Shown piece after piece: positions 1-64,000 of a stretch of 64,000 bases of DNA. The position numbers and the translations under genes are program-made. Under the pieces are notes generated by a model. It searched no databases and was not told the origin of the DNA. It saw only the letters and a list, made by a program, of their open reading frames with translations. The DNA is from Colwellia sp. (GTDB lineage: Bacteria; Pseudomonadota; Gammaproteobacteria; Enterobacterales; Alteromonadaceae): assembly GCF_013214175.1 (NCBI RefSeq), contig NZ_JABSPA010000002.1, positions 496,001 to 560,000 on the forward strand, given 5' to 3'. The first letter of the stretch is position 1; each line of letters begins with the position of its first letter.

Positions 1-2
1 TA

Positions 3-1415
3 TTAAAATTGGAAGTAGATAAACTCATTACTTGGTTCTCCTATTAATAAACAAATGGCTTGGCCTAAAATAATTAGCAACCAAAACTGCCAGTTTTTCT
101 TTTCCAATTTATCTGCTGACTTAATGACAAAGTAGTCCATCACATGCATCAATAATACCCACACCGACGTTAAGATAAATATGCTCCAGGCATTAGCACC
201 TAACTGACTCGCGCTACCAAAAGTATGTAAATTACCAATAATGATTATTGCGCTATTTATGTCGATTGCTCTAAAAAACACCCAACCAATAAGAATTAAA
301 TAGAAGGTTACCGCCCACTTAACGAAGCTGACAGCTAAGGTATTGCTGCGATTAAAACGGCTGAATATCTGCAAGTTAGCAAGGTAATGGGTAAGGGTAA
401 TAATTGCGCCATGAAATGCGCCCCAAGCAACAAATGTCCATGCAGCGCCATGCCATAAACCACCTAATAACATGGTTAAAAATACATTACGGGTACGATT
501 ATTATTTCTATTGCCACCTAAGGAGATGTATAAATAATCCTTCAACCAGCTCGATAAGGAAATATGCCATCTACGCCAGAAATCGACCGGAGATTTAGCA
601 AAGTAAGGTACTCTAAAGTTAAGCGGAATATTAAAACCGAGCAAAATAGCTAAGCCAATGGCCATATCGGTATAACCGGAAAAATCACCATAGATTTGCC
701 CAGCAAATGCCAGCACACCAGTCCACATTTCTAAGGTGCTTAATGACTCTTGCGCAGCAAAAGCTTTATCTGCTGGAATAGCGAGAATATCGGCACCAGT
801 TTTTTTGATTAAACCGACAGTAATTAATAAAAAGCCATGTTTTGCTTCTAGCCATTTCGGCATAGATATCACGTGCATCTGTGGCAAGATATGTTTGGCT
901 CTAAGAATAGGGCCGGCAACTAATTGCGGGAAAAAAGACAAGGCGGCGACAAATTCAACTAGGCCTTTACGGGGTTTCATATCACCACGGTACACATCTA
1001 TGGTGTAACTCATACTTTGGAAAGTATAAAAAGAAATACCCACAGGTAGCACCCAAGAAAGAGTGGTAAATGAGGCTTGATAGCCCAGTACTGATAATAA
1101 ATCGGCAACAGAAGCTATGGCAAAATCTGCATATTTAAAGGTGGCTAAAATGCCTAAATTGAGTACCAGCGATAAGGTTAGCCAACCTTTTTTGTTGCCT
1201 TGACTCGATGAGTTGAAAATAGCTTGAGCAATAAAATAATCGGCAATACCACTACCCACTAATAACGGAATAAAGCTGTAATTCCAGCCGCCGTAAAAGA
1301 TCAAGCTACTGACTAACAACAGGTAAACTTTAGGGGTTTGTTTTAAAAAGGCGAAGCCATAAAACAAAATAAAAATGCAAAAGAACCAAAAGAATATCGG
1401 AGTATTAAATATCAT
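3..1415 (-). CDS. MBOAT-family membrane O-acyltransferase (AlgI/DltB-like)
   Basis: This 470-residue protein is hydrophobic throughout, with about ten membrane segments. It has the hallmarks of the MBOAT family: GDFSGYTDMAIG near residue 243, FWRRWHISLSSW near 279-290, and WHGAAW with the invariant His322. Family members such as AlgI pass acetyl groups across the inner membrane to extracytoplasmic polysaccharides, so O-acetylation of an exopolysaccharide is the likely role. An AlgJ/AlgX-like partner would be expected next, but the gene's 3' end is at the window edge. The stop codon is at positions 3-5, so the gene is complete. The 236 bp between this start and the M56 gene hold nothing I recognise. 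The family is certain, the substrate is not. Confidence 0.88.
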   Translation of the reverse strand: MIFNTPIFFWFFCIFILFYGFAFLKQTPKVYLLLVSSLIFYGGWNYSFIPLLVGSGIADYFIAQAIFNSSSQGNKKGWLTLSLVLNLGILATFKYADFAIASVADLLSVLGYQASFTTLSWVLPVGISFYTFQSMSYTIDVYRGDMKPRKGLVEFVAALSFFPQLVAGPILRAKHILPQMHVISMPKWLEAKHGFLLITVGLIKKTGADILAIPADKAFAAQESLSTLEMWTGVLAFAGQIYGDFSGYTDMAIGLAILLGFNIPLNFRVPYFAKSPVDFWRRWHISLSSWLKDYLYISLGGNRNNNRTRNVFLTMLLGGLWHGAAWTFVAWGAFHGAIITLTHYLANLQIFSRFNRSNTLAVSFVKWAVTFYLILIGWVFFRAIDINSAIIIIGNLHTFGSASQLGANAWSIFILTSVWVLLMHVMDYFVIKSADKLEKKNWQFWLLIILGQAICLLIGEPSNEFIYFQF

Positions 1416-1651
1416 TGTGACCTCCTATTCTCTGCTCTACAGCGCGTTTGTTAAGTAATAAATTCATGTTGTGCTCTTTTTTAAAGACGAGTCTATCGAG
1501 CCTAAGGCCTAACATTTTTAAAATGATTGGCGTGGATTAGGAAAAGTACGTAGCTCGTCTTTACGTTAAATGCTTATGTGGCTTTGAGTTCTATCGTCTC
1601 AATTTATATGAAGTGACTTCGGGCAATGTGGTTAGCATTGATATGGAAAAC

Positions 1652-3211
1652 TTATTCAATGGCACCGTTTTCAATAAGGTAGCTAGTTATTTCGCTGATA
1701 CGTGACATGTTTAGTGGTGAACGAATTTTAAGACCGTCAGATAAACCTGTTTTTACCGATAAGTTAACATCAGCACCTTGATTAACAAGTAACTGAGTCA
1801 TCTCAAAATACCCTCTTCTGGTTGCATTGATTAACGGTGTTTCATCACCTCTTACGATGCCATTTATATCTGCGCCATTATCAATAAGTAATTGCGCTAG
1901 GGCTATATTGTTAGTCATGGCTGCGGTAATTAATGGGTTACCATCACCCCGTGATGATTGGTTAACATTGGCGCCTAAATCAATGAGTGCTTGCACCATT
2001 TCACGGTTATCTTGTTTGACGGCAATAATTAACGCTGTGCCATCACCAATCGCTGGCGTATTAATATCAACACCTTGGTTTTGCATTTGCTCAATGGTGG
2101 CAATATCATTTTTCATTACCGCAGCAATCAATTGCTCACCTTGTACCGATGGCAGTAATGAATAATGTTGAGCATTTTGTCGTGTATCACTGATGCTAAT
2201 TTTTGGTACAAATGCCTGTGAAACTTTAATCGTCAGTACTGATAAACCTAGGCATACAGCAATAATTGTTAACATGCTTGGCGTTTTCAGTTTTTTACTT
2301 TTAAGTACAGTGCTAATACGATTGTTCAATTCTTTCTTCTGGCTAAATAATCCCATGGCTAATACGCTCCGTTGTTGGGTAATCATTAATTTTGCACAAT
2401 CAATCAGTGATTGGGCATATTGTTTGTTATTGTTCAGTTGTTTTACCGCTCGTAAATCACAAGCTAATTCTCTATCGATATGAATTTTGTTATTGAGTAA
2501 GCGAATCACCGGGCTCCACCAAAACACCACGGCAATAAACTCTTGAAAATGGCTAAACCAAATGTCATTACGCTGAATATGAGCAAGTTCGTGCAATACT
2601 ATCGGGGCTAATTGTTCGCTGCTTAATTGCTGCATCATGTTTTCAGGTAAAATGATTCTAGGGCTAGTTAAACCCACCACCATAGGCGAGTTAATTTGGC
2701 TAGCGCTGAAAATTTTAATATCAGTCTTAGACACGAGTGCTTGGATACTTTTTTTCTCAACGGGCTTGCTCATTTTGATTAACTTTCGAGTCCGTAAAAA
2801 TGAACCGAAAACCATTAAGCTACGCCATAAGCTGCCGATAAACCAAACCACAACCAGTGCCGTTAATATTCCACTAAATTGAAAAACAATTTCACTGGGC
2901 ATGTGCCATAAAGCTTGCTCCTGTAATGGCATAACAACATTTTCTAAGTTCGGTTGAGCTGCACTTGCATCAACTACTGTATTTGATTTTGTCGATGCAG
3001 GCTTGGCCGCAATAGGTAATGCTGACGTGGTTGAAAGTAATGTTATAGGCACTAAAGTTGAGGTGATAAAGGCAGTCATTAATACCCAACTACGCATTTC
3101 TGCACTGGTTTTTAGTACCTTACCTAGCACTAAAAGAATCAGTATCAGCAAGCCACCAATAACAATATGGTGTAATGCTAATGTGGTTAACAATGTGTAT
3201 TGAGCAATCAT
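1652..3211 (-). CDS. BlaR1-like M56 metallopeptidase with C-terminal ankyrin repeats
   Basis: This 519-residue protein has an N-terminal membrane region (helices near 10-35, 40-60 and 110-135) and a zinc-protease core with HELAH at 207-211 and downstream HIDRELACD (Glu248). These are the M56 ligands of BlaR1/MecR1 sensors. After a further helix near 310-330, the BlaR1 penicillin-binding sensor is absent. About five ankyrin repeats fill residues 355-519 instead. It lies 74 bp downstream of a BlaI-type repressor on the same strand, so the pair probably works as signal-induced proteolysis relieving repression. Because the ankyrins follow the last helix, they may be periplasmic or cytoplasmic depending on topology. 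What is sensed is unknown; beta-lactam sensing is not supported, as no sensor domain or beta-lactamase is present. Confidence 0.85.
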   Translation of the reverse strand: MIAQYTLLTTLALHHIVIGGLLILILLVLGKVLKTSAEMRSWVLMTAFITSTLVPITLLSTTSALPIAAKPASTKSNTVVDASAAQPNLENVVMPLQEQALWHMPSEIVFQFSGILTALVVVWFIGSLWRSLMVFGSFLRTRKLIKMSKPVEKKSIQALVSKTDIKIFSASQINSPMVVGLTSPRIILPENMMQQLSSEQLAPIVLHELAHIQRNDIWFSHFQEFIAVVFWWSPVIRLLNNKIHIDRELACDLRAVKQLNNNKQYAQSLIDCAKLMITQQRSVLAMGLFSQKKELNNRISTVLKSKKLKTPSMLTIIAVCLGLSVLTIKVSQAFVPKISISDTRQNAQHYSLLPSVQGEQLIAAVMKNDIATIEQMQNQGVDINTPAIGDGTALIIAVKQDNREMVQALIDLGANVNQSSRGDGNPLITAAMTNNIALAQLLIDNGADINGIVRGDETPLINATRRGYFEMTQLLVNQGADVNLSVKTGLSDGLKIRSPLNMSRISEITSYLIENGAIE

Positions 3212-3285
3212 AGTGACGTACCTTTATCTTTTATTTTCTATCTTTATTTTCTATTTTTTATCTACAGCGAAAAGTCTCAATGCAG

Positions 3286-3666
3286 CTAATCGTCGGCGCG
3301 ATCAATTTGTTTTTGCAATGCCGCTAAGTCATCCAATTCAATATCTGTTTCTTCCATTAAATGTTGCGCCAGTACTTCGGGTGAACCACCAAAGAACTTA
3401 TTGAGCAGAGAAGTCAGTGCGCCTTTTCGGGCATCTTTCTGCGTGATTTTAGGGGTATAAATAAAAGCCTTACCTTCTTTATGAAAATCGGCGTAACCTT
3501 TGTCCGCTAAAATTTTACACATGGTTTGCACCGTGGTGTAAGCAGTGGTTTTTTGTTCACTGAGTATATCGGCGATTTCTCTAACCGAGGCTTGCTCCTT
3601 CTGCCAAAGAATTTCCATAATGCTTTGTTCACTGTCAGTGAGTTGGGTTGATTTTTTACGAGCCAT
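3286..3666 (-). CDS. BlaI/MecI-type winged-helix repressor
   Basis: The 126-residue protein matches the BlaI/MecI/CopY family in length and layout. An N-terminal winged helix (residues about 8-75, LTDSEQSIMEILW through a TVQTM recognition region) precedes a C-terminal dimerisation part. It is the first gene of a unit with the M56 peptidase. The ATG is preceded by AGGAAG at good spacing. Two identical palindromes and a strong promoter lie immediately upstream, which indicates autoregulation. In this family the M56 partner triggers cleavage of the repressor. Targets outside this locus are unknown. Confidence 0.9.
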   Translation of the reverse strand: MARKKSTQLTDSEQSIMEILWQKEQASVREIADILSEQKTTAYTTVQTMCKILADKGYADFHKEGKAFIYTPKITQKDARKGALTSLLNKFFGGSPEVLAQHLMEETDIELDDLAALQKQIDRADD

Positions 3667-3676
3667 TTTTCTTCCT

Positions 3677-3740
3677 ACTAATTAATTAGTTTTAAATACT
3701 ATAGCGGCTGGTTAATTTTTTATCAACTAATTAATTAGTT
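3677..3740 (-). promoter_or_regulatory. blaI promoter flanked by two palindromic operators
   Basis: On the minus strand, TTGATA (3726-3721) and TATAGT (3703-3698) are separated by 17 bp, a near-consensus sigma-70 promoter. A 14-bp perfect palindrome, ACTAATTAATTAGT, occurs at 3726-3739, touching the -35 box, and again at 3677-3690, just downstream of the -10 and 11 bp before the blaI ATG. The centres are 49 bp apart. A repressor on both sites would enclose the promoter. Binding by the adjacent BlaI protein is inferred from position. Confidence 0.8.
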
Positions 3741-3874
3741 TTTAGGTTTTTTTGAGGGGAGTTGTAATAATAAGGGGGTGAGGAAATAGTTATTAGTGAG
3801 CTGTAACGCTACCTGACACAAGCTTATTGAAGTGGCTTGGCTATAGATAAAGTCTGGCGTGGGCATTGGAAAAG

Positions 3875-3912
3875 TTAGCGTTCGGTTGATCTTTAGATCT
3901 TCTGAACGCTAA
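3875..3912 (-). terminator. Hairpin just downstream of mltC
   Basis: A 9-bp perfect stem (TTAGCGTTC with GAACGCTAA) encloses a further GATCT/AGATC stem, starting 10 bp after the mltC stop. No clear U tract follows on the minus strand, so it may be an RNA-stabilising hairpin or a Rho-dependent end rather than a classical terminator. Confidence 0.45.
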
Positions 3913-3922
3913 GTTGAGCATT

Positions 3923-5086
3923 TTATAAATACGTTTTTTCAGCCTTAGTTACCTTCTCCAAATAATGACGAGACTCGGCTTTGGGGTGTTTCTTGGTCAG
4001 TAAATAATATACATCTCTAGATGACTTCGTATTGAGTATTTTCATCGCAGTTTTACGATTACCATGAAAGGTTTTTAATACATTTCCGGCACCGCCATTG
4101 TAAGCCGAAATAATTGAATAATGGCGACTGGTTGTATTTGTCACATCTTTCAAATAATTATTATTGAGAATGTGTAAATAGGCTGAGCCAATATCAATAT
4201 TAAACGCCGGATCAAATAGTTGCTGTTTGGTTGGCATGCCTTTTTTCTTTTTTATACGTTGAAAAACATCGGCTCCGGCTGTTGTAGGTACTACCTGCAT
4301 TAAGCCGTAGGCATTCGCTGTACTTACAGCAAATGGGTTAAAGCTGCTTTCGGTTTCAATTATGCCGTATATCAGTTGTGGTGATATTTGATAACGTTTA
4401 GCCGCTGCAAGTACATATTTACTGTATTTTTGTTCACGTAAATGTTGATGCTTTTCAACCATCTTAATTTTAACAGCATAAATTTGTTTTTCATTTTTAC
4501 TGTATTTCTGTAGGTTGAATTCGGTTAAGTGGTTGGCGAATCGATTGGCGCGCCATTGATATTCAATGGGTTTATTGTCGCGGTCAACTACCTGCTGGTA
4601 CAAATAAGGTTTGCCTGATAGTTGTGGTGCGTCGCTTGAAAATATGTCCGTTTTTCGAGGATCGGATGTCGATAATAAGGTAGTGACTATGGCACTTTGT
4701 AAGTTTTCCAACGTTTTAACTTGCGACTTATCAGCTAACGTTTCGATTAAAATGATGCCTTTTTCAAAATCAACAATTGCTCGTGCTTTGTAGTTATTAG
4801 TGTATTTAACCAGTTTTTTATTGTTAGGAATTTGCGGATTATCTTCGCCCCACACATCGCCGATATGTTTACTCAATTCATCGAGCAAATATTTGATGTC
4901 ATTGAGATCTTGTTGAATCAGCTTATTAGTTTTAACTGCTTGATCAGCAATAGTAATGAGATCAGTATCGTCAGAATTTATTTGCTTAATCAAGGTTTCA
5001 ACACTACGGATTGAGGCGAATTTTGGGGTACTTTTACAACTGGTTAAAATCATAATTATAAGTAACAACAGCATTTTTTTAAACAT
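3923..5086 (-). CDS. mltC: Membrane-bound lytic murein transglycosylase C
   Basis: This 387-residue lipoprotein has a lipobox ending LTSC at Cys17. It has an MltC-type N-terminal domain (residues about 30-190, including RAIVDFEKG and SSDAP) and a C-terminal SLT domain. The SLT core is at 240-265, with catalytic Glu246 in ETESSFNP and the GLMQVVP motif. MltC cleaves peptidoglycan glycan strands to 1,6-anhydromuropeptides at the inner face of the outer membrane. The length is close to the family's 350-390 residues. It stands alone here, not next to mutY/yggX as in enterobacteria. Confidence 0.92.
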   Translation of the reverse strand: MFKKMLLLLIIMILTSCKSTPKFASIRSVETLIKQINSDDTDLITIADQAVKTNKLIQQDLNDIKYLLDELSKHIGDVWGEDNPQIPNNKKLVKYTNNYKARAIVDFEKGIILIETLADKSQVKTLENLQSAIVTTLLSTSDPRKTDIFSSDAPQLSGKPYLYQQVVDRDNKPIEYQWRANRFANHLTEFNLQKYSKNEKQIYAVKIKMVEKHQHLREQKYSKYVLAAAKRYQISPQLIYGIIETESSFNPFAVSTANAYGLMQVVPTTAGADVFQRIKKKKGMPTKQQLFDPAFNIDIGSAYLHILNNNYLKDVTNTTSRHYSIISAYNGGAGNVLKTFHGNRKTAMKILNTKSSRDVYYLLTKKHPKAESRHYLEKVTKAEKTYL

Positions 5087-5489
5087 TAAACGGCGACCTT
5101 TAATTTATTTACTGCTCATACAACATTGTATAGATTCATCGGTAAAAAATACAAGCGCGGTAACAGAATAAGGCTAATTTTTTTACGTGTCAGAGCTATG
5201 ACTATTTGATATTCAATTAATAAGGTTCGCTTTTTTATTAAGTGAACAGTAAGTGACCATTAGGTGAGGTTATTTTTAGCAAGTCAACCGTAAAAATTGC
5301 GGGACTTATCCCAAATTAATGTTCATATATTTTCTAATGAATTATTCTTGTCATATTACTGAGACGTACTCATAAGATACAGTTAGGCCATTTATTTTAG
5401 TATAAAGGGAGTGTCATTTTTTTTTACACTTTGAGCTATGTAACGAGATTAAAAGGAATAAACACTTAAATAACAAGTGGATATATATA
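5087..5489. other. Intergenic region between mltC and the PEP-CTERM gene
   Basis: About 400 AT-rich bases separate the two divergent genes. I see no convincing gene here. The side nearest mltC must carry its promoter, but no clean -35/-10 pair stands out. A homopolymer T run occurs near 5417-5425. The right edge leads into the sigma-54 site. Confidence 0.5.
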
Positions 5490-5504
5490 TGGCTCAAATA
5501 TTGC
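5490..5504 (+). promoter_or_regulatory. Sigma-54 (RpoN) promoter for the PEP-CTERM gene
   Basis: TGGCTCAAATATTGC matches the -24/-12 consensus TGGCAC-N5-TTGC, with GG and GC at the required spacing. The predicted transcript start near 5516 leaves a leader of about 36 nt before the ATG at 5552. Sigma-54 control of PEP-CTERM genes through PrsK/PrsR is known in exopolysaccharide-producing bacteria. A PrsR-type activator is not encoded in this window. Confidence 0.65.
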
Positions 5505-5551
5505 CTAGATTGTGCTAATTGATTTTTAATTTGAAAAATATGGAGATAAAA

Positions 5552-6172
5552 ATGAAATCGTGTTTAGTTGCTTTGTTATTTGTATTTACTGGAATGGCAC
5601 ATGCTACAGTTATTCCATTTGGCGTGGAAAATGATTATAGCAAAACTCAAACGCTTAGTGATGGTTGGAGTATTGTTTACCAAGGTGGTTACGGAACAAC
5701 TTTTGATTTGAATACTTTAATCAGCGGATTGGATTCTAACGTATCAGTTGCTTTAGCTGGAGCTACTTCTGATGGCGCAATTAACTTTGATGTTTTTGCA
5801 GCTACAACTGCAGGCATATTAAATTCAATTACAGGTAAGAATGCTACTATTTTTGATAATGGAGCTTTTTGGTACCATAATGATTTATCTGTAGGCTTCA
5901 GTAATGTAAGTACTATTACTCAAGGTCAGGCAGATACATTCAATTCTAGTAACCGCGCAGCATTATCATGGCATACGATCTCTAGTGACAACAATACTAC
6001 CAGATACGGCGGATGGCGTAGTGGCTCAAATACGGGACTGAATTCTAACAATATATTTCAACGGTATGTTTTAATTGGCACTCCAGTTGAAGTTCCAGAG
6101 CCAACATCATTAGTATTACTTGGTCTTAGTTTAGTAGGACTTAGCTTTGCAAGAAAAAATAAAGCTAAGTAG
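5552..6172 (+). CDS. PEP-CTERM sorting-domain exported protein
   Basis: The 206-residue product has a signal peptide (MKSCLVALLFVFTGMAHA), an all-beta secreted body I cannot assign, and a C-terminal VPEPTSLVLLGLSLVGL helix followed by basic residues. That is the PEP-CTERM signal recognised by exosortase, which anchors or releases proteins at the surface together with exopolysaccharide. The start at 5552 is chosen because GGAG lies 6 nt upstream; an in-frame TTG at 5519 would put extra residues before the signal peptide. It is monocistronic, with a sigma-54 promoter before it and a terminator after it. The exosortase is elsewhere. Confidence 0.9.
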   Translation: MKSCLVALLFVFTGMAHATVIPFGVENDYSKTQTLSDGWSIVYQGGYGTTFDLNTLISGLDSNVSVALAGATSDGAINFDVFAATTAGILNSITGKNATIFDNGAFWYHNDLSVGFSNVSTITQGQADTFNSSNRAALSWHTISSDNNTTRYGGWRSGSNTGLNSNNIFQRYVLIGTPVEVPEPTSLVLLGLSLVGLSFARKNKAK

Positions 6173-6197
6173 TTAAAAGTAACAGCTTGGTAGAAAA

Positions 6198-6223
6198 AGT
6201 CTCGATTGTATCGGGACTTTTTT
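6198..6223 (+). terminator. Rho-independent terminator after the PEP-CTERM gene
   Basis: A 9-bp stem (AGTCTCGAT with ATCGGGACT, one G-U pair) with a 3-nt loop is followed by a run of T. It lies 25 bp after the stop codon. Confidence 0.85.
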
Positions 6224-6359
6224 ATGTCTAACACAATATACACTGGGACAAATTAAGACTGATTTCCTATTGTCACGAAATTTCAACTTTCAATTATTTA
6301 GCCTCATTGATAGAAAATCTACTCCGAATCAACTTTTATCGTCATTTGTTAAGGTTTAA

Positions 6360-7775
6360 TTATTTATAGACCAATGGCAATGTAATGGTCGCAATTGCAC
6401 CCGTTGAATTAGCTTTTTCGTTCACATCAGCTATGCCAGCTAAATCCGTGCGATTAGTCAGAGTTAGTTCGCCTTGATGATTCGATATTATTTGTCTGCT
6501 TAGCGCTAAACCAATGCCCGAACCTGTCTCTTTAGTGGTATAAAATGGCACAAATAAATTGGCGCTATTAGCGATGCCACAGCCTTGATCTAGCACCTTA
6601 ATAATTACTTGCTGCTTAGTTTGGAAAACCTGTACTTCAATTGCTTGGTTTGGCTCAGGCTCCTGGTTTTGGCCTAGGTCTAGGTCTTTATTTGGCTTAG
6701 CTTTTGCAAGCTGCGCTTCTTTGCCATTTTTTATCAAATTGAGTAATACTTGCTCCAATTGGCCTTTATCGGCTTTGATCATTAGCGGGCTAGAGAGGTT
6801 AACCTTCACCTGCTGTACTAAGCTGGCAATACCCTGCAGTAGCTCAGCTAAATCGAACTGCTGATAAGTAGGTGAGGGCAGTTTGGCTAAATCGGAATAA
6901 CTATCAATAAATGCCAAGAGGTTATTACTGCGGTTATCAATAATTTTAATCGCTTGCTGACACTGCTCTGGTGTGAGATCTGGCATTTCTAATAAGTTTT
7001 GGCTCAGTGCCGAAATAGGCGTTAACGAATTACGCACTTCATGGTTGAGAATACGGATAATATTTTGCCAAGCTTGCTGCTCATTTTTTTGTAATTCTTG
7101 GCTAATATTATTGAGCATGAGTAGCTGATAATTATTGTTATTTTCTTTGAATTCACTTTGTCTGATTTGCCACTTCTTTTGTGTGTTCTGGGTATTCGAT
7201 TCATTGTTTTCATTGAAAGTCCAAAAACCATCAACTTTTTTTAGTCCTAGTTTTTGTGCTGATTTTTGTTTTAATGTTTGCCAAGGCACTGAGAATAATT
7301 GGCTTACGGCGGGGTTGGCATGTTGTAGCTGATCGTTTTTATCTAAAATAAGCACAGGTGATTCTAATTGCTCAATCAAACCATACAGTAAAAACATTTG
7401 TTGGTCATAGCGGCTTTTACTTACTTGCAAACTTTGACTTAAACTAGATAGTTCATTAAATAATTTAGCCACTATGCCCTGACTAAAAGGTGATTTAGCC
7501 CTAAGACTGTAATCTTCCATTTTTAGTGCTTCAGTTAAGCTGGTTAAGCTGTAATAGGGCGTGATAACTAATCTATAGAGCGCTATGACTATACAGGTGT
7601 AAACAATGGTAAGTACCAGACCTACCGTTGACCAGCCAAGGATGTTGAAGCCAAAGCCAATACCCACGGCAATATAGAGCAGTATTGTCGGAATCAAGCT
7701 GGCGATAATAAGCCAGCTAAAGTGATGCTCGAGGCTAACGCTTGTATTAGTGTTAGTACTAAGATTTTGAATCAA
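6360..7775 (-). CDS. Membrane sensor histidine kinase (partner of the sigma-54 activator)
   Basis: This 471-residue kinase has two membrane helices (about 20-45 and 50-72) with almost no periplasmic loop. A linker and PAS-like region (130-220) follow, then the H box LNHEVRNSLTPIS with His245. The ATPase domain has an N box (LLNLIKNGKEAQ), G1 (DQGCGIA) and G2 (GSGIGLAL). The short loop suggests membrane-embedded sensing of a lipophilic compound or envelope state. It lies 57 bp downstream of an NtrC-family regulator, presumably its cognate partner. ATPase residues about 355-375 contain a polar insert rich in Glu, Gln and Pro between the N and G1 boxes. This arrangement is common beside MacAB-like ABC exporters. 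Confidence 0.87.
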   Translation of the reverse strand: MIQNLSTNTNTSVSLEHHFSWLIIASLIPTILLYIAVGIGFGFNILGWSTVGLVLTIVYTCIVIALYRLVITPYYSLTSLTEALKMEDYSLRAKSPFSQGIVAKLFNELSSLSQSLQVSKSRYDQQMFLLYGLIEQLESPVLILDKNDQLQHANPAVSQLFSVPWQTLKQKSAQKLGLKKVDGFWTFNENNESNTQNTQKKWQIRQSEFKENNNNYQLLMLNNISQELQKNEQQAWQNIIRILNHEVRNSLTPISALSQNLLEMPDLTPEQCQQAIKIIDNRSNNLLAFIDSYSDLAKLPSPTYQQFDLAELLQGIASLVQQVKVNLSSPLMIKADKGQLEQVLLNLIKNGKEAQLAKAKPNKDLDLGQNQEPEPNQAIEVQVFQTKQQVIIKVLDQGCGIANSANLFVPFYTTKETGSGIGLALSRQIISNHQGELTLTNRTDLAGIADVNEKANSTGAIATITLPLVYK

Positions 7776-7832
7776 TTTGGTATTTCTCTAGTCATCGAAT
7801 CTAAATAAAACAGTATTTTTATTACCAGGTGC

Positions 7833-9206
7833 TTAACTACCTTTTGAGTCAATTTTATACTTCTCTAATCGTCGGTAAATCGCGTTTTTTCCTAAGCCTA
7901 ATAGCTCACCGGCTTCAACAACACGACCTTGAGTTTTTTGTAAGGCTTGCTCAATCAATTTTTGTTCAGCCTCGTCAATAGTCATAAACGGCAATGCGCC
8001 ATTACTTGTATTAGCGCCATTATTGCCTAGCGCTAGTTGATCCGTTAAACCGGTGATTTCTATTGCTAATGAATCACTTAATAAAACAGCACGTTCAATG
8101 ACATGGCTAAGCTCTCGAATATTACCCGGCCAGTCATAATCGTTTAAAGCTTGTTTGGCTTGCTCTGATAAGAACAAACCAGACTTATTATATTTCTGAT
8201 TTTTCTGCGCTAAAAAGTGCGCAGCTAAGGGTAAAATATCTTCTTTTCTTTTTCGCAGTGGCGGAATATCAAGCACTATGGTATTGATGCGATAATATAA
8301 GTCTTGGCGAAAATCGCCTTGGGCAATGGCTTGTTGAAAGTCGATATTACTGGCGGCGATTAATCTTACTTCAGCCTGTAATGTTTTGCTTGAGCCAACG
8401 GGTTCAAATTCTCCTGATTCAAGTACACGTAATAACTTAGGCTGTAAATTCAGCGGAATAGTGCCAATTTCATCGAGAAATAAAGTGCCCGATTGTGCCG
8501 CTTCAAAACGTCCCATACGATCTTTTTTTGCATCGGTAAAAGCGCCTTTGGTATGACCAAATAGCTCACTTTCAAATAGCGTTTCAGGAATGGCGCCCAT
8601 ATTCACTGTGACATAACTTTCATTATTGCGCGCCGAATGCTGATGAATAAAATTTGCCAACATACTTTTACCAGTACCATTTTCACCGGTAATTAAAATC
8701 GGTGTATCTGTTACCGCTAGCTTTTTAGCTTGAGTAAGTACTAACTGCATGGCAGCAGACTCACCAAGCATAAATACATCGTTGCTTGGACGCTGTGCTT
8801 TTAGGCGCTTGTTTTCTAACTGCACTGAGCCTAATTGAAATTGCTGTTCAATGATTCGTACTAAGCGTTGGTTTTTCCATGGTTTTTCAATGAAATCTTT
8901 TGCGCCGAGTTTAATTGCTTCAACAGCAATCTCTACCGTAGACCATGCGGTCATAACTATAACGGGAAAGTGATAATTTTTATCTTTTAAAGTTTTCAGC
9001 ATATCCAAGCCTTCCTTACCGGAGGTAGTATCGTACTGAAAATTCATATCGAGCAGCATTAAATCTACCGGCTGCTCAGCGATAACGTCAAGTGCGTGCA
9101 GAGGAGACTCGGCTTCAATGACATTAAAGCCGTAGTTTTCTAAAATAAATTTAGCAGATAGTCGTAAGTCACTTTGATCATCTACAACAATTATTGTTTT
9201 TTTCAT
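7833..9206 (-). CDS. Sigma-54-dependent NtrC-family response regulator
   Basis: The 457-residue protein has a receiver domain (1-125) with phospho-acceptor Asp53. The AAA+ domain has Walker A GENGTGKS at 174-181, the sigma-54 contact loop as GAFTDA at 221-226, and Walker B TLFLDEIG near 241-248. A Fis-type helix-turn-helix is at the C terminus (about 428-452). GAFTDA differs from the usual GAFTGA at one position, a variant found in working activators. It drives open-complex formation by RNA polymerase-sigma-54. The obvious target is the sigma-54-like site upstream of the linked HlyD/ABC genes; the PEP-CTERM promoter is a second possibility. Confidence 0.92.
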   Translation of the reverse strand: MKKTIIVVDDQSDLRLSAKFILENYGFNVIEAESPLHALDVIAEQPVDLMLLDMNFQYDTTSGKEGLDMLKTLKDKNYHFPVIVMTAWSTVEIAVEAIKLGAKDFIEKPWKNQRLVRIIEQQFQLGSVQLENKRLKAQRPSNDVFMLGESAAMQLVLTQAKKLAVTDTPILITGENGTGKSMLANFIHQHSARNNESYVTVNMGAIPETLFESELFGHTKGAFTDAKKDRMGRFEAAQSGTLFLDEIGTIPLNLQPKLLRVLESGEFEPVGSSKTLQAEVRLIAASNIDFQQAIAQGDFRQDLYYRINTIVLDIPPLRKRKEDILPLAAHFLAQKNQKYNKSGLFLSEQAKQALNDYDWPGNIRELSHVIERAVLLSDSLAIEITGLTDQLALGNNGANTSNGALPFMTIDEAEQKLIEQALQKTQGRVVEAGELLGLGKNAIYRRLEKYKIDSKGS

Positions 9207-9268
9207 TTTGTCTTTTCTTATATGAGGCTTATTTAATTTTTATTATTGTTAACTATTCTATTATCGTC

Positions 9269-9293
9269 ACTCCCGAAGTGTTTCATCGGGAGT
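9269..9293 (-). repeat. REP-like hairpin between ABC permease and regulator genes
   Basis: An 8-bp perfect inverted repeat (ACTCCCGA with TCGGGAGT, 9-nt loop) sits in the 124-bp gap separating the ABC genes from the regulator. Its flanks (CGTCACTCCCG...CGGGAGTCTAGTG) resemble the CGTCATTCCCG-type palindromes dispersed in many proteobacterial genomes. It lacks a T tract, so it may act as an mRNA-stabilising or attenuating structure between the two halves of the operon. Confidence 0.55.
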
Positions 9294-9330
9294 CTAGTGT
9301 TTCAAGCCGCTACTGCACCCCATAGCCGGA

Positions 9331-11766
9331 CTATTCATTTCTCAGCGCCTTAATTGGGTCGCTAGCAATGATCTTTTTAGCCGGGAAATAACAAGCCCCT
9401 AGTGCGATAACAATTAATGCCAGTAGGCAGCTTGATATCATCAACCAGTCAAAACTCAACCATTGGTTAATATGCTGCTGTGCCCAAGTATAAAGCATCA
9501 CAGCTAACAGCAGACTTAAGCCAAAACCTGCAGCAATTGGCGCAAATGATTCGCTAATAAACTCAACTAGAATACGTTTACTCTTAGCACCCAATGACAT
9601 GCGTATGCCTAATTCATAGCGGCGCATTTGGCTGTTGTAACTAATAACACCATAAATACCAACCGCAGCCAAGAGCAAAGCAAAAATACCTAAGACTAAA
9701 CTTAGCCATAAGGTGAGTTTTTTCTGATATACCAATTGCTCATGGATGTCCGCAATTGAGCTGAAACGCCATACTTTGATATCGGAAAAATGCTCATCAA
9801 GTAAATTTAAAATGTCAGTTTTCGCTAAAATATTACCCTCTTGCATTCTGATAATGAAATTTGTGCGAGAGCTGGAAAAGTACATCATCGCACCTTGCGT
9901 TCTTTCATGGTTATAATGATTATAAACATCGCCAACTACGCCGATAACTGTCCAGATATCACCACCGGCGGAGTATACAGCTTTGCCGATAATGTCTTCA
10001 ATTTTACCCTTACCATCACCCGTAGCAGCAACTACTTTTGTCGCAGCAGCTTTACTTAATACTATATTGTCGCCATCTTCTATGATGTCTTGTTGGTTAT
10101 AGCCACGACCAGCAAGCACCTTTAAACCAACGGTATTAAAATAATTGTCATCAATCGTGACAAAAGAGAAGTGACCTAACTTCACACTGTCATTATTAAA
10201 AAGTCCGGTATTATTACTGCCACGTCGAATAGGAGCATTACTAGCACGTGATACCTCTGTAACACCGTCAATATTTTTTAGTTGCGCGAGCAAATCACGA
10301 GAAAGTTGCATTTTCCCTTCTTTTTCTGGGTAACCCTCACCAACATCTAGTCTTAAGTTATATAAATTTTCATCTTCAAAACCTAATGGATGATTCAATA
10401 CTTTTAGGGCATTACTCATCACTAAACTGGTCACTATTAATAGCAAGGTTGCTAAACAAATTTGACTGGCAACGAGGGTATTACGTACTTTAGAGTTCAC
10501 TTGTGCGCCAGTGCCTTTACCACTTGATTGTAGCTGTGAAATAAGTTGTTTGTGGTTAATCAGTTTTAAGGTAATAACAGCAAATATCAGTGATAAAGTC
10601 AGTGTTAATGTACCAGCGAAAGCTATCGCGGTTAAATCCAATGACAATTCATTTAGGCGTGGTAGAGCGTGACTGGCGACACTGCGTAATAATTCAATGC
10701 TCCAGCCAGCAATAACCAAACCGATAACCATTGACGCGACACATAACAATAGGCTTTCTAACCAAATATCAAAAAATAGATGTTTAAGTTTTGCCCCTAA
10801 TGTTGCTTGTATAACTAAAGCACGTTGTCTTTGTGCTGCTCTTGAAAAGAATAAGTTAACAATATTGGCACAAGCGATAAGTAATAATGCCCCAGCTCCC
10901 AGTAAAATTAATAAAGCGATGTATTTATTGTCACCTACGATGGCAACTTGTAAGTCTTGAAATTGGGCGATGATAGCTTGATTTTTAGCATGACCCACAC
11001 GACCATTTTGCTGAAAGATAGGGTCGACTAAGGCATTAAACTCATCGCTTACTTGGTTAATAGTTGTTGCTGGCAATAATTTGCCTATAGCAGCTGTTTG
11101 GCTGTAAACATAGTTCCATGTTTCTTCATCCTGACCATGAAAATCCCACGGTAACCAAATTTGTGAATTAGCATCATCAGCAAAGTTACCTGGCTCAGCA
11201 AAGCTTGATGCAACAACACCCACTATTTTATATTGCTGTTCACCTAAGGTGATACTTTGACCGACAATGTCGGCATCTGCGGCGTATTGTTCACGCCATA
11301 ACTGTTCGCTAATTAAAGCACTTGCCGTATTGCTATCAATGCTCTCTTGCTCGGTAAAACCACGACCAAGAACGACAGGTACACCAAGCATGTCGAAATA
11401 CTCAGGGGTAACATAGCTGAGTTCGGTTAAGGGTTTATCGCGCAAGCTTGCTAAAATGGCACTACTGCGAAATACCATGGTCATGCTTGCTAGGGTTTTT
11501 TGCTGTAGATACATTAATTTTTGTGCAACAAAGTATTGAGAACCAGAGTACTTTCTTTCTCCTTCTTGTAATTCTTGCTCCATTAAAATTAAGTTCTGCG
11601 CATCAGGGTAGGGTAGTGCTTTAAATATTAATAAGTGGTTAAGGCTAAAGGCAGCCAATAAAACCCCTAAGGTAAGTGACAAGGTAAATACCGTTGTTAA
11701 GACAAAACCCGGTACGCGAGAAAGGCTAGCGGCGGTAGTTTTTATTTCATTGATTAAAAATCTCAT
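9331..11766 (-). CDS. FtsX/MacB-type ABC transporter permease
   Basis: This 811-residue permease has an N-terminal helix (about 20-45) and a large MacB-type periplasmic domain (50-270). Three helices lie at about 275-400, followed by another helix near 430, a second periplasmic domain (450-670), and three C-terminal helices with the FtsX signature RRYELGIRMSLGA and a C-terminal ASDPIKALRNE. The doubled architecture is about twice a simple MacB permease and typical of fused FtsX permeases that export or mechanically transmit to periplasmic partners. It overlaps the ATPase gene by 4 bp, so the two are translationally coupled. The substrate is unknown; antimicrobial peptides or macrolide-like compounds are usual for such systems. 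Confidence 0.88.
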   Translation of the reverse strand: MRFLINEIKTTAASLSRVPGFVLTTVFTLSLTLGVLLAAFSLNHLLIFKALPYPDAQNLILMEQELQEGERKYSGSQYFVAQKLMYLQQKTLASMTMVFRSSAILASLRDKPLTELSYVTPEYFDMLGVPVVLGRGFTEQESIDSNTASALISEQLWREQYAADADIVGQSITLGEQQYKIVGVVASSFAEPGNFADDANSQIWLPWDFHGQDEETWNYVYSQTAAIGKLLPATTINQVSDEFNALVDPIFQQNGRVGHAKNQAIIAQFQDLQVAIVGDNKYIALLILLGAGALLLIACANIVNLFFSRAAQRQRALVIQATLGAKLKHLFFDIWLESLLLCVASMVIGLVIAGWSIELLRSVASHALPRLNELSLDLTAIAFAGTLTLTLSLIFAVITLKLINHKQLISQLQSSGKGTGAQVNSKVRNTLVASQICLATLLLIVTSLVMSNALKVLNHPLGFEDENLYNLRLDVGEGYPEKEGKMQLSRDLLAQLKNIDGVTEVSRASNAPIRRGSNNTGLFNNDSVKLGHFSFVTIDDNYFNTVGLKVLAGRGYNQQDIIEDGDNIVLSKAAATKVVAATGDGKGKIEDIIGKAVYSAGGDIWTVIGVVGDVYNHYNHERTQGAMMYFSSSRTNFIIRMQEGNILAKTDILNLLDEHFSDIKVWRFSSIADIHEQLVYQKKLTLWLSLVLGIFALLLAAVGIYGVISYNSQMRRYELGIRMSLGAKSKRILVEFISESFAPIAAGFGLSLLLAVMLYTWAQQHINQWLSFDWLMISSCLLALIVIALGACYFPAKKIIASDPIKALRNE

Positions 11767-12518
11767 ACTGCCTCCTGTAAATTATTCTCTAATGAAGAAT
11801 CTAAGGCATTGTTTAAGGAAAGGTTTTCTAATATGATGCCGTCTAATAAGTTTAATTTAATTTTAGCGTGATCAGCATATCTTGGATCATGGGTAACCAT
11901 GCAAATGGTAGTGCCTTCTTTATTCAAGTCATCTAATAAAGCCATCACTAAATCACCATTTTTAGAGTCTAGGTTACCGGTTGGCTCATCTACTAATAAA
12001 ATACTTGGCTTACCAACTAATGCGCGGGCGATAGCAATACGCTGTTGCTGACCACCAGAAAGTTGATTGGGTTTATGTGTACATCTGTGCTGCATTTCTA
12101 CTTTCTCTAAACTGTCCATCACTTGTTCATGTACGACTTTAGCTGATAACTTTGGCTCACGATATTTAAGTGGCAAGGCGACATTGTCATAAACACTGAT
12201 TTCATCAATTAAGTTAAACGCTTGGAAAATAAAGCCAATATGTAAATTCCTAATTTCAGCTCTGTCGTCCGCGGTTAAATTAGCCACTTGCTGGCCATTG
12301 ATTAAGTAACTGCCATCGCTCGGGGTATCTAATAAGCCTAAAATTGATAATAGTGTTGATTTACCACAGCCTGACGGGCCCGAAATCGAAATGTAATCAC
12401 CCTCGTATATCGCCATGTTTATGTCGCGTAGTGCATGGGTTTCCATATCTATTTTAGAGTAAACTTTTTGGATGTTTTTTAGTTCGATAAGTGCTTTTTT
12501 AGTTATGTGCTTGGTCAT
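11763..12518 (-). CDS. ABC transporter ATP-binding protein (MacB/LolD type)
   Basis: The 251-residue ATPase has Walker A GPSGCGKST, Q-loop FQAFNLIDEISV, signature LSGGQQQR, Walker B ILLVDEPTGNLD and the switch His in MVTHD. It belongs to the LolD/MacB/FtsE class, which powers FtsX-type permeases by mechanotransmission. A C-terminal tail of about 20 acidic and Asn-rich residues is variable. It sits between the adaptor gene (27 bp) and the permease gene (4-bp overlap). Confidence 0.93.
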   Translation of the reverse strand: MTKHITKKALIELKNIQKVYSKIDMETHALRDINMAIYEGDYISISGPSGCGKSTLLSILGLLDTPSDGSYLINGQQVANLTADDRAEIRNLHIGFIFQAFNLIDEISVYDNVALPLKYREPKLSAKVVHEQVMDSLEKVEMQHRCTHKPNQLSGGQQQRIAIARALVGKPSILLVDEPTGNLDSKNGDLVMALLDDLNKEGTTICMVTHDPRYADHAKIKLNLLDGIILENLSLNNALDSSLENNLQEAV

Positions 12519-12545
12519 AATTTAGTCCTTTTAAATTAGTTATTA

Positions 12546-13808
12546 CTAATCAGTTATTGTTAGGGTGTGGTTTGACAGCCAGCTAGAAGTATCTGAAACA
12601 ATAAATTGTTCGCCTTCGCTAGCGCCAGAGAGTAATTCGATGTTATTACCAATAACGCGACCAAACTTCATGGTGCGTAATGTTGCGGTTTGTTGGCCGG
12701 CAAGTAAAGTAAAAAGCTGAGTACTTGAGTTAGCTTTTACGCCAACAGGGTGTTTTACATAGAGTGCATTATTTAATATGCCGATTTCAATTATGCCTTC
12801 TACTTTTAGTTCAGGTCGAGCATTTACAGGTAGGGCACCGGTGATATCAATATCGATAATCACGCTGCCGTTGGTGATAACTGGGTCAATACGATTGACC
12901 ACACCTCGAACCAATGCGCTGCGGGTATTTATTTCGGCTGGATGGCCAATGGCAATATGTTGCGCATCTCGCTCCGGAATTTTTAGTTGCGCAATCATGG
13001 TTTTATTACTGGCGACCAGTGCTAGTTGTTCTCCTGCTGTAACGCTTTGCCCTAAGGTAACCGGCATAGATTGCAATACACCTTCAATATCCGCATGAAT
13101 TACTAAGTCAGCTTGTAATGAGCGCTTTAACACTAAGTTAGCATTAAGCTGCTTTGCTAATTCCCCTTGTACGGCAATTTTTTCTTGATGAGCACTTTTT
13201 AAGTGTGCCAACCTTTGTTGCTCAATGTTAAGTCGTTCGGCAAATTGTGTGGCTGCTAGTTTTGAGCGTTTGAAGTCAAGTGATGACACTATGCCTTTCT
13301 CCGCTAAGCTAGCTTGCGCTTCAACTTTTAGCTCTGCTGCGGCTAGGTTCGCTTTTATTTGTATCAAAATAGCTTGATGCGCTAAGTAGTCACTTTTTTG
13401 ATTAATTATTAATTCACGTAAGCTGGCGTGATGGCGAGCAAGTTCCATTTGTGCATTGTTTACTTGCAGTAATAAGTCAGGATTACTTAATTTCATAATG
13501 ACAGTGTCTGGTGTTACTTGTGTGCCAGGTAAGAGTAAAATTTCTTCTACCGTGGCTTTAGTCGGCGCCGTTAATAAACGTTTATGTTTAGAAATTAGTT
13601 TACCAAAACCTGAAATAGTAAAAGCTAAATCACTTTGCTGGACAGTCGCAATACTTAACTCGCTGCGAGCTACGCTGTCATCAGAGCTGGGTTTATTGAA
13701 TTGCCAAGCAGTAAAAGCTAAGGCTGCAACAATGAATACGGCAGGCTTTTGCCATAAGTTTTTTTTCACTGGCGCGGTCTTTTTAATATCCATGTTTTGT
13801 ATATCCAT
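12546..13808 (-). CDS. HlyD/MacA-type periplasmic adaptor protein
   Basis: The 420-residue protein has one N-terminal helix (about 20-36), a lipoyl-like half motif, and a long alpha-helical hairpin (about 115-225) rich in Gln, Leu and Ala. A second lipoyl half (VTLGQSVTAGEQLALV) and beta-barrel and membrane-proximal domains follow. It would link the ABC permease to an outer-membrane channel. The ATG at 13808 has GAGG 5 nt upstream; a second in-frame ATG follows five codons later in a repeated MDIQNMDIKK segment. It is the first gene of the operon. Confidence 0.88.
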   Translation of the reverse strand: MDIQNMDIKKTAPVKKNLWQKPAVFIVAALAFTAWQFNKPSSDDSVARSELSIATVQQSDLAFTISGFGKLISKHKRLLTAPTKATVEEILLLPGTQVTPDTVIMKLSNPDLLLQVNNAQMELARHHASLRELIINQKSDYLAHQAILIQIKANLAAAELKVEAQASLAEKGIVSSLDFKRSKLAATQFAERLNIEQQRLAHLKSAHQEKIAVQGELAKQLNANLVLKRSLQADLVIHADIEGVLQSMPVTLGQSVTAGEQLALVASNKTMIAQLKIPERDAQHIAIGHPAEINTRSALVRGVVNRIDPVITNGSVIIDIDITGALPVNARPELKVEGIIEIGILNNALYVKHPVGVKANSSTQLFTLLAGQQTATLRTMKFGRVIGNNIELLSGASEGEQFIVSDTSSWLSNHTLTITD

Positions 13809-13874
13809 GTTGCCTCTCTCTACGATTGCTCTTAGGTAAAGAGCGATAATTTTATTTAACTTAAACCCTATAGA

Positions 13875-13889
13875 GCGAATAGTGTGCCA
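13875..13889 (-). promoter_or_regulatory. Sigma-54-like promoter of the HlyD/ABC operon
   Basis: The minus strand reads TGGCACACTATTCGC. It has a perfect -24 element (TGGCAC) and the invariant GC of the -12 element at correct spacing, although the -12 reads TCGC instead of TTGC. The expected start near 13863 leaves about 55 nt before the adaptor ATG. The operon's own sigma-54 activator makes it credible. I see no further gene in the remainder of the 302-bp gap (13890-14110). Confidence 0.6.
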
Positions 13890-14110
13890 AATAGTTAACT
13901 TACTGATATAAGTGGTAATTGTTGTTTTGTGTGATGTTGTAGGGATTTAGCACTTACCGAAAAAGGGAAGCTTTTCTGAAAAACGTGAAAAGGTTGTTGA
14001 GCATATAATTACTCTTGTCTACTTTCTCCAGTATTAAAATAGTTGGATATTAATAGCGAATAGGTTCATTTTATATCCATAACAAGGTGAAATAAAATCA
14101 AGGAAGTATC

Positions 14111-14629
14111 GTGCAACTTACTGGAAAAAGAATACAACTATCTCCCCTCGATCATTCAGACAAAGATCTTTTCATTGAATTATCTATGTCTGCACAAATG
14201 ATGGAGCATGTTTACACCCCTTGTACTTATGATGAAGCAAAGGGTGCTTTTGAGGCTAAATCACAGCCTTGGAGTGAAGCAAGTGATAGTTGGTTTACCT
14301 TGGGCATAACCGAACTAGCAACAGGTGAAAAGCTGGGTAGCATAAGTATTAAAATAGTTAATCATGAGGCTAAAATAGGTGAAGTGGGCTTTATGATGAA
14401 ACCAAGCGCCCAAGGAAAAGGTTTTGCTTCAGAAGCGTTAAGTCTGCTGAAAGCTTATGCCTTCACCGAATTAAAGTTAAATAAGCTAACGGCAATTTGC
14501 TCGGTTAACAATATTGGTTCATATATGCTGTTAGAAAAGTTAGGTTTTGCCCGTGAAGGCTGTTTACGTCAAAACACGCTGATCAATAATAAATTGGTTG
14601 ATGATTACCTTTACGGACTATGTTTGTAG
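14111..14629 (+). CDS. GNAT-family N-acetyltransferase (RimJ/RimL-like)
   Basis: This 172-residue protein is a single GNAT domain of the RimJ/RimL/SpeG type. Beta-strand 4 and the acetyl-CoA loop read IGEVGFMMKPSAQGKGFASEA, and the C-terminal part has NIGSYMLLEKLGFAREG. It probably acetylates a protein N terminus or a small amine; the acceptor cannot be told. The start is a GTG preceded by AGGAAG, 5 nt upstream. It is monocistronic and convergent with the hydroquinone reductase gene. Confidence 0.85.
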   Translation: MQLTGKRIQLSPLDHSDKDLFIELSMSAQMMEHVYTPCTYDEAKGAFEAKSQPWSEASDSWFTLGITELATGEKLGSISIKIVNHEAKIGEVGFMMKPSAQGKGFASEALSLLKAYAFTELKLNKLTAICSVNNIGSYMLLEKLGFAREGCLRQNTLINNKLVDDYLYGLCL

Positions 14630-14697
14630 ACATGTTTTTAACATAGCTAAATAATAAAGTTGGCAGTCCCTTGATTAGCATACGAGCCAACAATATT

Positions 14698-14727
14698 GCA
14701 GCAAGCCTTTACCGTAAAGGCTGCTGC
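14698..14727. terminator. Hairpin between convergent GNAT and hydroquinone reductase genes
   Basis: An AGCCTTT/AAAGGCT stem with a 5-nt loop is extended by flanking GCAG/CTGC. It lies between two convergent stop codons and could end transcription from both sides. T tracts are weak on both strands. Confidence 0.6.
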
Positions 14728-14747
14728 TAAAGGTTTGCTACTAAAGT

Positions 14748-15764
14748 TTAACTACTTGATGTAACAGCGCTATTCTCTACAATATTGGTTAACTTCTCTC
14801 TATGATGGGCACTAGTAAAATCGATTACTGGTCCTGCAGGAATTACTCGTGTTGGGTTAATAGTTTCGTGGCTACCGTAGTAATGCGCTTTGATGTATTC
14901 CATAGCTACTGTGTCAGCGATACCTTCTACTTGGTATAAGTCGCGTAAATAGCCCCAAATATTTGGGTAATCAACAATGCGGCGTAAGTTACATTTAAAG
15001 TGACCAACATAAACGGCATCAAACCTTACTAAGGTGGTGAATAAGCGCCAATCTGCTTCGGTAATGGTGTCACCGGTTAGGTAACGACGTTTAGCTAAGC
15101 GAGTCTCTATGGTATCTAGGGCAGTAAATACTTCGACCACTGCTTCGTCATAAGCTTCTTGCGTAGTGGCAAAACCAGCCCGGTAAACGCCGTTATTGAT
15201 GGTTGGGTAAATAAAGTCATTCAGCTCATCAATTTCAGCCAATAATTTTGGCGGTGAAAAGTCACCTGGCAGTGCACCTACTTGATCAAAGGCAGAGTTA
15301 AACATGCGAATGATTTCAGGAGATTCGTTACTCACTATAGTGTTGGTTTTTTTATCCCACAGAATAGGTACAGTCACTCGGCCAGTATAATCTGCTTGTG
15401 CCGCGGTATAAATTTCATGGACATTAGTGGCATTAAAAATAGGGTCGGCAATAACGCCTTCGCCCGGTGCAAAAGTCCAGCCTTCATCACCCATAAATGC
15501 ATTGACTACGGATATTGAGATCATCTCTTCTAATCCCTTGAGTTTACGATAAATGATGGTGCGATGTGCCCAAGGACATGCCAGTGATACATAAAGGTGA
15601 TAGCGATTGGCTTCGGCTTTGAAACCGCCAATGCCAGAAGGGCCTGCGCTACCATCCGCGGTTATCCAATTACGAAAACTTGGGGCTTTACGCTCAAAAC
15701 GGCCGCCCGATGATTTAGTGTCGTACCATTGATTTCGCCATTTACCATCTACTAATAATCCCAT
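14748..15764 (-). CDS. yqjG: Glutathionyl-hydroquinone reductase
   Basis: The 338-residue protein matches the Xi-class glutathione transferases (YqjG/PcpF/ECM4) in length. The catalytic cysteine is in LACPWAHRT (Cys63), and the C-terminal helical domain includes RRYLTGDTITEADWRLFTTLVRFD. These enzymes release glutathione from glutathionyl-hydroquinones, rescuing quinone adducts. It is the distal gene of a run with pirin and DoxX, all on the minus strand, the same partnership seen with E. coli yqjG, yhaK and yqjF. Confidence 0.92.
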   Translation of the reverse strand: MGLLVDGKWRNQWYDTKSSGGRFERKAPSFRNWITADGSAGPSGIGGFKAEANRYHLYVSLACPWAHRTIIYRKLKGLEEMISISVVNAFMGDEGWTFAPGEGVIADPIFNATNVHEIYTAAQADYTGRVTVPILWDKKTNTIVSNESPEIIRMFNSAFDQVGALPGDFSPPKLLAEIDELNDFIYPTINNGVYRAGFATTQEAYDEAVVEVFTALDTIETRLAKRRYLTGDTITEADWRLFTTLVRFDAVYVGHFKCNLRRIVDYPNIWGYLRDLYQVEGIADTVAMEYIKAHYYGSHETINPTRVIPAGPVIDFTSAHHREKLTNIVENSAVTSSS

Positions 15765-15848
15765 GTTCTTGCTCCAAATATTATTGTGAAATATTTTCTT
15801 AAAAATGTCTTAAAAATTGAACTGCTTGTTTAGCGTGAAATGATTTAA

Positions 15849-16712
15849 TTAAAATAACCCGCGCTGATAATCTATAAAGGCTTGTTGTATTTCAGCCTCA
15901 GTATTCATCACAAAAGGACCGCCACGGGCGACAGGCTCGTTTAAAGGTTTACCGGCGATTAATAAAAATCGACTGTCTTGCTCACCTGCCGTTACACTAA
16001 CTTGCTCGCCATCACTGAGGATGCCTAAGTTTTTGGCGGACAATGTTTGTTGCTCGCTATCACTAGTTCCTTCGCTTTTACTTCCGATAAGGACTTCCCC
16101 CTCAAGTAAATAAATAAAAGCGTTATGGCCTTTAGTTATAGCTTGGCTAAAGCTGCTGCCAGCAGGCAAACTAATATCCATATAGGTTGGAAAAACGTAA
16201 TCGTTCTTTACTGGCCCTAGAGTGTCTTGGTCGGTTTTACCGGCAATGACTTTAATACTTCCGCCTGCCGCTAACTGTTCAACGGCGATAGTGTCAGGCG
16301 CATATTCTTGATAACGCGGCGCTGTCATTTTGGCTGAGCGCGGTAGGTTGACCCACAATTGAAAACCTTGCAGTAAACCGTCTTCTTGCTCAGGCATTTC
16401 TGAGTGCAAGATGCCGCGACCTGCGGTCATCCATTGCACACCGCCTGCTTCAATAATACCTTCATTACCGGCATTATCTTTATGACGCATTTTTCCGTTG
16501 AGTAAATAAGTCACCGTTTCAAAGCCGCGATGTGGATGCTCAGGAAAACCGCCAATATAATCTTGTACTTGGTCGCTGGCGAAGCAATCGAGTAATAAAA
16601 ACGGGTCAAGCATGTTTAGCTGCGGCGAACCAATAATACGGGTTAACTTAACACCATCACCGTCAGCGGTATCTATGCCGGAAAATATTTTGATCAGTGT
16701 TCTGGCTTTCAT
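15849..16712 (-). CDS. Pirin-family bicupin protein (YhaK-like, quercetinase-type)
   Basis: About 287 residues form two cupin domains. The metal ligands of the N-terminal cupin are visible: His63 and His65 in PEHPHRGFETV, and His107 and Glu109 in GILHSEMPEQ (numbered from an ATG at 16724). I prefer the start four codons later, at 16712, because GGAG lies 6 nt before it and not before the upstream ATG. Pirins act as metal-dependent dioxygenases (quercetinase) or redox sensors. It lies 40 bp downstream of doxX and upstream of yqjG. Confidence 0.9.
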   Translation of the reverse strand: MKARTLIKIFSGIDTADGDGVKLTRIIGSPQLNMLDPFLLLDCFASDQVQDYIGGFPEHPHRGFETVTYLLNGKMRHKDNAGNEGIIEAGGVQWMTAGRGILHSEMPEQEDGLLQGFQLWVNLPRSAKMTAPRYQEYAPDTIAVEQLAAGGSIKVIAGKTDQDTLGPVKNDYVFPTYMDISLPAGSSFSQAITKGHNAFIYLLEGEVLIGSKSEGTSDSEQQTLSAKNLGILSDGEQVSVTAGEQDSRFLLIAGKPLNEPVARGGPFVMNTEAEIQQAFIDYQRGLF

Positions 16713-16752
16713 CTGTAACTCCATTTCTTACCGTAAGTTATAAAGGGTGGGG

Positions 16753-17154
16753 TTATTTAGTCGCTGTTCGATTATCCAATGCATAAGCGCCTGGACCTTG
16801 GGCGACTAACATTAAAAACCCACCAGCGATGGCTATATTTTTCATGAACATAATCATTTGCATTTGATCGCCAAAGTCGGCGTGAAACAACATGGCAGAA
16901 AGTATACTGAAGCCTGCTAAAGCAAAGGCAGTTAGCCTAGTTTTCCAACCAAGCATAATGGCAAGGCTACCAATAACTTCTAGAGCGATTACTATTGGTA
17001 GTAACATGCCGGGTACGCCCATGGCATCCATGTAACCTTGCGTGCCAGCGTAGGAAGTTATTTTAGTTAAGCCAGACATAAAGAAAATAGAGGCTAAAAG
17101 TACGCGTCCTACGGGGGCGCTGATTTGTTGTAGTGTGGTTATATTGTTGTTCAT
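16753..17154 (-). CDS. DoxX-family membrane protein (YqjF-like)
   Basis: This 133-residue protein has four membrane helices and typical DoxX sequence (VGRVLLASIFFMSGLTKI, then LGWKTRLTAFALAGF). I take the ATG at 17154, which has GGAG 7 nt upstream; the open frame continues upstream but adds an unlikely leader. DoxX/YqjF proteins are linked to quinone, thiol-stress and aromatic-compound responses. It is the first gene of the minus-strand unit divergent from a LysR regulator, exactly where a YhaJ-type regulator would act. Confidence 0.88.
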   Translation of the reverse strand: MNNNITTLQQISAPVGRVLLASIFFMSGLTKITSYAGTQGYMDAMGVPGMLLPIVIALEVIGSLAIMLGWKTRLTAFALAGFSILSAMLFHADFGDQMQMIMFMKNIAIAGGFLMLVAQGPGAYALDNRTATK

Positions 17155-17349
17155 GTGTCTGCTCCAAGGTTGGTTGTTTGGCAAAATAACGACTAATGAA
17201 TATATGTCCACTAGTCTGCTTAGTATCGTTGCTTTCTTTTCATTAAGTTAAGTTTAGTTGTTGAACAAATTTCAATAAACAGTAGTATTTGTAAAAGATA
17301 GTTCTCTAAAAGAGAACAATGGCTGGCGTGAGTGTGACATAGGTATAAT

Positions 17350-18270
17350 ATGGGACAGTTAGAAGATATGGCGTTACTGGTGCGTATTGTTGATGCTGGC
17401 GGTATTGGTAAAGCGGCTGAACAGTTAAATATAGCAAAATCTGCGGTGAGTAAACGCTTAAAAGAATTAGAAAATAGGCTGGGTACACAATTGCTGTCGA
17501 GAACAACACGTAGGTCAGCACTGACTGAAGCAGGCTCGTTATATTATCGACGAGCGATAACTATTATTGATGAAGTCGCTGAGCTAAATGCGCAAACTCA
17601 TGGGGTGAAAACGTCATTATCAGGTACGTTAAAAATCACCATGCCGTTATCGTTTGGTTTATTGCATTTAACGCCGGTAATAGATGAGTTCTCGCAATTG
17701 CACCCTGAGCTAAATTTACAAATAGACTTCGTTGACCGTCATATTGATTTATTGGCAGAAGGTTATGAGTTGGCGATACGTATTGCCGAGCTCAAAGATT
17801 CGAGTTTGCAAGCTAAGCGGTTAACCCCAATTCATCATGAACTATGTGCCAGCCCAGCGTATCTTGAAAAACACGGCAGCATCGAAACCTTAGCAGCTCT
17901 TAGTAACCACAACTACTTACAATATGGAAATATCGGTGCGAGTCATACCGCTCAAGGTAAGGTTGAGCTAATTGATAACAAAGGCGTGACTCATACGGTA
18001 CACCTTAACTCGATTATGAAAGCCAATAACGGTGATTTTTTAAAGGAGATGGCCATTAAAGGCAAAGGACTTTGTTACTTGCCTAACTTTATTTCATACC
18101 AAGCGATACAAACTGGTCAATTAGTCACCTTGATGAATGATTATAAGTTACCAGCATTGCATGCTTATGCGGTATACCCACAAACACGTTTTTTATCGGC
18201 GCGTTGCCGAGCACTTATTGATTTTATTGCTCAGCGTTTTGGTGATAAACCCTATTGGGATGACTTTTAG
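17350..18270 (+). CDS. LysR-family regulator (YhaJ-like), divergent from doxX
   Basis: The 306-residue protein has an N-terminal winged helix (residues 1-60, with GIGKAAEQLNIAKSAVSKRLKELE) and a LysR substrate domain (about 90-295). It is divergent from the doxX-pirin-yqjG unit, with 195 bp between starts. In E. coli, YhaJ regulates yqjF and senses products of nitroaromatics and hydroquinones, so a similar control is inferred. The gene ends in an inverted repeat that also covers its stop codon. Confidence 0.88.
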   Translation: MGQLEDMALLVRIVDAGGIGKAAEQLNIAKSAVSKRLKELENRLGTQLLSRTTRRSALTEAGSLYYRRAITIIDEVAELNAQTHGVKTSLSGTLKITMPLSFGLLHLTPVIDEFSQLHPELNLQIDFVDRHIDLLAEGYELAIRIAELKDSSLQAKRLTPIHHELCASPAYLEKHGSIETLAALSNHNYLQYGNIGASHTAQGKVELIDNKGVTHTVHLNSIMKANNGDFLKEMAIKGKGLCYLPNFISYQAIQTGQLVTLMNDYKLPALHAYAVYPQTRFLSARCRALIDFIAQRFGDKPYWDDF

Positions 18271-18293
18271 TAGCAAAGCCTCTCAATAGGGTT
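18248..18293. terminator. 10-bp inverted repeat spanning the lysR stop codon
   Basis: AACCCTATTG (18248-18257) and CAATAGGGTT (18284-18293) form a perfect 10-bp stem around a 26-nt loop that contains the lysR stop. It lies between convergent genes (lysR and the GMC oxidoreductase). It could end transcription or protect 3' ends; no T tract is present. Confidence 0.5.
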
Positions 18294-18304
18294 AACAATT
18301 GCTG

Positions 18305-19912
18305 CTAATTATTTAGGATCATATCCGCGGCTTTTTCGCCAATCATAATCGTTGGCGCATTGGTATTGCCACTGATGATTTTAGGCATGATTGAGGCATC
18401 AACCACTCTTAAGTTTTCTATGCCATGAACTCTTAATTGTGGATCGACCACAGCCATTTCATCGGATGCTGGTCCCATTTTACAGGTACCACAGGGGTGA
18501 TATTGGGTATCGGCTCTATTACGGATATCTTGTTCTAGTTGCTCGTCATTACCATTTTCAACCAGATAAAGCATGTCTTTGCGAATGGGCGAAAAAGGTG
18601 CTCCCTCAAGAATATTTTGCATTTTTTTAGCTGCTCGCTTGATTACTTTCATGTCATGTTCATGGTTAAAAAACTTAGGGTCGATTGCCAATGAATCGGC
18701 GGGGTTATTACTGTTAAGTTTTACTTCACCAATACTTTCAGGACGTAATAAGGTTATATGGCAACTATAACCATGACCAAAATTCATCGTTCTAGCATGG
18801 TTGTCAGCGATAGCAGGCACAAATATCAACTGCGCATCGGGGGCAACTAAGTTTGCTTGAGTACTAAAAAAAGCGCCAGATTCGGCGAAGGTACTGGTAA
18901 CTTTTCCGGTGCGATGTTTGTGCCATTCAAACATAGACTTAAGTATTCGAAAGCTACCTTTAACCGAATAGCCAAAAGTATCGTGTTTACCATCGATTTT
19001 AAAGGTTTGTATATAATCAATATGGTCTTGTAAGTTTTGGCCAACCCCCGGTAGTTCATGCACAGGTGTAATGGCTTTATCTGTTAAATGTTCACTAGCA
19101 CCAACACCAGACAACATTAAGATTTGTGGAGAGCCAAAGGCGCCACTACTGAGGATAACTTCTTTATTACAGAGAATATCAATGGAGTTATTATTCTTTT
19201 TGTAGCGTACACCTACCGCTTTTTTACCTTCAAATAGTACTTTTTCAGTTAATGCATGGGTAATAATGGTTAAGTTTTTTCGTTTGGCATTAGGGGTTAA
19301 ATAAGCCTTGGCAGCGCTACAGCGCTCACCATTTTTAATGGTACGTTGAAAGTAAAAAGCACCTGCTTGCTCTGCGCCATTACAATCATCGGTATATTTA
19401 ATGCCTTGCTGTATACATGAATCGATAAACATCTGATTAAGGTCACTGGCATCAGTGGCATTAGAAACACCTAATGGACCTTTTTCGTTATGGTATTCGT
19501 CTTTAAATGCTTCATTACCTTCTGACTTTTTAAAGTAAGGCAGTATGTCTTTATAGCTCCAGCCGTCATTGCCAAGCGCAGCCCAATTATCGTAATCCCA
19601 TTTATTGCCACGTACATATAACATGGCATTAGTGGACGAGCTGCCGCCTAAGGTTTTTCCTCTTGGCTGATAACCTTTTCTGCCATTTAATCCGGTTTGA
19701 GCAATGGTTTTAAAGGCCCAATTATGAAGTTTGGTGGGTAACATGGCTGCTAAGCCTATAGGGGCTTTAATAAAGATACTGTTATCAGGGCCGCCCGCTT
19801 CTAAAAGACAGACTGATATACTTTCATCCTCAGACAAGCGCGCAGCCAGCACACAACCAGCAGAGCCAGCGCCAACAATAATATAATCAAATGTATTCTT
19901 TATGCTTGTCAT
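18305..19912 (-). CDS. GMC-family FAD-dependent alcohol/choline dehydrogenase
   Basis: This 535-residue flavoprotein starts with the FAD-binding motif VGAGSAGCVLAARLSED. It has the GMC signatures GGSSSTNAMLYVRG and SGAFGSPQILMLSGVG, and the C-terminal catalytic region with HPCGTCKMG and NTNAPTIMIGEKAAD. It resembles BetA and AlkJ. Neither betB nor choline transport genes are adjacent, so the substrate is better given as a primary alcohol. It appears monocistronic. Confidence 0.9.
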   Translation of the reverse strand: MTSIKNTFDYIIVGAGSAGCVLAARLSEDESISVCLLEAGGPDNSIFIKAPIGLAAMLPTKLHNWAFKTIAQTGLNGRKGYQPRGKTLGGSSSTNAMLYVRGNKWDYDNWAALGNDGWSYKDILPYFKKSEGNEAFKDEYHNEKGPLGVSNATDASDLNQMFIDSCIQQGIKYTDDCNGAEQAGAFYFQRTIKNGERCSAAKAYLTPNAKRKNLTIITHALTEKVLFEGKKAVGVRYKKNNNSIDILCNKEVILSSGAFGSPQILMLSGVGASEHLTDKAITPVHELPGVGQNLQDHIDYIQTFKIDGKHDTFGYSVKGSFRILKSMFEWHKHRTGKVTSTFAESGAFFSTQANLVAPDAQLIFVPAIADNHARTMNFGHGYSCHITLLRPESIGEVKLNSNNPADSLAIDPKFFNHEHDMKVIKRAAKKMQNILEGAPFSPIRKDMLYLVENGNDEQLEQDIRNRADTQYHPCGTCKMGPASDEMAVVDPQLRVHGIENLRVVDASIMPKIISGNTNAPTIMIGEKAADMILNN

Positions 19913-20246
19913 AAGTTGACCCTGTTAAAAGTGTTACTGATCGTACCAGATAACTAAATTAACGCTTTATCAGTGAGATAGCTATAGAGAAACGCTTATT
20001 AAAACAGCATAAATATTATCAGTGCTGGAAAAGATAACGATTAGTTAATGATTTTATGGCTTGTTTGCTGATGTTAGGGCAAGGCAACTATGGGTGAGTA
20101 TCTCTTAATGAGGTTTGTGTTACAGGTGTGAAGAATAAGGGATAGAGAGGGAAAAGTGGCCGAGATATATTGGCCACTTGAATTTCGTATTTTACAGGTA
20201 TGAGTTCTGCTTAAAGATCTAACTAAACACCTAGCTAAAAATAAGT
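19913..20246. other. Intergenic region between GMC oxidoreductase and beta-barrel genes
   Basis: The 334 bp hold the GMC gene's upstream region and the terminator of the beta-barrel gene at 20154-20179. I see no open frame with a ribosome-binding site and no recognised repeat. Confidence 0.5.
20154..20179 (-). terminator. Terminator of the beta-barrel gene
   Basis: A perfect 8-bp stem (AAGTGGCC with GGCCACTT) and 10-nt loop lie 68 bp beyond the stop codon. On the minus strand the stem runs into four T. Confidence 0.65.
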
Positions 20247-20774
20247 CTAGAAGTCGAAACGAATACCAACACCAACAGACTCTGATTTAACTTCGGTATC
20301 AAAGTTCAAGTACTCAACATAGATATCAACAGTATCAAGAATATCAAGTGATGCACCTATGCCAAAAAAACCGTCTGTACCACCAAAATCTTCTTTGATA
20401 CTTTCAAAAGAGTAATCAACATTGGTTTGTGCAACACCCGCTTTGGCATACACTTCAAAGATTGGGCCGATAGGTAAATAGGCTACTGCAGCTAACGTTA
20501 ATGCGTCAGACTCGATTTTAGCGCCGTTACTGCTAACACTACCTAAGTCATAATAACCAACTTCCGCTGAAAACATAAAAATGCTGGTATCAATAAACTG
20601 GTAACCTAGAAAGAATGCCGGCGTAGTGTCACTGTCACTTACTGCTGCATATTCAACTTCTGGACTATAAATACCTGCGCCAATATAGAAACCGTCAGCG
20701 CTTGCTTGTGTCGCTGAAAGTGCCAGAGTAGCGGCTAGTACTGCTTTTAAAGCTATGTTCTTAAGAGATTTCAT
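20247..20774 (-). CDS. Small outer-membrane beta-barrel protein
   Basis: This 175-residue protein has a signal peptide cut after ATQASA and an OmpA/OmpW-like series of amphipathic strands. A Gly-rich turn pattern (GFYIGAGIYSPEVEY) starts the series, and it ends in the outer-membrane C-terminal signature GVGIRFDF, with final Phe. About eight strands are expected. No OmpA peptidoglycan domain is attached. The role is unknown. AGGAAT precedes the ATG. Confidence 0.85.
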   Translation of the reverse strand: MKSLKNIALKAVLAATLALSATQASADGFYIGAGIYSPEVEYAAVSDSDTTPAFFLGYQFIDTSIFMFSAEVGYYDLGSVSSNGAKIESDALTLAAVAYLPIGPIFEVYAKAGVAQTNVDYSFESIKEDFGGTDGFFGIGASLDILDTVDIYVEYLNFDTEVKSESVGVGIRFDF

Positions 20775-21121
20775 GTTGTATTCCTTTTAAATAACTAAAA
20801 TTATTTTTGTTAGTGTTGTTATCGCTAAGCCTGGCAAGGCCAGTAACGTTATTGGTGAGTCTTATTTTTGTTTTTATTATTTTTCATTAGTCATAAGGAT
20901 ATGAAAAGCTCTGGTCCAATAACTCCCGATGATAATAGCTTATCTAAAAGGAATCAAATAAAGCCTTGAGTAGCTTGAACTGATTTAGGATGTTACCGAG
21001 TTCTTAGTTGCATTAGGAAAGGGTTGTGGCAGGTGGACTATAAATATAAGAGTGGCTAAATAGAATTTAACCACTATTAGTGCAAGTCCAATAATTATTT
21101 GTTGATGGCAATCAGGTATTA
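20775..21121. other. Intergenic region upstream of the beta-barrel gene
   Basis: The 347 bp contain no credible gene. Near 21052-21073 the sequence GTGGCTAAATAGAATTTAAC resembles the 3' end of the tRNA-His gene (complement), and it is also bounded by a GTGG/CCAC pair. It may be a very decayed member of the tRNA-like repeat family or chance. Confidence 0.4.
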
Positions 21122-21841
21122 TTAAGCTTGCTGTCTGGTTGCTGCGATGACAATTTCTCTAATACAAACATTTTGTGGTTGGCTGTAAGCGAACATGATT
21201 GTATTAGCGATATCTTCTGCCTGTATAGCGCCGCCCATGCTTTCTTTCCATGATTGATAACCTTCTTTGATTTCATCGCTGGTTGTATGAGACAACAACT
21301 CGGTTTCTACCGCGCCAGGGGCGATGGTAATAACACGGACATTGCTATCAGCGACTTCTTCGCGAACATTTTCTGAAATTGCATGTACAGCAAATTTAGT
21401 GCCTGTGTATGCGGCATGGTTAGCGAAGGTTTTTCTGCCAGCAATAGAGCTTATATTAATAATTGTGCCAGTGTTACGCGCTTTCATCGGCGACAAAACA
21501 GACTGCATACCATTTAATAAACCAATGACATTGACATCAAACATGTTTTTCCACTCATTGGCATCTTGACTATCAACTTGTCCTAATAACATAACGCCAG
21601 CATTATTTATCAGACAATCTGTTGGACCATAAAATGCTTCGGCTTTAGCAACCGCAGCATCAAATGTGGCTTTATTGGTTACATCAACTTGCTCACATAA
21701 TGTATTTGGTAACTCTAGCGCTACTAAGTTCTCTACCCTACGGGCAATCAATAATAATGGGTGGCCCTGATCGCTAAAATGTTTGGCAACTGCTTGGCCG
21801 ATACCTGAACTCGCACCAGTGATAACAACTAATTTTTTCAT
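21122..21841 (-). CDS. Short-chain dehydrogenase/reductase (SDR)
   Basis: The 239-residue protein is a classical SDR. The cofactor motif is TGASSGIG (8-15), followed by NNAG (79-82), catalytic Ser in NISS (131-132), and Tyr145 and Lys149 in YTGTK. The acidic/basic pattern after beta-2 (ARRVENL) suggests NADP(H). It matches the YdfG/SDR233C group that reduces short-chain hydroxy or keto compounds; the substrate is unknown. It is divergent from a LysR gene that probably controls it. Confidence 0.9.
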   Translation of the reverse strand: MKKLVVITGASSGIGQAVAKHFSDQGHPLLLIARRVENLVALELPNTLCEQVDVTNKATFDAAVAKAEAFYGPTDCLINNAGVMLLGQVDSQDANEWKNMFDVNVIGLLNGMQSVLSPMKARNTGTIINISSIAGRKTFANHAAYTGTKFAVHAISENVREEVADSNVRVITIAPGAVETELLSHTTSDEIKEGYQSWKESMGGAIQAEDIANTIMFAYSQPQNVCIREIVIAATRQQA

Positions 21842-22015
21842 AATGTCTCTACTTATTTGGCTAATGTTTAATACTGCTTATTTGTGATGTAGCTATTCTA
21901 TGCAATAAGTAATTGTTGATATATGGTGTATCGGTTACATCATTGTTTACATCTGCGATCTAATGATAGTTTTGATAATATAGTGCTATTACCAATAAAC
22001 TGAATTTGAGTCGTT

Positions 22016-22936
22016 ATGAATGTCGTTATGAATGTCGATATGAATATTGCTGATATCCGTGCTTTTGTCTTAATTGTTAAAGCAGGTAGCTTTACTGCTG
22101 CGGCTGAGCAGCTTTTATGTTCACGCTCACATTTGTCTAAGCAATTATCGCAGTTAGAATCTGCGCTTGCGGTGAAACTGATCATACGAACCACGCGTAC
22201 ACAGCGTTTAACAGAACAGGGAAAACTTTTCTTTGAACAATGTAGCCGCTCGTTTGATGGTATTGATTATGCTATTGAGCAAGCGATAAATGACGCTGAT
22301 ACTGTGAAAGGCTTCATTAACATTAACTGTGTGGGCGGTTATATCGGCGAAGATATAATTGCGCCTTTAGTGAGTGATTTTATTCAGCAATACCCTGACG
22401 TTAAGGTTAATCTTGATTTTAGTAGTCGACGAGTTGACTTGATTGCTGGTGAGTTTGATATTGTCTTTCGTATGGGGCAGCTTGAAGACTCAAACTTGAT
22501 TGCACAAAAGTTAATGGATATCTCAATATGTACCTTAGCTAGTCCAGGTTATTTACAAAACAATGGTCAATTATCACATCCAAAAGAGCTAAAGCAGCAT
22601 CAGTGCATTACAGGTTCATTAAATAACTGGTCTTTTATCCATGTTAAAACAGCTAGTAAAAAGATTGATGTTAGCGTCGGAGGCTCGTTCAAGTGTAAGA
22701 ATGGTCGTGCCATGATAAGCAGCGCCTTAGCGGGTAATGGCATAGTACGTTTACCCTATTTTTATTGTCATAAAGAAATCGCCAATGGCACACTCCTGCC
22801 AGTTTTCAGTGACTGGACTATTCCTAAGTCACCTTTTTATCTGGTTTATGTACAAGATAAATATCAGCCGGCACGATTAAAAGCCTTCATTGACTTTGTT
22901 CGAAATAACATTGCTCGATATAGTCAAACAAGCTGA
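22016..22936 (+). CDS. LysR-family regulator, divergent from the SDR gene
   Basis: This is a 306-residue LysR protein with an N-terminal helix-turn-helix (AGSFTAAAEQLLCSRSHLSKQLSQLE) and a substrate-binding domain of the CrgA/DsdC-like type. Three in-frame ATGs occur at 22016, 22028 and 22040 in a 12-nt near-repeat; the third begins the conserved LysR start (MNIADIRAFV). No strong ribosome-binding site decides between them. It sits 174 bp from the divergent SDR gene. Confidence 0.87.
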   Translation: MNVVMNVDMNIADIRAFVLIVKAGSFTAAAEQLLCSRSHLSKQLSQLESALAVKLIIRTTRTQRLTEQGKLFFEQCSRSFDGIDYAIEQAINDADTVKGFININCVGGYIGEDIIAPLVSDFIQQYPDVKVNLDFSSRRVDLIAGEFDIVFRMGQLEDSNLIAQKLMDISICTLASPGYLQNNGQLSHPKELKQHQCITGSLNNWSFIHVKTASKKIDVSVGGSFKCKNGRAMISSALAGNGIVRLPYFYCHKEIANGTLLPVFSDWTIPKSPFYLVYVQDKYQPARLKAFIDFVRNNIARYSQTS

Positions 22937-22989
22937 GTTTGTATATAAGTTAGTGGTTTGAATTTTTAGGGGAATAAACTTAAACAGTT

Positions 22990-23040
22990 GGCGTGACTAA
23001 AGGGGCTTAAACCCAAGGAAACGAAGCAAAGGAATCAATC
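22990..23040 (-). repeat. Degenerate tRNA-His-like fragment (distal copy)
   Basis: The + strand read GCGTGACTAAAGGGGCTTAA...AAAGGAATCAA aligns with the 3' half of the tRNA-His gene (GGTGGCTAAAGGGACTTGAA...GGAATCACA). It shares with the two copies beside the tRNA an insert of about six bases (GGAAACGAAGCAA-like) that the real tRNA lacks. This suggests one diverged repeat family and not independent decay. It lies between lysR and the histidine kinase gene. Confidence 0.5.
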
Positions 23041-23147
23041 AAACACTAGTTGAGGCCACAGAATACTTTCAGTGATATCGATGCAAATCAACTCAAGTAA
23101 TAATAGTTATTTTATCAGTCTATGCCTGTATGACTCGCAAAGTAGAC

Positions 23148-24821
23148 TTATATGGAGAGCGTTAATGGTAATGTTATAGTGAAAGTGCTGCCTTGCCCTG
23201 AATGAGAGCTAACCGATAAAGTTCCTCCGTGTTTTTTAATTATGCCATTAGAAATAGATAATCCTAATCCAGTGCCTATACCTAGGCCTTTGGTAGTAAA
23301 GAATGGGTCGAATATTTTTGTTATGTTTTCGTCTGCGATACCAGTACCGTTGTCGGTTATAGAAATTATTATGTTTGCCTTGTTAACTTCACTGGTAATA
23401 TTAACCATACCCATATCCATACCCTTGTCGGTAATTGCATCGCCAGCATTCATTAATAAATTTATAATAACTTGACCTAATTCATTGGGGCGACATGCAT
23501 ACAAAGGTAGTTTTGAAAAAGAAGTTGTCAAGCTACACTTAAATTTCAACTCGTTCCTTACTAAGTGCAAAGCAGATTCAATGACATCTGAGTTTAAATC
23601 CACTTTAGTCAATTCGTTACTACCGACATAAGAAACTCTTTTTAAATCTTGTACTATTGTTATTATCCTATCCAAACCGCTACTTGAATCGAGTAAAAGT
23701 GAATTCACATCAGACAATATATAATCGAGGTTATGAGTCGATTTTAGTTGTTGTACCCTTTCTAAGGTTTTAATTAACCCTATATTATTTGATTTAACTA
23801 TATGCTCTTCTAATGCGTTATATTTTTGCATAATAAGTTGTATGCTAGTCATATATTCAGTCAATACTTGCATATTGCTTTTTACAAAAGCGGTCGGGTT
23901 ATTAATTTCATGGGCAACTCCTGCGGCCAACACCCCTAATGAGGAAAATTTTTCTGACTGTATTAATTGCTGCTGATGTTCTTGTAGTTGTTTGGTGCGT
24001 AAATCTACTTTTTCCTCTAATTCAGTTGCGTAATTACTTAGCTTTATTCGCGCAGCTTCAACCTCAATGTTAGCTATTGTTAAAATGTTTCCTTGTTTAA
24101 CTAGTTGGGTATTAGATCGTGTAAGGCGTTGCTCACTTTGTTTTATACGAGCGATAAATAAGCATAAAATACAGAATATAACTAAGAGGAAGCTAGATAA
24201 TACAATAAAGGTTTTTTGTAACGATGACTGTTGTTTATCCTTGGCGATACTGACAGGTAATAAAACTTCGATAATACCGCGCACATCACCTACCTGCCAA
24301 TCACTCTTAGGTGTATCTGGATGGTTATTGTGACAGTCAATGCAGCTAGGACGCATTAAATCAGCAACAGCATAGCGAATATATTTGTTATCATTGATTA
24401 CTTCAAAGCGATAATAGGGGGTATGTGGTTCTTGCAACAAACTCGCCCATGCCTCTTCAGCGAAAGGGCCCGAAAATATTTTTTTACTTTCTTGTTTGCG
24501 CCATGGAAAAGGAAATGGACTATATAAAGCTGTTTTAGCGCCTGATTGGAATTTTCCAATTTCATCGCCTAGCGCCATACTTAATGTAGCCAGCAGAGGA
24601 ATAGCGTTTTTAATGTTTTTATAATTGTGGGTTATGGTTAAAGCATCACCTTCGGCGTCGGTGATGGTATTGATTACTTCTGAGGTATATAGAGTTCGAA
24701 AGGATGTTAAGGCTTCTAGGTATCGCTGAGCTCCTGATATTGAATCCTCATCAGCAGAATTATCCGATATTTCTAAGACATAGACGTAAGTCATCACAAT
24801 ACTCGCAACCATAAATAGCAT
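23148..24821 (-). CDS. Haem-binding membrane histidine kinase (Tll0287/DUF3365-like sensor)
   Basis: The frame codes for 557 residues: an N-terminal helix, a periplasmic Tll0287-like domain (about 20-195) with a c-type haem motif CIDCH at 160-164, and a second helix (203-225). A coiled linker follows, then the H box GVAHEINNPTAF (His304) and an ATPase domain (DNGTGIAD, GIGTGLGLSIS). The haem suggests redox or gas sensing. No response regulator is adjacent. The 5' end is doubtful: ATG 24821 has no ribosome-binding site and starts inside the first helix. A well-formed start lies at 24901 but in another frame, so one inserted base near 24847 would restore a longer N terminus. Confidence 0.8.
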   Translation of the reverse strand: MLFMVASIVMTYVYVLEISDNSADEDSISGAQRYLEALTSFRTLYTSEVINTITDAEGDALTITHNYKNIKNAIPLLATLSMALGDEIGKFQSGAKTALYSPFPFPWRKQESKKIFSGPFAEEAWASLLQEPHTPYYRFEVINDNKYIRYAVADLMRPSCIDCHNNHPDTPKSDWQVGDVRGIIEVLLPVSIAKDKQQSSLQKTFIVLSSFLLVIFCILCLFIARIKQSEQRLTRSNTQLVKQGNILTIANIEVEAARIKLSNYATELEEKVDLRTKQLQEHQQQLIQSEKFSSLGVLAAGVAHEINNPTAFVKSNMQVLTEYMTSIQLIMQKYNALEEHIVKSNNIGLIKTLERVQQLKSTHNLDYILSDVNSLLLDSSSGLDRIITIVQDLKRVSYVGSNELTKVDLNSDVIESALHLVRNELKFKCSLTTSFSKLPLYACRPNELGQVIINLLMNAGDAITDKGMDMGMVNITSEVNKANIIISITDNGTGIADENITKIFDPFFTTKGLGIGTGLGLSISNGIIKKHGGTLSVSSHSGQGSTFTITLPLTLSI

Positions 24822-24844
24822 GGCTAAAGTTAGTGTCTGAGTCC

Positions 24845-25075
24845 CTAAAATATCGATGTCGCTTTATCTGATAAGGCTATTTTATCACCTTTGTTAACCA
24901 TAGTAATGCCTCGAAGAAGACTGATAATACTGCCCATGCCGATTAGCTCAACTGCTGTTTTATGCACTTGCATACAGAGCTAAAACCTTTTTTATGGCTT
25001 CATTTTCTCCGCCGATTTTAGTCTCTACGAGAATTGGTAGTAACAGCCAACAGAATATTGCAAGTGACGTACCAG
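24845..25075 (-). pseudogene. Broken coding remnant upstream of the haem kinase
   Basis: Two minus-strand frames look like pieces of protein. One (25075-24960) encodes a hydrophobic stretch, then ETKIGGENEAIKKVLALYA. The other (GTG 24967 to TAG 24845) encodes 40 residues including HKTAVELIGMGSIISLLRG and ATSIF. The internal ATG at 24901 has GAGG 7 nt upstream. One extra base in the T4 run at 24847-24850 would fuse this frame to the kinase frame as ATSIFLGTQTLTLAMLFMV, a full helix. Either this is the true, frameshifted kinase N terminus, or the end of a decayed upstream gene. I cannot name the protein. Confidence 0.45.
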
Positions 25076-25322
25076 TTTAACTAACGGGGCTTAATTTTAT
25101 GATGTGCATAGTTATTTACTCGATATTTTTAATCTATGGATTTGCATATAGCGAACAGTGTGGAAGAGTGCTTTTCATTTTGCAAAATGCGAGTTAGATT
25201 GCTCGTTATTAGCAGTACTGAGAGCTGGAGTATGAACAATTGAGTTAAATTAACAGTAGCTAAAAGTAGTACGTTTTTTGACTGGATGGATTACTGAGGA
25301 TTTTTCAAGGAGTATAAAAAAA

Positions 25323-25378
25323 GGTTGGCTGGCTAAAGGAAGTTGAATCTATGGAAATGAATTATGGAATCACTGGGG
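25323..25378 (-). repeat. Degenerate tRNA-His-like fragment, copy A
   Basis: The + strand read GGCTGGCTAAAGGAAGTTGA...ATGGAATCACT aligns with the complement of the tRNA-His 3' half. The CTAAAGG core is at 25333, 94 bp before the core of copy B. The 5' half of a tRNA is not recognisable. The remainder of 25076-25322 holds no gene I can support. Confidence 0.6.
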
Positions 25379-25417
25379 GTTCTTTCTAGTTCTAAATTTT
25401 TACGAGACTAATAAAAA

Positions 25418-25470
25418 ATGGGCTGTCTAAAGGAGCTTCAATCCACGGTAAAGCGAAAATGGAATCACCC
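25418..25470 (-). repeat. Degenerate tRNA-His-like fragment, copy B
   Basis: The + strand read ATGGGCTGTCTAAAGGAGCT...ATGGAATCACC aligns with the tRNA-His 3' end, including the ATGGG that encodes the CCA end. The CTAAAGG core is at 25427, 93 bp before the one in the intact gene (25520). The spacing equals one tRNA plus a 17-bp spacer, as expected for a decayed tandem tRNA array. Confidence 0.65.
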
Positions 25471-25511
25471 GTGATTGTTTGGGGTATAAGTTTTAAAAAG
25501 GAAGAAAAAAA

Positions 25512-25588
25512 TGGGGTGGCTAAAGGGACTTGAACCCTCGACAACCGGAATCACAATCCGGGGCTCTACCAACTGAGCTATAGCCACC
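25512..25588 (-). tRNA. tRNA-His (anticodon GTG)
   Basis: The minus strand gives a full cloverleaf of 77 nt. It starts GGTGGCTATAGCTCAGTTGG, has the anticodon loop TTGTGAT closed by a CCGGA/TCCGG stem, T-loop GGTTCAAGTCC, and ends TAGCCACC with an encoded CCA. The extra 5' G (G-1) pairing with C73 is the identity element of tRNA-His. It is very close to the E. coli gene. It stands alone, with decayed copies of its 3' half downstream. Confidence 0.98.
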
Positions 25589-25639
25589 ACTGAGGTGTAC
25601 TGATACATAGTTAATGCTAATAACTTTAAATATGAGTGC

Positions 25640-25651
25640 TGCTCTTTAACA
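25640..25651 (+). promoter_or_regulatory. Perfect boxA-like sequence, antisense to the tRNA-His leader
   Basis: TGCTCTTTAACA on the + strand equals the ribosomal boxA antitermination sequence. No rRNA operon follows in this direction. It lies in the tRNA-His leader (minus strand), inside a GCTG/CAGC hairpin. It may be a relic of an rrn leader or coincidence. Confidence 0.3.
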
Positions 25652-25659
25652 GCGCGGCG

Positions 25660-25689
25660 ATTGTAGTGCATTTATGACTAGCATGACAA
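25660..25689 (-). promoter_or_regulatory. tRNA-His promoter
   Basis: On the minus strand, TTGTCA (25689-25684) and TACAAT (25665-25660) are 18 bp apart. They are followed by a GC-rich CGCCGCGC discriminator, the type that confers stringent control on stable RNA promoters. The start would lie near 25653, leaving a leader of about 65 nt before the tRNA. Confidence 0.75.
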
Positions 25690-25947
25690 GTAAAATCTTT
25701 GCTTTTGATGGTATTTATAGATAATTCTTTTTGTTTTACTGTCTTTGTGTGATTAATCTACAGCTAACATCATAGAATTTAACAAAGGTAGGCATGAGTA
25801 ACCCAAAAGCATCTAATAGTGAGCGATTTTATTTTGGGGGGGAAAGCTCAGTGATGCGACAATAAACCGATTTTATAAGGTCCTTGACAGCAAAACTGGT
25901 AAGGGTGCTTAATTTACTTGTACTGAATCTGCGAATTAACGAGTGAC
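25690..25947. other. Non-coding stretch upstream of tRNA-His
   Basis: With the promoter, the gene-free stretch 25589-25947 spans 359 bp. Apart from the promoter and boxA-like site I see only a 23-codon frame at 25794-25865, which I do not accept, and a run of seven G near 25838-25844. Confidence 0.45.
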
Positions 25948-26064
25948 TTAATCGTCTAATTTATAGAAGTGAGCGATATTACGTCGTTTAAGAGAGCGTA
26001 ATGCCTTAACTTTTAAATTGTTTTTGTTTTTTCGGACCATCATTTTCTTCTTTTTTAACTTCAT
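25948..26064 (-). CDS. Very basic 38-residue small protein, function unknown
   Basis: The frame ATG 26064 to TAA 25948 encodes 38 residues that start MKLKKKKMMVRKNKNN and end FYKLDD. It has about 16 Lys/Arg and only two acidic residues. A full-strength ribosome-binding site (AGGAGG) lies 7 nt upstream, which is the best in this neighbourhood and the main reason for calling it. The composition suggests an RNA- or ribosome-associated peptide. I recognise no family. It lies between the RND operon end and tRNA-His, on the same strand as both. Confidence 0.55.
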   Translation of the reverse strand: MKLKKKKMMVRKNKNNLKVKALRSLKRRNIAHFYKLDD

Positions 26065-26100
26065 CTACAAACCTCCTAATATTTTATCTATAAGTTCAAT

Positions 26101-26150
26101 ATGGGGCTAAACTTGCCTTTAATCAACCGGGGTGACTAAAGATATTGACC
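26101..26150 (-). repeat. Possible further tRNA-His-like fragments
   Basis: Two short + strand reads, ATGGGGCTAAACTTG (26101) and CCGGGGTGACTAAAG (26128), resemble the complement of the tRNA-His 3' end. They are shorter and more diverged than copies A and B, so the call is weak. Confidence 0.3.
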
Positions 26151-26165
26151 AATTACCCTAAATAA

Positions 26166-26194
26166 TAGACCAGTTGGTCAACTTGTTCAACTGG
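26166..26194. promoter_or_regulatory. TetR-operator-like palindrome and hairpin
   Basis: TAGACCAGTTGGTCAA (26166-26181) is a near palindrome of the TAGACC-N4-GGTCTA type bound by several TetR-family repressors. It overlaps a CCAGTTG/CAACTGG hairpin (26170-26194). The site lies beyond the RND permease stop and upstream of the 38-residue gene. It may be an operator for the latter or the terminator hairpin of the pump operon. No TetR gene is nearby. Confidence 0.35.
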
Positions 26195-26275
26195 CTAATA
26201 ATTAGAGTAGTTGCTTTGTTGAGAGATAATAATATTAGAACTTACCACTGCTAATTATAGAGTCATTTTCGGCTA

Positions 26276-29200
26276 CTAGGCGAATTGCTTATCACTGGCT
26301 TGTTTGTCGACTTCCTTATGGGCAAACGCGGCTATTATCCGCTCAACAATTAGGTAATTTACCGGCACTAATATTAAGGTAATAAAGGTGGCAAATAAAA
26401 TACCAAAACCTAATGATACCGCCATTGGAATCAAAAACTGGGCTTGAGTCGATTGTTCAAACAGCAAGGGCATTAAGCCAATAAAGGTGGTTAAACTGGT
26501 TAACATTACCGGTCTAAAGCGAGCTGCCCCAGCCGTTAACACTGCTTCCATTAATTCACCACCTTCACTGCGTTTTTTATTGATAAAATCAACCAGTACC
26601 AGTGAGTCATTTACCACCACGCCAATTAACGCCAACATGCCTAATAAGCTCATGATGGTTAATTCCATGCCCATGATCCAGTGACCAATTACCGCGCCTA
26701 TCATGCCAAAAGGAATAATGCTCATGACAATGATGGGCTGTAAATAAGATTTAAAAGGAATGGCCAATAGCGCATAAATAATAAAAAAGACAAATAACAA
26801 TGACCAACCGAGCGAGCCAAACGATTCTCTTTGTTCTTTGGCTTCACCTTCTAGTGAGTGACTAACCCCTGGATATTGCACCATCAACTCATCTAAATAG
26901 TCTTTTAAGTCGGCTTGCAACACTGTCATATTAGTATTCGATTTTTCCACATCGGCACTGACATTGGCGGTGCGGTAGCGGTCGATTCTTGAAATGGTCG
27001 ATGGGCTTTTTCCGGGGATAAGCTTAGCAACATGGGATAATGGTACTGAGCCACCTGAAGGCGTGATAACAAGAATATTTTCTAAATCAGCCATAGTACG
27101 GCGCTCATCTAATGGCAGTCGCACCATCACGCGGACATCATCTCTACCACGTTGAATACGTTGCACTTGTGAGCCGAAGAAAGAACGACGTACTTGATTG
27201 GAAATACTGGTACGCGTTAATCCTAGCGCTCTACCTTGCTCGGTTAATTCAATTTGCAGCTCTTCCTTACCGTTCGATAAACTATCAGCAATGTCGAATA
27301 CGGTCGGGTAGGTGGCTAAGCGAATTTTCACTTTATCGGTGACTTCTTTTAAGGTCTCTAATGAGCTTGCTTTAAACTGCACATGAATAGGGTCTGATGA
27401 ACGACCAATCTCCGCTCTAAAAGTAATACTTTCAGCGCCGGGAATAGGGCCAATTAAATTACGCCATTCACGGACTAATTCACGTGAAGTAACCGACAGT
27501 TCTCGCGATTCTGGCGGAGTAATTTCAAAACGAACACTGCCTTTATTTGATACACCGCCGCGGCCACCCGTAGTGGCTAAGATATTAATAATGACACTTT
27601 CGTTGGTTGATGGCTCAATGTACTTCGCTTTTAGCAGCTCGGCTTTTTCGGCCATTTTAATAATATATTTATTGGTTACTTCAAAAGGTGTGCCTGCAGG
27701 CAAGGTTAGTGTTGCTCGTACGGTTTCACTCGGTATACGCGGGAAGAAAACAAACTTTGTCCAACCACTGATGATTAGCGCAAGAATAACCAAGAATACC
27801 GCAGTAAAGCCAACTAAGGTGGTAGCTTTGTTATCAATGGCTCGTTTTAGTAAAGGCTGATAAAAACGGATAATCGAGCGTTCGAAACCGTCGGCAAAGC
27901 CTTGTTGCATGCGACTGAATTTAGATTGCTTATCTTTTTCCGAGCGCAGTTTTAAGTTTTTCAAATGAGAGGGTAAAACGAATTTTGACTCAATTAAGGA
28001 GAAAATAAGTACCGGAATAACGATAACGGGAATTTGCGCAAATAACGCGCCGCGGTTACCTTCAATAAACGCCAGCGGCAGAAAGGCGGCTACTGTGGTT
28101 AAAATACCAAAAGTCACTGGCGTGGCGACTTCTTGGGTGCCACGAATGGCGGCCATTTCACCGGATTCAGACGTTTTTAAGTGGGTGTAAATATTCTCCC
28201 CGGTGACTATGGCATCATCAACAACAATGCCCAAAACCAAGATAAAGGCAAATAAGCTCATGATATTTAAGGTAACACCAAAAAAAGGCATCATGATAAA
28301 AGCGCCCATAAAAGAGATGGGAATACCAAGGAATACCCAAAAGGCAATGGAAGGTCTAAGAAATAGACTTAATAAGGCAAGTACTAAAATACCCCCTTGC
28401 AAGGCACTGGTGGTCAGGGTAGAAATACGGTTTTTAACTATCTGAGAGTCATCATCCCAAAAACTTAATTCAACGCCGACCGGCAATGAACTTTGCTGGT
28501 CGTTAATATAAGTTCGCACCGCATCGGCAACTTCAATGGCACTTTGTTGGCCAATACGATAAACATCGATAAAGGCCGCTTGTTTACCGTTAAAACGTGT
28601 ACGCACTGGCGTTTCTTCAAAGTCATCTTTAATGATGGCGATGTCACTTAGGCGAATGATAGAACCATCAATGTTGGTTTTAATGGCTATTCTTTCAAAC
28701 TCGTCTTTGCGATAGGCTTGGCCTTTTGAGCGTAATAAAATATCACCACCTTTGGTTTTTAAATTACCGGCAGAAATATCTGTGCTTGAGTCGGCTATTG
28801 CTGAGGATATTTGCGCTATGGTCAAACCATATTGGCGAAATTTGTCTTGTGGCACTTCAATGGATATTTCGTAGTCACGAACACCGCTGAGCTCAACTTG
28901 GGTGATTGCCGGGATTTTTAATAAATCATCTCTGACTTTCTCGGCGAATTCACGGGTCTCTTTTTCGCTATAAATGCTGGCAATAGTAACGGCAATCACT
29001 TCACGTTTACGTGTAGCTAAAGACACTACCGGTTTTTCTGCCTCGGCAGGAAAGGTATTTATTTCGTCAATTCGACTTTTTATATCAGCGAGCATTTCGC
29101 GCGGATCATAGCCTGACTCTACTTCAATGTTGACCGAAGAAGATCCTTCAGATGACTTGCTAGCAATTTGCTTGACCCCTTCTAAGTCTTGCACTGCTTC

Positions 29201-29401
29201 CTCAATGCGAATAGAAATACTTTTTTCAACATCTTCGGGTGTTGCGCCACGCAATGACACATTCACGTTAATGCGATCGGTGGCGAAAGATGGGAATACT
29301 TCTAGTGGAATACGGTTAGTTAAACTAAATAAACCTGCTATTAATATGGTAATTAATAGTAAGTTTGCTGCCACATGATTTCGTGCAAACCAAGCAATCA
29401 T
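26276..29401 (-). CDS. RND-type multidrug efflux permease (AcrB/MexF-like)
   Basis: This 1041-residue protein has full RND length, with twelve helices and two large periplasmic loops. The first half starts MIAWFARNHVAANLLLITIL. Helix 4 has the proton-relay pair in GIVVDDAIVTGENIY, and helix 10-11 has VVVNDSLVLVDFIN. It is the last gene of a three-gene operon (outer-membrane factor, adaptor, permease), which makes a complete tripartite pump. It belongs to the divergent gammaproteobacterial HAE-1-like permeases; the substrate is not predictable. The stop/start with the adaptor gene overlap at 29401. Confidence 0.93.
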   Translation of the reverse strand: MIAWFARNHVAANLLLITILIAGLFSLTNRIPLEVFPSFATDRINVNVSLRGATPEDVEKSISIRIEEAVQDLEGVKQIASKSSEGSSSVNIEVESGYDPREMLADIKSRIDEINTFPAEAEKPVVSLATRKREVIAVTIASIYSEKETREFAEKVRDDLLKIPAITQVELSGVRDYEISIEVPQDKFRQYGLTIAQISSAIADSSTDISAGNLKTKGGDILLRSKGQAYRKDEFERIAIKTNIDGSIIRLSDIAIIKDDFEETPVRTRFNGKQAAFIDVYRIGQQSAIEVADAVRTYINDQQSSLPVGVELSFWDDDSQIVKNRISTLTTSALQGGILVLALLSLFLRPSIAFWVFLGIPISFMGAFIMMPFFGVTLNIMSLFAFILVLGIVVDDAIVTGENIYTHLKTSESGEMAAIRGTQEVATPVTFGILTTVAAFLPLAFIEGNRGALFAQIPVIVIPVLIFSLIESKFVLPSHLKNLKLRSEKDKQSKFSRMQQGFADGFERSIIRFYQPLLKRAIDNKATTLVGFTAVFLVILALIISGWTKFVFFPRIPSETVRATLTLPAGTPFEVTNKYIIKMAEKAELLKAKYIEPSTNESVIINILATTGGRGGVSNKGSVRFEITPPESRELSVTSRELVREWRNLIGPIPGAESITFRAEIGRSSDPIHVQFKASSLETLKEVTDKVKIRLATYPTVFDIADSLSNGKEELQIELTEQGRALGLTRTSISNQVRRSFFGSQVQRIQRGRDDVRVMVRLPLDERRTMADLENILVITPSGGSVPLSHVAKLIPGKSPSTISRIDRYRTANVSADVEKSNTNMTVLQADLKDYLDELMVQYPGVSHSLEGEAKEQRESFGSLGWSLLFVFFIIYALLAIPFKSYLQPIIVMSIIPFGMIGAVIGHWIMGMELTIMSLLGMLALIGVVVNDSLVLVDFINKKRSEGGELMEAVLTAGAARFRPVMLTSLTTFIGLMPLLFEQSTQAQFLIPMAVSLGFGILFATFITLILVPVNYLIVERIIAAFAHKEVDKQASDKQFA

Positions 29402-30783
29402 TAGTGATTCACCTTAGCGGATTGGCTTGGCTGTGTTGCTTGAGATGCTTTAGCTTTTTGGATGCATTTTGCTTTGCGCTCGGCAATTAATGCTGCAACT
29501 GTGGTACCTTTTTCAGCGGCAATTTTTTCTAACTTGGCAAGACGTTCTTTTGACATCTTTCGCTTAGGGACAGTCTTTTCCGGCGATTTTCCTGAAATTT
29601 CGACTGGCGTGCCAGAGCTTACTTGTCCTAAGGAAGTTAATACTAATTCATCACCGGCGGTTAAGCCTTGAATGACAATAGCTTCAGTGCCATTTTGCCA
29701 GCCTAATTCAATCTCTTTACGCATTAGTAGGTCGCCTTTAACGATATAAACATAGCTGCCTTGGTATATTGTGCTGCTGGGAATCACTAAAGCGTTTTCA
29801 ACTTCACGGCCGGTAATTTGTGCGGTGACATATTGGCCCATTTTAATTTGTGCGCCTTGGTTATATTCACCATCGTAAGGACGAATAATTTGCGCAACGA
29901 CATAAAGTTGTTGCGACATTTCATCGATAGCACTTTCGGTGCGCACAATCTTGCCTTGCCACACTTGCTCACCCATTAAATCGGATGAAATAACCACATT
30001 ACTGATCATTGAGTGCTTAGCCTCGCCACTATGTGCCTCAGATTGCTCATGCGCATTGCGATATTCTTCCGGCAACTTCATTAGTGGTAAATCTTTATTT
30101 TTTATTGGTAGACGAATTTCGACATAATCAACGGCAAAGATATCGGCTAACTGGGTATTGCTGGAAATAACCTGACCAATATCAACATTTTTCTTTAATA
30201 TGCGGCCGGCATAAGGTGCGATTATCTTGGTACGTTCTAGGGAAAGCTCCACTTTATCAAGCTGTGCTTCTGCAGAGAGTACTTGCGCTTTGGCGGCGGC
30301 AAACTGTGGTTGACGTAAAACGAGTGCGTTTGGTGCTTTACCCTTACCTAATCTCTGCCAATCCGCTTGTGCTTGTTTTACCCGTGCGCCTTCTTCTTGC
30401 AAACTCTGTTTGGCTGACATTAAGCTAGCTTGCGCTATTTTAACTTCGGCGCGGTAATCTCTGTCATCGAGTTGCATGAGAATATCGCCTTGCTCAAAAA
30501 AGCCACCGGCTCTAAATTGTTTGCTGACGTAATTAATTTGTCCTGAAACTTGCGCGAAAAGCACACTTTGCGTTCTAGGTCTCACGGTACCAAAACTTTG
30601 CACCATCACTTGATAGCTTTGCGGAGTCAGTGTGGTGGTAGCTACCGTCATTTGTGCGGCTTTTGAAGGTTGAGCTCTATTACTGGTCGGTGGGTTTTTA
30701 AATATAACCATTATTAACGTTATGGTGGCGATTATGATAACGACAGGCAATAATATTTTTTTGAAATTCTGAGTGTTAGACAT
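29401..30783 (-). CDS. RND efflux periplasmic adaptor
   Basis: The 460-residue protein has an N-terminal helix (about 9-26), split lipoyl domains (GQINYVSKQFRAGGFFEQGD and IIAPYAGRILKKNVDIGQVI), an alpha hairpin (about 115-180), and beta-barrel and membrane-proximal domains. The C-terminal 55 residues are Lys-, Ala- and Gln-rich and look disordered, which is unusual for the family. It is the middle gene of the pump operon, 2 bp after the outer-membrane factor. Confidence 0.92.
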   Translation of the reverse strand: MSNTQNFKKILLPVVIIIATITLIMVIFKNPPTSNRAQPSKAAQMTVATTTLTPQSYQVMVQSFGTVRPRTQSVLFAQVSGQINYVSKQFRAGGFFEQGDILMQLDDRDYRAEVKIAQASLMSAKQSLQEEGARVKQAQADWQRLGKGKAPNALVLRQPQFAAAKAQVLSAEAQLDKVELSLERTKIIAPYAGRILKKNVDIGQVISSNTQLADIFAVDYVEIRLPIKNKDLPLMKLPEEYRNAHEQSEAHSGEAKHSMISNVVISSDLMGEQVWQGKIVRTESAIDEMSQQLYVVAQIIRPYDGEYNQGAQIKMGQYVTAQITGREVENALVIPSSTIYQGSYVYIVKGDLLMRKEIELGWQNGTEAIVIQGLTAGDELVLTSLGQVSSGTPVEISGKSPEKTVPKRKMSKERLAKLEKIAAEKGTTVAALIAERKAKCIQKAKASQATQPSQSAKVNH

Positions 30784-30785
30784 GG

Positions 30786-32180
30786 TTATTCGGCCTTGTT
30801 TTCAAGTGACGGTGTGCTGAAGTCGCCACCCAAAGAAAGATGTAAATTGATTCGATTGACAATGAGTTGGTTTTTGATTTTTATCAAGGTAGTTTGTGCT
30901 TCGAACGAGCGCTTTTGCGCATCAAGTACTGTGGTATAGCTGACCAAGCCACTTTGATATTGCTCAAAAGATAATGTTGACGCTATTTTTGCATTATCCT
31001 GTGCGGCCAACATGGTGTAATAACTGTGCTTTAAACTCTTTTCTGTGGTGATGGCGTTTTCAACATCACTAAAAGCTTGATATAAAGTATCTAGGTATAG
31101 CTGCTCACCTTGCTTAAGTTCAATACGGGCTTTTTCTTCATTGGCTTGCAGGCGGCCGGCATTAAAAATTGGCGCGCTGATACTACCTAGTAATGACCAG
31201 ACAAGGGAAGAGCCAGAGAGTAAATCGCCAATGTCAGCGGTAGAGTCACCAATAGAGCCAGATAAAACTATGCTTGGAAAGCGTTGTTTATGGGCATAGG
31301 CCAAACCAGCATCTTGTGACAGCAGTTGATACCAACTGGCTTTTAATTCGGGTTTTCGGCTAATTAATTCTGACGGTAAGCCAAGTGGAATATCATTAGT
31401 TAGTAAGGGTAAGTTAGCGTTTACTAATAACTCTCCTTTAGGGTATTCGCCAATGAGACGCTCAAGCTGTCTAATTAATTTGGTTTTTATCGTGGCTTGC
31501 TCAGATACTCGTGTTAATTCATTGTTCAAGTCGTTACGGGTTAAATAAACATCTAGGGCTGCGGTTAAACCAGAATTATATCCTGCTTCAATAATGGTGA
31601 GATTTTGTCGAGAATTTTCAACTCTATTTTGATAAAGCTTTAGCAGCTTATCTGCTTCAATGACCTGAAACCAAGTAGTAACTACATTGACCACTAACTG
31701 TTGTTTGTACTGCTCAAAAGTGGCTTTTTGTGCCAGGTAGTTATAGTTACTGATCTGATCAGCTGCAGATAACTTGCCCCAAATATCAAGCTCGTAACTT
31801 AAATTCAAATTAACTGAGTTGCTATTAGCATAGCTATCACTTTGGTTGTCTTTACTGCGACCACTACGAAAAGACAAATCAAGCTCAGGCCAAAGTTGAC
31901 TGCCAGAAACGATCAGTTGTTGCTCGGCAATTTCTAGATCGTAAGCTTGTATAGCAAACTGGTGGTTAGCGGCCAAGGCTTTAATCACTAATTGCTGAAC
32001 TTGAGGGTTATCAAGTTGCGATAGCCAGTTATTCTCAACGCTCAGGGCTTGTTTACTTTCTTGCCAGTTATCGGGAAGGCTTGGGTTTGTTAGCTTTTTA
32101 TCTACTTCGGAAGTATTGCTACAAGCCAGTAAAAACAAGCTTGTAAGCAGTGGCAGTAGTTGTCGGAATCGACTTGTCAT
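30786..32180 (-). CDS. Outer-membrane efflux lipoprotein (NodT/OprM-like)
   Basis: The 464-residue protein has a lipobox ending LLAC at Cys20 and two TolC-like repeats (about 50-245 and 250-450). Helices such as YELDIWGKLSAADQISNYNYLAQ and the final SYTTVLDAQKRSFEAQTTLI are diagnostic of NodT-type outer-membrane factors. It is the first gene of the RND operon, so its promoter lies in 32181-32346. The family forms trimeric exit ducts. Confidence 0.92.
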   Translation of the reverse strand: MTSRFRQLLPLLTSLFLLACSNTSEVDKKLTNPSLPDNWQESKQALSVENNWLSQLDNPQVQQLVIKALAANHQFAIQAYDLEIAEQQLIVSGSQLWPELDLSFRSGRSKDNQSDSYANSNSVNLNLSYELDIWGKLSAADQISNYNYLAQKATFEQYKQQLVVNVVTTWFQVIEADKLLKLYQNRVENSRQNLTIIEAGYNSGLTAALDVYLTRNDLNNELTRVSEQATIKTKLIRQLERLIGEYPKGELLVNANLPLLTNDIPLGLPSELISRKPELKASWYQLLSQDAGLAYAHKQRFPSIVLSGSIGDSTADIGDLLSGSSLVWSLLGSISAPIFNAGRLQANEEKARIELKQGEQLYLDTLYQAFSDVENAITTEKSLKHSYYTMLAAQDNAKIASTLSFEQYQSGLVSYTTVLDAQKRSFEAQTTLIKIKNQLIVNRINLHLSLGGDFSTPSLENKAE

Positions 32181-32346
32181 AACGCGAGTAACTCAGTTTA
32201 AATAAATTATCTAATACAAGTGTAATCAAAGTTACTTTCAGGGGATACAGCTTTTACATAAGTTTACAGAGAGCCTTACATGTATGGCTTTGTAACTTAT
32301 TGGTGTTAATGTGTGACTCGCCTAGGTGGAGTCATATTTTATCGGC

Positions 32347-33138
32347 TTACTGATATTTTTGTTGAATTGTCTTTAGTTCACCTTGAGCCATCATCTGGCT
32401 GAAGAGGGTTTTTAATTGCTTAGCAGAAACCTTGTGATGACTTTTTTTCGAAAGCTGTAGCCAAGGAGTACGCTCTGAGACTACCAAGGGCTTGCCAAAA
32501 AACGCCTTGCTTAAACCTAACTGTTTAGCAGCACTGATAATTGGCACCATGGGTCCGATAATAGCGTCTACGCGACCTTTTTGTAACATTAATAGCCCTT
32601 GGTGAAAATCACTGACCGTTTGTTTGACTATTTTGGGGTTATTATCAATGTCATCACTAAATTGTGCTCCGCGCAAATAAGCGATACTGAGTTTTTCTAG
32701 CTGCTTTACTGAGTGATAATCAGCGCCTTTTCGGCCAATAACCACATTTTTTAAGGTCGGCAGCGGATAAATGTAATCTACATAATCAGCTAACTCTTTA
32801 TATTTAAACATTATTGTTAAATCTGTTTTTCCCAATTTAAGCTCGTGCATTATTCGGCCATAAGGAAATATATGGTGTTCACTCTCTATGCCTGCTTTTG
32901 CTAGTAGGCGATTGGCTAAGTCGTAATATATGCCACTTAATTTTTCATTAGTCTCAATACCATAAGGAGATACCGCGATAGTTCTCACTTGTAATATATT
33001 TACTGGCTGCGCGGAGACGCTGTAGTGGTTGGCGCACAGTAGAAGCATGAAAGCAAGTGAGGTGACATTACTCATTAAGGTGCTGTTTAAATGGTACTTA
33101 GTTAGTCTTAATATAGATAACAATCGACCGGAAGTCAT
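32347..33138 (-). CDS. Periplasmic solute-binding protein (family 3-like)
   Basis: About 263 residues form a type-2 periplasmic binding fold. The region from VNILQVRTIAVSPYGIETNEKLSGIYYDLANRLLAKAG resembles SBP_bac_3 proteins, ending with LKTLFSQMMAQGELKTIQQKYQ. A signal-like hydrophobic stretch (MSNVTSLAFMLLLC, cut after VSAQ) starts 21 residues in, so the start could be 33138 or 33075; neither has a clear ribosome-binding site. No permease or ATPase is nearby. It is an orphan sensor-like or amino-acid-binding protein. Confidence 0.75.
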   Translation of the reverse strand: MTSGRLLSILRLTKYHLNSTLMSNVTSLAFMLLLCANHYSVSAQPVNILQVRTIAVSPYGIETNEKLSGIYYDLANRLLAKAGIESEHHIFPYGRIMHELKLGKTDLTIMFKYKELADYVDYIYPLPTLKNVVIGRKGADYHSVKQLEKLSIAYLRGAQFSDDIDNNPKIVKQTVSDFHQGLLMLQKGRVDAIIGPMVPIISAAKQLGLSKAFFGKPLVVSERTPWLQLSKKSHHKVSAKQLKTLFSQMMAQGELKTIQQKYQ

Positions 33139-33209
33139 TAGAAATGGCAAATGATGATGTTTTAGTCATGCTTAATTAAATTAATGTAAGCAATGGCTTA
33201 GAAGAATTG

Positions 33210-33245
33210 AAAACATCCTCACCTAGGCTAAGGCGAGGATGTTTT
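33210..33245. terminator. Bidirectional terminator-type hairpin upstream of the SBP gene
   Basis: An 11-bp perfect stem (AAAACATCCTC with GAGGATGTTTT) lies 16 bp after the oligopeptidase stop. T runs are on both strands, so it serves mainly the minus-strand oligopeptidase gene. Confidence 0.85.
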
Positions 33246-33261
33246 ATGTTTCTTAAGTTGA

Positions 33262-35421
33262 TTAACCTTTATTAAGTAAATCAATAAAGAAACTGTATTG
33301 TAAAGCCGTATCATGAATGCGTTTAAAGCGTCCAGATGCACCGCCGTGTCCAGCTTCCATATCAGTTTTAAATACTAACAAGTTGTCATCAGTTTTATAT
33401 TCACGCAACTTAGCAACCCATTTCATTGGCTCAAAATATTGTACTTGTGAGTCATGTAAGCCAGTGGTAACTAGGATGTTAGGGTAGTTTTGTGCCTTAA
33501 TTTGATCATAAGGCGAGTATGTCATCATATATTCGTAATAAATTTTGTCTTTTGGGTTACCCCATTCTTTAAATTCATTAGTGGTTAATGGAATACTTTC
33601 ATCTAGCATAGTGGTGACAACATCAACAAAAGGTACTGCTGCTGCAATGCCTTTATAAAGCTCCGGAGCCATATTAATTATCGCGCCCATCAGTAAACCA
33701 CCAGCACTACCACCAGCAGCAAATACTTTATCTTTATCGCCATAGCCTTGTGCAGTTAAGTCTTTAGTGACATCAATAAAGTCAGTAAAGGTGTTCATTT
33801 TCGTTAGCTTTTTACCGTCTTCATACCAAGGTCGGCCAAGCATTTCTGAACCACGAATATGAGCAATGGCATAAACAAAACCTCGGTCAAGTAAGCTTAA
33901 ACGACTCACCGAAAAGTAAGGGTCAATAGTATTACCGTATGAGCCGTAGGCATATTGATATAATGGGTTAGTACCATCTTTTTTGAATTTATCTTTACGA
34001 TAAACTAATGATACTGGTACTTGTTTACCATCACGCGCTTTAACAAAAATTCGTTCAGAGGCGTAGTTGTTGCTGTCAAAATCACCTAGTACTTTAGTTT
34101 GTTTTAATTGCGTTTTATTAAACGAAGTTAAATCAACGTCGTAATGGGTGCCAGGAGTAGTAAAACTAGCATAATAAAGGCGTAACGCTTCATTATCTAT
34201 TTCGTTATTACCGTATAAACTTAAGCTATAGGCAGTGTCATTAAAGCTTAGTTGCTGCTCTTTACCTGTGGAAATTTGCTGAATTGTAACGCGACTAATA
34301 CCATTTTCACGCTGCTGATAAACAAGGTGGTCGGTAAATAATTCATAATTTTCAAGTTTAACCGCATCATTAGCAGGGATGACATCTTGCCATTTTGTTT
34401 TATCGCCAAGGTTTTTTGTATTTACTTTCATTAAACGAAAGTTGGTTGCTTGCCAGTTAGTACTGATGTAATACCAGTCATTTAATTTAGAAACTGAATA
34501 CTCATGGCCTTCTTCACGTTCAATGAACTTTTTAGGCATGGCTTTAGCGTTATTTGCATCAATAACCGAGACACCACTGGCTTCAGTACTTGAATGCCAA
34601 ATAAAGACGCTGCTGCCATCTTTAGATTTACTAATACCTGTGTAGTAAGATTTATTACTTTCTTCGTAGACCATCTCGTCATCAGCTTGTGATGTGCCTA
34701 AGGTGTGACGAAATACTTGGTAACCTAATAAGGTTTGTGGGTCTTTTTTGATGTAATAAATTGTTTTATTATCATTACCCCAAACAACACTGCCACTAGT
34801 TCCTTCAAGCTTGTCATCAAGTAAAGTATTACCTGCGATATCTTTAAATAACATGGTATAAATACGACGACTTACGGTATCTTCACCGTAAGCGAGTAAC
34901 TTACCGTCTGGACTCGCGCTTAAACCTCGAGCGTCATAGTAATCATGCTCTTTGGCTAATTCATTAACGTCCAGTAAGACTTCAAGGTTGCTGCCGCTAA
35001 AGTCAGTGGCTCTAACGTAGATAGGGTACTCATTCTCACCTTGCATTTGGCGTGAATAGTAGAAATCACCTTCTCTGGTTGGTACTGAATTATCATCTTT
35101 TTCAATACGATTTTTGATCTCTTCAAAGATCTGCTCTTGCATGGCTTCGGTATGTTTTAATTGTGCCGTGGTATAATCATTCTCTGCGGCTAAATGCGCT
35201 AAAATCTCTGGGTTTGTACGACTGTCATCACGCATCCAGTAATAATCATCGACACGAGTATGGTTATGAATAACCATTTCATGGGGAACTTTTTTAGCGA
35301 CAGGGGCGTTTATATTTGCCATTGTGTTAGTAGTTTCATTATTTTGATTACTGCAAGCCGCGATAAGCAGAGCAGAGGAGACTATTAAGCTTAGCTTAGT
35401 CTTAGATATCGCTATTTTCAT
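33262..35421 (-). CDS. ptrB: Oligopeptidase B-like S9 serine peptidase (lipoprotein)
   Basis: About 719 residues comprise a beta-propeller (about 60-430) and an alpha/beta-hydrolase domain. The catalytic Ser is in GGSAGGLLMG, Asp in LHDSQVQYFEP and His in EAGHGGASGR. This is the S9A pattern of oligopeptidase B, which cuts small peptides after Lys/Arg. The start at 35421 has AGGAA upstream and yields a lipoprotein signal (LIAACSN). The frame extends to 35523 but without signal quality. E. coli PtrB is cytosolic; a lipoprotein anchor is a marine-gammaproteobacterial variant. The gene is divergent from the DUF1285 gene. Confidence 0.9.
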   Translation of the reverse strand: MKIAISKTKLSLIVSSALLIAACSNQNNETTNTMANINAPVAKKVPHEMVIHNHTRVDDYYWMRDDSRTNPEILAHLAAENDYTTAQLKHTEAMQEQIFEEIKNRIEKDDNSVPTREGDFYYSRQMQGENEYPIYVRATDFSGSNLEVLLDVNELAKEHDYYDARGLSASPDGKLLAYGEDTVSRRIYTMLFKDIAGNTLLDDKLEGTSGSVVWGNDNKTIYYIKKDPQTLLGYQVFRHTLGTSQADDEMVYEESNKSYYTGISKSKDGSSVFIWHSSTEASGVSVIDANNAKAMPKKFIEREEGHEYSVSKLNDWYYISTNWQATNFRLMKVNTKNLGDKTKWQDVIPANDAVKLENYELFTDHLVYQQRENGISRVTIQQISTGKEQQLSFNDTAYSLSLYGNNEIDNEALRLYYASFTTPGTHYDVDLTSFNKTQLKQTKVLGDFDSNNYASERIFVKARDGKQVPVSLVYRKDKFKKDGTNPLYQYAYGSYGNTIDPYFSVSRLSLLDRGFVYAIAHIRGSEMLGRPWYEDGKKLTKMNTFTDFIDVTKDLTAQGYGDKDKVFAAGGSAGGLLMGAIINMAPELYKGIAAAVPFVDVVTTMLDESIPLTTNEFKEWGNPKDKIYYEYMMTYSPYDQIKAQNYPNILVTTGLHDSQVQYFEPMKWVAKLREYKTDDNLLVFKTDMEAGHGGASGRFKRIHDTALQYSFFIDLLNKG

Positions 35422-35651
35422 GTCTATTCCTTGTGATACCAATGCTATTAAATTCTTCCTAAGTGGTAAATAACGTAATAGATTTGGTATTATCTTAAGC
35501 AAGTACTTATTGAACTGGCTCAAATGTTAAAAAAATGTATCGGGAATAAGTTAGCATGATATTAATTATAATCAAATGCACTGGTCGCGTAATACCGTTA
35601 GGCTAACCCGTTTTACCAATTAATGTATTTTTGTAAGGAAATTCCGCCATT

Positions 35652-36218
35652 ATGTCATTAGATAAAATTTCAGCTCAACTAGCTGGTAGTAAAAAATCAT
35701 TACCGCCAGTCGAGTCATGGAACCCGCCCTATTGTGGTGAAATTGATATACAGATTAAAGCGAATGGCGACTGGTATTATAACGGCACTATTTTTAAGCG
35801 TTTAGCACTGGTAAAAATGTTTGCTTCTGTACTTATTAAAGATGTAAGCAAAGATGTAAGTGGCGACTTATCTAAAGCTATCGCCGAGTATTTCTTAGTG
35901 ACGCCAGTGGAGAAAGTGAAAATTCAGGTGGATGACGCTCCTTTTGTACTTACCCAATGGCGCTGGCTAGATGAAAAAGAGACTGTTATGCAAGTTAGTA
36001 CTAACTTAGGGGATGAGTTTATCCTTGATAAACAGCATCCGCTGACGGTTAACGAAAATGGCGACTTGTATGTGACAGTACGACGAAACTTAACCGCGAA
36101 AGTTCATCGCAATGTTTATTATCAATGGGTGGATATTGCCAAAGAACAGCAGACAAAAAACGGCACTGAGCTCATTATTACCAGTGCCGAAAGTCAATTT
36201 ATCTTAGGCAGCTATTAA
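35652..36218 (+). CDS. DUF1285-family protein
   Basis: This 188-residue cytosolic protein contains the DUF1285 fold: WNPPYCGEIDIQIKANGDWYYNGTIFKR near 23-50 and the second half with VTVRRNLTAKVHRNVYYQW. The family is widespread in proteobacteria and its function is not established. A start with a spaced AAGGAAA is present 8 nt upstream. It is divergent from the oligopeptidase gene and convergent with the duplicated moeB tail. Confidence 0.88.
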   Translation: MSLDKISAQLAGSKKSLPPVESWNPPYCGEIDIQIKANGDWYYNGTIFKRLALVKMFASVLIKDVSKDVSGDLSKAIAEYFLVTPVEKVKIQVDDAPFVLTQWRWLDEKETVMQVSTNLGDEFILDKQHPLTVNENGDLYVTVRRNLTAKVHRNVYYQWVDIAKEQQTKNGTELIITSAESQFILGSY

Positions 36219-36244
36219 CCGCTGCTCTTTGATGTTTATCTAAG

Positions 36245-36364
36245 CTAGCCTTTCGAACCACAAACGCTACAGTTTTCTTGCTTTTTCATGTTAAATTGCT
36301 GCCATTGATTAGCTAGGCCATCGAGTAAGTTAAGTTGGTTAAGCTGCACTTTCTTAGCTGGCAT
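36245..36364 (-). pseudogene. Diverged second copy of the moeB 3' end (39-codon coupled frame)
   Basis: Just after the moeB stop, the last 33 or so codons of moeB occur again. The copy keeps KVQLNQLNLLDGLANQWQQF exactly and then ends ENCSVCGSKG, against KSCVVCGTSDKTING in moeB. Most differences are synonymous or conservative, and the C-x-x-C zinc pair is kept. The copy begins with an ATG overlapping the moeB stop (TAATG), giving an open 39-residue frame. It looks like the tail of a displaced homologous allele; a real coupled small protein is not excluded. Confidence 0.85.
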
Positions 36365-37131
36365 TAGCCGTTAATAGTTTTATCGCTTGTACCACATACC
36401 ACGCAACTTTTTTGTTTTTTCATGTTAAATTGCTGCCATTGATTGGCTAAACCATCGAGTAAGTTTAGTTGGTTAAGCTGCACTTTATTTCCCGTTAATA
36501 GTTTAATTGCCTGTAAGCTTTGCATGCCAGCAATCATGGCCAATACTGGGCCAATAATGCCTATGGTTTGGCAATTATTGGCTGGCGCTTTTTCACTGGC
36601 AGGAAACAGGCAATGGTAACAAGCACTGCTGTCATCACGAGGGTCTATGGTGAGTTGTTGACCATCAAAGCCCGTAGCTGCACCTACTATCAGTGGCACT
36701 TTATGTTGCACACAGGCTTGGTTTATCAAGTAACGCGTTTGAATATTGTCAGAGCAATCGAGCACTAAATCGACTTGTGGCAGATAATATTCACATAACT
36801 CTGCATCGATCATTTCATCAATAGCTTCAATAGTTACATCAGGGAATTGTTGCTGTAGTTTCTCTGCGGCGACGTCAGCTTTATTTTCATTAATATTACT
36901 TTCACTAAAGAGAATCTGTCTGGGTAAGTTACTCAGCTCGATGCAATCGCCATCGGCAAGATAAAGTGTGCCAACACCGGCGGCAGCTAAATATAAACTG
37001 GCTGGATTACCCAAGCCACCAACGCCTAAAATAAGCACCTTAGCGTTACGCAGTGCTAATTGTCCTTGCTCGCCAATTTTATCCAACATTATTTGGCGGG
37101 AGTATTTAACTTGCTCTTGATTACTTAACAC
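36364..37131 (-). CDS. moeB: Molybdopterin-synthase adenylyltransferase
   Basis: The 255-residue protein is an E1-like MoeB/ThiF enzyme. The nucleotide loop is GVGGLGNPASLYLAAAGVG, there is an Arg finger in NLPRQ, DCSDN supplies the catalytic Asp, and two C-x-x-C pairs bind zinc (CYHC and CVVC). It adenylates the MoaD C-terminal glycine. I prefer the GTG at 37131 (AGGA 6 nt upstream), which aligns with E. coli MoeB; an ATG at 37179 would overlap modC. It is last in the modABC-moeB run. A tail duplicate follows the stop. Confidence 0.92.
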   Translation of the reverse strand: MLSNQEQVKYSRQIMLDKIGEQGQLALRNAKVLILGVGGLGNPASLYLAAAGVGTLYLADGDCIELSNLPRQILFSESNINENKADVAAEKLQQQFPDVTIEAIDEMIDAELCEYYLPQVDLVLDCSDNIQTRYLINQACVQHKVPLIVGAATGFDGQQLTIDPRDDSSACYHCLFPASEKAPANNCQTIGIIGPVLAMIAGMQSLQAIKLLTGNKVQLNQLNLLDGLANQWQQFNMKKQKSCVVCGTSDKTING

Positions 37132-37153
37132 GTGTGTTCCTAGTTTATTGGCT

Positions 37154-38353
37154 TTAATGGATAAAAGTACGCACAGCACTTGCTTTGAACTGCAAATATA
37201 CCTGTTGTCTGATGGTTAGTGATAATTTTTGTTGAGAAAAAGCACTGATAGTGACGAAAAAGTCTTGTGAGCCACAATGAACCGTCAACAAGACATTATT
37301 CTGCTGATGGTTTATTTGTTTTATCGTGCCAAAGAGGTGATTAACGATAGAGCTATTAGTTGGCTCCGTTAGGATAATACTAATGTCACTGGCCAAAATA
37401 AAGCAACGTAATTGAGTTTGCTGCGCAAATGTCTGATCGCAGACCATAAAAATGTCTTCGTGGGCATTTAACGCTAAAGCCGTTAAGCCATGACCATTAT
37501 TAAAGGTTTTAATGGGCAGTGATAAACTGGTTTGTTGATGAATAATATCACTATTAGTGTCATTGTTGAGCTGATGAATTACTTGGTGGATATTACCGAA
37601 GTTGACCACCTTACCTTCAGCTAGCACTAATAAGTTGTCACAAACTTGCTGTAATTCATCTAAAGAATGGCTGACGTATAACATAGGTAAACTCAGCTGT
37701 TTTTGAATGTTAAGCATCATCTTTAACAATTGGGTTTTACTGTGTCGATCAAGGGCGCTTAATGGCTCATCGAGTAGTAATAATTTCGGCTCGGCTAGTA
37801 TTGCTCTGGCTAAGGCGACTCTTTGCTGTTGACCACCCGAGAGTTGATTGACTCGATGATCAAGCAAGGCGCCTAACTCGGTGAGTTTGATTACTTCATC
37901 TAATGACAGGCGGTTGTTTTTACAACGTTTGACCGCATATTCTAAGTTACCGAGCACAGTTAAATGTGCAAACAAACGACTGTTTTGAAAGACTAAGCCT
38001 ACTTGGCGCTGCTCAGGTTTGAGGTACAAACCTTGTTCACTGTTGACTAAAGTTCTACTGACTAACGTTTTACTGGGCAAGCTTGTATCGGTTAAGGTTA
38101 TCTCACCACGCAATGATGTTTCTAAACCAGCAATGGCTCGCAATAAAGTTGATTTACCTGATGCAGAATGGCCAAAAATTCCAGTGATGCCTATTAAGGG
38201 GATTGCTAGCTCAATGGCTAAATCAAATTGCTGATAATTAACACGAATATTAAGGTCTAGTTGCGGCGCTTTATTGTTAGGCCGACTATTCAAAGCTGCA
38301 TTATTTACAGGAGAATGACTTATAGGAGGATTATTTATAGGAAAATTAGTCAT
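37154..38353 (-). CDS. modC: Molybdate ABC transporter ATP-binding protein
   Basis: This 399-residue protein has Walker A GHSASGKST, signature LSGGQQQR and Walker B LLLLDEPLSALD. A C-terminal TOBE/Mop-type domain (about 325-395) is the molybdate-binding regulatory part of ModC. An unusual N-terminal leader of about 30 residues (Asn-, Pro- and Ser-rich) precedes the ATPase. It looks like repeated DNA and makes the protein longer than E. coli ModC (352). It lies 33 bp after modB. Confidence 0.92.
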   Translation of the reverse strand: MTNFPINNPPISHSPVNNAALNSRPNNKAPQLDLNIRVNYQQFDLAIELAIPLIGITGIFGHSASGKSTLLRAIAGLETSLRGEITLTDTSLPSKTLVSRTLVNSEQGLYLKPEQRQVGLVFQNSRLFAHLTVLGNLEYAVKRCKNNRLSLDEVIKLTELGALLDHRVNQLSGGQQQRVALARAILAEPKLLLLDEPLSALDRHSKTQLLKMMLNIQKQLSLPMLYVSHSLDELQQVCDNLLVLAEGKVVNFGNIHQVIHQLNNDTNSDIIHQQTSLSLPIKTFNNGHGLTALALNAHEDIFMVCDQTFAQQTQLRCFILASDISIILTEPTNSSIVNHLFGTIKQINHQQNNVLLTVHCGSQDFFVTISAFSQQKLSLTIRQQVYLQFKASAVRTFIH

Positions 38354-38386
38354 GGGAACTTCTCTCTTCTCGCACAGTGTTAACCA

Positions 38387-39067
38387 TTAAATTCTTACTG
38401 CTGTTTTTTTCGGTAAATTTAACCAATAGATAGCGGCTAATAGCACCATAGAAGTTATTAATAAACTGATGGAAAGCAGATGTGCTCTGGCATAATCAAA
38501 AGCCTCAACATGGTCAAATAGCGCAATGGAAAGTACCCGTGTTTCACCGGGTATATTGCCACCAATCATTAAGATGACTCCAAATTCGCCGACCGTATGA
38601 GCAAAACCTAAACTGGCGGCGGTAATAAAGCTGGCTTTTGTTAATGGCAGCACAATAGAAAAAAATCTATCGATTGGCCCCGCACCAAGTAAAGCGCCCG
38701 CTTCTAATAAGGAGTCACCTAATTGTTCAAAGGCTTTTTGCAGTGGCTGAACGACAAAAGGCAGTGAATATAAAACTGAGCCAATAACGATGGCGGAAAA
38801 ACTAAAGGCCAGCTGTTGACCCGTTGCTTGCTGCCAAAGTTGTCCGGGTAAGTATTCAGGGGAAAAAGCTATTAGTAAATAAAAGCCTAATACCGTTGGT
38901 GGTAACACTAGCGGTAAAGCGACCACAGCTTCTATGATAACTTTAAAACGACTGGTCATTTTGGCAAGGTACCAAGCCAGCGGAGTACCAATAATCAGTA
39001 AAATTATCGTGGTTAATGCCGCCATTTCTAAGGTGGTGATCAGTGCTTGTAAGTCTGAATTCATCAT
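38387..39067 (-). CDS. modB: Molybdate ABC transporter permease
   Basis: The 226-residue permease has five to six helices and the EAA-type loop in GALLGAGPIDRFFSIVLPL. The motif LPLVLPPTVLGFYLL is the ModB/CysTW signature. It overlaps the modA stop by 4 bp (translational coupling) and precedes modC. Confidence 0.93.
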   Translation of the reverse strand: MMNSDLQALITTLEMAALTTIILLIIGTPLAWYLAKMTSRFKVIIEAVVALPLVLPPTVLGFYLLIAFSPEYLPGQLWQQATGQQLAFSFSAIVIGSVLYSLPFVVQPLQKAFEQLGDSLLEAGALLGAGPIDRFFSIVLPLTKASFITAASLGFAHTVGEFGVILMIGGNIPGETRVLSIALFDHVEAFDYARAHLLSISLLITSMVLLAAIYWLNLPKKTAVRI

Positions 39068-39903
39068 CTAGTCATTAGCTCGCTGTTATTCGTTAGAGTC
39101 ATTTCGGCGTAGCCATAACTAACGATCGTCGCTTGGCTCTTGGCTGAGAGTAAATAGTCACTTAACTTTTTCGCGGCTACTTGCTGCTTACTGGCGCGAA
39201 TAATAATTAACTGTTGCTCAATCGCTTGATGATAACTTGTTGGGATAAGAACCCCAGATAAATTATTTAGCACTAATTGGCTATTGGCAACTATACCACC
39301 GCTAACCGCTTTACTACGTACCTGGGCAAAGGTTTGCCCGATATTAATGCCTTTTATTAACCTATGTTGATAAGCCTGCCACAAACCCATATGGTTTAGC
39401 GCTTCTTTGGCTGCTTTACCATAAGGAGCAATGTCGGGATTAGCAATGGCCAAGCGTACCGGCGGACTTTTTAACAGGTTAATAGATAATTGTTCAAGAG
39501 ATAATGGTTCAAGTGAATTTTTAGTGGCGGAATATAAGGCGAGCTGACCAATGGCATAGGTTTTTCGACTATTTTGCAGCGCAAAACCGGCTTGCTCAAG
39601 TTGCTTTGGACGGCGGCTGTCGGCACTGAGGAAAATGTCATAAGGCGCGCCATGTTTAATTTGCAAAAACATCGCGCCACTAGCACCACTAATTATCTGG
39701 GTTTTTATACTTGTTTGCTTGTGGAAGTCTTCGAGTAATACTTTTAATACTGGGGTGAAGTTAGCGGCAACGGCAATGCGTAACAGTGTGCTGGAACCTT
39801 GTTTTCCTTTATCCATGCTTTGTTGTGCATTGCTGTTAACACTGGTGAGTAAGCTGATGACAAAACAGCAAGGTAACAAGGTGTATAAAAGAAAACGTAG
39901 CAC
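39064..39903 (-). CDS. modA: Molybdate-binding periplasmic protein
   Basis: About 279 residues: a signal peptide cut near NSNAQQ, then a ModA domain with AVAANFTPVLKVLLEDF, ISGASGAMFLQIKHGAPYDIFLSAD and IANPDIAPYGKAAKEAL. These hold the oxyanion ligands (Ser, Ala, Tyr). The GTG at 39903 has GGAG 6 nt upstream and keeps the signal peptide; an upstream GTG at 39936 lacks a ribosome-binding site and would overlap moaE. It is the first of the modABC genes. Confidence 0.9.
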   Translation of the reverse strand: MLRFLLYTLLPCCFVISLLTSVNSNAQQSMDKGKQGSSTLLRIAVAANFTPVLKVLLEDFHKQTSIKTQIISGASGAMFLQIKHGAPYDIFLSADSRRPKQLEQAGFALQNSRKTYAIGQLALYSATKNSLEPLSLEQLSINLLKSPPVRLAIANPDIAPYGKAAKEALNHMGLWQAYQHRLIKGINIGQTFAQVRSKAVSGGIVANSQLVLNNLSGVLIPTSYHQAIEQQLIIIRASKQQVAAKKLSDYLLSAKSQATIVSYGYAEMTLTNNSELMTR

Positions 39904-39904
39904 G

Positions 39905-40387
39905 CTAGCTCCACAGCTCTGCTTTGTCAGTATCACCGGTTTTAGCGTCCAACCAGTTTTCTGAAGTTTTCCCTGCCTCGGTAATTTGCTCTTTCTTCCA
40001 AAAAGGCGCTTTAACTTTCAAATAATCCATGATGAATTCATTGGCAGCAAAAGCATCTTGTCTATGTTTGCTGGTGACACCAACAAAAACAATTTGCTCA
40101 CCTATATGCAGTTCGCCAATGCGATGAATTACTTTAACTCGACCTATCTGCCATTGCTCTTTAGCTTGGTTGATAATTTTAGCTAAGGATTTTTCAGTCA
40201 TACCTGGGTAATGCTCTAGCGTTAAGCTAGTTACGCTATTACCATTATTGTTATTTCTAACTCTGCCTGTGAAGGTCACCACAGCACCATCGGTTAAGTT
40301 GTCTTTTTCGAGTAAGGCAACTTCATCGGCTAAACTAAAATCCTCAGCTTGGATGGATATTTCTGCAAAAAGGTCTTGGCTTGTCAT
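39905..40387 (-). CDS. moaE: Molybdopterin synthase catalytic subunit
   Basis: The 160-residue protein matches MoaE, including VVTFTGRVRNNNNGNSVTSL, RVKVIHRIGELHIGEQIVFVGV, and the active-site lysines in LKVKAPFWKKE. With MoaD it inserts the dithiolene sulfurs into cPMP. It is 3 bp after moaD. Confidence 0.94.
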   Translation of the reverse strand: MTSQDLFAEISIQAEDFSLADEVALLEKDNLTDGAVVTFTGRVRNNNNGNSVTSLTLEHYPGMTEKSLAKIINQAKEQWQIGRVKVIHRIGELHIGEQIVFVGVTSKHRQDAFAANEFIMDYLKVKAPFWKKEQITEAGKTSENWLDAKTGDTDKAELWS

Positions 40388-40390
40388 CAG

Positions 40391-40639
40391 TTATCCACCA
40401 GTTACAGGAGGGAAAAAGGCAACTTCATCACCTGATTTCACTAAATGATCACCAGCAACCATGTCATGGTTTACTGCCGATAACAGTGAGGCATTGCTAA
40501 ATGTTTGTCGCCACTGGGAATTTCTATCACTTAAGCGCTGTTTTACCTCATTGACTGTTTTAACATCATCAGCGCTTAAAGACAGTTCAGCACAATCTAG
40601 CTGCTCTCTTAAGGCGGCAAAAAAAACAATTTTAATCAT
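40391..40639 (-). CDS. moaD: Molybdopterin synthase sulfur-carrier subunit
   Basis: This 82-residue ubiquitin-like protein ends in the required double glycine (FFPPVTGG), the site adenylated by MoeB and thiocarboxylated. It lies between moaC (28 bp) and moaE (3 bp). Confidence 0.94.
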   Translation of the reverse strand: MIKIVFFAALREQLDCAELSLSADDVKTVNEVKQRLSDRNSQWRQTFSNASLLSAVNHDMVAGDHLVKSGDEVAFFPPVTGG

Positions 40640-40667
40640 ACTAATTCTCTATTTGTTCTCTAATTAA

Positions 40668-41192
40668 TTAAGCAGAAGGTTTTTGCCAATGACCCGACTT
40701 GCCACCTTCTTTTGTTAATACTTCAATGCCAGAAATCTTCATGGCAGGATCAGCCGCTTTACACATATCAAATAAGGTTAAACATGCAATAGCAACGGCA
40801 GTTAATGCTTCCATCTCTACGCCTGTTTGCCCCGTTAAGCGACATAGGCTATTAACTTGTACTTGGCTATTTTCACTATCAAGAGTGAAATCTACTTGTA
40901 CCTTAGTCAACATTAACGGGTGACATAAAGGAATCAAGTCGCTGCATTTTTTCGCGGCTTGAATGCCAGCAATACGAGCAACAGCAAACACATCTCCCTT
41001 TTTATGTTTACCTGTGGTAATTAATTCAAAAGTCGCACGGTTCATTTTAATAAAACCTTGCGCAGTTGCCGTACGTGATGTCATGGCTTTTTCCGTGACA
41101 TCGACCATATTCGCTTCACCTTGTTGGTTAAGGTGGCTTAGCTCAGGCGCTGACTCAGGTTTCTGTTCTTGCATATCAGTATTAGTTGTCAT
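40668..41192 (-). CDS. moaC: Cyclic pyranopterin monophosphate synthase
   Basis: The 174-residue protein matches Moa[41 protein letters not shown] and [24 protein letters not shown]. The latter two hold the active-site residues. It carries about 16 extra N-terminal residues relative to E. coli. Its ATG overlaps the moaB stop as TAATG, so translation is coupled. Confidence 0.94.
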
Positions 41193-41734
41193 TAGCCGCG
41201 AGTCTCACATGCTTCTACTGTGATATTTAAATGTGGGACAAAATTACAAGGACGGTGACTAGCATCTAACTGCTCTTTAATCACTTTATCCCAAGCCGTT
41301 TTACAAGCATTGGTTGAGCCTGGTACACACAAAACTACCGTTTTGTTGGCGATGCCACCAAAAGCACGAGATTGAATAGTTGAGGTACCTATTTCAATTA
41401 ATGACACATGACGAAAAACTTCGCCAAAACCTTCTACAGCCTTATCAAATAATGGCGTTAATGCTTCAGGAGTATTATCACGATCGGTAAAGCCAGTGCC
41501 ACCGGTAGAAATAATGGCATGAATAGTATCATCGGCAATCCACTTGGAAACTTGTGCACGCAATTGATAAACGTCATCAATAACAATGGCTTTATCAGCT
41601 AAGTTATGACCTGCTTGTGTTAAACGCTCAACTAGCGCTTGCCCCGAAGTATCGTTCGCTTCGGTGCGTGTATCGGATACCGTTAAAACGGCGATATTTA
41701 AGGGAACGAAAGTGTTGCCGCCATGTGCTGACAT
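41192..41734 (-). CDS. moaB: Molybdopterin adenylyltransferase-like protein
   Basis: This 180-residue MoaB/Mog-family protein has the [19 protein letters not shown] and [16 protein letters not shown] motifs of the MPT-binding domain. MoaB proteins are needed for Moco synthesis in many bacteria and may adenylate MPT. It is downstream of mobA, with the mobA 3'-tail copy in the gap. Confidence 0.9.
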
Positions 41735-41818
41735 AGGTTTTTCCTTGACTAAATATTTTAGATTAAATTAAATTTTCGCTACTAATATTGAAACGTATTG
41801 CTACTCAATATGTTTAGC

Positions 41819-41870
41819 CTAAAACTGTTGTTGTGCTTGCTGCCATTGATTCTCTTGACAGTGAGTGTAT
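41819..41870 (-). pseudogene. Diverged second copy of the mobA 3' end
   Basis: About 50 bp after the mobA stop resemble the last codons of mobA: the frame encodes QENQWQQAQQQF then stop, against TPEQWQQAKKQF in mobA. Bases between the copies also match in the AAT(A/G)CGTT stretch, making a direct repeat with period 72 bp. The match is shorter than for moeB and pyrB. Confidence 0.6.
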
Positions 41871-41890
41871 TGCTAACCAATACGTTCGCT

Positions 41891-42568
41891 CTAAAATTGT
41901 TTTTTTGCTTGTTGCCACTGCTCTGGCGTGTTGGTATTAAATAGCGCCTGATTGTTTGGACTAGTAATGGCTTGGTGAGGCATTTTCGCCAGCAAGGCTC
42001 TAACTGAAGGACCATTTTTATTATTTTTCTGGCCGCTTCTTTTACTCTTTTCATTGCCGAGGGCGAGCAAGCTTTCTCGCTGGAATGCTTGTGCTAAAAA
42101 CAGTTGCAAAAAAGCATTGTTGGGCAAGTATAACGGAATATGATGCGCTTGTTTTTGGCCATCACTGAAAAAAGTCGCTTTGTGACTCAGTTCACCTTTT
42201 AGACGCAGTTTAGCTAAATCTGCGGCTGTCATTAAGGGTAAATCAACGGGTAATATTAATAATGCTTTTGGTTGTAAGTGTTCAGGGTAATGAGCTAAAA
42301 CACTATAAATTCCACCAACAGGACCAGAGCATGGTACTAGGTCTGGAATTTGATAGTTATCACCACTAACAACGATATTTTTTATGCCTGCATCACTAAG
42401 CAGCTGCTTGGAAAAATCTAACATGCTACTTGTTGATTTAATAGCGGAATTATTTGTGGTAGTAGTTACATTTTTAAGACGTGTTAACTGTGCTTTATCT
42501 TGCCCCATACGAGAAGATAAACCGCCAGCAAGTACTACACCTAAGCAATCTATAGCTTGATAATTCAT
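41891..42568 (-). CDS. mobA: Molybdenum cofactor guanylyltransferase
   Basis: The 225-residue protein matches MobA: GVVLAGGLSSRMGQDKAQL (Gly-rich GTP-binding loop), VVSGDNYQIPDLVPCSGPVGGIYSVL and LPVDLPLMTAADLAKL. It links GMP to molybdopterin to form MGD for DMSO-reductase family enzymes. It starts 2 bp after moaA. The C-terminal third is Asn/Gln-rich, and the 3' end occurs a second time downstream. Confidence 0.9.
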   Translation of the reverse strand: MNYQAIDCLGVVLAGGLSSRMGQDKAQLTRLKNVTTTTNNSAIKSTSSMLDFSKQLLSDAGIKNIVVSGDNYQIPDLVPCSGPVGGIYSVLAHYPEHLQPKALLILPVDLPLMTAADLAKLRLKGELSHKATFFSDGQKQAHHIPLYLPNNAFLQLFLAQAFQRESLLALGNEKSKRSGQKNNKNGPSVRALLAKMPHQAITSPNNQALFNTNTPEQWQQAKKQF

Positions 42569-42570
42569 AA

Positions 42571-43542
42571 CTAACCCCCAAGCATAGCGAGGTGTTTAGT
42601 AGCGCCTGTTAGCTTTTCATGTAAAAAATGGGTGGCTTTTTTGTCACCGAGTAATGATACGATCTGCTTTTGTAATGGTGCGATATCATCACTTTGCAAT
42701 TGTTCACGTAGTGACAAACCTTCGTCACCAAATAGACATAAATGCAATTTACCGCTTGAACTAATTCTTAAACGATTACAGCTATTACAGAAATCTTTGG
42801 AGTAGGGCATGATCAAACCGATTTTACCTTGATAATCTGGGTGATAAAATTCTTGTGCGGGACCGGCAGATTTACTTTGGATAACAGGTAACCAACCATC
42901 AAGTATCAAGTTTTGTTTAATACGTGAACCTTGTACATGTTGCGCATCAAAAAATTCTTTATTATCGCCAGTTTGCATTAACTCAATAAAACGTAAAGTT
43001 ATAGGGGTATCTTTTATCCAGTCAAGGTAGCTCTGAATATCTTTGCCGCTGTACTCACGCATTAATACCGTATTAACCTTAATTGATGCTCTGCCATCGG
43101 CTAAGCCCATATCAATACCCTTGAGAATGGTCTTGAGTTTATCGTGGCCTGTTATCGCGTGAAATTGGCGTGGATCTAAACTATCGATACTGATATTAAT
43201 GGCATCAATGCCGGCATCCAACCATTGAGGTAAGTGCTCGGGCAATTTAAAACCATTACTGGTTATGGCAACTTTCTTGATACCTGGTGTTTCTTTACAA
43301 ATTTGAATGATTTCAGGTAAGTCTTTACGCAAGGCAGGTTCACCACCAGTAATGCGGATCTTCTCTGTGCCTAGCTCGGCGAAAGCTTTGGTTAAACGTT
43401 TGATTTCACATAGTGATAAGAAATCACGTGGCTGATCGCACTGATAACCGTCAGGTAAGCAGTAAGTGCAGCTAAAATTGCACACGTCAGTAATCGATAA
43501 GCGCAGGTAAGAGAACCTACGACCATAGTTGTCTGTTAACAT
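42571..43542 (-). CDS. moaA: GTP 3',8-cyclase (radical SAM)
   Basis: This 323-residue radical-SAM enzyme has the 4Fe-4S ligands in CNFSCTYC (Cys21, 25, 28) and the C-terminal cluster CNSCNRLRISSSGKLHLC. The C-terminal GG tail is required for MoaC transfer. It catalyses the first step of Moco synthesis. AAAGGTGAC precedes the ATG. A structured leader and an FNR-type box lie upstream. The gene is first in the minus-strand operon. Confidence 0.95.
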   Translation of the reverse strand: MLTDNYGRRFSYLRLSITDVCNFSCTYCLPDGYQCDQPRDFLSLCEIKRLTKAFAELGTEKIRITGGEPALRKDLPEIIQICKETPGIKKVAITSNGFKLPEHLPQWLDAGIDAINISIDSLDPRQFHAITGHDKLKTILKGIDMGLADGRASIKVNTVLMREYSGKDIQSYLDWIKDTPITLRFIELMQTGDNKEFFDAQHVQGSRIKQNLILDGWLPVIQSKSAGPAQEFYHPDYQGKIGLIMPYSKDFCNSCNRLRISSSGKLHLCLFGDEGLSLREQLQSDDIAPLQKQIVSLLGDKKATHFLHEKLTGATKHLAMLGG

Positions 43543-43560
43543 GTCACCTTTCCAAATGTA

Positions 43561-43628
43561 GGGAGGCTAACGCGTTTCCTTGTTAACCCTGGTAACTAAA
43601 AAACCAATAATTACATGGCCTTAGTTAC
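43561..43628 (-). ncRNA. Structured moaA leader, candidate Moco riboswitch
   Basis: The minus-strand leader has a perfect 8-bp inverted repeat (GTAACTAA with TTAGTTAC, 43592-43628), then GTTACCAGGGTTAAC and GCCTCCC shortly before the ribosome-binding site. Moco riboswitches commonly precede moaA in gammaproteobacteria. I cannot confirm the full consensus by eye. Confidence 0.4.
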
Positions 43629-43740
43629 GGCTTGTCACAACATGATGGTTTATAATAAGTAGGCTTTATAGTGCCTAAAAAGAAAGTCATGGTAGCTATG
43701 ACAGCTCGGTGTTATAAATAAAATTCTGTTCAATATTTAG

Positions 43741-43790
43741 TATATACCCGGCCTACTTGAAGATGCAAGTTCAGAGCAATGGGCATATAT
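43741..43790. repeat. 50-bp imperfect palindrome (MITE/REP-like)
   Basis: TATATACCC at the left and GGGCATATAT at the right enclose a central ACTTGAAGATGCAAGT hairpin. Such short palindromic elements with nested arms are typical of dispersed non-coding repeats. It lies in the 453-bp gap between moaA and moeA, which has no gene. Confidence 0.5.
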
Positions 43791-43833
43791 TATTTTGATG
43801 GCGTGATAATAATTTTTTTAGCCGCCCTTAATA

Positions 43834-43847
43834 TTGATCAAAATCAA
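43834..43847. promoter_or_regulatory. FNR/EtrA-type binding site
   Basis: TTGATCAAAATCAA matches the FNR consensus TTGAT-N4-ATCAA perfectly. It lies 149 bp before the moeA ATG and 292 bp before the moaA ATG, so it can control either arm. Oxygen-limited activation fits a cofactor used mainly by anaerobic reductases. Confidence 0.75.
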
Positions 43848-43995
43848 TAAAGATGTGGTTATAGCACTATTATTTTTGTGGGTACTTAAGCGATACTAGC
43901 TATAACGGATTTAACCAATATTTTTCTAATTAGGCTGGTAAATTTACCTAGTTTAGAGTGATATTCATGTATTAACGTATTTAAGTGAGTTTTTT

Positions 43996-45228
43996 ATGTC
44001 TGATTGTTGCTCAGCTCCAGGGCTTTTACCTTTTGAAAATGCCTTAGCTAACATGCTAGCGCAAGTTTCACCTGTCACCGAAACATTAACCTTAGCCATT
44101 GACCAAACCTTGCACTATGTTTTAGCGCAAGATATTGCTAGCCCATTAAATGTACCACCTCATGATAACTCTGCAATGGATGGTTATGCTTTTGCTCTTG
44201 AGAGTTTTACGGCTAATAAAATCCTTACCCTTGTTGGTCGATCTATGGCTGGGGCGCCTTTTCAAGGTGTATGTCAGGTTGGAGAATGCATTCGTATTAT
44301 GACCGGTGCTAAAATGCCTGACTGTTGTGATTCAGTAGAGATGCAAGAAAATGTTAGCGCGGATGGCGAACAAATTACTTTTTTACAAGAGAAACGCTTT
44401 GGCTGCCATGTCCGTAATGCCGGGGAAGATATTCAACTCGGTCAACAAGTTCTGCAGTCTGGTCATAAGCTAACGGCGGTTGATATTGGTGTGCTTGCTT
44501 CATTGGGTGTGGCTGAAGTTAAAGTCTATCGTAAATTAAAGGTCGCTTTGATTGCTACCGGTGATGAATTAAAATTACCGGGACAAACATTACAAGTTGG
44601 CGATATTTATGAGTCTAACAGTTTTGTTTTAGCTGCCATGTTACAAAAGCTACATGTTGATGTTATTGATTTTGGTATTATTGAAGATGATTTTTCAGCA
44701 ATAAAAGCAGCCTTTATTAGTGCCGATGAGCAGGCCGATGCAGTGATTTCTTCTGGCGGTGTTTCGGTAGGTGATGCTGATTACACTAAAACTGTGCTAG
44801 ATGAATTGGGTGAAATAGCTTTTTGGAAAATAGCAATGAAACCAGGTAAGCCCTTTGCTTTTGGTAAGCTAGCCAACAGCCTATTTTTTGGTTTACCGGG
44901 TAACCCAGTTTCAGCCTTGGTGACTTTTCATCAATTAGCTTTGGTTGCCTTAACTAAAATGCAAAATGCTCAACCTTTAAAGCGCACACATTTAACAGTG
45001 AAATGCAGTACTGACTTGCGTAAATCTCCAGGACGTATGGATTTTCAACGAGGTATTTTAGCGATTAACTCACAAGGTGAAAATATCGTTAGTTCAACGG
45101 GTGCGCAAGGCTCAGGTATCTTATCTAGCTTAGCTAAGGCTAACTGCTATATTATTCTGCCAAGTGAGCAGGGTAAGGTCGCGGCAGGAGAAATGGTTAA
45201 TGTGCAATTATTCGATGAATTCTTATAA
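43996..45228 (+). CDS. moeA: Molybdopterin molybdotransferase
   Basis: The 410-residue protein matches MoeA: VPPHDNSAMDGYAF, RIMTGAKMPDCCDSVEMQE, VALIATGDELKLPGQ, SSGGVSVGDADYTK and FGLPGNPVSALVTF. It inserts molybdate into adenylated MPT. It is divergent from the moaA operon and apparently monocistronic. Confidence 0.95.
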   Translation: MSDCCSAPGLLPFENALANMLAQVSPVTETLTLAIDQTLHYVLAQDIASPLNVPPHDNSAMDGYAFALESFTANKILTLVGRSMAGAPFQGVCQVGECIRIMTGAKMPDCCDSVEMQENVSADGEQITFLQEKRFGCHVRNAGEDIQLGQQVLQSGHKLTAVDIGVLASLGVAEVKVYRKLKVALIATGDELKLPGQTLQVGDIYESNSFVLAAMLQKLHVDVIDFGIIEDDFSAIKAAFISADEQADAVISSGGVSVGDADYTKTVLDELGEIAFWKIAMKPGKPFAFGKLANSLFFGLPGNPVSALVTFHQLALVALTKMQNAQPLKRTHLTVKCSTDLRKSPGRMDFQRGILAINSQGENIVSSTGAQGSGILSSLAKANCYIILPSEQGKVAAGEMVNVQLFDEFL

Positions 45229-45331
45229 ATTACATTTAATGGCAAGTCGTTCTGTATATTGTCTATCATTTGTCTTGGGTTAAGGTTTATTGTATAGTAC
45301 AAAAAATAAACAGTAGTAGGTGGGTGTAACC

Positions 45332-45724
45332 ATGAAACATCAATTAAGCTTTGCAACAGTTAATGTATTAAGTGATTGTATTGTTGAAATAATTATAGCT
45401 GATGGCATTGAAGTATCAATGGAGATGCTTGATGAATTCGATGATTTTATTAGCCTGCAGCTGAGTGATAACTTTGTTTTGCTGATCAATAAAGTAAATA
45501 GCTATAGCTATACTTTTGAGGCAAAGATGACCATGGCCTCAAATGAAAAGTTAGTCGCTATTGCTGTGATTGTTTATAAAGATGAAGACCAGAAAATAAT
45601 AGACGATGTCATGTCGCTACGAGCCATCGATGATTGGAATTTAAAAGTATTTCCAGCATTAGATCTTGGTTGGCAGCAGGGTTATGATTGGCTACAAGCT
45701 GAGCTTGATTTATTGGTTACTTGA
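45332..45724 (+). CDS. STAS-like small protein of unknown function
   Basis: The 130-residue cytosolic protein resembles the SpoIIAA/STAS-like family found in many marine bacteria: a mixed alpha-beta pattern with FVLLINKVNSYSYTFEAKMTMAS followed by IAVIVYKDEDQK. The start at 45332 is preceded by AGGTGGG; an in-frame GTG at 45320 is less likely. No partner kinase or phosphatase is nearby. The match is by style only. Confidence 0.65.
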   Translation: MKHQLSFATVNVLSDCIVEIIIADGIEVSMEMLDEFDDFISLQLSDNFVLLINKVNSYSYTFEAKMTMASNEKLVAIAVIVYKDEDQKIIDDVMSLRAIDDWNLKVFPALDLGWQQGYDWLQAELDLLVT

Positions 45725-45789
45725 AGGTAACGCTGTCAGGAACCGAACTGAAAAGAGAGGGCTTGATAGATAAAAGCGATTTATTAAAG

Positions 45790-45824
45790 AAAAAGCGACT
45801 TAAATGAATTTAAGTCGCTTTTTT
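45790..45824. terminator. Bidirectional terminator between the STAS-like gene and hemL
   Basis: A 16-bp stem (AAAAAGCGACTTAAAT with ATTTAAGTCGCTTTTT) with a 2-nt loop and flanking A/T runs lies between convergent genes. It is strong on both strands. Confidence 0.92.
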
Positions 45825-45875
45825 ATATCAAAAATTATAGTTTACTAATAACACACTACAAAAATATTTTGGTAG

Positions 45876-47159
45876 TTATAGCTGAGCGAAACACTTATCA
45901 ACAGCAACTAATGTTTTTTCTATAATATCATCACTATGTGCAGTTGATAAAAATCCAGTTTCATAAGCCGATGGCGCTAAGTAAACCCCTTCAGCTAACA
46001 TCAAGTGAAAGAAACGTTTGAACTTCTCGGCATCACATTGAGTTGCTTGCTCGTAGCTAGTGATAGGGTTTTTGTCGTCGGTAAAGAAGAAGCCAAACAT
46101 GGCGCCAACATAATTTACACTTAAGCTAACACCATTACGTTCAGCTGCGGCTTTAAAGCCCATAGCTAGTTTTTCAGTAGCAGCACTTAATTGTTGATGT
46201 TTATCACCTTTAGCTAACTCAGTTAATGACGCTAAACCTGCCGCCATAGCAATTGGGTTACCTGATAAAGTACCCGCTTGATAAACTGGGCCAATTGGGG
46301 CGATATAATCCATAATCTCTTGTTTGCCACCAAAAGCGCCAACAGGCATGCCGCCGCCAATAACTTTACCTAAAGTGGTAAGGTCCGGTTTAATGTTATA
46401 AAGAGCTTGTGCACCACCTAGTGCGACACGAAAGCCAGTCATCACTTCATCAAAGATTAATACGCTACTGTACTGATCACATACCGCACGTAAACCTTCA
46501 AGAAAACCAGCAACAGGAGGAATACAGTTCATGTTACCGGCAACAGGTTCAACAATTATACAAGCTATCTCATCGGCGTATTTAGCAAAAATCTCTTTTA
46601 CTTCTTCGATGTTGTTATAGCTAACTGTCAGGGTATGTTTAGCAAAATCGGCAGGAATACCCGGTGAATTAGGTATACCCATAGTCAAAGCACCAGAGCC
46701 CGCTTTTACTAACAATGAGTCAGCATGACCATGGTAACAACCTTCAAATTTTAATATTTTATCGCGGCCAGTATAACCACGCGCTAAACGGATAGCGCTC
46801 ATGGTAGCTTCAGTACCAGAGCTAACCATACGTAAACATTCCATTGATGGCACTAACTCACGAACCTTTTCAGCCATGGTAATTTCAAGCTCTGTTGGTG
46901 CGCCAAAACTCAAGCCATTTTTTGCCGTAGTAATAACGGCATCAAGAATGGCTGGGTGGTTATGACCTAAAATCATTGGTCCCCAAGAGCCAACATAGTC
47001 AATGTAAGCTTTATCATCTGCATCATAAATATAAGCACCTTGGGCACGTTTTATAAAGCAAGGTGTACCGCCAACGCCATTGAAAGCACGCACTGGCGAG
47101 TTAACACCACCGGGAATTATTTTTTGCGCTTGTTCAAATAACTGTTCTGATTTATTCAT
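45876..47159 (-). CDS. hemL: Glutamate-1-semialdehyde 2,1-aminomutase
   Basis: This 427-residue PLP enzyme has the catalytic Lys265 in [13 protein letters not shown], plus [14 protein letters not shown] and [13 protein letters not shown]. It makes 5-aminolevulinate in the C5 haem pathway. It matches E. coli HemL in length (426). It lies downstream of pyrB, with the pyrB tail copy in the 162-bp gap; hemJ is 4 kb away. Confidence 0.95.
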
Positions 47160-47203
47160 AATATATTTCTTCTAAAAGTCGTTACTTATAGGGAGTATTG
47201 CCG

Positions 47204-47321
47204 CTAAGCATTTTTATTTGTCAACCAGTTTACTGGCTTTTCATAATTGCTGATTTGATCTTCAACACCTAACGTTAATACCAGGAAATAGCCTATGCGC
47301 AGGCTAGCTCCATAATGGCAA
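47204..47321 (-). pseudogene. Diverged second copy of the pyrB 3' end
   Basis: The last 25 or so codons of pyrB recur directly after its stop, encoding TLGVEDQISNYEKPVNWLTN and KNA against TLGVEDQITNYEKPVNWFTN and KNT. The DNA matches for about 75 bp with roughly seven differences. Upstream, LRIGYFLV still resembles VRMALFA, so homology reaches back to the intact gene's stop. No start codon is in frame, so it is not expressed alone. It looks like an orphan allele tail. Confidence 0.88.
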
Positions 47322-48335
47322 TTAAGTATTTTTATTTGTGAACCAGTTTACCGGCTTTTCGTAATTTGTGATTTGATCTTCAACACCTAACGTTAAGGCA
47401 AATAAGGCCATACGCACTAAAACACCATTTTGTGCTTGCCTAAAAATAGCTAGGTTATCTAAGTCATTTAGATCTGTATCTAATTCATTGGCTTCAGGGC
47501 GAGAGTCGCGCGGCAATGGATGCATGATAACGGTATTTTCTTGACAATATTTTTGGTAAACACTCTTATTCAAACTGAAATGTCCGCGATATAATTCTGC
47601 TTCATCTTTGCTGGCAAAGCGCTCTTGCTGAATTCTGGTTTGATAGATAACATCAGCAGATAAATTTCCCGCCATAGTTTCTGTCAAAGTAACTTCATGA
47701 CCGGCATCAGTTAATGTTGAAATAACACTGTCAGGCATTTGTAAGGCCTTGGGTGCCACCATAGTCACTTTAACATTGTCATAAAGACTGAGTAATTTGG
47801 ATAATGAATGTACGGTACGACCATGTTTTAAGTCACCCATCAAAACAATATTTAAATCATCTAAGCCTTTATTAAAGTGCATCATTTCAGACTGAATAGT
47901 AAATAAATCTAGTAAAGCCTGAGTAGGGTGTTCATTGGCACCATCACCACCATTGATAACTGGCACTGTACTGCCTAGAGCAAACTGATCTACCGAGTGC
48001 ATTTGTGGGTGACGCATGGCAATGACATCGGAATAGCCGCTGATCACTTGCGCGGTATCAAATAAAGATTCACCTTTACTTAGCGATGAGTTTTCTTGAC
48101 CAACGGTTTCACGGACAGAACCGCCGAGTAAGTTAAAGGCGGTACCAAAACTAACACGAGTACGTGTGCTTGGTTCAAAAAATAAGTTACTTAATATTGC
48201 ACCTTCGAGCACATGACAACGTTTTTGTCGTGACGCATAAGGTGCCATTTGTGCGGAAATTTGTAAAATCTTTACGATAGCCTCTCGGTCAAATTGTGAT
48301 ACCGATAGAATATGGTTACCTTGAAATTTCATCAT
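47322..48335 (-). CDS. pyrB: Aspartate carbamoyltransferase (single-chain type)
   Basis: The 337-residue protein has the carbamoyl-phosphate motif FFEPSTRTRVSFG (52-64), GDGANEHPTQALLDL and HPLPRDSRPEANELDTD. No pyrI follows, and the length is above E. coli PyrB (311), as in the Vibrio/Colwellia-type stand-alone enzyme. It catalyses the first committed step of pyrimidine synthesis. No ribosome-binding site of note precedes the ATG-ATG start. The 3' end is duplicated downstream. Confidence 0.93.
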   Translation of the reverse strand: MMKFQGNHILSVSQFDREAIVKILQISAQMAPYASRQKRCHVLEGAILSNLFFEPSTRTRVSFGTAFNLLGGSVRETVGQENSSLSKGESLFDTAQVISGYSDVIAMRHPQMHSVDQFALGSTVPVINGGDGANEHPTQALLDLFTIQSEMMHFNKGLDDLNIVLMGDLKHGRTVHSLSKLLSLYDNVKVTMVAPKALQMPDSVISTLTDAGHEVTLTETMAGNLSADVIYQTRIQQERFASKDEAELYRGHFSLNKSVYQKYCQENTVIMHPLPRDSRPEANELDTDLNDLDNLAIFRQAQNGVLVRMALFALTLGVEDQITNYEKPVNWFTNKNT

Positions 48336-48440
48336 CGTGATTAGTTACATTGAAAGGGGAAAAATTTGCCAAGAATATAGCATAAAATGACCAATTTGCG
48401 AATGGTAAACAATATTTTAACCTGTTGTCAGTACACGATG

Positions 48441-48473
48441 AAAATAAAAAAAGGCAGATGAAACTGCCTTTTT
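48441..48473 (-). terminator. Terminator of the trypsin-like protease gene
   Basis: A 10-bp stem (AAAAAGGCAG with CTGCCTTTTT) has a 6-nt loop and a T-rich minus-strand tail. It separates the protease gene from pyrB. Confidence 0.9.
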
Positions 48474-48491
48474 ATTATCGATAGCTTGCCC

Positions 48492-50549
48492 TTAACTTCG
48501 TCGACGGTTAAAGGTTAGTAAGGTTAGTAGCATCAGAATATAATAGACGCTACCACCGCTTGATTTACCCGTGTCTTGAGCTGGAGTAAAAACGATGTTC
48601 TTTAAATACCCTTGGTCACTTCCTTCGCTAGTAGCTCCATCTTTGAGGTAAAGCCATGTTATTTGATGTTCACCGACAGGAAAGTCAGGGACAGTTACCT
48701 TAGTATAAGGGACTTCGCCAGAGATAAAATCTATTTGCTCACCATCAACAAATAGATACAAGGCATCATAGGGAGCATCAGGATTATCGGTATTTTCTTC
48801 CGAAGAAACTTTCCAATCAAATGATAAGCTACCCGCGCCAGAGAATGTCAGCATAACAGTGCTTTGCTGATCATCAGTTATGTCTCCACTTAAAATTGCT
48901 GCCTCGCTATTATCAAGTAACCAAGGTAGATCACCACCACTAAACCAAAGTAATTCAGATGACCCATTAGATAATTGAGTATTAATAGCATTATTAGCGG
49001 CAATAGCTTGTGCGCTTATATAGCTTTGACTAGTTGGAATGGCTTCATCATTACTATTAATAATAATCCGCATTTTATGCTGACCGACAGTTTTAGCATC
49101 AAAGGCAAGTTGAATTTGGCAATTTTGTTTTGCAGCTAACGTAGTGCAATTATCGGTAGTTAAACTAAAGCCAGTACTGCCAATTTTTTCAGCTTCTAGG
49201 GTGAAAGTTAAATTAGCAGTCAAATCACTATTATTAGTGACCGTTAGCTGGGTTGTTTGTGCGGTCTGTTGTGGAGTAATGGCAAAGTCATAATTTGGCT
49301 CAATGGCTATGCCTTTTGTGAGACTGTTAATCCAAGCCGTAAACTTGCCAACACGAGCGTACACATCTGGAAAGGCTGCATCGGCACAGCCGACACCGTA
49401 ACTGACTATGCCAATTTGTTGCCAACCTTGATTGGTGTTAACTAACAATGGCCCGCCACTATCTCCTTGGCATGAGCCTTTACCACCACCTAAAAATTCA
49501 GCACAGATCATGCTGTCAGTAATACCAACCTGACTAGGTAAATAGTTAATACCCTCTAAGTCAGTATAAGCTTGCGCTAGTTTATCTTTGCATTGCTCAT
49601 TACTGAGCAATGCAAGCTCAACTTGACGCAATTTATCGGGCTGACTATTGGGCGGGGATTCTTCATTAGCACCATAAGCAGTAACATTGCCCCAACCTAT
49701 GACTGTTGCAGCTGCGTTGTCTAGGGCTAGCTGGCTACTCGAAGCTAAATCAATTAGCTTTACCGCTGGATTATCAATAGTTGCAACTAGTTCTATCAGG
49801 GCAATATCGTTATTAAAAGAGGCACCTTCATTATATTCTGGATGTATATAAATTCGTTTAATCGCTGTGGCATTTTCAGCACCATCGTTTAAGTCATATT
49901 CACCGACATTGACTTTTAGCAAGCTAATATTGGCATCGACAACACAATGAGCCGCGGTAAGTACCCATTGCTCACCGATAAAGCTAGCGCCACAATTAGC
50001 GCTCTGAGCAATTTGCTGTTGGGCTGTAACATTAATAGTGGCGATACTACCAAGCATATTTAGCAGCGTGGCACCATCGTTTTGGCTAATGGCTACCACA
50101 GGAATAGTGCCAGAGAAATCCTCACCTAAGGTGCCATTGAGATCACCTACAACATTATTAAAAATAATTGCACCAATACCACCACCGTTTTGGCAATTAT
50201 CGACTTTGACGGAGAAATCGATTTCCCCACGAGCAATTAAACATATTTTACCTGCTGCCGAGTCACATTGACTATCGCCAATACCACAGTCAGCCATAGT
50301 GGCACTAGCTTGACCCGATGGGCTGTTTGAAAAAGAGCCGCTATCATAGGCAGTACCAGCGACCTCTAAAGAGGTATTGACCTCATTATAGGTAGAAACT
50401 AAGGCTGCTATCCAAGGCCAATCACCTTGACCTGCAAGTTGACCACCAACAATCTTAGGCTTGATTATGGGTAACGTTGATTGGCTATTGGCATTGACTG
50501 TTGATAAGAGAGTAGTGAACGCTAAGCAAGCGAATAAAATGTACTTCAT
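48492..50549 (-). CDS. Trypsin-like serine protease with inserted PA domain and GlyGly-CTERM
   Basis: This 685-residue exported protein has a signal peptide (cut after VNA) and the activation site KIVGG (33-36). An extra domain of about 130 residues (51-184) resembles a PA domain (CLIARGEIDFSVKVDNCQNG, GAIIFNNVVGD). The trypsin core then resumes with His201 (TAAHC), Asp248 (NNDIAL) and Ser364 (GDSGGP). An Ig-like region and a C-terminal tail (about 430-655) follow, and the end has GGSVYYILMLLTLLTFNRRRS, the GlyGly-CTERM signal processed by rhombosortase. A PA insertion between the N-terminal strand and the His motif is unusual. Confidence 0.9.
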   Translation of the reverse strand: MKYILFACLAFTTLLSTVNANSQSTLPIIKPKIVGGQLAGQGDWPWIAALVSTYNEVNTSLEVAGTAYDSGSFSNSPSGQASATMADCGIGDSQCDSAAGKICLIARGEIDFSVKVDNCQNGGGIGAIIFNNVVGDLNGTLGEDFSGTIPVVAISQNDGATLLNMLGSIATINVTAQQQIAQSANCGASFIGEQWVLTAAHCVVDANISLLKVNVGEYDLNDGAENATAIKRIYIHPEYNEGASFNNDIALIELVATIDNPAVKLIDLASSSQLALDNAAATVIGWGNVTAYGANEESPPNSQPDKLRQVELALLSNEQCKDKLAQAYTDLEGINYLPSQVGITDSMICAEFLGGGKGSCQGDSGGPLLVNTNQGWQQIGIVSYGVGCADAAFPDVYARVGKFTAWINSLTKGIAIEPNYDFAITPQQTAQTTQLTVTNNSDLTANLTFTLEAEKIGSTGFSLTTDNCTTLAAKQNCQIQLAFDAKTVGQHKMRIIINSNDEAIPTSQSYISAQAIAANNAINTQLSNGSSELLWFSGGDLPWLLDNSEAAILSGDITDDQQSTVMLTFSGAGSLSFDWKVSSEENTDNPDAPYDALYLFVDGEQIDFISGEVPYTKVTVPDFPVGEHQITWLYLKDGATSEGSDQGYLKNIVFTPAQDTGKSSGGSVYYILMLLTLLTFNRRRS

Positions 50550-50680
50550 TAAAATGTTCCCTAATTTAGGTAATCCACAAGCGGATTAACATTTTTTTAA
50601 CATTGTGGGCAAATTACCCTATTTAGATTATAACTGCAATGTATGAAAAATGAAGTGGGGTTCACTGTTATGTATTTTGT

Positions 50681-50953
50681 TTACAAATCGGCGGTTTGTT
50701 GTTTGTGTAACGGTAAATAAGCTACTAGGAAAAACAATAAAAAAACGATTGCCGTACTGATGTCATGCTGCTTATCAGTCAATAAATTAAAATAGCTAAA
50801 ACCATGCTCGACTAATGCAATAACGACACCCGAAATAAATAAAGTGACTTTGTTTGCTTGGCCTTGAGCACCAATAGATTTTGCCAGCAGATAAGCTAAT
50901 ACAGGAATAAATGACCATATGACTAATACCAATTGAATTAATGAATGCACCAC
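50681..50953 (-). CDS. Small three-helix membrane protein
   Basis: The 90-residue product has three hydrophobic segments (about 7-27, 35-55, 67-83) and polar loops. I recognise no family. The start is GTG, with a second GTG following and no good ribosome-binding site. A palindromic repeat begins 4 bp upstream (50957), so this repeat may have replaced the native leader. Confidence 0.55.
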   Translation of the reverse strand: MVHSLIQLVLVIWSFIPVLAYLLAKSIGAQGQANKVTLFISGVVIALVEHGFSYFNLLTDKQHDISTAIVFLLFFLVAYLPLHKQQTADL

Positions 50954-50956
50954 TTA

Positions 50957-51054
50957 GCGAGAATTAAAAGGCTTAGAGGCAAGGCATTGATTGAAGAGAA
51001 TGGTTATTCCATTGTCAAAATAAATAACGCCGCATATATGCCTTTTAAACTCGC
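50957..51054. repeat. 98-bp nested palindrome (MITE-like element)
   Basis: Three pairs of arms are nested in order: GCGAG/CTCGC at the ends, AAAAGGC/GCCTTTT inside, and AATGG/CCATT around a TTATT loop (50999-51013). The whole can fold into one long hairpin and carries no reading frame, like the dispersed palindromes of Shewanella and Colwellia. It abuts the start of the small membrane gene. The rest of the gap to 51356 (about 300 bp) shows nothing I recognise. Confidence 0.65.
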
Positions 51055-51356
51055 CCTTCGGGAGCTCAGTAGCAAACTGATAACATCACAAAATAAATGA
51101 AATATAGAATAACTATGTTTAACTAAATTTGTTTTTTCTAAGCTCGCTATTGAAGCTCTAAGTTGGCCGATTCATTATTTCAATTGGTATAAGACAACTA
51201 ATGAGAACAAGAGTGCACTGAGCGCCAAGGTGTTTTTTTAAAATACTTCGGCAATGGCATAAAGTTGCGTGACTACATAACCCAAATATAAATACAGCAT
51301 AACTTACCTTAGTTGGCCTTGATTAGCCTTAATCGAGTTTAATAGATGAGTGGAAG

Positions 51357-51803
51357 TTACATCGGCTTAACGTAAGCTAAAATAATAACTGCTAATAAAA
51401 TAAGTACCGGAAGTTCATTGAAAATACGATAGAAGCGACCTGAACGGGTATTTTTATCTTGGGCAAAGGTTTTCACTAACTTAAAACAATAGCCGTGGTA
51501 AACAAATAGCACTATCACTAAGCTCAATTTAATATGTAGCCACTTAGCAGCAACAAACCAGTCATGTCCGTAAGCGTGGATTATTGCTAAACCCATTATT
51601 AAGGTAAAAATGGCAAAAGGAGTGATAAAATACAATAAGCGTTTTTCCATCCCCTTAAGGTGCTGAGCGACTTCAGTTGATTTGGTTTCTGCGTGATTGA
51701 CAAATAAACGTGGTAAATAAAAGATACCAGCAAACCAAGCGACCATAAAAAAAACATGGAAGGCTTTGAGCCAGAGGATATTGTTGATTAAAAATGTGTC
51801 CAT
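51357..51803 (-). CDS. hemJ: Protoporphyrinogen IX oxidase, HemJ type
   Basis: The 148-residue membrane protein has four helices and the conserved HemJ sequence LWLKAFHVFFMVAWFAGIFY (with His16) and LPRLFVNHAE. HemJ replaces HemG/HemY in many gammaproteobacteria and oxidises protoporphyrinogen. Its ATG overlaps the ClC stop as TAATG, so the two are coupled. Confidence 0.88.
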   Translation of the reverse strand: MDTFLINNILWLKAFHVFFMVAWFAGIFYLPRLFVNHAETKSTEVAQHLKGMEKRLLYFITPFAIFTLIMGLAIIHAYGHDWFVAAKWLHIKLSLVIVLFVYHGYCFKLVKTFAQDKNTRSGRFYRIFNELPVLILLAVIILAYVKPM

Positions 51804-53524
51804 TAAAGGAGTTTTCCTGCTACTAAATAAATTCTAAGTTGTTCAAAAGTGACTAGGCCAATACAGTCGTTGATATCTTTATGATAAATGTATACCGCCC
51901 CTGAACGTTGCTCTACTAATGCTAAATATGCTTCTGCCAAGGTTGCTTGATGATTCAGTGGCATAAGCTTGTGTAATATCAATTTTTTAGCAAGATTATG
52001 TTCAATGTCCTTATCTTCATCGTCAGCTATCTCAGCATCGAATTGCGCCCAATAGTAATCATGTATCTTTGCCGACTGTGCAGGCGCTTTATTAATAATG
52101 AATTGTGATTCATCATTTTTTAGTAGTTCACCGATAATAGAACGATTACTGGCTTGCTCTAACATCAAAAAATTATCTTTCATTACCGCTAAGACACCAA
52201 TATTTTGCAATGATTCTTCAATGGGCGGTTTGCGATAGGATAAGTTTTGCGCATCTAATTGCATGATAAAAATAGACTCGTTTTTACAAAGTTGTCGAGA
52301 CACTATACTGGCAATGGTAATGACAATCATGGCGGGAACAACCAACTCAAGTTGACCAGATAGCTCTACTACAGTGAGTAGAGCTGCAAGGGGCGCATTC
52401 AAGCTGGCAGCCATAAAACCGGCCATGCCCATGAGAATGAAATCACTGCCAAGGTGCTCACCGGGTAATACTTGTATCACTAACGCACCAGCGCAAGCGC
52501 CTGCTATAGCTCCTATACCAAGTGTCGGACCAATAATACCGCCCGGTATACCTAAGCCAAGAGCAAACATAGTCATTAATAATTTAGCGATAAGTAAGCT
52601 AAATAACAAACCTAGCTGCAAGTTACTGGTTAAGGAAATATCTATGGCACTTGTGCCTGTGCCCATAGCGCCAGGCACTAAATAGCCTAAAGTACCGGTA
52701 ATAAAAGCGGCAAGTAATAAGCGCGGCACTATATGATATTTAACACTATGTTTAATGATTAAAACTAGGTACTTATTAAATGCGGCCGCCAAAACTCCTA
52801 AAACTATGGCGAGCAGTATTAAGGAAAAGTAGTGGTGTTGGCCAAGTGCTATGGTATGAAAGTATTCAAAGTTATGACTGGTGCCAAAGACACTTCGGGT
52901 AATCAAGGAGCCAACAATAGCAGCCAGCATAACAGGCACAAAAATATGGACCTTGTATTCACGCATGATTACCTCCATAACAAAAATAACCGCAGCAATC
53001 GGGGTGTTAAATGTTGCTGCTATGCCTGCGGCTATACCACAAGCACACAAGGTACGGATACTGTTATAAGGTAGTTTCAAAACACTACCTATATAGCTAC
53101 TACAGGCTGCGCCAAGGTGTACCGCAGGTCCTTCACGCCCAACAGAAAATCCAGAGGCGAGTGCTACCGCGCTACCCCAAAATTGGTTAAGAGTGTTTTT
53201 AAAGGGAATGACACCATGAGCAACTTTTAAGCGATGTAGAACAAAGGGGATACCGGTGCGTAAATATTTATAACCGGTAAGCCAACCAATAAGTAAGATG
53301 ATAAGAGCGCCGATTATGGGTAAATCAAAACGACTTAATTCATCTAAACTGCTATAGTTATCGCGTTTTATTAGGTAGAGCTGCTGGATTTCTTCGATAG
53401 TAAGCGTAAATAACACCACTAATAAAGCGGAAGCGCAGCCACCAATAATGGCCAGCAAACAAATTTGCCAAGAGGTTGTTGGTAAAGCTAAATGTTTTCT
53501 TATTGCAGCGATTGAAATTATCAT
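51803..53524 (-). CDS. ClC-family chloride channel/transporter with CBS domain
   Basis: About 573 residues: a ClC membrane domain with the selectivity motifs GFSVGREGPAVHLGA (gating Glu in GREGP) and GIPGGIIGPTLGIGA, then a C-terminal CBS region (about 430-570). The ATG at 53524 leaves MIISIAAIRKHLALP as a typical short N terminus; the frame runs to a TTG at 53563, in the opposite gene's coding area. It overlaps the hemJ start. Confidence 0.9.
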   Translation of the reverse strand: MIISIAAIRKHLALPTTSWQICLLAIIGGCASALLVVLFTLTIEEIQQLYLIKRDNYSSLDELSRFDLPIIGALIILLIGWLTGYKYLRTGIPFVLHRLKVAHGVIPFKNTLNQFWGSAVALASGFSVGREGPAVHLGAACSSYIGSVLKLPYNSIRTLCACGIAAGIAATFNTPIAAVIFVMEVIMREYKVHIFVPVMLAAIVGSLITRSVFGTSHNFEYFHTIALGQHHYFSLILLAIVLGVLAAAFNKYLVLIIKHSVKYHIVPRLLLAAFITGTLGYLVPGAMGTGTSAIDISLTSNLQLGLLFSLLIAKLLMTMFALGLGIPGGIIGPTLGIGAIAGACAGALVIQVLPGEHLGSDFILMGMAGFMAASLNAPLAALLTVVELSGQLELVVPAMIVITIASIVSRQLCKNESIFIMQLDAQNLSYRKPPIEESLQNIGVLAVMKDNFLMLEQASNRSIIGELLKNDESQFIINKAPAQSAKIHDYYWAQFDAEIADDEDKDIEHNLAKKLILHKLMPLNHQATLAEAYLALVEQRSGAVYIYHKDINDCIGLVTFEQLRIYLVAGKLL

Positions 53525-53547
53525 TACAGGATTATAATACTTTACAA

Positions 53548-54267
53548 ATGAAATGGTTAGCAAAAATAAATCTAAGGGTAGTCATTGAGCGCTTAGGCAC
53601 CTTTAAATCGGCTTTGTTTTTATGCACAGTGATAGGTCTTTGTCTTTTTATTGGCTACCGAATGGGAAATTATTATCATTATTTTCAAGTGACCAGCCTT
53701 GAACAACAAAAGCTTAGATTGGAACAACTCTATCACCAACAAGAGCAGAGTACAGCACGAATTCACTCCTTAGAGGTTGAGTTAGCTGTTGAACAACTTG
53801 CTAATAAAAAGGCACAAAGTTTACTTAAAGCCGAAGCCGTGCAACAGTTTGAAGTGAAAAAGCAATTAGCTTTTTACGAAAAGATAATGGCACCAGAAAA
53901 ACAAGCGGCAGGCTTATTGGTTGAAAGTGTGAAAATAACCGCCAGTAAAACGCCTAATCAATACCATTTTCAAGTGACCTTAGTGCAACAGCAATTGAAG
54001 CGGCGCTATACTAAAGGCTATATAGAATTGGTCTTTGAAGGTTATGAAGGTGAAAAATCAATAAAGCTTAAACTTGCCCAAGTCTCTAAATTAAATAAGA
54101 AAGATGTAAAGTTCAGTTTTCAATATTTCCAGATTATTAGTGGTAAATTTACCTTGCCGGCTCATTTCACTCCTGAAAATATCTTGGTCTCGGCAATACT
54201 AAGTAAATCTCGTTGGCAAAAATATGCTAAAAAAGATAAACATGTGCCATGGCTGGTAAGTCAGTAA
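53548..54267 (+). CDS. DUF6776-like membrane-anchored coiled-coil protein
   Basis: The 239-residue protein has one N-terminal helix (about 22-40), a periplasmic coiled coil (about 50-110, rich in Gln/Glu/Leu), and a beta-rich C-terminal half. The pattern and its position before erpA match the DUF6776 proteins of gammaproteobacteria; function unknown. I take the ATG at 53548. It is divergent from the ClC gene with only 23 bp between starts. Confidence 0.75.
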   Translation: MKWLAKINLRVVIERLGTFKSALFLCTVIGLCLFIGYRMGNYYHYFQVTSLEQQKLRLEQLYHQQEQSTARIHSLEVELAVEQLANKKAQSLLKAEAVQQFEVKKQLAFYEKIMAPEKQAAGLLVESVKITASKTPNQYHFQVTLVQQQLKRRYTKGYIELVFEGYEGEKSIKLKLAQVSKLNKKDVKFSFQYFQIISGKFTLPAHFTPENILVSAILSKSRWQKYAKKDKHVPWLVSQ

Positions 54268-54393
54268 CCTTTGATACTTATCAACGAATAATACTTGATT
54301 AAATTAGTCAGGTTTAAGATAATTAGCTTTGTTACCATCCATCGTTTTTAAAGCGTATTTTTTTTCGTACTTTATAGTACTAAGTAGAGCACC

Positions 54394-54735
54394 ATGTCAA
54401 ACCCTGAATTACCCATTAAATTTACCGATGCAGCGGCGACTAAAGTCCTTTCGCTAATCACCGAAGAAGAAAATCCTGCTCTTAAGCTACGTGTATATGT
54501 TACTGGTGGTGGTTGTTCAGGCTTTCAATATGGTTTCACTTTTGATGAAAAAGTAAATGATGGCGATATGACTATTGAAAAGCAAGGTGTTGCTATGGTG
54601 ATAGATCCTATGAGTTTACAATACCTTGTTGATGGTGAAGTAGACTATCTTGAAAGTTTAGAAGGTAGCCGTTTTGTGGTAAACAACCCTAATGCAACGA
54701 CTACTTGTGGTTGCGGTTCATCATTTTCTATCTAG
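54394..54735 (+). CDS. erpA: Iron-sulfur cluster insertion protein
   Basis: This 113-residue A-type carrier has the conserved cysteines in [15 protein letters not shown] and CGCGSSFSI. The length and the SGFQYGF signature distinguish ErpA from IscA. It delivers 4Fe-4S clusters to essential targets, including IspG/H and anaerobic respiratory enzymes. Confidence 0.95.
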
Positions 54736-54767
54736 CTTGCTAATTTTTTAGTTAAAGAAAGCTACTA

Positions 54768-54790
54768 AATGCCGACGTTATGTCGGCATT
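54768..54790 (+). terminator. Hairpin after erpA
   Basis: A 9-bp stem (AATGCCGAC with GTCGGCATT) with a 5-nt loop lies 33 bp beyond the stop, without a long T run. The rest of the 307-bp gap to 55042 carries only the promoter region of the next operon, with no gene I can support. Confidence 0.6.
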
Positions 54791-55042
54791 GTCATTTCTG
54801 CTCCGCTAAAAATTTCAGCTATTTGTGTCATAGCCAAATTTCCTGACCACGACTTCTGAGATAAATTAAGACGAAAAATGCTTGATGAGTCCCAGCTTGC
54901 GAAGAGTATTTCTTACATGGCTGCTGTTTTAATTTTACCAAAGGTTACATAAAGGCACAAAGAGGCGAACAATTTGTTGCAAGTTAGTTTATATCCTCTT
55001 TAGAAAACACGTTACTATAGCCGCCATCAATATGGAGTTATA

Positions 55043-56215
55043 ATGATGAAATTTACCTTGAATTCTCGCTGGTTAGCGCAACGTCCTTACCTTATCGCCA
55101 CTTTAATTACCCTTGTTTTGGTGTTATGGATGGCTTCTGGTCCCAGTGTCGCCGAGCAAAAATCGACATTAAAAGCAAAAATCCCAAGTCATAATGAACA
55201 GCAGCTGATAGCTAAAGTTAAAGTTGAAACCCGATTCGGCCAAGATATACATAAAACAATTGAACTTTACGGCCGTACCGAGCCTAATCGTATCACCACA
55301 TTAAAAGCAGAAGTTCGCGGTAAAATTGTTGAGGTACTGGCCAAAAGAGGCTCAAAAGTAGCTAAAGGGCAGGTTATTGCAAAAATTGCTTTAAATAGTT
55401 TACCCGCGCAATTAGCACGTAGCCAAGCATTATTAACCCAGCGTGAAGTCGAGTACCAAGGTGCATTAAAATTAAATAAACAAGGCTATCAAGGTAAGGT
55501 GCATTTGGCACAATCCTATGCCGCGTTAGCGTCAGTAAAATCTGAAATTATCAGTTTAGAATTAGATATTGCCAACACGGTTATTAAGGCGCCATTTGCC
55601 GGGGTTTTAAATACTCGTTATGTTGAAGTAGGTGATTATGTTGCGTCTGGCGATGATATTGCCATGATTGCTGATTTAGACCCACTTATTGTTAGAGCCC
55701 ATGTTACTGAACAACAAATAAGTCAGTTATCTGTTGGCCAAGTTGCCCAAGTGAGCTTACTTAATGGCCAGCGATCACAAGGTACATTACGTTATATTGC
55801 CAGTGTCGGTGATGATGCAACCAATACCTTTAAAATAGAAGTGGCCATCGAGAATAAAAACTCACAGTTATTAGCAGGTTTAAGTAGTGAATTAAGTATA
55901 GATTTAGCCTTAATGTCAGCAATAAAAATCTCACCAGCACTGCTAGCTTTGGATGAACAAGGCAATATTGGCGTTAAATCAGTTAAAGAGTCTATTGTGC
56001 AATTTACCCCCATTGAAATCATTAAAAGTGATAGTGATGGTATTTGGTTAACCGGCCTAGGCGAACAAGCAGATATTATTGTTTTAGGGCAAGGCTTCGT
56101 TCGTGCCGGTGATAAAGTCGAAGCCATCTTCGACCAAGCAGACATGCAAGCGAGCGGCAAAGTAGGTGATAGTACCGATGAACAAACAGCTGCCACTGCA
56201 GCTGCACAGGATTAG
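55043..56215 (+). CDS. RND efflux periplasmic adaptor (second system)
   Basis: The 390-residue protein has an N-terminal helix (about 15-32), two lipoyl halves (GKIVEVLAKRGSKVAKGQVI, VIKAPFAGVLNTRYVEVGDY) and a short alpha hairpin. GGAG precedes the ATG by 5 nt. It is followed 8 bp later by its RND permease. No outer-membrane factor is linked, so it may use TolC or a shared duct. Confidence 0.9.
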   Translation: MMKFTLNSRWLAQRPYLIATLITLVLVLWMASGPSVAEQKSTLKAKIPSHNEQQLIAKVKVETRFGQDIHKTIELYGRTEPNRITTLKAEVRGKIVEVLAKRGSKVAKGQVIAKIALNSLPAQLARSQALLTQREVEYQGALKLNKQGYQGKVHLAQSYAALASVKSEIISLELDIANTVIKAPFAGVLNTRYVEVGDYVASGDDIAMIADLDPLIVRAHVTEQQISQLSVGQVAQVSLLNGQRSQGTLRYIASVGDDATNTFKIEVAIENKNSQLLAGLSSELSIDLALMSAIKISPALLALDEQGNIGVKSVKESIVQFTPIEIIKSDSDGIWLTGLGEQADIIVLGQGFVRAGDKVEAIFDQADMQASGKVGDSTDEQTAATAAAQD

Positions 56216-56223
56216 GAGCCTTT

Positions 56224-59200
56224 ATGTTAACGCTTATTGAAGCCGCCTTAACGCGTACTCGCTCGGTCCTAATGTTATTTGTGCTACTACTTGTTTCTGG
56301 CGCAATCACTTATAACAATATCGCTAAAGAAGCCAACCCAGATATTACCATTCCAATTATTTATGTCTCTATGATCCATGATGGCATTTCACCAGAAGAT
56401 GCCGAGCGCATGCTGGTTAGACCCATGGAGAACGAACTTAAATCCATTGCTGGCATTAAAGAAATGCGCTCCAATGCCGGTGAAGGCCACGCTTCAGTTA
56501 CCTTAGAGTTTATCGCTGGACTTGACCCGAAAGAAGCGCTTGCCGATGTCCGTGATAAGGTTACTTTAGCGAAAGCTAAACTGCCTAATGATACGGAAGA
56601 GCCAGTAGTCAATGAAGTTACTATGGCTAACCAAGAAGCAGCATTAACGGTTATATTATCTGGCGCGGTTACCGAGCGAGGCTTGATCACCTTAGCGCGT
56701 AATATCAAAGATAAAATTGAAGGCATGCAAGAAGTGCTCGAAGTTGATATCGGCGGCGACCGTGAAGACATGGTTGAAATTCTTGTCGACCCACTATTGA
56801 TGGAAAGCTATGGTCTTGACCAAGCTGATATCTATAACCTAGTAGAACGCAATAATCGCCTAGTGCCAGCAGGTACTATGGATACCGGTAAAGGTCGTTT
56901 TGCTATTAAGGTGCCTTCTGTTTTTGAAGATATTCAAGATTTATTAGAATTACCAATTAAAGTGGATGGCGACAGAGTTATCACCTTCCAAGATGTATCC
57001 ACTGTGCGCCGTGCTTATAAAGATCCAACTACCTTTGCTCGACTTAATGGTCATCGCTCTGTCTCACTAGAAGTTAAAAAACGCTCAGGCGAGAACCTCA
57101 TTGATACAGTCGATAAAGTAAAAGCCATTGTTGAAAAAAGTAGAGCTAAGTGGCCGCAGCAAGTACAAGTTGATTATGTCGGCGATCAATCAATAGAGAT
57201 TAAAAGAACGCTTACCGATTTACAAAATAATGTTTTCTCAGCAGTACTGTTAGTGGTTATTGTCATTATTGCCGCTTTGGGCACTCGTACCGCCTTATTG
57301 GTTGGCTTAGCCATTCCTGGAGCCTTTTTAACCGGTATATTAGTTATTGCCTTGGCCGGCATGACGGTTAATATCGTGGTGCTTTTTGGTCTGATAATGG
57401 CTGTTGGTATGTTAGTTGATGGCGCTATTGTGGTCACCGAGTTTGCCGATAGGCAAATGAATGAAGGTCATAGCAAAAGTGTTGCTTATGGCTTGGCGGC
57501 GCGTCGCATGGCTTGGCCTATTATTGCCTCAACCGCAACAACCTTAGCCGCTTTTGCTCCGTTAATGTTTTGGCCGGGCATCATGGGTGAATTCATGAAA
57601 TACCTACCTTTCACCTTGATTGCGGTATTAACTGCTTCTTTAGCAATGGCACTAATTTTTGTTCCTACTTTAGGTACAGTGTTGGGCAAAGCGCGTGTTG
57701 TCAGTTGTAAAGAGCAAAAGCAAATTGAGCAAGTTGACGCAGGGGATTTCAGTAAACTATCGGGGTTTACCGGCGGTTATATTCGTGTATTAATGACAGC
57801 GATTAAACATCCTTGGAAAATAGTTGCCGGCACCTTAACTGTGTCTTTTGTGGTGATGTGGCTTTATGGTGCATCTGGCCTTGGTGTTAGTTTTTTCCCT
57901 GATGTTGAGCCGCAAAGTGCCACTATGGTGGTGCGCTCTCACGGTGATTTATCGGTAAAAGAAAAAGATGTCATTATGCGTGCTATTGAACAACGCATTC
58001 TACCGTTAGAAGAAATTGAAACCCTGTACACCTTAACGGGTGGTAATAACCAAATAGGGACCTTTAAAGTAAACTTTGTTGATTGGCAATTAAGGCGCTC
58101 TGCCGATGACATAGTCGCTACTATCCATGAGTTAACTGAGGACTTAGCCGGTGTTGAAATTGAAGTTAGAAAAAATAAGAATGGTCCGCAAAGTGGTAAA
58201 GATTTAAAACTTGAGTTGAGCTCGCGCTTTCCTGAACATTTAGATAAATCGGTGGCAATTATTCGTGATGCTTTAGCTGCTTCTGGAAAATTTACTGATA
58301 TTGAAGATACTGGCTCTAAACCCGGCATAGAATGGCAATTGATCATTGATCGAAATAAAGCCGCTACCTATGGCGCCGATGCTGCTTTGGTAGGTTCGAG
58401 TGTGCAAATGGTTACCAATGGCTTAAAACTGGGTGAATATCGCCCAGACGATGTCGATGATGAACTCGATATTCGGGTACGTTTTCCTGAAGAGAAACGT
58501 AATATTAGTCGCTTAGATTCATTGCGACTAAAAACCCCTTCAGGGCTAGTACCGGTTGGCAGTTTTGTTGAACGTAAAGCCGCGCCGAAAGTAGATACCA
58601 TTCGCCGAGTGGACTCTAAACGCGTGGTCACTGTGCAAGCGAACTTAATTGCCGGTGCGCAGTTATTGCAAGAGTTACCTATTTTACAAGAACAGCTAGC
58701 TACTTTAGGGCTGCATCCATCGGTGGAGATTAATGTCAAAGGGCAAAATGAAGATCAACAAGAGTCGCAAGCGTTTTTAGTGAAAGCTTTTGCTATCGCG
58801 TTATTTGTTATGGCGATGATTTTAGTGACTCAATTTAATAGTTTTTATCAGGCGCTATTGATTTTAAGTGCGGTAATATTTTCAACGGTTGGCGTATTCC
58901 TGGCTTTGTTATTGGTGCAAAAACCTTTTGGTATTGTTATGGGCGGTATTGGTGTTATTTCATTAGCGGGAATTGTGGTGAATAATAATATAGTACTGAT
59001 TGATACTTATAACGTGTTACGCAAAGAAGGCTATGCCGTGGTTGATGCTATTTTACGTACCGGTGCCCAACGTTTACGCCCTGTTATGTTAACGACAATA
59101 ACCACCATCTTGGGTTTATTGCCTATGGTATTACAAGTTAACTTAGACTTTTTTGAACGTACTATTGTCTTTGGTGCACCTTCTACGCAATGGTGGACAC

Positions 59201-59382
59201 AGTTGGCAACAGCCATCGCAGGTGGCTTAGCCTTTGCAACTGTACTGACCTTAGTATTAACGCCATGTTTATTGGTGTTAAGAGATAAGCGAAAAGAAGA
59301 TAAACAGGCCATTGCAGCAGTAAAGCTGCAAATAGAAGCTAAAGAAAATAATCTCGTTAATGAGGTAAGTAACGCGGCTTAG
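56224..59382 (+). CDS. RND-type efflux permease (second system)
   Basis: This is a 1052-residue RND permease with twelve helices. Helix 4 reads AVGMLVDGAIVVTEFADR: the first Asp of the proton-relay pair is present but the second is Gly, where AcrB-type pumps have Asp-Asp. Helix 10-11 has GIVVNNNIVLIDTYN. The variant is probably a family trait of this adaptor/permease type and implies a different proton path or transport class. The gene follows its adaptor by 8 bp. Confidence 0.92.
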   Translation: MLTLIEAALTRTRSVLMLFVLLLVSGAITYNNIAKEANPDITIPIIYVSMIHDGISPEDAERMLVRPMENELKSIAGIKEMRSNAGEGHASVTLEFIAGLDPKEALADVRDKVTLAKAKLPNDTEEPVVNEVTMANQEAALTVILSGAVTERGLITLARNIKDKIEGMQEVLEVDIGGDREDMVEILVDPLLMESYGLDQADIYNLVERNNRLVPAGTMDTGKGRFAIKVPSVFEDIQDLLELPIKVDGDRVITFQDVSTVRRAYKDPTTFARLNGHRSVSLEVKKRSGENLIDTVDKVKAIVEKSRAKWPQQVQVDYVGDQSIEIKRTLTDLQNNVFSAVLLVVIVIIAALGTRTALLVGLAIPGAFLTGILVIALAGMTVNIVVLFGLIMAVGMLVDGAIVVTEFADRQMNEGHSKSVAYGLAARRMAWPIIASTATTLAAFAPLMFWPGIMGEFMKYLPFTLIAVLTASLAMALIFVPTLGTVLGKARVVSCKEQKQIEQVDAGDFSKLSGFTGGYIRVLMTAIKHPWKIVAGTLTVSFVVMWLYGASGLGVSFFPDVEPQSATMVVRSHGDLSVKEKDVIMRAIEQRILPLEEIETLYTLTGGNNQIGTFKVNFVDWQLRRSADDIVATIHELTEDLAGVEIEVRKNKNGPQSGKDLKLELSSRFPEHLDKSVAIIRDALAASGKFTDIEDTGSKPGIEWQLIIDRNKAATYGADAALVGSSVQMVTNGLKLGEYRPDDVDDELDIRVRFPEEKRNISRLDSLRLKTPSGLVPVGSFVERKAAPKVDTIRRVDSKRVVTVQANLIAGAQLLQELPILQEQLATLGLHPSVEINVKGQNEDQQESQAFLVKAFAIALFVMAMILVTQFNSFYQALLILSAVIFSTVGVFLALLLVQKPFGIVMGGIGVISLAGIVVNNNIVLIDTYNVLRKEGYAVVDAILRTGAQRLRPVMLTTITTILGLLPMVLQVNLDFFERTIVFGAPSTQWWTQLATAIAGGLAFATVLTLVLTPCLLVLRDKRKEDKQAIAAVKLQIEAKENNLVNEVSNAA

Positions 59383-59405
59383 GTTCTCACTTTATTTGAT
59401 GGTAT

Positions 59406-59453
59406 AACGTATGACTCAATGGTAGTTTTCTGTCGTTCAGTCATACGTTTTTT
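59406..59453 (+). terminator. Terminator after the second RND operon
   Basis: An 11-bp stem (AACGTATGACT with AGTCATACGTT) with a 22-nt loop and a T6 run lies 24 bp after the RND stop. Confidence 0.85.
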
Positions 59454-59478
59454 AGTGTGTCATTCCTTAATGAAAGGC

Positions 59479-60648
59479 CTAGCCTTCCATCAACAACATT
59501 TCGATGATTTGCTGCATATCAAGATCGAACTCTTCTGCTCTTACTCCTTTAACAATGAAGTCGTCACATGCTGACAGATCAATTTCTTGCTTATTGAGGA
59601 AGTGATTAAGTTTAACGCTATAAAAGGAGTGAACCTGTGGATTGGTCGGATCTTTATCGTTGCGACACTTCACCAGGGCAAGTTTATTTGAGCTCAGCTG
59701 CACTAAAGAGCCAACAGGAAAAACCCCTACACACTTGATGAAATGATCAACCAAGTCGCAATCTAGCTGATCTTTTTTGGCTAACTCACGTAAAATAGCA
59801 AAAGCTTTACCATGGGCAAAACCTTCCTTATAAACTCTGGTAGCGGTTAGCGCATCAAAAATATCACAAATAGCAATCATACGGCCATATTGGCTAATAT
59901 CTGCACCTGAAACTTGAAACGGATAACCTTTACCATCAAGTTTTTCATGGTGCAGGGCGGCCACTTCAAGACTCAGGGCACTGACGCCAGGTGTCTCCTT
60001 AATGATGTCGATGGAATGATTGGCATGAGTTTTCATGATAGTGAATTCATCATCGGTTAATTTACCCGGTTTATTTAAGATCTCATTGGGTATTTTAATT
60101 TTGCCAATATCATGGAGAAATGCACCAACGGATAGCTGTTCAATAATGTCTCTTGCTAAACCCAAATAACGAGCAAACAAAGTGATATAAACTGAAACTG
60201 CGACAGAGTGCTCTAATAGGTATTCATCTTTTTCTCGAATATTTAACATACAGGCAAGGGAGTCAGGGCTATTAAATATTGCATCGATAGACTTATTGGT
60301 AACTTCAACAACAGATGATAAATCTAAGCTGCTACCACTAAGAGCATCATTGAACAATTTTTGTTGAATTAATTTAGATTGGTTAAAAATTTCTTGTGCT
60401 TGTTTAAGTTCTTTTAAATTAATAGGGGAGGATTTTGCAAGGATAGGTTCAGGTTTTTTGCTACTAGTTATAATTGTTTTGCTATCGTCAATTAGCACAC
60501 AATAAACATTTTTTCTTTTAAGGTGCTTAATGACCGCCTTACTTTTTATGTGACCTGCGGCAGTTAAAGAAAAATTATCTGCTTGGCTAATAATCTTTAC
60601 TACATAATGGCCAACAGTCAACTCGGAAATTTTTTTTTCAATTAGCAT
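59479..60648 (-). CDS. HD-GYP domain cyclic-di-GMP phosphodiesterase
   Basis: The 389-residue protein has a DUF3391-type N-terminal domain (about 1-100), and then an HD-GYP domain. The key residues are visible: EHS (His147), HDIGK (179-183), HHEKLDGKGYP (233-243) and DIFDALTA. The intact HD and GYP motifs predict hydrolysis of c-di-GMP, lowering biofilm signalling. It is convergent with the RND operon and divergent from the Sel1 gene. Confidence 0.92.
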   Translation of the reverse strand: MLIEKKISELTVGHYVVKIISQADNFSLTAAGHIKSKAVIKHLKRKNVYCVLIDDSKTIITSSKKPEPILAKSSPINLKELKQAQEIFNQSKLIQQKLFNDALSGSSLDLSSVVEVTNKSIDAIFNSPDSLACMLNIREKDEYLLEHSVAVSVYITLFARYLGLARDIIEQLSVGAFLHDIGKIKIPNEILNKPGKLTDDEFTIMKTHANHSIDIIKETPGVSALSLEVAALHHEKLDGKGYPFQVSGADISQYGRMIAICDIFDALTATRVYKEGFAHGKAFAILRELAKKDQLDCDLVDHFIKCVGVFPVGSLVQLSSNKLALVKCRNDKDPTNPQVHSFYSVKLNHFLNKQEIDLSACDDFIVKGVRAEEFDLDMQQIIEMLLMEG

Positions 60649-60903
60649 GCGCTCGCGCCGTTTTTTAGGGCTAGTATTTCAACAGAAGTCATTTGGAAGC
60701 TTGCTTATACTAGCTGATGTTTTTTATTATGTGCTGAATAATACTAGTCATACTTAGTTAGTTATTCCATTCTATCACAACTTTTAAAATACCAACTTGG
60801 CGTTAAATTTGCTTTACAATAGGAGTTTAGTTAAATAAATTTCATATTCACCGCTTGTTTGCCGATATAGGGGGGAAGCAGGTTTAGCCTAGTTAGGATT
60901 ATT

Positions 60904-61542
60904 ATGCGTATTTTATTATTGTTTTTTATCTTTTTAGCCACTTTTCTATCTATTACGCCATCAGCTATGGCGATGGCAAAAAATATGCAAGCGGTGCAGA
61001 TCTACACTGATAATCAATTACTTGATTTGATTAGAGATAATAAACACTTAAGTCAAGTGGTGCTAGATGAATGTCAATTAGTACAAGATATAGAAGCGCG
61101 AGCTAATATATCCAAAATGCCCTCTTATCAATTTTTATGGGGTGATATGTTGGCCTATGGTGTCTGTGTCAAAAAAGACATTTCCTTAGGGTTACATTAT
61201 ATGCATCTCGCCGCTGATCAGGGCTTAGCGGAAGGCTTAGAACAATTAGGCCGCTATTACCATATCGGTAAATTTATGCAGGTTGATACTGAACGCGCCA
61301 TTGTTTATTTAAAAACAGCGGCAAGTTTAAATAACTTAGCCGCGCAAATGCGTTTAGCGGGTTTATACCAACAGGGCTATGGTAGTCCATTAGACTTCCC
61401 AGCCTTATATTCTCAATTGCATCATTCTTTAACCGATGATAAAGCAACCCATAAAAAAATCAGTGAATTATTGACCGACCTTGCCAGTAAAATGCCGAGT
61501 AAAGTCGTCACACAAGCGAAAAGTACTAGTTATACCAATTAA
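60904..61542 (+). CDS. Exported Sel1-repeat protein
   Basis: The 212-residue protein has a signal peptide (cut after ITPSAMA), and at least two Sel1-like repeats (about 90-160: GLHYMHLAADQGLAEGLEQLGRYYHIG, RAIVYLKTAASLNNLAAQMRLAGLYQQG). Such proteins mediate protein-protein contacts. A run of AT-rich sequence precedes the ATG. The function is unknown. Confidence 0.82.
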   Translation: MRILLLFFIFLATFLSITPSAMAMAKNMQAVQIYTDNQLLDLIRDNKHLSQVVLDECQLVQDIEARANISKMPSYQFLWGDMLAYGVCVKKDISLGLHYMHLAADQGLAEGLEQLGRYYHIGKFMQVDTERAIVYLKTAASLNNLAAQMRLAGLYQQGYGSPLDFPALYSQLHHSLTDDKATHKKISELLTDLASKMPSKVVTQAKSTSYTN

Positions 61543-61779
61543 ATTAATTAAGTTTACAACTTTCAATGAGAATAAATTTTCAATAGTAAGGCGCTTGATT
61601 GAGTAATAGCTGGCTATTGGGATTGAAAGTAACGAAGTTATTGGCTATTTAGGCCATTTGAAAATGGCTACTTAGTTATTGTAGTTGGTATCCTACCAAT
61701 TAAGCGTTGGCTTAAGGCTGTTAATTTAATCTTTATGGTATACTGACAAACAGTTATCCTTAAATACTGACCTCTTATA
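61543..61779. other. Spacer between the Sel1 gene and rnr
   Basis: This 237-bp stretch has no gene. It shows nested inverted repeats, for example CTTTCAAT (near 61560) with ATTGAAAG (near 61621), and a GCCATTT/AAATGGC hairpin at 61653-61668. Its last part carries the rnr promoter. Confidence 0.5.
61736..61744 (+). promoter_or_regulatory. Extended -10 promoter of rnr
   Basis: TGGTATACT is an extended -10 element, with no good -35. It would start transcription about 30 nt before the proposed GTG start. Confidence 0.45.
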
Positions 61780-64000
61780 GTGACCTATAACGATCCACAT
61801 GCTAAACGCGAAGCCAAAAAATATGAAAAGCCAGTCGCCTCACGCGAATTATTGCTTTCAATCATCGAAAAGTGCTCACCACCACCAAGCTTCAATACCA
61901 TGGTTAAAACGCTAAAGTATGATGAAGAATATCAACTTATTGGTTTGAAACGTCGTTTACGCGCCATGGAAAATAGTGGTCAGTTAATCTTTAATAAATT
62001 CAAACAATACGCAGTGCCGGAAAAAAATAGCCTACTGACCGGCAAAGTTATCGGTCATAGGGACGGTTTTGGTTTCTTTTCGCCGGATGATTCATCGATT
62101 ACCGATAAAAAAGGCAAAGATTTTTATATCTCTTCTTATGAAATGCAACGTGTATTTCATGGTGATATCGTGCAAGCTATTCTGGTTGATCGGACCGACC
62201 GAAAAGGCCGTAAAGAAGTTAAAATTCTTGAGGTTATTGAACCAAGGAAAGCACCCATAGTTGGTCGTTTATACGTTGATCATCATATTTGCTCGGTAGT
62301 GCCCGAAGACAGTAAAATTAAACAAGAAGTGCTAATCGACCCTGAAGCTAGGCTTAGTGCTCGTCATGGTCAAATGGTGGTTGTTGAACTAGTACAAAGA
62401 CCGACTAGGCGCACTAGTGCCATTGGTAAAGTGATTGAAGTGTTAGGTGACCACCTTGCCCCAGGCATGGAAATAGAAATCGCCTTACGCGCCCATGATT
62501 TACCTCATCAATTTTCTCATTCCGTACAAGCGGAAGTGGCCAGTATTGCTGATGAAGTAGAAGAGTCAGCTAAGTTACCACGCAAAGACTTACGTGACTT
62601 ACCGTTAGTAACCATTGATGGTGAAGATGCTCGCGACTTTGATGATGCGGTCTATTGTCAGCCGAAAAAATCAGGTGGCTGGCGCTTATGGGTAGCGATT
62701 GCCGATGTTAGTTATTATGTGAAAGATGGCACAGACCTTGACGAAGAGGCAATATCTCGCGGTAATTCAGTCTATTTTCCTAGCCAAGTTATCCCTATGT
62801 TGCCCGAGAAACTTTCTAATGGTTTATGTTCACTAAAACCGGATGTCGACCGTTTATGTATGGTTTGTGAAATGACGGTTAGCGCGACGGGTAATCTCTC
62901 AGGCAGTCAATTTTATCCGGCAGTAATGCGCTCTCATGTCCGTTTTACTTACACCAAAGTCGCCGCTATTCTTGACGGTGATGAAACGCTGGTTAATGAA
63001 TATCAAGCCTTGGTACCAGATTTAAAAAATCTTGAAAATATGTACCATGCCTTAACGGATGCCCGTCTTAAACGTGGTGCTATCGCTTTTGAAACGCAAG
63101 AGTCTATTTTCCTTTTCAATGAAGATAAAAAGATTGATAGTGTTGTGCCGTTAATTCGCAATGACGCTCATAAAATCATTGAAGAATGTATGATTTTAGC
63201 CAACGTAGCGACAGCGAAATTTATTGAAAAACATGAAAAACCGGGTTTATTCCGTGTGCATGAAAAGCCTAATGAAGATAAGTACCGTAACTTTATTACT
63301 TACTTAAATGAGCTTGGTTTATCAATGCCAGTAAAAGAAGAGCCGGAGCCAAGAGATTACGGTGATATCTTAGCGAAAGTGGCCGGTCGTCCAGATCAAG
63401 AGCTTATTCAAACCATGCTGTTACGCTCAATGCGCCAAGCGGTTTACCAAAGTGACAATGAAGGTCATTTTGGTTTAGCGTTACCTTCATACAGTCACTT
63501 CACTTCACCTATTCGTCGTTACCCTGATTTAGTTGTGCATCGTGTGATTAAAGCAATTCTTGAAAAAGAAGCTAAGAATGATGCTAATGAAGGTTTTTAC
63601 GAGTACACATTAGCAGAAGTCATTGAATTAGGTGAACATTGTTCTATGACTGAGCGCAGGGCTGATGAAGCGACGCGTGATGTTGCTGACTGGCTTAAGT
63701 GTGAGTTTATGCAAGACCATGTTGGTGATAATTTTACCGGCGTTATCTCAACGGTGACTAACTTTGGCATGTTTGTTCGCTTACAAGATTTACATATTGA
63801 AGGTTTGGTGCATATCACTTCTCTTGGTCGTGACTTCTACCACTTTGATGATGTTCGTATGTGTCTTACCGGTGAAAACAGTGGCAATAAATTCCGTGTC
63901 GGCGATGAAATTCGTGTGCAAGTTGCCGCGGTTAACCTTGATGAAAAGAAAATAGATTTACGACTTGAAGGTGTTGATGTTGACGATTCACCTCAAGGCA
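61780..64000 (+). CDS. rnr: Ribonuclease R (5' part, cut by the window end)
   Basis: The open frame from a GTG at 61780 (an in-frame TGA lies just upstream) runs to the window end, about 740 residues. It holds the winged-helix N terminus, cold-shock domains (ASREL, GHRDGFGFF), the RNB catalytic core with DGEDARDFDDAVY, and the start of the S1 domain. RNase R is the 3'-5' exonuclease for structured RNA and is important in the cold. No clear ribosome-binding site is visible, so the start is provisional. Confidence 0.93.
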   Translation, partial: MTYNDPHAKREAKKYEKPVASRELLLSIIEKCSPPPSFNTMVKTLKYDEEYQLIGLKRRLRAMENSGQLIFNKFKQYAVPEKNSLLTGKVIGHRDGFGFFSPDDSSITDKKGKDFYISSYEMQRVFHGDIVQAILVDRTDRKGRKEVKILEVIEPRKAPIVGRLYVDHHICSVVPEDSKIKQEVLIDPEARLSARHGQMVVVELVQRPTRRTSAIGKVIEVLGDHLAPGMEIEIALRAHDLPHQFSHSVQAEVASIADEVEESAKLPRKDLRDLPLVTIDGEDARDFDDAVYCQPKKSGGWRLWVAIADVSYYVKDGTDLDEEAISRGNSVYFPSQVIPMLPEKLSNGLCSLKPDVDRLCMVCEMTVSATGNLSGSQFYPAVMRSHVRFTYTKVAAILDGDETLVNEYQALVPDLKNLENMYHALTDARLKRGAIAFETQESIFLFNEDKKIDSVVPLIRNDAHKIIEECMILANVATAKFIEKHEKPGLFRVHEKPNEDKYRNFITYLNELGLSMPVKEEPEPRDYGDILAKVAGRPDQELIQTMLLRSMRQAVYQSDNEGHFGLALPSYSHFTSPIRRYPDLVVHRVIKAILEKEAKNDANEGFYEYTLAEVIELGEHCSMTERRADEATRDVADWLKCEFMQDHVGDNFTGVISTVTNFGMFVRLQDLHIEGLVHITSLGRDFYHFDDVRMCLTGENSGNKFRVGDEIRVQVAAVNLDEKKIDLRLEGVDVDDSPQG

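Follow-up and report, generated by a model that had tools for sequence, protein, structure and literature searches.

The window analysed here is a 64,000-nt stretch of a Colwellia sp. genome (GCF_013214175.1, NZ_JABSPA010000002.1, forward-strand positions 496,001-560,000), and positions are counted from its first letter. Open reading frames were called mechanically, with no annotation behind them. Three unrelated genes of the window, pyrB, mobA and moeB, each have a diverged copy of the gene's 3' end trailing them, as an earlier note on this DNA had claimed. All three duplications are present, and the stop-to-stop offsets of 118, 72 and 119 bp, respectively, hold.

pyrB (aspartate carbamoyltransferase) lies at 47322..48335 on the minus strand, with a 118-bp tail at 47204..47321 on the same strand (47205-47278 aligns with 47323-47396 at 92%). 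The gene ends in NKNT-stop and the tail in the native-type NKNA-stop. The left part of the tail (47279..47321, minus strand, 43 bp) contains a conserved hairpin, TAGCCT/AGGCTA. mobA (41891..42568, minus strand) has weak matches to MobA, below the curated cut-off. Its first tail (41819..41890, minus strand, 72 bp) includes the inverted repeat GTATTG/CAATAC, and the repeat aligns 41795-41848 with 41867-41920 at 78%. The window mobA probably carries a second, decayed tail at 41782..41818 (minus strand), recognised by eye against the six-tail array of strain TT2012. moeB (36364..37179, minus strand) matches NCBIfam MoeB models below their curated cut-offs. Beyond CVVCG the gene reads on out of frame into the tail and terminates there. 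The tail (36245..36391, minus strand) copies the gene end, starting at about QAIKLL and reaching the former stop at 36245, with a 10-bp insertion, and 36274-36391 aligns with 36408-36515 at 82%.

An array that the earlier note did not mention lies 3' of tRNA-His(GTG) (25515..25587, minus strand). Two diverged copies of the 3' part of the tRNA, the second recognised by eye, occupy 25300..25514 on the minus strand at a spacing of about 96 bp (alignment 25300-25540, 68%, offset 96, bit score 44.6).

Gene-end tails in the genome and its relatives

Across 860 kb of the window genome (G000 in the census and in the comparison of relatives), each gene end was compared with the DNA directly downstream of it, for the 418 genes in which this intergenic stretch is 60 bp or longer. 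Loose alignment scoring failed to separate tails from background, so a stricter scoring was adopted. Eight of the 418 ends scored at least 100, compared with 0.0 in a length-matched permutation. The refuting outcome named in the earlier note, no excess over random expectation, was not seen in these 860 kb, and tails do recur at unrelated genes. The carriers are moeB, pyrB, tesB, pdhR, a Bcr/CflA transporter and three genes that we take to be proA, nosZ and mshN; the window mobA is not among them. pdhR, mshN and the transporter lie on the plus strand. The minus-strand orientation that the earlier note reported for moeB, mobA and pyrB is correct for those genes but is a local feature, since carriers occupy both strands across the 860 kb.

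Elsewhere, 3' resemblance was found at 5/187 ends in G002, 3/168 in G010, 1/177 in G033 and 0/157 in G044, where permutation predicted no more than 0.1 in any genome. Outside the pyrB-moeB cluster, the difference between 3' and 5' ends (9/766 versus 4/853, p = 0.16) was not significant, nor was that between 3' ends and pooled controls (9/766 versus 3/635, p = 0.24). A preference for 3' ends is likely. If it holds genome-wide, selection versus mechanism becomes directly testable.

Comparisons among relatives used 34 of 36 named loci, the distant L237 and L238 being left out. In this cold-sea Colwellia group, a number of genes with no relation to one another carry short tandem repeats of the gene end behind them, between one and six per gene. 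TT2012 has six mobA tails (6 x 71 bp) and two pyrB tails (2 x 118 bp); pyrB tails number one or two among the relatives. moaC is followed by one to three, with two (2 x 96 bp) in TT2012 and three in MTCD1. The moeB tail recurs in G001 and G035, and C. piezophila has a longer moeB array, which sits at the ends of two contigs, an example of how gene-end arrays can upset assembly. The TT2012 orthologues of proA, tesB and pdhR, at 90-94% identity, have none of the tails seen in the window genome. Of 39 genomes of the genus, 8 have tsaD tails, G033 among them, with at least three each in GAB14E and ND2E.

Among deep-sea isolates, MTCD1, TT2012 and C. piezophila have tails at pyrB, mobA and moaC, and lower coding density has been reported for piezophiles (Peoples et al. 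2020, PMC7542103). GAB14E and ND2E have no pyrB tails, and a weaker moaC match was found in GAB14E only. We dropped a link to piezophily because tsaD tails occur in GAB14E, ND2E and G033, and pyrB tails in 75C3 and 12G3 (lifestyle not checked).

History of the pyrB and moaC arrays

Nine genomes have pyrB tails: the window genome, DT17, L204, 12G3, C. piezophila, G004 (decayed), 75C3, TT2012 and MTCD1. In the first six, N-A closes the last copy but not the gene, which has a different final residue. Gene and last copy of 75C3 both finish with NKNA, and the last copies of TT2012 and MTCD1 finish with NKNL. Tail-free species vary in their final residue, since C. ponticola ends in NKNT and G035 in NKNV. 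G035 has no pyrB tail, and its TAG stop and the bases that follow correspond to the end of its sister's tail. The left part of the tail diverges following the species tree. The pyrB tail has a single origin and several losses.

Species-typical residues are common to gene and tails: LTHYEK in 12G3 (gene and both tails), LTQYEK in 75C3 and WYTNKN in TT2012 and MTCD1. Judged from these sequences, such sharing is what tandem duplication with homogenisation would predict. The moaC gene of TT2012 ends in GHWQTPK-stop and its last tail in GHWQSPSA-stop; the window moaC, which has no tail, ends in GHWQKPSA-stop. In TT2012 the native-type end of moaC sits in the last copy. As in most pyrB arrays, the gene itself has a C-terminus altered by a few residues, and its stop lies at the junction. 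A native-type end displaced beyond the gene is seen in TT2012 moaC as well as in six of nine pyrB arrays. Duplication and att-site integration both predict it.

The earlier note stated that the copies preserve amino acids better than bases. Comparing each gene with its own last pyrB tail, we found this in the window (1, 1 and 5 differences at codon positions 1, 2 and 3) but not in TT2012 (4, 3 and 2). By eye, variable positions of the 43-bp pyrB segment have no third-position bias, and we rejected the idea that tails are translated.

Origin of the tails

We think that the tails probably began as short tandem duplications at gene ends, which recombination then homogenised, expanded or deleted. 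A recombination or slippage mechanism at 3' ends was among the sources listed in the earlier note, and duplication with recombination there is the best account. Its observed base is the head-to-tail arrays, the copy-number differences among close relatives, the native-type last ends, the shared residues and the single origin with losses of the pyrB tail. Illegitimate recombination or slippage during replication would create a tandem duplication of about 60-180 bp spanning the 3' end of a gene, leaving the gene with a slightly altered C-terminus and a stop at the junction, while the native-type end would move to the last copy. Such duplications may be survivable at 3' ends because an out-of-frame copy would cost few C-terminal residues, and a break after the stop codon would cost none. 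Recombination between repeats would then homogenise the shared core, alter copy number and delete whole arrays. Most tails are probably near-neutral, although in a few cases (pyrB, tsaD) a hairpin may have been retained for a role in the 3' UTR. Gene-end arrays are a natural record of the rise and disappearance of short tandem duplications in a bacterial lineage. They show homogenisation between coding and non-coding copies and change of a C-terminus through duplication, not point mutation.

Several observations count against this explanation. Among first pyrB tails of distinct lineages, the left 43 bp align without gaps at a divergence of 0.12-0.30, versus 0.43-0.57 at 4-fold sites, which is low because neutral DNA should decay faster. 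Nearby intergenic DNA of the same species pairs diverges by 0.18-0.27 between moaA and moeA, where a riboswitch lies, and by 0.23-0.49 between hemL and moeA, a region that includes a small ORF; the second pyrB tail of 75C3 has one inserted base. Several right-hand breakpoints (pyrB, moaC, pdhR, proA, tesB), judged by eye, lie nearer the stop codon than blind duplication needs, with G033 nosZ (about +80) and the Bcr/CflA junction as counter-examples. Short shared words at the junctions were suggested by eye at moaC and proA, and none at pdhR. The varied final residue of tail-free species and the non-significant 3' excess outside the pyrB-moeB cluster also weigh against it.

Alternatively, the tails could be functional parts of the 3' UTR whose hairpins shield the message or adjust expression of the following gene, with selection behind their spread and conservation. 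Pair cells are 93.5% intact in the pyrB hairpin (12 sequences) and 87.5% intact in the tsaD hairpin (12 of the 17 tail copies found, leaving out two identical GAB14E copies, one from ND2E and two from C. piezophila). By eye, the tsaD hairpin has outlasted the rest of the tail, now gone, in the window genome and DT17. In M. tuberculosis, fpg1 expression is reported to track intergenic repeat length (PMC2734929). However, neither the pyrB nor the tsaD hairpin had covariation beyond shuffles, and folding z-scores at 12 loci did not differ between tails and gene ends (Wilcoxon p = 0.68). Only the summed longest stems of tails exceeded shuffles, and weakly (12 loci, p = 0.038). We regard this account as unlikely.

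Allele replacement from a related species, with each tail an old gene end left behind, is a little less likely still. Last copies do often resemble the gene ends of tail-free species, and the window mobA tail equals G007 in 27/27 compared bases versus 23/27 for its own gene. Of 12 pyrB tails, seven are nearer a foreign end, six of these by 1-2 bases, and five are nearest or joint nearest their own. The remaining foreign-leaning tail, that of C. piezophila, is nearer by five bases (12/75 from GAB14E versus 17 from its own gene). In this comparison the 12G3 mobA and C. piezophila moaC rows were out of register, and the window moeB row is uninformative because the gene end is out of frame. Against replacement, arrays consist of near-identical copies, gene and tails share species-specific residues, and the tail-specific left segment follows the species tree. 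Nor does any single donor allele match pyrB closely, the nearest foreign end being 3-12 of 75 bases from each tail, and a preserved native end is expected under duplication too.

Equally doubtful is a dedicated process in the Colwellia psychrerythraea-piezophila group that copies specifically the final 60-180 bp of a gene, as far as roughly the stop codon. It would have seeded arrays at dozens of genes, which recombination then maintained and which were at times recruited as 3'-UTR hairpins. It might be primed, for example, by the 3' end of the message or by hairpins close by. The data do not establish the undescribed process suggested earlier; an ordinary mechanism suffices.

A lineage-wide rise in duplication rate through loss of a repair nuclease seems very unlikely. 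One Colwellia group is denser in tails (16/773 versus 3/635, p = 0.010), significantly so only with ascertained genes kept. Of the two repair genes covered by the test, the ExoI C-terminal domain is present in 39/39 genus genomes and SbcD exceeds its cut-off in 35/39; the four exceptions include G001, a tail carrier whose genome is incomplete. Remnants of elements that insert into the 3' end of a gene and rebuild it would fit the 3' location, the restored gene end, the displaced native-type end and a tRNA among the carriers, but are highly improbable, as the units (61-184 bp) adjoin directly head to tail with no element or integrase between them, each derives from its own gene and differs from gene to gene, and the pyrB hairpin core has no second occurrence in the genome.

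That core (23 bases, at up to three mismatches) also led us to reject a mobile hairpin with long target duplications, in which the 43-bp pyrB segment is the insert. By eye, the segment reads as a diverged gene copy (HYGVSLRMGYF versus QNGVLVRMALF).

In open-access literature we recognised no description of gene-specific 3'-end arrays. Tandem duplication by slippage or illegitimate recombination, with RecA-dependent change of copy number, yields direct repeats of small units that are homogenised and can be lost to one copy. The Colwellia tails share these features but, in this sample, lie mostly at gene ends, at many genes of one species group. The MIRU units of M. tuberculosis are 40-100 bp long and described at 41 places of one chromosome (PMC2734929). 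Like MIRU/VNTR loci (e.g. VNTR3239, rnc-fpg1), which are clade-restricted and vary in copy number, the Colwellia tails are short tandem units between genes whose number differs among relatives. MIRU units are dispersed (PMC2734929), whereas each Colwellia array repeats the 3' end of the gene beside it, and no repeat longer than 60 bp joins different places of the window, which argues against a dispersed unit family. Deletion-coupled insertions in Haloquadratum are likewise described as recurrent rearrangements with no known mechanism, but bring unrelated DNA into one place (PMC3119063), unlike a gene's own end. Quasi-palindrome correction by template switching has been described for yeast (PMC8604942); the Colwellia pattern is seen at few loci only, such as tsaD, where by eye the tail's 3' arm has newly become the reverse complement of the 5' arm, which derives from the gene.

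Gene-end arrays in the window and in relatives

Self-comparison of the window recovered four short-range tandem duplications, behind moeB, mobA, pyrB and a tRNA-His gene. It bore out the earlier note's report that the three protein genes are each followed directly by a diverged copy of their own 3' end (a tail), with stop-to-stop offsets of 119, 72 and 118 bp. At present moeB ends in a stretch of codons supplied, out of frame, by the beginning of its own tail (...CVVCGTSDKTING, then the stop). A molybdenum/tungsten cofactor riboswitch lies upstream of moaA (window 43529-43723, minus strand; Rfam RF01055, 64.5 bits).

When arrays of one or more tails were printed with the line length set to the unit length, their stop codons fell in register. 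In Colwellia sp. TT2012, the mobA array has six units of 71 bp, that of moaC two of 96 bp and that of pyrB two of 118 bp. Two 64-bp units lie behind an NtrC-type regulator gene of Colwellia sp. 75C3, moaC has three tails in the relative MTCD1 and one in C. piezophila, and the nosZ units of G033 (a genome taken for C. psychrerythraea 34H) are about 150 bp long and include the terminator. Isolate and metagenome assemblies agree, so the arrays are not an artefact of one assembly. C. piezophila also has gene-end arrays behind tsaD (L239:14731-15100) and behind moeB (L070:13582-13775), the latter at contig ends (C4 and C20). On contig C12 of the window genome (G000), an approximately 180-bp tandem duplication with a terminator-like hairpin in each copy follows a gene that we take to be rpsI (761658-762012), and about three repeats of an 80-bp unit stand directly after a terminator-like hairpin at 885411-885670.

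Carrier genes occur on both strands. Matches exceeded NCBIfam cut-offs for pyrB, moaC, tesB, pdhR and a Bcr/CflA transporter and fell below them for moeB and mobA; the 75C3 regulator matched many sigma-54 families, with none over cut-off among the 25 matches listed. Four further carriers we take, from their sequences, to be proA, nosZ, mshN and tsaD.

Census of gene ends

We sampled 860 kb of the window genome (about 17%), 400 kb each of the same-genus TT2012, 75C3 and G033, and 400 kb of G044, from another family. Mechanical ORFs entered the census if they were 100 aa or longer and had 60 bp or more of intergenic DNA on the side tested. The last 200 bp of each were aligned with the intergenic DNA downstream, the first 200 bp with that upstream, and a score of 100 or more counted as a match; permuted intergenic sequences of similar length served as the null. 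In that order of genomes, 3' ends gave 8/418, 5/187, 3/168, 1/177 and 0/157 matches, and 5' ends 2/454, 2/195, 0/204, 0/190 and 0/212. Permutation predicted at most 0.1 for either count in each genome; the excess over random expectation that the earlier note proposed to look for is thus present at 3' ends in the 860 kb sampled from the window genome, and the tails are far beyond chance alignment. By eye, three of the four 5' matches are the far side of duplications spanning the junction between the end of one gene and the start of the next, and the fourth is A-rich and chance-like.

The 26 named loci (513 kb) from species that lack a clear pyrB tail gave 2/244 at 3' ends and 1/240 at 5' ends (L222, a match by score alone); the two 3' matches were GAB14E moaC and, in MAG SRR3933266, the decayed pyrB tail. 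The pyrB-centred loci of tail carriers plus the close relative L203 (8 loci) gave 13/92 and 0/74, 80 kb of C. piezophila 1/43 (tsaD) and 0/50, and 200 kb of E. coli K-12 0/57 and 0/67. Recurrent gene-end tandem arrays are unusual in number.

Pooling the window genome, TT2012 and 75C3, 3' ends exceeded 5' ends (16/773 vs 4/853, p = 0.005) with the ascertained genes of the pyrB-moeB cluster included; removing the seven cluster hits left 9/766 vs 4/853 (p = 0.16). In the comparison with the pooled controls, the 3' counts were 16/773 vs 3/635 (p = 0.010) with the cluster and 9/766 vs 3/635 (p = 0.24) without it; against G033 and G044 alone, they were 16/773 vs 1/334 (p = 0.031), with p = 0.30 once the cluster was removed. 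By distinct loci, and with ascertained genes included, 11 have only the 3' end duplicated (pyrB, mobA, moaC, moeB, tsaD, proA, tesB, pdhR, nosZ, mshN and an NtrC-type gene) vs one with only the 5' end (L222; p = 0.006). Because the contrasts weaken to p = 0.16-0.30 without the cluster, the preference for 3' ends and the excess in the clade are candidate effects, likely but not settled.

Origin and history of the tails

The last copy of an array tends to be the old gene end. In 12G3, pyrB and its inner tail end in NKNI before the stop and the last tail in NKNA; in six of the nine genomes with pyrB tails (one of the nine decayed), the last copy ends in N-A while the gene ends otherwise. NKNA ends both gene and last copy in 75C3, and the last copy ends in NKNL in TT2012 and MTCD1. 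Seven close tail-free genomes have a pyrB ending in NKNA (GAB14E, G033, 38_32, ND2E, ERR599125, SRR3933168 and C. demingiae), the tail-free exceptions being C. ponticola (NKNT) and the relative G035 (NKNV). In several pyrB arrays, the sequence beyond the last tail is that found directly after pyrB in a tail-free relative, most clearly in locus L204 against C. demingiae, and the native end of TT2012 moaC is likewise displaced downstream. These displaced ends fit a tandem duplication, out of frame, that would reach on its right side to a few bases short of the native stop; a new stop codon would come from the beginning of the next copy, and the native end would shift downstream. An exception is the last tsaD copy of C. 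piezophila, which continues to a longer, apparently decayed end. The mechanism behind the arrays is likely an ordinary one.

Between a gene and its first tail in the same species, 1-16 of 74-75 bases differ, and residues typical of a single species appear in gene and tail alike; this likeness suggests homogenisation by recombination. The earlier note had also considered allele replacement, with tails of foreign origin, and nearest-neighbour distances at pyrB, mobA and moaC give no pointer to a foreign donor. A tail's own gene is nearest or joint nearest for 5 of 12 pyrB tails and in 6 of 10 mobA rows of 27 bases (one row out of register), and ranks second, second, second and sixth for moaC (again one row out of register). 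The mobA tail of the window is closer to the relative G007 than to its own gene over 27 bases.

On a species tree built from nine proteins of the region, pyrB tails fall into two separated groups, plus the decayed tail of the MAG. The left segment common to the tails argues for a single origin, probably with about four losses. A loss footprint is seen in G035, where the stop and following bases match the tail end of its sister. Tails of proA, tesB and pdhR were not found in TT2012 and are therefore either younger or lost there; TT2012 shares the mshN and Bcr/CflA arrays with the window genome, and G033 shares the nosZ tails. A protein search found tsaD tails in 8 of 39 genus genomes, further tsaD copies were seen by eye in MTCD1, and the hairpin part alone remains at tsaD in the window genome and DT17.

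Tail hairpins and other observations

The hairpin of the pyrB tail is conserved. In first pyrB tails, the leftmost 43 bp align gap-free, with divergence of 0.12-0.30 between distinct lineages and 0.02-0.21 in sister pairs, vs 0.43-0.57 and 0.05-0.28 at 4-fold sites; nearby intergenic divergence is 0.18-0.27 for moaA-moeA, which bears the riboswitch, and 0.23-0.49 for hemL-moeA. Compensatory changes were looked for in the pyrB hairpin and not found, both sides of the tsaD hairpin changed in two pairs (equalled in 252 of 500 shuffles), and tails folded no better than gene ends at 12 loci. A role for some tail hairpins is possible.

At L099:8198-9003, related small ORFs lie in tandem; they share a leader-like start, have cysteine-rich ends and, by eye, resemble double-glycine leader peptides. 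In several Colwellia, the window genome included, the SbcD model matched in two pieces within one open frame.
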